The notes beneath the pieces are model-generated. The model saw nothing but the letters and a program-made list of their open reading frames with translations, was not told the DNA's origin and did not search any database. A DNA stretch of 13,254 bases. It comes from a bacterium UBP7_UBA7824. GTDB lineage: Bacteria > UBP7 > UBA6624. Below are positions 1-13,254 of the stretch, in pieces (position 1 is the stretch's first letter; every line of letters begins with the position of its first letter). The DNA lies in the NCBI GenBank assembly GCA_002501535.1, contig DLTY01000027.1, forward strand, positions 1-13,254, in the 5' to 3' direction. A program made the position numbers and the translations under genes.

Positions 1-574
1 CCTCTTCAACTGTAACTTCTGTTGTTTTTAAAATTGTTTCCATAAGATCTTCTTCAGTTATTTCTATTTCTTCTGAAGGTATTTCTTTTTGTTTTGTTTT
101 GCATGGACCAGGCTCTTTCCTTCCAGCACCCGGTATCATCAGCCTATCTCCTGGTTTTATTATTAGAGATGGGTTTTCGCCAAGATCACATGGATTGAAT
201 TTTTTCATATCTTGAACACTGACTCCAGCTTCTGAAGCAATTTTTCCAACGCTGTCACCAGATTTAACTACATATATTTGACCTTGTACTGGTTTTTGAT
301 TTGTTGTTTTTTTGCTTTCTTTATTCAGCTCTCTTGAACCATGACCTTTTGAATCTTCCTGTTCTTTTTCAGGATCATTATTTTCTTTTTCTTTTTCACT
401 TTCTGCATTTTGTTCTTCTGATATTTTTAGAATTAACGGTGGTGGTTCAGGCAAGGGGAATTTTATGAAGGCAAGAAAAGAAATCAATATTACATGCAAA
501 AAAAGAGAAATCCTAAGAGGTGTTCTTAATGATTCTGGAATTATATTTTTTTCTATTTCAGTTATTTTTTTCAA
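1..574 (-). CDS. TonB-like transmembrane protein with LysM domain (partial, C-terminus off the window)
   Basis: Likely the energy-transducing partner of the ExbB/ExbD motor encoded just upstream. I read 191 codons from a TTG at 574 to the window edge. Residues 21-39 form one transmembrane segment after a short cytoplasmic tail. It contains S23, H27 and L34 in the SxxxHxxxxxxL spacing known from the TonB helix that contacts ExbB/ExbD; the fourth position of that signature is Lys38 rather than Ser. A Pro-rich stretch (PLPEPPP, 40-46) and a highly charged linker (about 52-95) follow. Residues 100-148 form a LysM peptidoglycan-binding domain (YVVKSGDSVGKIA...LIIKPGDRLMIPG) with an extra Cys129; Cys158 lies just after it. 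The TTG start overlaps the exbD stop as TTGA, and no ATG lies upstream of the helix. Whether a TonB C-terminal domain follows cannot be seen. It could instead be a TolA-like or other envelope protein. Confidence 0.75.
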   Translation of the reverse strand, partial: MKKITEIEKNIIPESLRTPLRISLFLHVILISFLAFIKFPLPEPPPLILKISEEQNAESEKEKENNDPEKEQEDSKGHGSRELNKESKKTTNQKPVQGQIYVVKSGDSVGKIASEAGVSVQDMKKFNPCDLGENPSLIIKPGDRLMIPGAGRKEPGPCKTKQKEIPSEEIEITEEDLMETILKTTEVTVEE

Positions 575-981
575 TTTCTATTAGGTTCAACCGCAAGTAT
601 TACATTCATGTATTTTTCTTTTCTTAGGTTGTCAAGCACAATAATAACTTTCTCATAAGGAACATCTTTGTTAGCTCTTATTTCCCATGGTTGATCTTTT
701 TCAAAACGGTTTAGTTCATTTAGGAAATCAGCAATTGAAAGCGGTGTGTCTTGATTGTTTATGTATATTCTTCCTAATTCATCTACATAAATTATTTGGT
801 TATTGTTTTGTTGTGTTCCTGAGCCAGCATTTGGCAGTTCCATATTCATTCCGGCTTCTTTTGAAGCCCATGTTGTTGTGACGGCGAAAAAAAGAAGCAG
901 TATGAAAACCATGTCAATAAGAGGAGTCCAGGCTATTTTTAACTCTGTGTTTTCTGACTTGTTTTTAAATCTTGTTTTCAA
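571..981 (-). CDS. exbD: ExbD/TolR family proton-channel subunit
   Basis: Inner-membrane subunit that, with ExbB, harvests the proton gradient to drive a TonB-like or TolA-like partner. The 136-aa length fits the family. A short basic cytoplasmic tail is followed by the family's single helix, about residues 19-38, holding the motif PLIDMVFILLLFF; Asp23 is the proton-carrying acidic residue conserved in ExbD and TolR. The rest is a periplasmic domain ending with the typical VPYEKVIIVLDNLRK segment. The start is TTG at 981-979, overlapping the exbB TGA as TTGA. No ATG is available before the helix, so this start is forced. The same TTGA arrangement links it to the next gene, so the three proteins are probably made in coupled fashion. 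ExbD cannot be separated from TolR by sequence alone; no tolB or pal is visible. Confidence 0.93.
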   Translation of the reverse strand: MKTRFKNKSENTELKIAWTPLIDMVFILLLFFAVTTTWASKEAGMNMELPNAGSGTQQNNNQIIYVDELGRIYINNQDTPLSIADFLNELNRFEKDQPWEIRANKDVPYEKVIIVLDNLRKEKYMNVILAVEPNRN

Positions 982-1658
982 TTATTCGAACTCTCCATGT
1001 CGTCATTTATGTTTTTTTGAAAAAATGATGGATGTGAAACCACGTCTGAAACACAATTTTCAATATTCATTGAAATGTCTTCAATTTTTGATTTATAAGA
1101 TCTAAGTATTATCCCAAAGAATATTGCAACTATAAGACCTGCAGCTGTTGTTATGAGAGCAGTTGAGATACCTCCTGCAAGTTCTTCATGATGGCCCAAG
1201 CCACCTTCAGAAATGCTTCCAAAAATCTTCATTAAACCCACAATTGTTCCAAGCAGACCTATAAGTGGCGAAAATTCAACAATGGTTGCAAGGCTTGCTA
1301 AGTTTCTTTCAAGATCGGATGAGATTTTGAGAAATGTTTTTGAAATATTTTCTTCAAATATAGCCTTACTGCATTCTCTCGATTCAAGAACAGTTTTCAG
1401 CATTCTGGAATAAACGTCTTTTCTAGATGATGTTTGTACTTTCGCTTCTGCTATATCGTCTATCTCCAAAGAGCTAATTATTCGCCTTACAACATCTTTG
1501 CCGCCACCTTTTGGTATTCTTGCAAATGTTTTTCTTCTTTCAAAAACTATTGCAAGGCCATAGATCGAAAGGAGAATTATTACTAGAAGGATAATTGATC
1601 CACCTAGGCCTCCTGATGTTAAGAAGTTATTTAAAAATAAAGAAATTGGGTTAATCAT
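978..1658 (-). CDS. exbB: ExbB/TolQ/MotA family proton-channel subunit
   Basis: Integral inner-membrane protein forming the proton channel with ExbD. It has 226 aa and the three-helix family topology: helix 1 at about 20-39, then a cytoplasmic loop, helix 2 at about 122-145 with the motif PLIGLLGTIVGLM (131-143), and helix 3 at about 163-185 with GGISTALITTAAGLIVAI. The Thr residues in GLLGT and ALITT match the polar channel positions of the family. It is the first gene of a three-gene minus-strand operon (exbB, exbD, TonB-like LysM protein). Its ATG at 1658 has no recognisable Shine-Dalgarno sequence upstream. Its stop overlaps the exbD TTG. TolQ is the alternative name; the TonB-type helix in the third gene favours ExbB. 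Confidence 0.93.
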   Translation of the reverse strand: MINPISLFLNNFLTSGGLGGSIILLVIILLSIYGLAIVFERRKTFARIPKGGGKDVVRRIISSLEIDDIAEAKVQTSSRKDVYSRMLKTVLESRECSKAIFEENISKTFLKISSDLERNLASLATIVEFSPLIGLLGTIVGLMKIFGSISEGGLGHHEELAGGISTALITTAAGLIVAIFFGIILRSYKSKIEDISMNIENCVSDVVSHPSFFQKNINDDMESSNN

Positions 1659-1789
1659 AATAATTACATTTTATGTATTAAAAATGGGTAAATGTATTTT
1701 TTTAAAACTAAAATCATATAAAAATGCACAAAATTAAATTGTTTTCTAGAAAATTTTATTTTTTTCCCAATTTAAATGGAGCTTGATTG
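1659..1789. promoter_or_regulatory. Divergent AT-rich spacer between exbB and mgtE
   Basis: This is the only sizeable gene-free stretch, and it must hold the promoters for both the exbB operon (minus) and mgtE (plus). I find no convincing -35/-10 pair. Weak candidates are TATAAA at 1717-1722 on the plus strand and TAAAAT at 1673-1668 on the minus strand. Two small symmetric elements could be operators: TACATTTTATGTA at 1665-1677, and the perfect 12-bp palindrome TTTTCTAGAAAA at 1742-1753. Both could be chance in DNA this AT-rich. The mgtE leader is too short and too poor in structure to be an M-box riboswitch. Confidence 0.4.
1778..1781 (+). promoter_or_regulatory. Ribosome binding site deciding the mgtE start
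   Basis: GGAG at 1778-1781 sits 8 nt before the ATG at 1790 but only 5 nt before an in-frame TTG at 1787. This spacing favours ATG 1790 as the start, one codon inside the longest open frame. Confidence 0.6.
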
Positions 1790-3082
1790 ATGTCACGCAA
1801 ACTACGTAATTCAATTCTTTTAGCAGCTTTAGAGAAGATATTAAACTACAAAAGCATTCAAAGAAAAAAGAAATTTATTCTTAAATATCACCCTGGTGAA
1901 ATTGCTAGCGTTTTTCCGCTTCTTGAAAAAGAAGATAGACAAAATTTGTTTGATTTGGTCTTAAAAATACCTAGACCACAATTGATACTTGAAAAAGTGG
2001 ATGAGGATGTGTTAGCGCAGCAGATTTCGAGATTAAAAACTGATCATTCTATGAAAATTTTACGCAAGTTGCCAGTCGATATAGCTACTGCTGTTATCCG
2101 ATTTCTTCCAGACAGGATAAAAGAAAAGATAACATTAAAGCTTAGGACACAAAATCACTTAATAAGTGACCTTTTAAATTTTGATGAAGATACTGCAGCC
2201 GGAAGGATGGATATTCTGCCTGCATTTGTAAACATAAAAGACAATGTAAAAGACGCACTGAACAAGCTTGTCAGCTTTGATGATGATTTTTCAAATATTG
2301 TTTATGTTGTAGATGATGATAGAAAGCTCTTAGGTTTTGTGACCCTCAAAAAGCTTAGTGATTCAGATGAAGGGTTTCCTATTTCTGATGTTTTTATAGA
2401 TGAGGTTATCTCAATCTCAATATCGTCAGATAAAGAAGAAGCGATTAAGGTGTTTGAGCAGTATGGTCTTTTAATGGTTCCCGTGACTGACGAAGAGGGC
2501 GTGCTGTGCGGAGCCTTAAGCCCAGATGATATTGTTGATATAGTTCAAGAAGAAGCAACTGAAGATGTATTTTTGCTAGCAGGCCTTTCTGAGGAAGAGT
2601 TAACTGTCAACCAAACGACTTGGAAGATTGCTTTAAGAAGGATGTCATGGCTTCTTTTAACTTTGATTGGAAGCTTTTTAACCGGCAGGATCCTAGAAAC
2701 AAAAGGTCATTCAATTGAGAATTTTGTTTTGCTTCTTGCGTTTTTACCATTGATAATGGCTTTAGGCGGTGCAATTGGAAACCAATCTTCGGTAATAGTT
2801 GTTCGAGCCCTTGCCACAAACAGACTTTCAGCTGAAAAGCCTTGGAGGTTTGTTTTAAAACAATTAAAGGTTGGTCTTGCGATGGCTTTGTGTTGTGCTT
2901 TGGTTGTTTTTATTGTTTCTTATTTTTTTTCTGGCCAGTCTTTGCAATTTGACCAACTCAAAGTGGTTGGCTTAAGTCTTGTGGCCGCAATAATGACCGG
3001 CAGCATAGTGGGAACAGCAATACCACTATTGATGTCTTTGAAGAAAATTGATCCTGCTGTTGCCAGTGCACCATTGATTTAA
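1790..3082 (+). CDS. mgtE: Mg2+ transporter MgtE, ending early at an in-frame TAA
   Basis: Mg2+-gated inner-membrane magnesium channel. From ATG 1790 the reading frame gives 430 aa. The order is that of MgtE: a helical N domain (about 20-130, with repeats such as LRKLPVDIATAVIRFLP), two CBS domains (about 135-195 and 197-255), a linking helix, then the membrane domain. Helix 1 is about 285-303. Helix 2 carries the family signature PLIMALGGAIGNQSS (320-334). Two further helices lie at about 361-381 and 401-424. The frame stops at TAA 3080-3082, right after IDPAVASAPLI, where MgtE proteins normally continue into a fifth helix. That helix is present in the same frame downstream (see 3083-3142). 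As written, the product lacks the helix carrying a pore Mg2+-binding Asp (Asp432 in Thermus MgtE), so it should not be a normal channel. Confidence 0.9.
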   Translation: MSRKLRNSILLAALEKILNYKSIQRKKKFILKYHPGEIASVFPLLEKEDRQNLFDLVLKIPRPQLILEKVDEDVLAQQISRLKTDHSMKILRKLPVDIATAVIRFLPDRIKEKITLKLRTQNHLISDLLNFDEDTAAGRMDILPAFVNIKDNVKDALNKLVSFDDDFSNIVYVVDDDRKLLGFVTLKKLSDSDEGFPISDVFIDEVISISISSDKEEAIKVFEQYGLLMVPVTDEEGVLCGALSPDDIVDIVQEEATEDVFLLAGLSEEELTVNQTTWKIALRRMSWLLLTLIGSFLTGRILETKGHSIENFVLLLAFLPLIMALGGAIGNQSSVIVVRALATNRLSAEKPWRFVLKQLKVGLAMALCCALVVFIVSYFFSGQSLQFDQLKVVGLSLVAAIMTGSIVGTAIPLLMSLKKIDPAVASAPLI

Positions 3083-3142
3083 ACTATTTGTGATATAACC
3101 GGAGTAACTATTTACACATCGTTGATTATTGGATTATTATGA
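3083..3142 (+). pseudogene. mgtE: In-frame remainder of mgtE (fifth helix) beyond the TAA
   Basis: Directly after the TAA, in the same frame, 19 codons read TICDITGVTIYTSLIIGLL and then TGA at 3140-3142. This matches the final MgtE helix, which typically has a D-x-T-G-x-x-I-Y core, and its Asp corresponds to the conserved pore residue. Counting the TAA as one sense codon, the whole protein would be 450 aa, the usual MgtE length. The TGA also overlaps the next gene's ATG as ATGA (3139-3142), a junction that makes sense only if translation once ran through. I infer that the intact gene is 1790-3142 and that the TAA is a point mutation, a base-calling error, or a readthrough site. TCA or TTA would each need a single base change. 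Confidence 0.8.
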
Positions 3143-3426
3143 TTGAAAAAATTGCGAAAGGAATCTTTGATGGGTCTTGTGTTGAAGCAGCTTATCTAAT
3201 AGAGGAAAATGACTCTCTTTTGTCTGTAATTCTTTTTTCAGATCAATGGATTGAATTTAAGGACTTGAGCAATTTCACAAAACAATTCGAAAAAGGCATT
3301 TTTGAAAGTAAGCATGTTTTCTTAATTGATGCAACCAGGGTTTCAAATTCCTATATCTCTGAAGTTCTTGTGAGAGGCAGATGGATTTATGGCGAGAAAA
3401 ATTTGCCAGCTAATTTTTTGAAATAA
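3139..3426 (+). CDS. Unrecognised 95-aa protein following mgtE
   Basis: I do not recognise this family. The 95-aa product has no signal peptide, no transmembrane segment and no Cys cluster; only one Cys is present (Cys15). It looks like a small soluble alpha/beta protein: a strand-like LLSVILFSDQWIEF (about 27-40), an acidic/aromatic helix KQFEKGIFESK, a second hydrophobic strand HVFLIDATRVS (59-69), and a basic tail (VRGRWIYGEKN). Its ATG overlaps the distal TGA of the mgtE frame by 4 nt, so it was probably translated together with full-length MgtE. With the internal TAA, ribosomes would stop 57 nt before its start, which could lower its expression. Its 3' end overlaps the convergent outer-membrane-factor gene by 17 nt. 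It may be a partner or modulator of MgtE, but only the position suggests this. Confidence 0.7.
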   Translation: MIEKIAKGIFDGSCVEAAYLIEENDSLLSVILFSDQWIEFKDLSNFTKQFEKGIFESKHVFLIDATRVSNSYISEVLVRGRWIYGEKNLPANFLK

Positions 3427-4747
3427 TATTTCCTCTAAATCTTGCAAGATTTGCTTTTGCCAGTAAGAGGTTTTTTTTCGTTGTGAGTAAAGACATCTTT
3501 GCAGACATTAATGAATTTTCCAAGGTGAATAGTTCAAGGTTTGTTGTCAGTCCAACTTCCCATCTTGCTTTTGTTCCTTCGTAAGCTTTTTGTGCAGCTT
3601 GCACTCCTGATTCAGAAGCTGTAACGAGCTTTTCTATAGAGATGATCTGGTTAACCAGGCTTCTTTCTGTAAGAAGTGCATTATCCATTGTTCTCTCCAG
3701 AAAGAGATTGAGATTCTCAAAATTTATCTCTGATTCTTTTTGGTTGTAATTTTTGTTTCCCAGTCTTTTTGACCAGGTTAGCCCAACACTCCAGTTCGGA
3801 TTTTCCAGATCGCTGAAGCTTGTCTGAGTTGTTGAGTTAGCATTCAAACCATAACTCATGGAAAGATCAAAATCAGCCATATCTTGAGAGTATGAATTTT
3901 GCAGACTGATTTGTCCAATGCTTAGATCAATCTCGCTTTTTTCAACATCTGTTGTCTTGTATGCTTTTTCAGGATATGAAGTATCTTCTTGAAAATCAAT
4001 TGATTTGACCAATTCAAACCATTCCCTGGGGACTTCTCTACCAAAAAGAAGGTTTGCTTGCTCATTGCATTCCTGTAGCCTTATTTCTGCATCAATCACT
4101 GAAGCTTCTTGTTGAAGTGTCCTATTGATGTAACTATAGATTTCGCTTTCAGCAAGTGTGCCAGTTTTTATTCTTGCTTCTATTTGAGATTGCTGCTGTT
4201 GGCTTTCTTCTAATGACAGTTTTGTCAAGGTTAGGTTTTCTTCAAGAATTAAACAATCCCAAAATCTTGAAATCACATCATATGCTGATTGGTTCAAGGT
4301 CGCTTGGTAGTCTATATGGGTTTTCAAGGTGTTGAATGCTGATATGTCTGTGCTGCTTAATCTTGATTTTCTTTTTTCAGAAAAAAGAGGATAGCTAAGT
4401 GAAAAGCCTGAGGAAAGTGAATAGTTGTCAGTTATTCCACCTATTGAACTGTTGTATATGGATTCCCCATTACGTAATGAAAGACTAAGTGAATATCCTC
4501 TTCTTGTAAGCCATGAAATTGAAGCATTCAAATTGCTTGATTTGCTTGTGTCAAAATTGACACTACTTTCATTATTGTTATGAGATCCACTTGTTGAGAG
4601 TAGGGGGGAAAATGTTTGATATTCGGATTGTGCGAAATTTAGCTCTGATAATTCAACATTTTTTTTTGCAGTGATAACGGAAGGGTGTAGCTGAAGCGCC
4701 TCTTGTAGCTGAATTGGAAGCAGCAAGAGAATAAAAATTTTAAACAA
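3410..4747 (-). CDS. TolC-family outer-membrane factor
   Basis: Outer-membrane channel protein of the type I secretion/efflux class. The two long helical hairpin repeats of TolC-type proteins are visible: one in the middle (ARIKTGTLAESEIYSYINRT, then a coiled stretch to LLFGREVP) and one at the C-terminus (RWEVGLTTNLELFTLENSLM to KANLARFRG). Each is followed or preceded by beta-rich, Ser/Asn-rich segments such as SASISWL-like and YGLNANSTTQTSF. I place the start at TTG 4747 because GGAGGAG lies just upstream at 4757-4751; the open frame itself extends to a TTG at 4759. This gives 445 aa, a hydrophobic leader (FKIFILLLLP) with no clear cleavage site, then directly LQEALQLHPSV, shorter than usual before the first helix. 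It overlaps miaB by 8 nt. No adaptor or inner-membrane pump gene is nearby, so its substrate is unknown. Confidence 0.85.
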   Translation of the reverse strand: MFKIFILLLLPIQLQEALQLHPSVITAKKNVELSELNFAQSEYQTFSPLLSTSGSHNNNESSVNFDTSKSSNLNASISWLTRRGYSLSLSLRNGESIYNSSIGGITDNYSLSSGFSLSYPLFSEKRKSRLSSTDISAFNTLKTHIDYQATLNQSAYDVISRFWDCLILEENLTLTKLSLEESQQQQSQIEARIKTGTLAESEIYSYINRTLQQEASVIDAEIRLQECNEQANLLFGREVPREWFELVKSIDFQEDTSYPEKAYKTTDVEKSEIDLSIGQISLQNSYSQDMADFDLSMSYGLNANSTTQTSFSDLENPNWSVGLTWSKRLGNKNYNQKESEINFENLNLFLERTMDNALLTERSLVNQIISIEKLVTASESGVQAAQKAYEGTKARWEVGLTTNLELFTLENSLMSAKMSLLTTKKNLLLAKANLARFRGNIISKN

Positions 4748-6023
4748 GCTCTCCTCCAAGAAATGTTGATCCTGTTTTTGTAATTTTTACTTTGACATAC
4801 TTGCCTATTGGATTTGTGTCTGAATCAAAGTGAACAAGATGAAAGCCTTCCGACCTGCCAGTCCATCTGTTTTTAGATTTTCCTTCTTTGCTTTCTGCTA
4901 AAACTTCAACTGTTTTACCTAGATATTTTTTATTTTTTTCAAACCAAATTGAGTTTAAAACTTTTGTCACTTCTGAAAGCCTTTCAACTTTTTCTTTATG
5001 AGGTATTGGATCGCCTAATGGAAATGCTTTAGTTTGAGGTCTTGGCGAGTAGAGGAAAGAGTATGCAAAATCATACTGAACCTCCTCCAACAAAGAGATT
5101 GTTTCTTCGTGATCTTTTTTAGTTTCAGTTGGAAAGCCAACAATGATATCCGTAGAGAGGGTTGCATCCTTCCATATATCTCTTACCCATTGTGACTTTT
5201 CAATAACAGTTCTCCTTGTTGTTATTCTCCTCATGGCTTTAAGAACAGTATCACTTCCAGATTGAAATGGTAAATGAAGATATTTTGCAACACGTGGAAG
5301 CGAGGTCATTGTTTGTAGAAAATTCTTTGTTAGGTCGTGAGGATGACTTGTTAGGAATCTTATTCTTTTAAGTTCGGGAAATGAGTCATGCACAGTCGAT
5401 ATCATTTCCTCCGGAGATATTTTTTTTGAGAGATCTCTACCATATGAAAGGAAGTTTTGACCTAATAGATATATTTCTTTTGAGCCTTTCTCGATAGACA
5501 GCTCTACATCTTTTAGTATCTCCTCTAAAGGTATAGATCTTTGTAGACCTCTTGTTCTAGGAACAATGCAATAAGAGCACATGTAAGAGCATCCTCTTAT
5601 GACAGGTATCATTCCTGAATTTTCACCACCTCTATGTAGGCCAAAAGAATCCTGAGTAGGTTCATATTCGTCTGGAAGAATTTGCATCACTGCTTCTTTC
5701 ATTTTTTCAAGATCTTTACCATCTTGCACAATATCAATCCATGCTTCTTTTTCTAATTTTTCCTTCAAGCTTTCAGCAGCACAGCCAAGTATGCCTATTT
5801 TTACTTCAGGATTTTTTTCTTTTCGTATCCTGACGCTACCAAGCTCAGACCTCATTCTTTGTTCAGCTTTTTCTCTAACTGCACAAGTGTTATAAAGAAC
5901 TATATCTGCTTTTTCTTCTGTTGACTTTTCAAGTCCAAAACTATCAAGCATTCCTGCAATTGAATCTGAATCAGCTGTATTCATTTGACAACCGAATGTT
6001 CGTATGTGATATTTCTTGTTCAA
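4740..6023 (-). CDS. miaB: tRNA-2-methylthio-N6-dimethylallyladenosine synthase
   Basis: Radical-SAM methylthiotransferase that converts i6A37 to ms2i6A37 in tRNAs reading UNN codons. The 427-aa product has all three family domains. The N-terminal domain has its three iron-sulfur Cys residues: Cys12 (FGCQMN), Cys47 (YNTCAVREKA) and Cys81 (LGCAAE). The radical-SAM core has CxxxCxxC at Cys145/149/152 (GCSYMCSYC). A C-terminal TRAM RNA-binding domain runs from about 365 to 427. LHLPFQSGSD and IIVGFPTET are typical MiaB core motifs. The start must be TTG at 6023: it is the only start just before the KYHIRTFGCQM segment, and it overlaps the upstream stop as TTGA. Related enzymes RimO and MtaB are less likely given the GCQMN and NTCAVREKAE motifs. 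Confidence 0.96.
   Translation of the reverse strand: MNKKYHIRTFGCQMNTADSDSIAGMLDSFGLEKSTEEKADIVLYNTCAVREKAEQRMRSELGSVRIRKEKNPEVKIGILGCAAESLKEKLEKEAWIDIVQDGKDLEKMKEAVMQILPDEYEPTQDSFGLHRGGENSGMIPVIRGCSYMCSYCIVPRTRGLQRSIPLEEILKDVELSIEKGSKEIYLLGQNFLSYGRDLSKKISPEEMISTVHDSFPELKRIRFLTSHPHDLTKNFLQTMTSLPRVAKYLHLPFQSGSDTVLKAMRRITTRRTVIEKSQWVRDIWKDATLSTDIIVGFPTETKKDHEETISLLEEVQYDFAYSFLYSPRPQTKAFPLGDPIPHKEKVERLSEVTKVLNSIWFEKNKKYLGKTVEVLAESKEGKSKNRWTGRSEGFHLVHFDSDTNPIGKYVKVKITKTGSTFLGGELV
4751..4757 (-). promoter_or_regulatory. Ribosome binding site for the outer-membrane-factor gene
   Basis: On the minus strand GGAGGAG (about 4757-4751) lies inside the end of miaB, 3 nt from TTG 4747 (or 5 nt if only GGAGG is counted). 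It is the strongest Shine-Dalgarno match near this start and argues for TTG 4747 over TTG 4759. Confidence 0.5.
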
Positions 6024-7552
6024 AATAGTTTGTTGTTTAAGTTCCCTATCATTTGATTTCTTTCTTCATCTTCCAAAAGAGCCATCTCCTCATTTCCAGC
6101 TTCTCTAAAAAGGGAAGATATTTGAAAGGATATGTTTAAGTTTTGTCCACGAAACTCTTTTGCTTCTTCAATCAGTTTAATCGCTTTTGTCTTGTTTCCG
6201 GTTTCAAGCTCTATTCTTGCTAACAGCAGGATGTTGTAAGGGTCAAAAGGAGCTAGTTTCAAAAGGTCTGATGAGCATGATTGAGACTGAAGCAGAGAGG
6301 ATTCGTCTTTTTCTGATTCTGACATTTTGCTTTTTAGCAAAAAGCTCCATGCGCATAATGCAAGATATTCATTCCTGGCATTTTCTTCTTGCGAGCTTTC
6401 TAAACTTTTGGAGCCAGATGAATCGTAATTACCTAATAGCAAATCTCTGTAGATTAAATAAACTTTGTCATTTACGACAATTTCATGAGAAGAGGTTATT
6501 TTGTTTTTTATGTCGTTGTAAAGTTCATTTAATGGTGCTGAAACTTGTATGCTTTGGACCCTAACGGCTTCATAATTTTTTGAATAATCTGTTTCAACAG
6601 CAATTTGCTCAAGGTTTAACTCTTTGTTGTTTTTGCTTTTTTGCGTTTTGACAAATTCTTCATATTCTTGACCAGAAGCTTCTCTGTATTCAAGACCTAT
6701 AGAAAAAAATGTTTCATTGCCTAGTTGATATTTAATTATTTTTTGCTGATTTAGTTCTTCAAAAGGTATCATTGCGGACTCTGCTTCAGCTCTTGTTATC
6801 CATCTACTCGCTATTGACCTCAAGCCAGGTCTTCCATTGTTTAATTCAAGTGATATCTCAGTAAGGTTTTTGCCTTCGTCTATCATGTTTTGGATCACGT
6901 TTTCAATATCTTTTTTGTATGTTTCTGAATCAGATTGTGCTGTCATAGATATTGAAACTTCAATTTCTTCAATCATTAAATCCTCTTCGATTAGATTTAG
7001 ATAATCTGTTTCAGACATTCCTAAAGAGGAGATTCTGTTGAAAAATGCCTTTTTTGCTTCTTTTCTGCTTTTAAATTTTTCAAAAAAATTACCTTCTTCA
7101 TCTTGGTTTATGAAAAAGCTTTCCAGATCTCTTTCTTTTCTTTCTGAAATAGAGCTATCTTTGATTTTTATTTTTTGAATTTTTGCTTCGCTCAAGAAAA
7201 CCCTTCTTTCAATTATCTCATCCATGCTTTCTACCCTGAATTGAATCATGTCCATGATCCCTGGAGCTGAGGATGGGTTTTGCACTCTCCATTGTTGGAC
7301 TTTTAAGCCAACAAGTCGGCTTACCGAGTTTTCATCAATTGCCTCTCCGTCAACTACAGATGGAGCAATTTCAAGTTGTTGCTGAAGTGCTTCATCGCTA
7401 ATTTTTGTTGATTTTGTAAATGTTGTACCATAATTCCAAAAAATAGAAACTACAAAGATTAAACCTGTTGTTATGAAAAAAGGTCTAGAGTATTTCCTTA
7501 TTGTTCCCACCAGGGTAATTTTTTTTTCAATATGTTTGAACTTTTTGCCCAT
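6020..7552 (-). CDS. Membrane-anchored SurA/PpiD-like protein with C-terminal TPR-like segment
   Basis: Probably a periplasmic folding factor tethered to the inner membrane; the family call is tentative. The 510-aa product has a basic cytoplasmic N-terminus, one helix at about 24-42 (FFITTGLIFVVSIFW), then a large, mostly charged helical region. Residues about 65-205 resemble the SurA/PpiD N-terminal chaperone domain (VVDGEAIDENSV, LKVQQWRVQ, FFNRISSLGMSETDYLNLIEEDL). The next part (about 215-290) weakly resembles a degenerate parvulin domain, with no convincing active site. A Ser-rich linker near 370-385 leads to a TPR-like helical tail (LLARIELETGNKTKAIKLIEEAKE). The ATG at 7552 lies 9 nt after rpmB with no clear ribosome binding site. 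Its place between rpmB and miaB suggests operon expression rather than shared function. Confidence 0.7.
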   Translation of the reverse strand: MGKKFKHIEKKITLVGTIRKYSRPFFITTGLIFVVSIFWNYGTTFTKSTKISDEALQQQLEIAPSVVDGEAIDENSVSRLVGLKVQQWRVQNPSSAPGIMDMIQFRVESMDEIIERRVFLSEAKIQKIKIKDSSISERKERDLESFFINQDEEGNFFEKFKSRKEAKKAFFNRISSLGMSETDYLNLIEEDLMIEEIEVSISMTAQSDSETYKKDIENVIQNMIDEGKNLTEISLELNNGRPGLRSIASRWITRAEAESAMIPFEELNQQKIIKYQLGNETFFSIGLEYREASGQEYEEFVKTQKSKNNKELNLEQIAVETDYSKNYEAVRVQSIQVSAPLNELYNDIKNKITSSHEIVVNDKVYLIYRDLLLGNYDSSGSKSLESSQEENARNEYLALCAWSFLLKSKMSESEKDESSLLQSQSCSSDLLKLAPFDPYNILLLARIELETGNKTKAIKLIEEAKEFRGQNLNISFQISSLFREAGNEEMALLEDEERNQMIGNLNNKLF

Positions 7553-7561
7553 AGAGATTAT

Positions 7562-7780
7562 TTATTTATTGTCTTTTACTGTTGAAGAAAGGCCTTTCTT
7601 CTTAATTGTTCTAAGTGTTTTGTTTGAAACTCTTAATGTGACATAATGTCCCTTTTCTTCGTCCCAAACTCTTTTTTTAATTAAATTTATAGAGAACCTT
7701 CTTTTAGACTTCCTGTGTGAGTGACTTACGATATTCCCACTTTTCCCTTGTTTTCCAGTTATTTGATCTTTTCTTGACAT
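7562..7780 (-). CDS. rpmB: 50S ribosomal protein L28
   Basis: Small basic protein of the large ribosomal subunit. The 72-aa sequence follows the L28 pattern: an N-terminal ITGKQGKSGN segment, the VSHSHRKSKRRF motif, a strand ending in VTLRVSNKTLRTIKKKGL, and a short charged tail. The N-terminal CxxTGK and later Cys positions of zinc-binding L28 forms are absent (D5-Q-I-T instead), so it is a zinc-free version. The gene ends in closely spaced stops (TAAATAAATAA). It heads a four-gene minus-strand block and is divergent from rsmD across only 25 bp. Its upstream sequence has no Shine-Dalgarno; instead it reads CCTCCTT immediately before the ATG. Confidence 0.96.
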   Translation of the reverse strand: MSRKDQITGKQGKSGNIVSHSHRKSKRRFSINLIKKRVWDEEKGHYVTLRVSNKTLRTIKKKGLSSTVKDNK

Positions 7781-7805
7781 AAGGAGGTAATTATACTATT
7801 AGATT
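7781..7805. promoter_or_regulatory. 25-bp divergent promoter spacer between rpmB and rsmD
   Basis: On the minus strand a perfect -10 TATAAT occupies 7795-7790, leaving 9 nt to the rpmB ATG. On the plus strand TATACT occupies 7792-7797, leaving 8 nt to the rsmD ATG. The two -10 boxes overlap, so the two promoters probably compete for polymerase. With such short distances, transcripts would start at or within a few bases of the ATG, meaning leaderless or nearly so. No good -35 is seen at the usual spacing on either strand. A perfect AAGGAGGT lies at 7781-7788 on the plus strand, but it is 17 nt from the rsmD ATG, too far for normal use. Confidence 0.6.
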
Positions 7806-8369
7806 ATGAGAAAAATTAAAAAATATTTAAAGATACATGGTGGAGAGCTAAATTCGAGAAAGGTATTTTTTTACCAAAGATCCAATTTGAGACCTTTGAC
7901 TGGTAGGTGGAGACAGGTAATATCTGATAAATTCAATGATCTTGAAGGAAAAAATGTTGCTGATTTATTTGCCGGTAGTGGTATATGGGGTATAAGTATG
8001 CTTAGCAACAGGGCCAAGCATGTTGTTTTTTTTGAAAAAGATGCTAGAAGCTTACGTGTAATTCGTGAAAATTTAATAGATCTTAAAGTAACACAAGGTA
8101 GATACAGCATGGTGTATGGTTCGTTGCCGCATTCATTACAAACATCTGAGTCATCTTTTGATCTTATTTGCTGTGACCCTCCTTTCAAGAATTTAGATTT
8201 AGGAAGTGAAGTTTTGAAGTCTTGTCAGAATCTTGTTAAAAGACAGACAACGCTTGTATGTAGATGGCCAAATAAAATATCACTACCTAAGCTTTACAAT
8301 TTAGAACTAGTGCAAAAAATAGAACATGGAAATGAAAGTTTGAATTTCTTTAATTTGAAAAATGTCTAA
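7806..8369 (+). CDS. rsmD: 16S rRNA (guanine966-N2)-methyltransferase
   Basis: Methylates N2 of G966 in 16S rRNA using S-adenosylmethionine. The 187-aa length fits RsmD. Visible family features in order: LRPLTGRWRQ (28-37), the variant of the RsmD RPTxxRxRE motif; the SAM-binding loop DLFAGSGIWG (53-62); the acidic residue E77 at the end of the second strand; and the catalytic DPPF motif (124-127). The second half is a shortened Rossmann fold. ATG 7806 is the only reasonable start, since a TAG lies two codons upstream. It overlaps coaD by 8 nt; rsmD-coaD is a pairing seen in many bacteria and supports both calls. Confidence 0.92.
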   Translation: MRKIKKYLKIHGGELNSRKVFFYQRSNLRPLTGRWRQVISDKFNDLEGKNVADLFAGSGIWGISMLSNRAKHVVFFEKDARSLRVIRENLIDLKVTQGRYSMVYGSLPHSLQTSESSFDLICCDPPFKNLDLGSEVLKSCQNLVKRQTTLVCRWPNKISLPKLYNLELVQKIEHGNESLNFFNLKNV

Positions 8370-8868
8370 AGAGGTAGTGTATTCCGGGACTTTTGACCCT
8401 GTAACAAGGGGTCATTTAAACATCTTAAAAAGAAGTCTTTCTTGTTTTGATGTTGTTCATGTGTTGATTGCAAAGAATCCTGCAAAAAAATGTTGGTTCT
8501 CATCCGGTGAAAGAAAACAGATGATGGTATCTTCCGCTTGTGAGGAACTTGTAGAAGATGATTTTGACAGGGTTAAAGTCCATGTTGTTGATGGTTTGAT
8601 TACTGACTGGATGAGAAAAAATAAAATTAATGTAATAGTCAGAGGTTTGAGAGCTGTTAGTGATTATGAATATGAGCTACAAATGAGCTTGATGAATAGC
8701 CAGCTGTTACATGGATGTGAAACTATATTTATGGTTGCAGATTCCAAATGGTCATTTGTTTCCTCTAGACTTATCAAAGAGGTTGCATTGTTGGGTGGAG
8801 ACTTTTCAGAACAGGTTCCTGCTTCCATTCTTGACAATATTAAAAAAAGGATTCAAGAAAAAGATTGA
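8362..8868 (+). CDS. coaD: Phosphopantetheine adenylyltransferase
   Basis: Fourth step of coenzyme A synthesis: joins ATP and 4'-phosphopantetheine to give dephospho-CoA and pyrophosphate in the cytoplasm. The 168-aa length is typical. Motifs: YSGTFDPVTRGHL (7-19) with the nucleotidyltransferase TxGH signature (15-18); VRGLRAVSDYEYELQM (93-108); and WSFVSSRLIKEVALLGGD (130-147) with the SS-x-x-x-K signature region. All match the bacterial CoaD consensus closely. The ATG at 8362 lies within the end of rsmD. The stop TGA (8866-8868) overlaps a TTG that opens the next frame as TTGA. Confidence 0.96.
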   Translation: MSKEVVYSGTFDPVTRGHLNILKRSLSCFDVVHVLIAKNPAKKCWFSSGERKQMMVSSACEELVEDDFDRVKVHVVDGLITDWMRKNKINVIVRGLRAVSDYEYELQMSLMNSQLLHGCETIFMVADSKWSFVSSRLIKEVALLGGDFSEQVPASILDNIKKRIQEKD

Positions 8869-9707
8869 TTTATTTTTTTTTATTTTTAGATACTTTAATT
8901 AAAGGTTATGGTGATGTCTCAATGGCAGCAAATGGTTCTTTTGTTGCGTTATGTAAAAATGATAGCCAGATTGAAATAATCGGAAACAACTTCAAGGCAC
9001 AATCCTGTTACGTTTCATCTGATGGAAAAGGTTTTTTTGATTTTTCTAAAGGTTTAAACGGTTCTTATGAAGATGAATATTTTTTTTCAGCTCCCCAAGG
9101 GACACTTTCAAATTCAAACATGGTAATGGGTAAGGGCGTCCATGTAAAAGCTTCTTTTTTTGATTTTCAATCAAATGGCCCAGCAGCTTTCGATCATTTT
9201 GGAAAAATTACCTTAAAGGGCCCTTTTGAACAAGCAAATTATTTAAGTTATGCATTAGATGCAGAAAAAATTATTATTGAAAATTCAAATGTTTTTTTAT
9301 ATGGTTCTCCAAGCTTAAAGGGTGAAAATTTTTCTTTTCAATCAAACGCTCCCGTGTATCATTGGAGCTATGAGTTTCATGATGTTATCTCCTCGTCAGA
9401 CTTGGAGTACTTTGATTATGTGTTTAAAGACAATATTCTTGATGTTCGAGGGGATAAATTTTTTATGTATATAGACAATCAGGAGAATTCCTTTTTGAGA
9501 ATTTCTGAATTTAATTTGTCTTTTAAGGATTTAATGATATCTTCCAAAAATGCTTCAATTAAGATTTTTGAAGATTTTTTTAACATTTCTGCAACAGAAG
9601 GAGAACTGCTGATAAAATCAGATGATTTTTCTAGCTATGCTAAGAATGTTTTTGTTTTTAGTGATTTGAGCTGGAAGGCTGATGGTGGCGTAAAGGTTGT
9701 TTTTTAG
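8865..9707 (+). CDS. Unrecognised beta-rich envelope-type protein
   Basis: Not recognised with confidence. The 280-aa frame begins at TTG 8865, overlapping the coaD stop as TTGA; an in-frame ATG at 8922 would give 261 aa. The TTG version starts with a short hydrophobic run (IYFFLFL), a poor signal peptide. The rest is rich in Phe, Ser, Asn and Asp with alternating short hydrophobic segments, as in repetitive beta proteins. Strands such as KITLKGPF, AEKIIIENSNVFLYG and ASIKIF recall the LptA/LptC jelly-roll fold of lipopolysaccharide transport. The motif F(D/S)FQSN(G/A)P occurs twice (about 97-104 and 151-158), hinting at an internal duplication. It sits 3 nt before a Wzm-like permease, which fits a role in envelope glycan or LPS handling, but this is inference. 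Confidence 0.6.
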   Translation: MIYFFLFLDTLIKGYGDVSMAANGSFVALCKNDSQIEIIGNNFKAQSCYVSSDGKGFFDFSKGLNGSYEDEYFFSAPQGTLSNSNMVMGKGVHVKASFFDFQSNGPAAFDHFGKITLKGPFEQANYLSYALDAEKIIIENSNVFLYGSPSLKGENFSFQSNAPVYHWSYEFHDVISSSDLEYFDYVFKDNILDVRGDKFFMYIDNQENSFLRISEFNLSFKDLMISSKNASIKIFEDFFNISATEGELLIKSDDFSSYAKNVFVFSDLSWKADGGVKVVF

Positions 9708-9710
9708 CTT

Positions 9711-10541
9711 ATGAAGATTTTTGAATACACTGAGCTTTTGAAAAATTTAATACTTAGAGATCTTCGTCTTAGGTACAGAAATACCGGTTTGGGCTTTTTA
9801 TGGTCTCTTGTGCAGCCTTTGACAATGTTTTTTGTTTACTATGCTGTCTTTGGAGTCTTGCTTACTGATAAGTTTGGAATGGGAGGGACAACCTATCCAT
9901 TTCTTTTAATCATTGGCCTATTTGCTTTCAATTTCTTTTCTGGAGGGGTCACAAAATCAACGCCTTCAATAGTCCAAGCAGGAGGTTTATTGAAGCAAGT
10001 TGCTTTTCCAAGGATTGTTTTGCCTTTAGCTTCTGTTCTGGCTGAAGCAGTTCATTTTTTGATGATGTTAGTGATTTTGATTTTGGCATGTTTGCTCAAA
10101 TGGTGGCCAGATCATGGTTCCTTTCTTGAGCTTTTGCCAATTTTGTATTTGCCAGTTATACTTTTTTTGCATCTAATGATAACACTCGGTGTCGGTTTGC
10201 TTTTGTCTACAATGAATGTCTTTTACAGGGATACAGAGCAGCTTGCAAATACATTTATGACTGTTCTTTTTTTCGGAACTCCAGTTCTTTATGCTCCTCC
10301 GACATTAGAGAAGTTTCAGAGTCTGAATTTTTTGAATGAAAAAAGTGCTGAAATCATCCATCAAATTTATTACCTTAACCCAATGACACATGTAATTAAA
10401 TCATATAGAGATGTTCTTTTAGACCTATCTAGCCCTGATCTAATGTCACTTGCAATGGCTTTTGGCTTGGGTTTATTGTTGTTGGCTTGGGGTTATTGTG
10501 TTTTTATGAAATCCGAATCTAGATTTGCTGAGGAAGTATGA
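9711..10541 (+). CDS. ABC-2 type polysaccharide/O-antigen export permease (Wzm-like)
   Basis: Inner-membrane half of an ABC exporter that moves lipid-linked polysaccharide out of the cytoplasm. The 276-aa length and about six helices fit: roughly 29-50, 61-78, 102-128, 142-166, 179-193 and 246-265. The family motif RDLRLRYRNTGLGFLWSLVQP (near residues 16-36) and the later YLNPMTHVIKSYRDVLL (221-237) are the standard markers of Wzm/TagG/KpsM-type permeases. It is followed after 1 nt by the ATPase gene, so the two form a transporter. Whether the substrate is O-antigen, capsule or another glycan cannot be told from the permease. ATG 9711 is a clear start. Confidence 0.93.
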   Translation: MKIFEYTELLKNLILRDLRLRYRNTGLGFLWSLVQPLTMFFVYYAVFGVLLTDKFGMGGTTYPFLLIIGLFAFNFFSGGVTKSTPSIVQAGGLLKQVAFPRIVLPLASVLAEAVHFLMMLVILILACLLKWWPDHGSFLELLPILYLPVILFLHLMITLGVGLLLSTMNVFYRDTEQLANTFMTVLFFGTPVLYAPPTLEKFQSLNFLNEKSAEIIHQIYYLNPMTHVIKSYRDVLLDLSSPDLMSLAMAFGLGLLLLAWGYCVFMKSESRFAEEV

Positions 10542-10542
10542 G

Positions 10543-11760
10543 ATGTCTAGCCTAAAAAAAATAAAAATAGAACAAGGGGGAATAAAAGTTTCAAACCTTG
10601 TTAAAACTTTTTCACAAGGTGCAAAAAGAAGTTTTCGAGATAAGCTAGCCGGAATAAAAGGTAAAAAAACTTCCTTCAAAGTTCTTGATGATATTTCTTT
10701 GAGCATCAGGTCAGGAGAAATTATTGGTCTAATTGGCAGAAATGGAGCTGGAAAATCAACATTTTTAAAACTTTTGGCAGGTATTTATGCGTCTGATTCT
10801 GGTCATATCCAAATTGGAGGAAAGGTTGCAAGTCTGTTGGAGCTTGGTGCTGGTTTTCATCCAGAGTTAACCGGTAGAGAAAATATATATCTCAATGCCT
10901 CTTTGTTGGGAATGAGCGGTAAAGACATAAAGTTGAAAGAAGAATCTATTTTTGAATTTGCTGAATTGAAAAATTTTGCTGATGCCCAAATAAAAACATA
11001 TTCAATGGGTATGGTTTTACGTTTAGCTTTTTCAATAGCTATAGCACTTGATCCCGATGTTTTTTTATTGGACGAGGTTATAGGGGTTGGCGATCTGTCT
11101 TTTCAACAAAAGTGTTTTACAAAATTAAATGAACTTAAAGCAGAAGGAAAAACTATAGTTTTTGTAAGCCATAACTTAACCATAATTAGATATTTTTCAG
11201 AAAGATTATTATGGTTGGAGGATGGGAAAATAGAAGGTTTTGGAGACAAGCATCAAATATTAGACAGATACAGGGAAAGGTTAGCTGTTTCTGGTGGGGA
11301 TTTAACTAGAACGAAAGAAGGGGTTCAGAGATGGGGGGACGGCCCTATTGCAATTGATAATGTGAAATTTTTAGATGCAACAGGAAGTGAAACTCATCTT
11401 TTCAGACACGGAGAACCAATGGAATTAATTATAGAAATTGGATCAAGAGCTCCAATCAAAGATAGCACTGCGGTTATAGCTATTCAGTTTCATGGAGACT
11501 ACGGACAATCCTTAATAGGGCCTATACTGCATACAGTTTCAATACCTGGAGATGGTCCTTGGAAGTATAAATACAGAATACAAAAATTACCTTTCTTGAG
11601 AAGAGAGTTCTTTTTATCTGTAGGTGTTTTTGAAGAGGGAAATTTAATGCAGCCTAGCGATCAACGAGAGAAAGGCTATAGATTCACCGTTCTTGACGGG
11701 GGAGAAAGGATGACTATGGGCTTGATTGACCCAGGAGGTTCTTGGGAGGGTCCTTTTTAA
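10543..11760 (+). CDS. ABC exporter ATPase with C-terminal extension (Wzt-like)
   Basis: ATPase partner of the preceding permease. I start it at ATG 10543, with AGGAAG about 6 nt upstream, rather than at the longer frame's TTG 10525; this gives 405 aa. Walker A is GRNGAGKST (65-73), the signature is YSMGM (163-167), the Walker B end is FLLDE (184-188) and the H-loop His is H220. The LELGAGFHPELTGRENIYLN segment (100-119 area) is typical of Wzt/TagH ATPases. After about residue 270 comes a further beta-rich domain of some 130 aa (QRWGDGPIAIDNVKF... to the end). Such an extension is known in Wzt proteins, where it reads the finished end of the O-polysaccharide chain. Simpler TagH/KpsT ATPases lack it, so a chain-end-sensing exporter is the best inference. 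Confidence 0.93.
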   Translation: MSSLKKIKIEQGGIKVSNLVKTFSQGAKRSFRDKLAGIKGKKTSFKVLDDISLSIRSGEIIGLIGRNGAGKSTFLKLLAGIYASDSGHIQIGGKVASLLELGAGFHPELTGRENIYLNASLLGMSGKDIKLKEESIFEFAELKNFADAQIKTYSMGMVLRLAFSIAIALDPDVFLLDEVIGVGDLSFQQKCFTKLNELKAEGKTIVFVSHNLTIIRYFSERLLWLEDGKIEGFGDKHQILDRYRERLAVSGGDLTRTKEGVQRWGDGPIAIDNVKFLDATGSETHLFRHGEPMELIIEIGSRAPIKDSTAVIAIQFHGDYGQSLIGPILHTVSIPGDGPWKYKYRIQKLPFLRREFFLSVGVFEEGNLMQPSDQREKGYRFTVLDGGERMTMGLIDPGGSWEGPF

Positions 11761-11762
11761 GT

Positions 11763-12716
11763 TTGAGAAAAGTTCTTGTTACCGGTGGCGCAGGCTATAT
11801 AGGAAGTTCTTTAGTTCCTTTGCTTTTAAGACAAGGTTTTTCCGTTACTGTTTTTGATGATTTGTCTTATGGCAATTACGGCATCAGAAAATATCTTAGC
11901 AAAATTGATTTAATCGAAGGTGATGTTGGAAATTTAGAACTTCTAAAAAAAAGTGCAATTGGTTCTTGTGCAATTATTCATCTTGCTGGTACAAGCGGTG
12001 ATCCTAGTTGTGATCTTGATCCAAAAAAATGTGCTAAAGACAATTATGAATCTACAAAAAATATAGTTGAAATATGTAAAGAGTTTGAAATAAGCAGGCT
12101 TGCTTTCGCAAGTTCATGTTCTGTTTATGGGGCCCAGGATGGAATGGTGGATGAAGACTCAAAACCAAATCCCTTAACGCTTTACGCAAGAACCAAACTT
12201 GACTCTGAAAGCAAGGTTTTGTCTCTTAAGGGAGGATGTGCCTTGAGGTTAAGTACTTTATTTGGAGCTTCAGGTAGAACAAGATGCGATCTTGTTGTTA
12301 ATTTATTGACATGCCATGCTTTTCAAAGTGGAAAAGTAATGTTGTTCGGTGGAGACCAATGGAGACCACTTCTTGATGTAAAAGATGCAGCCAAGGCATT
12401 TTTTATGGCTATAACTCTTGATAAAGAAAAAGTAAATGGTATCTTTAACGTTGGATCAACTGTTCAAAATTTGAAGGTAAAGCAAATTGCTTATTTGCTT
12501 GGAGAGGAGATAAGGAATGTTGATATAAATATTCATCCTGTAGATAGAGATGCAAGAAGTTATAAAGTTTCTTTTGAGAAGATCAGAAAGAATTGGGGTT
12601 ATGAATCAGAGTATTCGGTTCTTGACGGGATTAAAGAAATAAAAGCATGCCTAGAGAATCGTTCGATTGAAAACTGGAAAGATCCAATTTATTCGACAAG
12701 GGGAAGAATATTGTGA
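11763..12716 (+). CDS. NAD-dependent sugar-nucleotide epimerase/dehydratase
   Basis: Extended short-chain dehydrogenase/reductase acting on a nucleotide sugar, probably to supply the glycan exported by the neighbouring transporter. From TTG 11763 the product is 317 aa. It has the NAD-binding loop GGAGYIG (8-14), acidic residues D32/D33 at the end of the second strand, HLAG (73-76), a SSCSVYG segment (117-123) with Ser118 as probable catalytic residue, and the YxxxK pair Tyr141/Lys145 (YARTK). RPLLDVKDAAKA (201-212) is the usual family C-terminal motif. The open frame begins upstream at TTG 11742, but that part overlaps the ATPase gene and precedes the Rossmann strand. The exact substrate (UDP-glucose/galactose 4-epimerase, dTDP-glucose dehydratase or a reductase) cannot be decided from the motifs. 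Confidence 0.9.
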   Translation: MRKVLVTGGAGYIGSSLVPLLLRQGFSVTVFDDLSYGNYGIRKYLSKIDLIEGDVGNLELLKKSAIGSCAIIHLAGTSGDPSCDLDPKKCAKDNYESTKNIVEICKEFEISRLAFASSCSVYGAQDGMVDEDSKPNPLTLYARTKLDSESKVLSLKGGCALRLSTLFGASGRTRCDLVVNLLTCHAFQSGKVMLFGGDQWRPLLDVKDAAKAFFMAITLDKEKVNGIFNVGSTVQNLKVKQIAYLLGEEIRNVDINIHPVDRDARSYKVSFEKIRKNWGYESEYSVLDGIKEIKACLENRSIENWKDPIYSTRGRIL

Positions 12717-13254
12717 AAAATTTTGATATTAAAAATCTACCAACACCATTCCCAGGTTGGAATAGATATTCTGAAGAGGAAAGAAAAATTTCTCTTTTGG
12801 AAAGATGGAAAGATCATGAGTGGGATTTTTTTCTTGATGCTGAAAAGCGGCCAAGATTTCTTTCTGGTAGGCGTTCAGTGAGTGGCATTGACTCTATTCA
12901 TTTTTGGGGAGGGCAAGATTTAACACAGTTTGAACTTGAAGAAGTGTGGAGAAAGCTTAATCCAGGAAGGAAATGTTGGATAACCTGTGCGGCCCCCTCC
13001 CCAAGGATTCATAATGTTATAGAAAATTTGATTGATGTTGGGGATGTTTGTGAATTTGTATTTGATTTTACGGATGCACTTTTTCCAATTAGTGCTAGCT
13101 CTTCTGTCTCTCTATTGAGTCCTGAAGATTTTGAAGCAGCTCATTCTTTGTTAAGTTTGCAAAAGATAAGATCAAGAGAAAAAAGAGCAGGACTTAAAGA
13201 AGAAAAAGAAACTTTTTTTAATTACTGGTCTAAACTTTGTGATTCCGGAATGAA
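12713..13254 (+). CDS. Unrecognised protein, partial at the right edge
   Basis: I do not recognise this protein. I read 180 codons from GTG 12713, whose first bases overlap the epimerase TGA as GTGA, with no stop before the edge. It starts MKNFDIKNLPTPFPGW and is rich in Trp, Glu and Arg with no signal peptide or transmembrane helix. A strand-loop piece, EEVWRKLNPGRKCWITCAAPSP (about 78-99), faintly resembles the late part of a Rossmann-like methyltransferase or glycosyltransferase fold. It is followed by a hydrophobic stretch, VCEFVFDFTDALFPISAS. The final visible part is charged and helical (KIRSREKRAGLKEEKETFF). Its tight coupling to the epimerase suggests a role in the same surface-glycan pathway. 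No alternative start is needed. Confidence 0.6.
   Translation, partial: MKNFDIKNLPTPFPGWNRYSEEERKISLLERWKDHEWDFFLDAEKRPRFLSGRRSVSGIDSIHFWGGQDLTQFELEEVWRKLNPGRKCWITCAAPSPRIHNVIENLIDVGDVCEFVFDFTDALFPISASSSVSLLSPEDFEAAHSLLSLQKIRSREKRAGLKEEKETFFNYWSKLCDSGM

What the first reader, a model, noticed from the sequence alone, without database searches (positions are those of the whole stretch)
1790..3142. mgtE interrupted by one in-frame TAA; the last helix and the 4-nt overlap with the next gene are intact
The frame stops at TAA 3080-3082 but continues unshifted for 19 codons that encode the expected fifth MgtE helix (TICDITGVTIYTSLIIGLL), with the conserved pore Asp. It then ends in TGA overlapping the next ATG as ATGA. 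With the TAA as a sense codon the protein is 450 aa, the normal length. So selection has kept the tail, or the change is very recent. Options: a base-calling error, a recent nonsense mutation in this strain, or programmed readthrough. TAA is an ordinary stop in miaB, rsmD, rpmB and the Wzt-like gene here, so a general code change is excluded.
Basis: partly seen in the sequence, partly recalled or inferred. Interest (0 to 1): 0.75.

Follow-up and report, generated by a model that had tools for sequence, protein, structure and literature searches.

The report
Magnesium channel gene with stray stop
An ordinary bacterial magnesium-channel gene carries a single stop codon near its end in one metagenome-assembled genome, while an otherwise identical copy elsewhere lacks it, so it is most likely a sequence error or a private recent mutation rather than a new mechanism.

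Summary
An MgtE frame (1790-3082) stops at TAA 3080-3082 after 430 codons. It continues in frame for 19 codons that encode the last MgtE helix with the pore Asp, and ends in TGA overlapping the next ATG. The stop was seen in no other sequence examined. Database protein P0001 matches the window at 430 of 430 residues before the stop and 19 of 19 after it, but is 450 aa with Ser at the site. The same-genus genome G001 (90% identity) and the same-family genome G002 are also uninterrupted. Nothing found supports readthrough or a code change: no unusual RNA structure, no TAA-reading tRNA in a sampled third of the genome, release factors present. The genome is a 62%-complete assembly with gaps. Among 157 ORFs compared with G001, the one other stop inside a recognised gene is in ribF, nine codons from a contig end; two short ORFs are undecided. 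Verdict: a consensus error or a very recent nonsense allele. Sequence alone cannot separate them; error is slightly favoured because no CorA or Mg2+-type P-type ATPase was found here. Ordinary; low interest.

The parts
1790..3082 (+). mgtE open frame as it stands (430 aa: MgtE_N, CBS pair, membrane domain up to the loop before the last helix), ending in TAA
   Evidence: Translation; Pfam MgtE_N, CBS and MgtE, the last covering profile positions 1-110 of 125; NCBIfam TIGR00400 at 225.1 bits, just under its cut-off of 232.75, profile 8-427 of 450
3080..3082 (+). in-frame TAA; at this column the aligned proteins have T 75, S 36, A 7, G 1, Q 1 and a gap in 2, of 122
3083..3142 (+). in-frame tail of 19 codons plus TGA: the last transmembrane helix of MgtE with the pore Asp
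   Evidence: 19 of 19 residues identical to P0001 and to G001, 3 synonymous base differences from G001; aligned to solved MgtE 2yvx
3139..3426 (+). 95-aa ORF overlapping the original mgtE stop as ATGA; no Pfam family; similar ORF in G001 (ATGA overlap kept) and an ORF at the same place in G002 (TGATG overlap)
   Evidence: similarity judged by eye

Best explanation
This is an ordinary MgtE-type magnesium channel gene. The consensus sequence of this one metagenome-assembled genome carries a single stop codon 20 codons before the normal end. It is a private change: either an error in the assembled consensus (slightly more likely, about 55 in 100) or a very recent nonsense allele in the sampled population (about 37 in 100). 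If the stop is real, ribosomes would end there and make a 430-aa protein without the last transmembrane helix and its pore Asp, which should not conduct Mg2+. Shown: the stop, the intact tail, an intact protein identical at every other residue, and no stop at the site in the relatives examined. Inferred: error versus real allele, and loss of function of the short product.
For: P0001 is identical to the window at 430 of 430 residues before and 19 of 19 after the site, yet is 450 aa with Ser at the site; its cluster (90% identity) stands for 19 member sequences and 4 contigs, the longest 83,951 bp. G001 (same genus, 90%), G002 (same family), P0002 (76%) and P0005 (45%) are uninterrupted. Of 122 aligned proteins (the best 120 of 651 hits plus the translations from G001 and G002), 120 have a residue at the site and Asp four positions on; the 2 without are fragments P0003 and P0004. 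The tail differs from G001 by 3 synonymous changes in 60 bases, the pattern of a gene intact until very recently. The genome is 62.15% complete in 54 contigs, and 8 of the 20 sampled stretches other than the window hold runs of N. In the sampled comparison 157 of 541 G001 ORFs had a counterpart and 8 of 157 showed a stop in the alignment; mgtE and ribF (stop at contig positions 29-31, nine codons from the start of contig C7) are the clear interruptions of recognised genes. One nonsense codon in 50,768 codons would be expected from an error rate of about 1.25e-4 per base. CorA was not found in G000, G001 or G002, although the same search rang in 14 of 14 control genomes, 13 over the cut-off; the one P-type ATPase found in G000 has a heavy-metal-binding domain.
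Against: For error: the site lies inside a contig of 13,254 bases without N, not at an edge, and none of the 14 other window counterparts of G001 ORFs shows a stop. For a real allele: no CorA or Mg2+-type ATPase was found to cover for the loss; but the genome is only 62% complete, and G001 and G002 each have two CNNM-family matches of which G000 shows none. The sources behind P0001 are not shown in the output (the tool prints '-' for proteins tied to the window) and its DNA could not be read, so whether P0001 is independent of the window's own sample, and whether any of the 19 members carries the stop, is unknown.
Confidence: 0.92

Rival explanations
1. Consensus or assembly error alone: no cell carried the stop.
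For: Gapped, incomplete assembly; a second nonsense codon in ribF next to a contig end; no CorA found; an intact protein identical at every other residue.
Against: Mid-contig position, no N in the window; no stop in the 14 other window counterparts of G001 ORFs.
Confidence: 0.55
2. A real, private and recent nonsense allele that inactivates or lowers MgtE in this strain.
For: [quoted passage not shown] the tail is unspoiled, so the change would be very young.
Against: No CorA gene found in the held part of the genome; intact copy identical at all other residues.
Confidence: 0.37
3. Programmed or leaky readthrough of the TAA gives some full-length channel (a regulatory device).
For: The frame is intact after the stop. 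Belinky et al. suggest that in-frame stops can lower expression without making a pseudogene (PMC7918605, abstract). In E. coli readthrough was detected by mass spectrometry for 0.23% of genes ending in TAA, and it rises under stress (PMC11126739, passages).
Against: No aligned relative has a stop here. Folds near the stop are weaker than shuffles (z 0.81 and 1.25 for stretches after it, 1.62 for a span across it). TAA is the tightest stop in E. coli: mean reporter readthrough of 0.01 to 0.05% of wild type at four temperatures (PMC11126739, passages).
Confidence: 0.05
4. TAA is reassigned or suppressed genome-wide.
For: None found.
Against: TAA ends 6 of the 14 window frames checked, mgtE itself included, and 158 of 338 ORFs of G001 contig 3. 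G000 has one match over the prfA cut-off and a second below it that I take as prfB. No tRNA with an anticodon for TAA among 12 tRNAs in the 21 sampled stretches, about a third of the genome.
Confidence: 0.005
5. The 430-aa form is a functional short MgtE.
For: None beyond the open frame.
Against: It lacks the last helix and the Asp described as essential for transport (PMC3435302, passages); none of 122 aligned proteins ends at this site.
Confidence: 0.02

Closest known systems
MgtE Mg2+ channel (Pfam PF01769; NCBIfam TIGR00400; solved 2yvx, Thermus thermophilus)
   Same: N domain, CBS pair, membrane domain, conserved tail helix with the pore Asp encoded in frame
   Different: One stop codon before the last helix, seen in this sequence only
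Lone in-frame stop codons in bacterial genes (Belinky et al. 2021, PMC7918605)
   Same: A single nonsense codon in an otherwise conserved frame, with few other changes nearby
   Different: That study kept stops shared by two or more species to limit artefacts (Results part 1); this one is seen in a single assembly

Membership tests
MgtE magnesium channel | MgtE_N, CBS and MgtE membrane domains in order | tested here: met
   Pfam hits above cut-off for all three
MgtE magnesium channel | Complete membrane domain, with last helix and conserved Asp, in the product as terminated | tested here: not met
   Product ends before the last helix; TIGR00400 225.1 bits against a cut-off of 232.75; the Asp lies after the stop
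MgtE magnesium channel | Mg2+ transport | not testable with these tools
   Needs an assay
Programmed stop-codon readthrough | Stop conserved at the same place in relatives | tested here: not met
   120 of 122 aligned proteins have a residue at the site and 2 are fragments; the G001 and G002 frames have no stop there
Programmed stop-codon readthrough | Stimulating structure near the stop | tested here: not met
   Three stretches fold no better than shuffles
Stop-codon reassignment | TAA lost as terminator; matching tRNA or missing release factor | tested here: not met
   TAA is a common terminator; release-factor matches present; no such tRNA in the sampled third of the genome
Assembly or consensus error | Stop absent from the reads | not testable with these tools
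   No reads held; indirect support only

The most novel reading that the evidence does not exclude
The TAA is real in a strain of this lineage and is leaky, so that a trace of full-length channel is made: a stop codon used as a crude brake on the only dedicated Mg2+ channel gene found in the genome.
Probability: 0.04. Interest if true: 0.4.

Novelty: already known. Interest (0 to 1): 0.08.

Why it matters
It matters mainly as a caution. A lone in-frame stop in one metagenome-assembled genome, with an intact copy in the databases that is otherwise identical, should be treated as an error or private allele before readthrough is considered. If the stop were real it would be a natural loss of the only dedicated Mg2+ channel gene found in this incomplete genome, and would raise the question of how such a cell takes up magnesium.

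Tried and rejected
Code change: rejected. Readthrough signals: no structure. Mg2+ riboswitch or other known RNA in the window: no Rfam match at gathering score. Copies of the locus in viral contigs: none by protein or by a 21-base pattern; the tool notes that records very near the window may be left out. The genome-contig scan gave one locus, PBAU01000003.1, which is G001 contig 3 by its length of 367,145.

Split genes in G000: 5 of the 157 ORFs matched in several pieces; the six gaps between pieces are runs of N, that is scaffold gaps. Two further ORFs matched only over about half their length away from an edge or N run (L045 493-1062 and L043 8292-8852); no second piece was found and I did not pursue the cause. 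Of the 8 ORFs with stops in the alignment: 4 have them in the first 19 columns, where a start placed too early in G001 is the likely reason (one of these 4 overlaps a tRNA gene, and one, of 86 aa, lacks the third-position pattern of coding DNA); 2 are short ORFs of 90 and 142 aa with an open frame on the other strand, left undecided, so up to two more interrupted genes are possible; the last 2 are mgtE and ribF.

Papers: PMC7918605 (outline with abstract, and Results part 1 of 2), PMC5882242, PMC3435302 and PMC11126739 (passages). One search (MgtE, Asp432, TM5) held no paper; searches were seen as listings. The listings of 54 (mgtE with nonsense or premature stop) and 55 (MAG, premature stop, assembly errors) showed no title or abstract start on this point. 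Recalled labels, from no call: ribF, coaD, prfB, the housekeeping role of ribF, and the natural length of T. thermophilus MgtE.

Full report
What is there. The window is contig C14 of a 941,713-base genome assembly (62.15% complete, 54 contigs). I take it for a metagenome-assembled genome because of these figures and because its same-genus relative is labelled MAG. Frame +, 1790-3082, encodes a 430-aa MgtE with N domain, CBS pair and most of the membrane domain. After TAA 3080-3082 the frame goes on for 19 codons and ends in TGA 3140-3142, which overlaps ATG 3139 of a 95-aa ORF.

The tail is the genuine end of MgtE. It aligns with the last helix of solved MgtE 2yvx, including the Asp at chain position 455, which I take to be Asp432 after a 23-residue tag. 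D432 is described as essential for Mg2+ selectivity and transport (PMC3435302, passages), and D432A impairs Mg2+ binding at site Mg1 (PMC5882242, passages). As terminated, the protein falls just short of the NCBIfam MgtE cut-off (225.1 against 232.75 bits).

Intact copies exist. Database protein P0001 equals the window at 430 of 430 residues before and 19 of 19 after the site and is 450 aa, with Ser at the site; its 90% cluster stands for 19 member sequences and 4 contigs, up to 83,951 bases. Its sources are not shown, so its independence from the window's own sample cannot be judged. The same-genus genome G001 (PBAU01000003.1, MAG bacterium isolate SP4379) has a 450-aa protein, 386 of 430 residues identical before the site and 19 of 19 after it, and G002 of the same family is uninterrupted too. 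In an alignment of 122 proteins (the best 120 of 651 hits plus the G001 and G002 translations) the site holds T 75, S 36, A 7, G 1, Q 1 and a gap in 2; the 2 gaps are fragments P0003 and P0004 that end earlier. Between window and G001 the body has 130 synonymous and 44 nonsynonymous codon differences, and the tail 3 base differences, all synonymous. So the tail was under normal selection until very recently, and there is no sign of a conserved stop.

How often does this genome show such stops? I compared sampled stretches of G000 (309,953 bases) with 541 ORFs from three G001 contigs; 157 had a counterpart at 70% identity or more over at least 50 residues, 50,923 aligned residues in all. Eight of 157 showed a stop in the alignment. 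Four lie in the first 19 columns, where start prediction is the likely cause; two are short ORFs of doubtful reality, left undecided; one is mgtE; one is ribF (Flavokinase and FAD_syn domains), stopped nine codons from the start of contig C7. Eight of the 20 sampled stretches other than the window contain runs of N, and the pieces of 5 multi-part ORFs are separated by such runs. Two more ORFs match over only about half their length for a reason not pursued. One chance nonsense codon in 50,768 compared codons needs an error rate of about 1.25 per 10,000 bases, taking 5.2% of single changes in five window genes as stop-making. A lone stop is therefore within what an imperfect consensus, or ordinary polymorphism, would give.

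Would the loss be tolerated? CorA was not found in G000, G001 or G002, while the same search rang in 14 of 14 control genomes, 13 over the cut-off. The one P-type ATPase found in G000 has a heavy-metal domain. CNNM matches are in G001 and G002, two each, but none in G000, which is incomplete. Other Mg2+ transporter families were not searched. A cell without a working MgtE would thus be short of known Mg2+ channels, which leans towards error or a low-frequency allele, with the caveat of the missing 38%.

Readthrough and recoding. Release-factor matches are present, TAA is a common terminator, no tRNA with an anticodon for TAA was seen among 12 in the sampled third of the genome, and RNA folding near the stop is no stronger than in shuffles. 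In E. coli TAA is the least leaky stop, though not perfectly tight (PMC11126739, passages). Belinky et al. [quoted passage not shown] The present case fits that description and adds nothing new.

Conclusion. An ordinary mgtE with one private stop codon in a single assembly: error slightly favoured over a recent nonsense allele; readthrough unlikely.

Noticed in passing
3139-3426: 95-aa ORF without Pfam family directly after mgtE; G001 keeps a similar ORF and the ATGA overlap, and G002 has an ORF at the same place starting in a TGATG overlap, which suggests translational coupling to mgtE. Function unknown.
   Followed up: partly
L038 positions 2-352 (minus strand): ribF in the same genome also carries an in-frame stop, at contig positions 29-31, nine codons from the contig's start; G001 has an uninterrupted 319-aa ORF. 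Likely a contig-end error.
   Followed up: partly
whole genome G000: In a search of 60 genomes (own included) kinship drops from same genus (1 genome) and same family (1 genome) straight to same domain (57 genomes): the lineage has very few held relatives.
   Followed up: no
G000, G001, G002: No CorA-family match in any of the three genomes of this family. CNNM matches occur in G001 and G002, not in G000.
   Followed up: partly
8865-9707: 280-aa ORF without Pfam family between the coaD-like ORF and the Wzm/Wzt-like pair.
   Followed up: no
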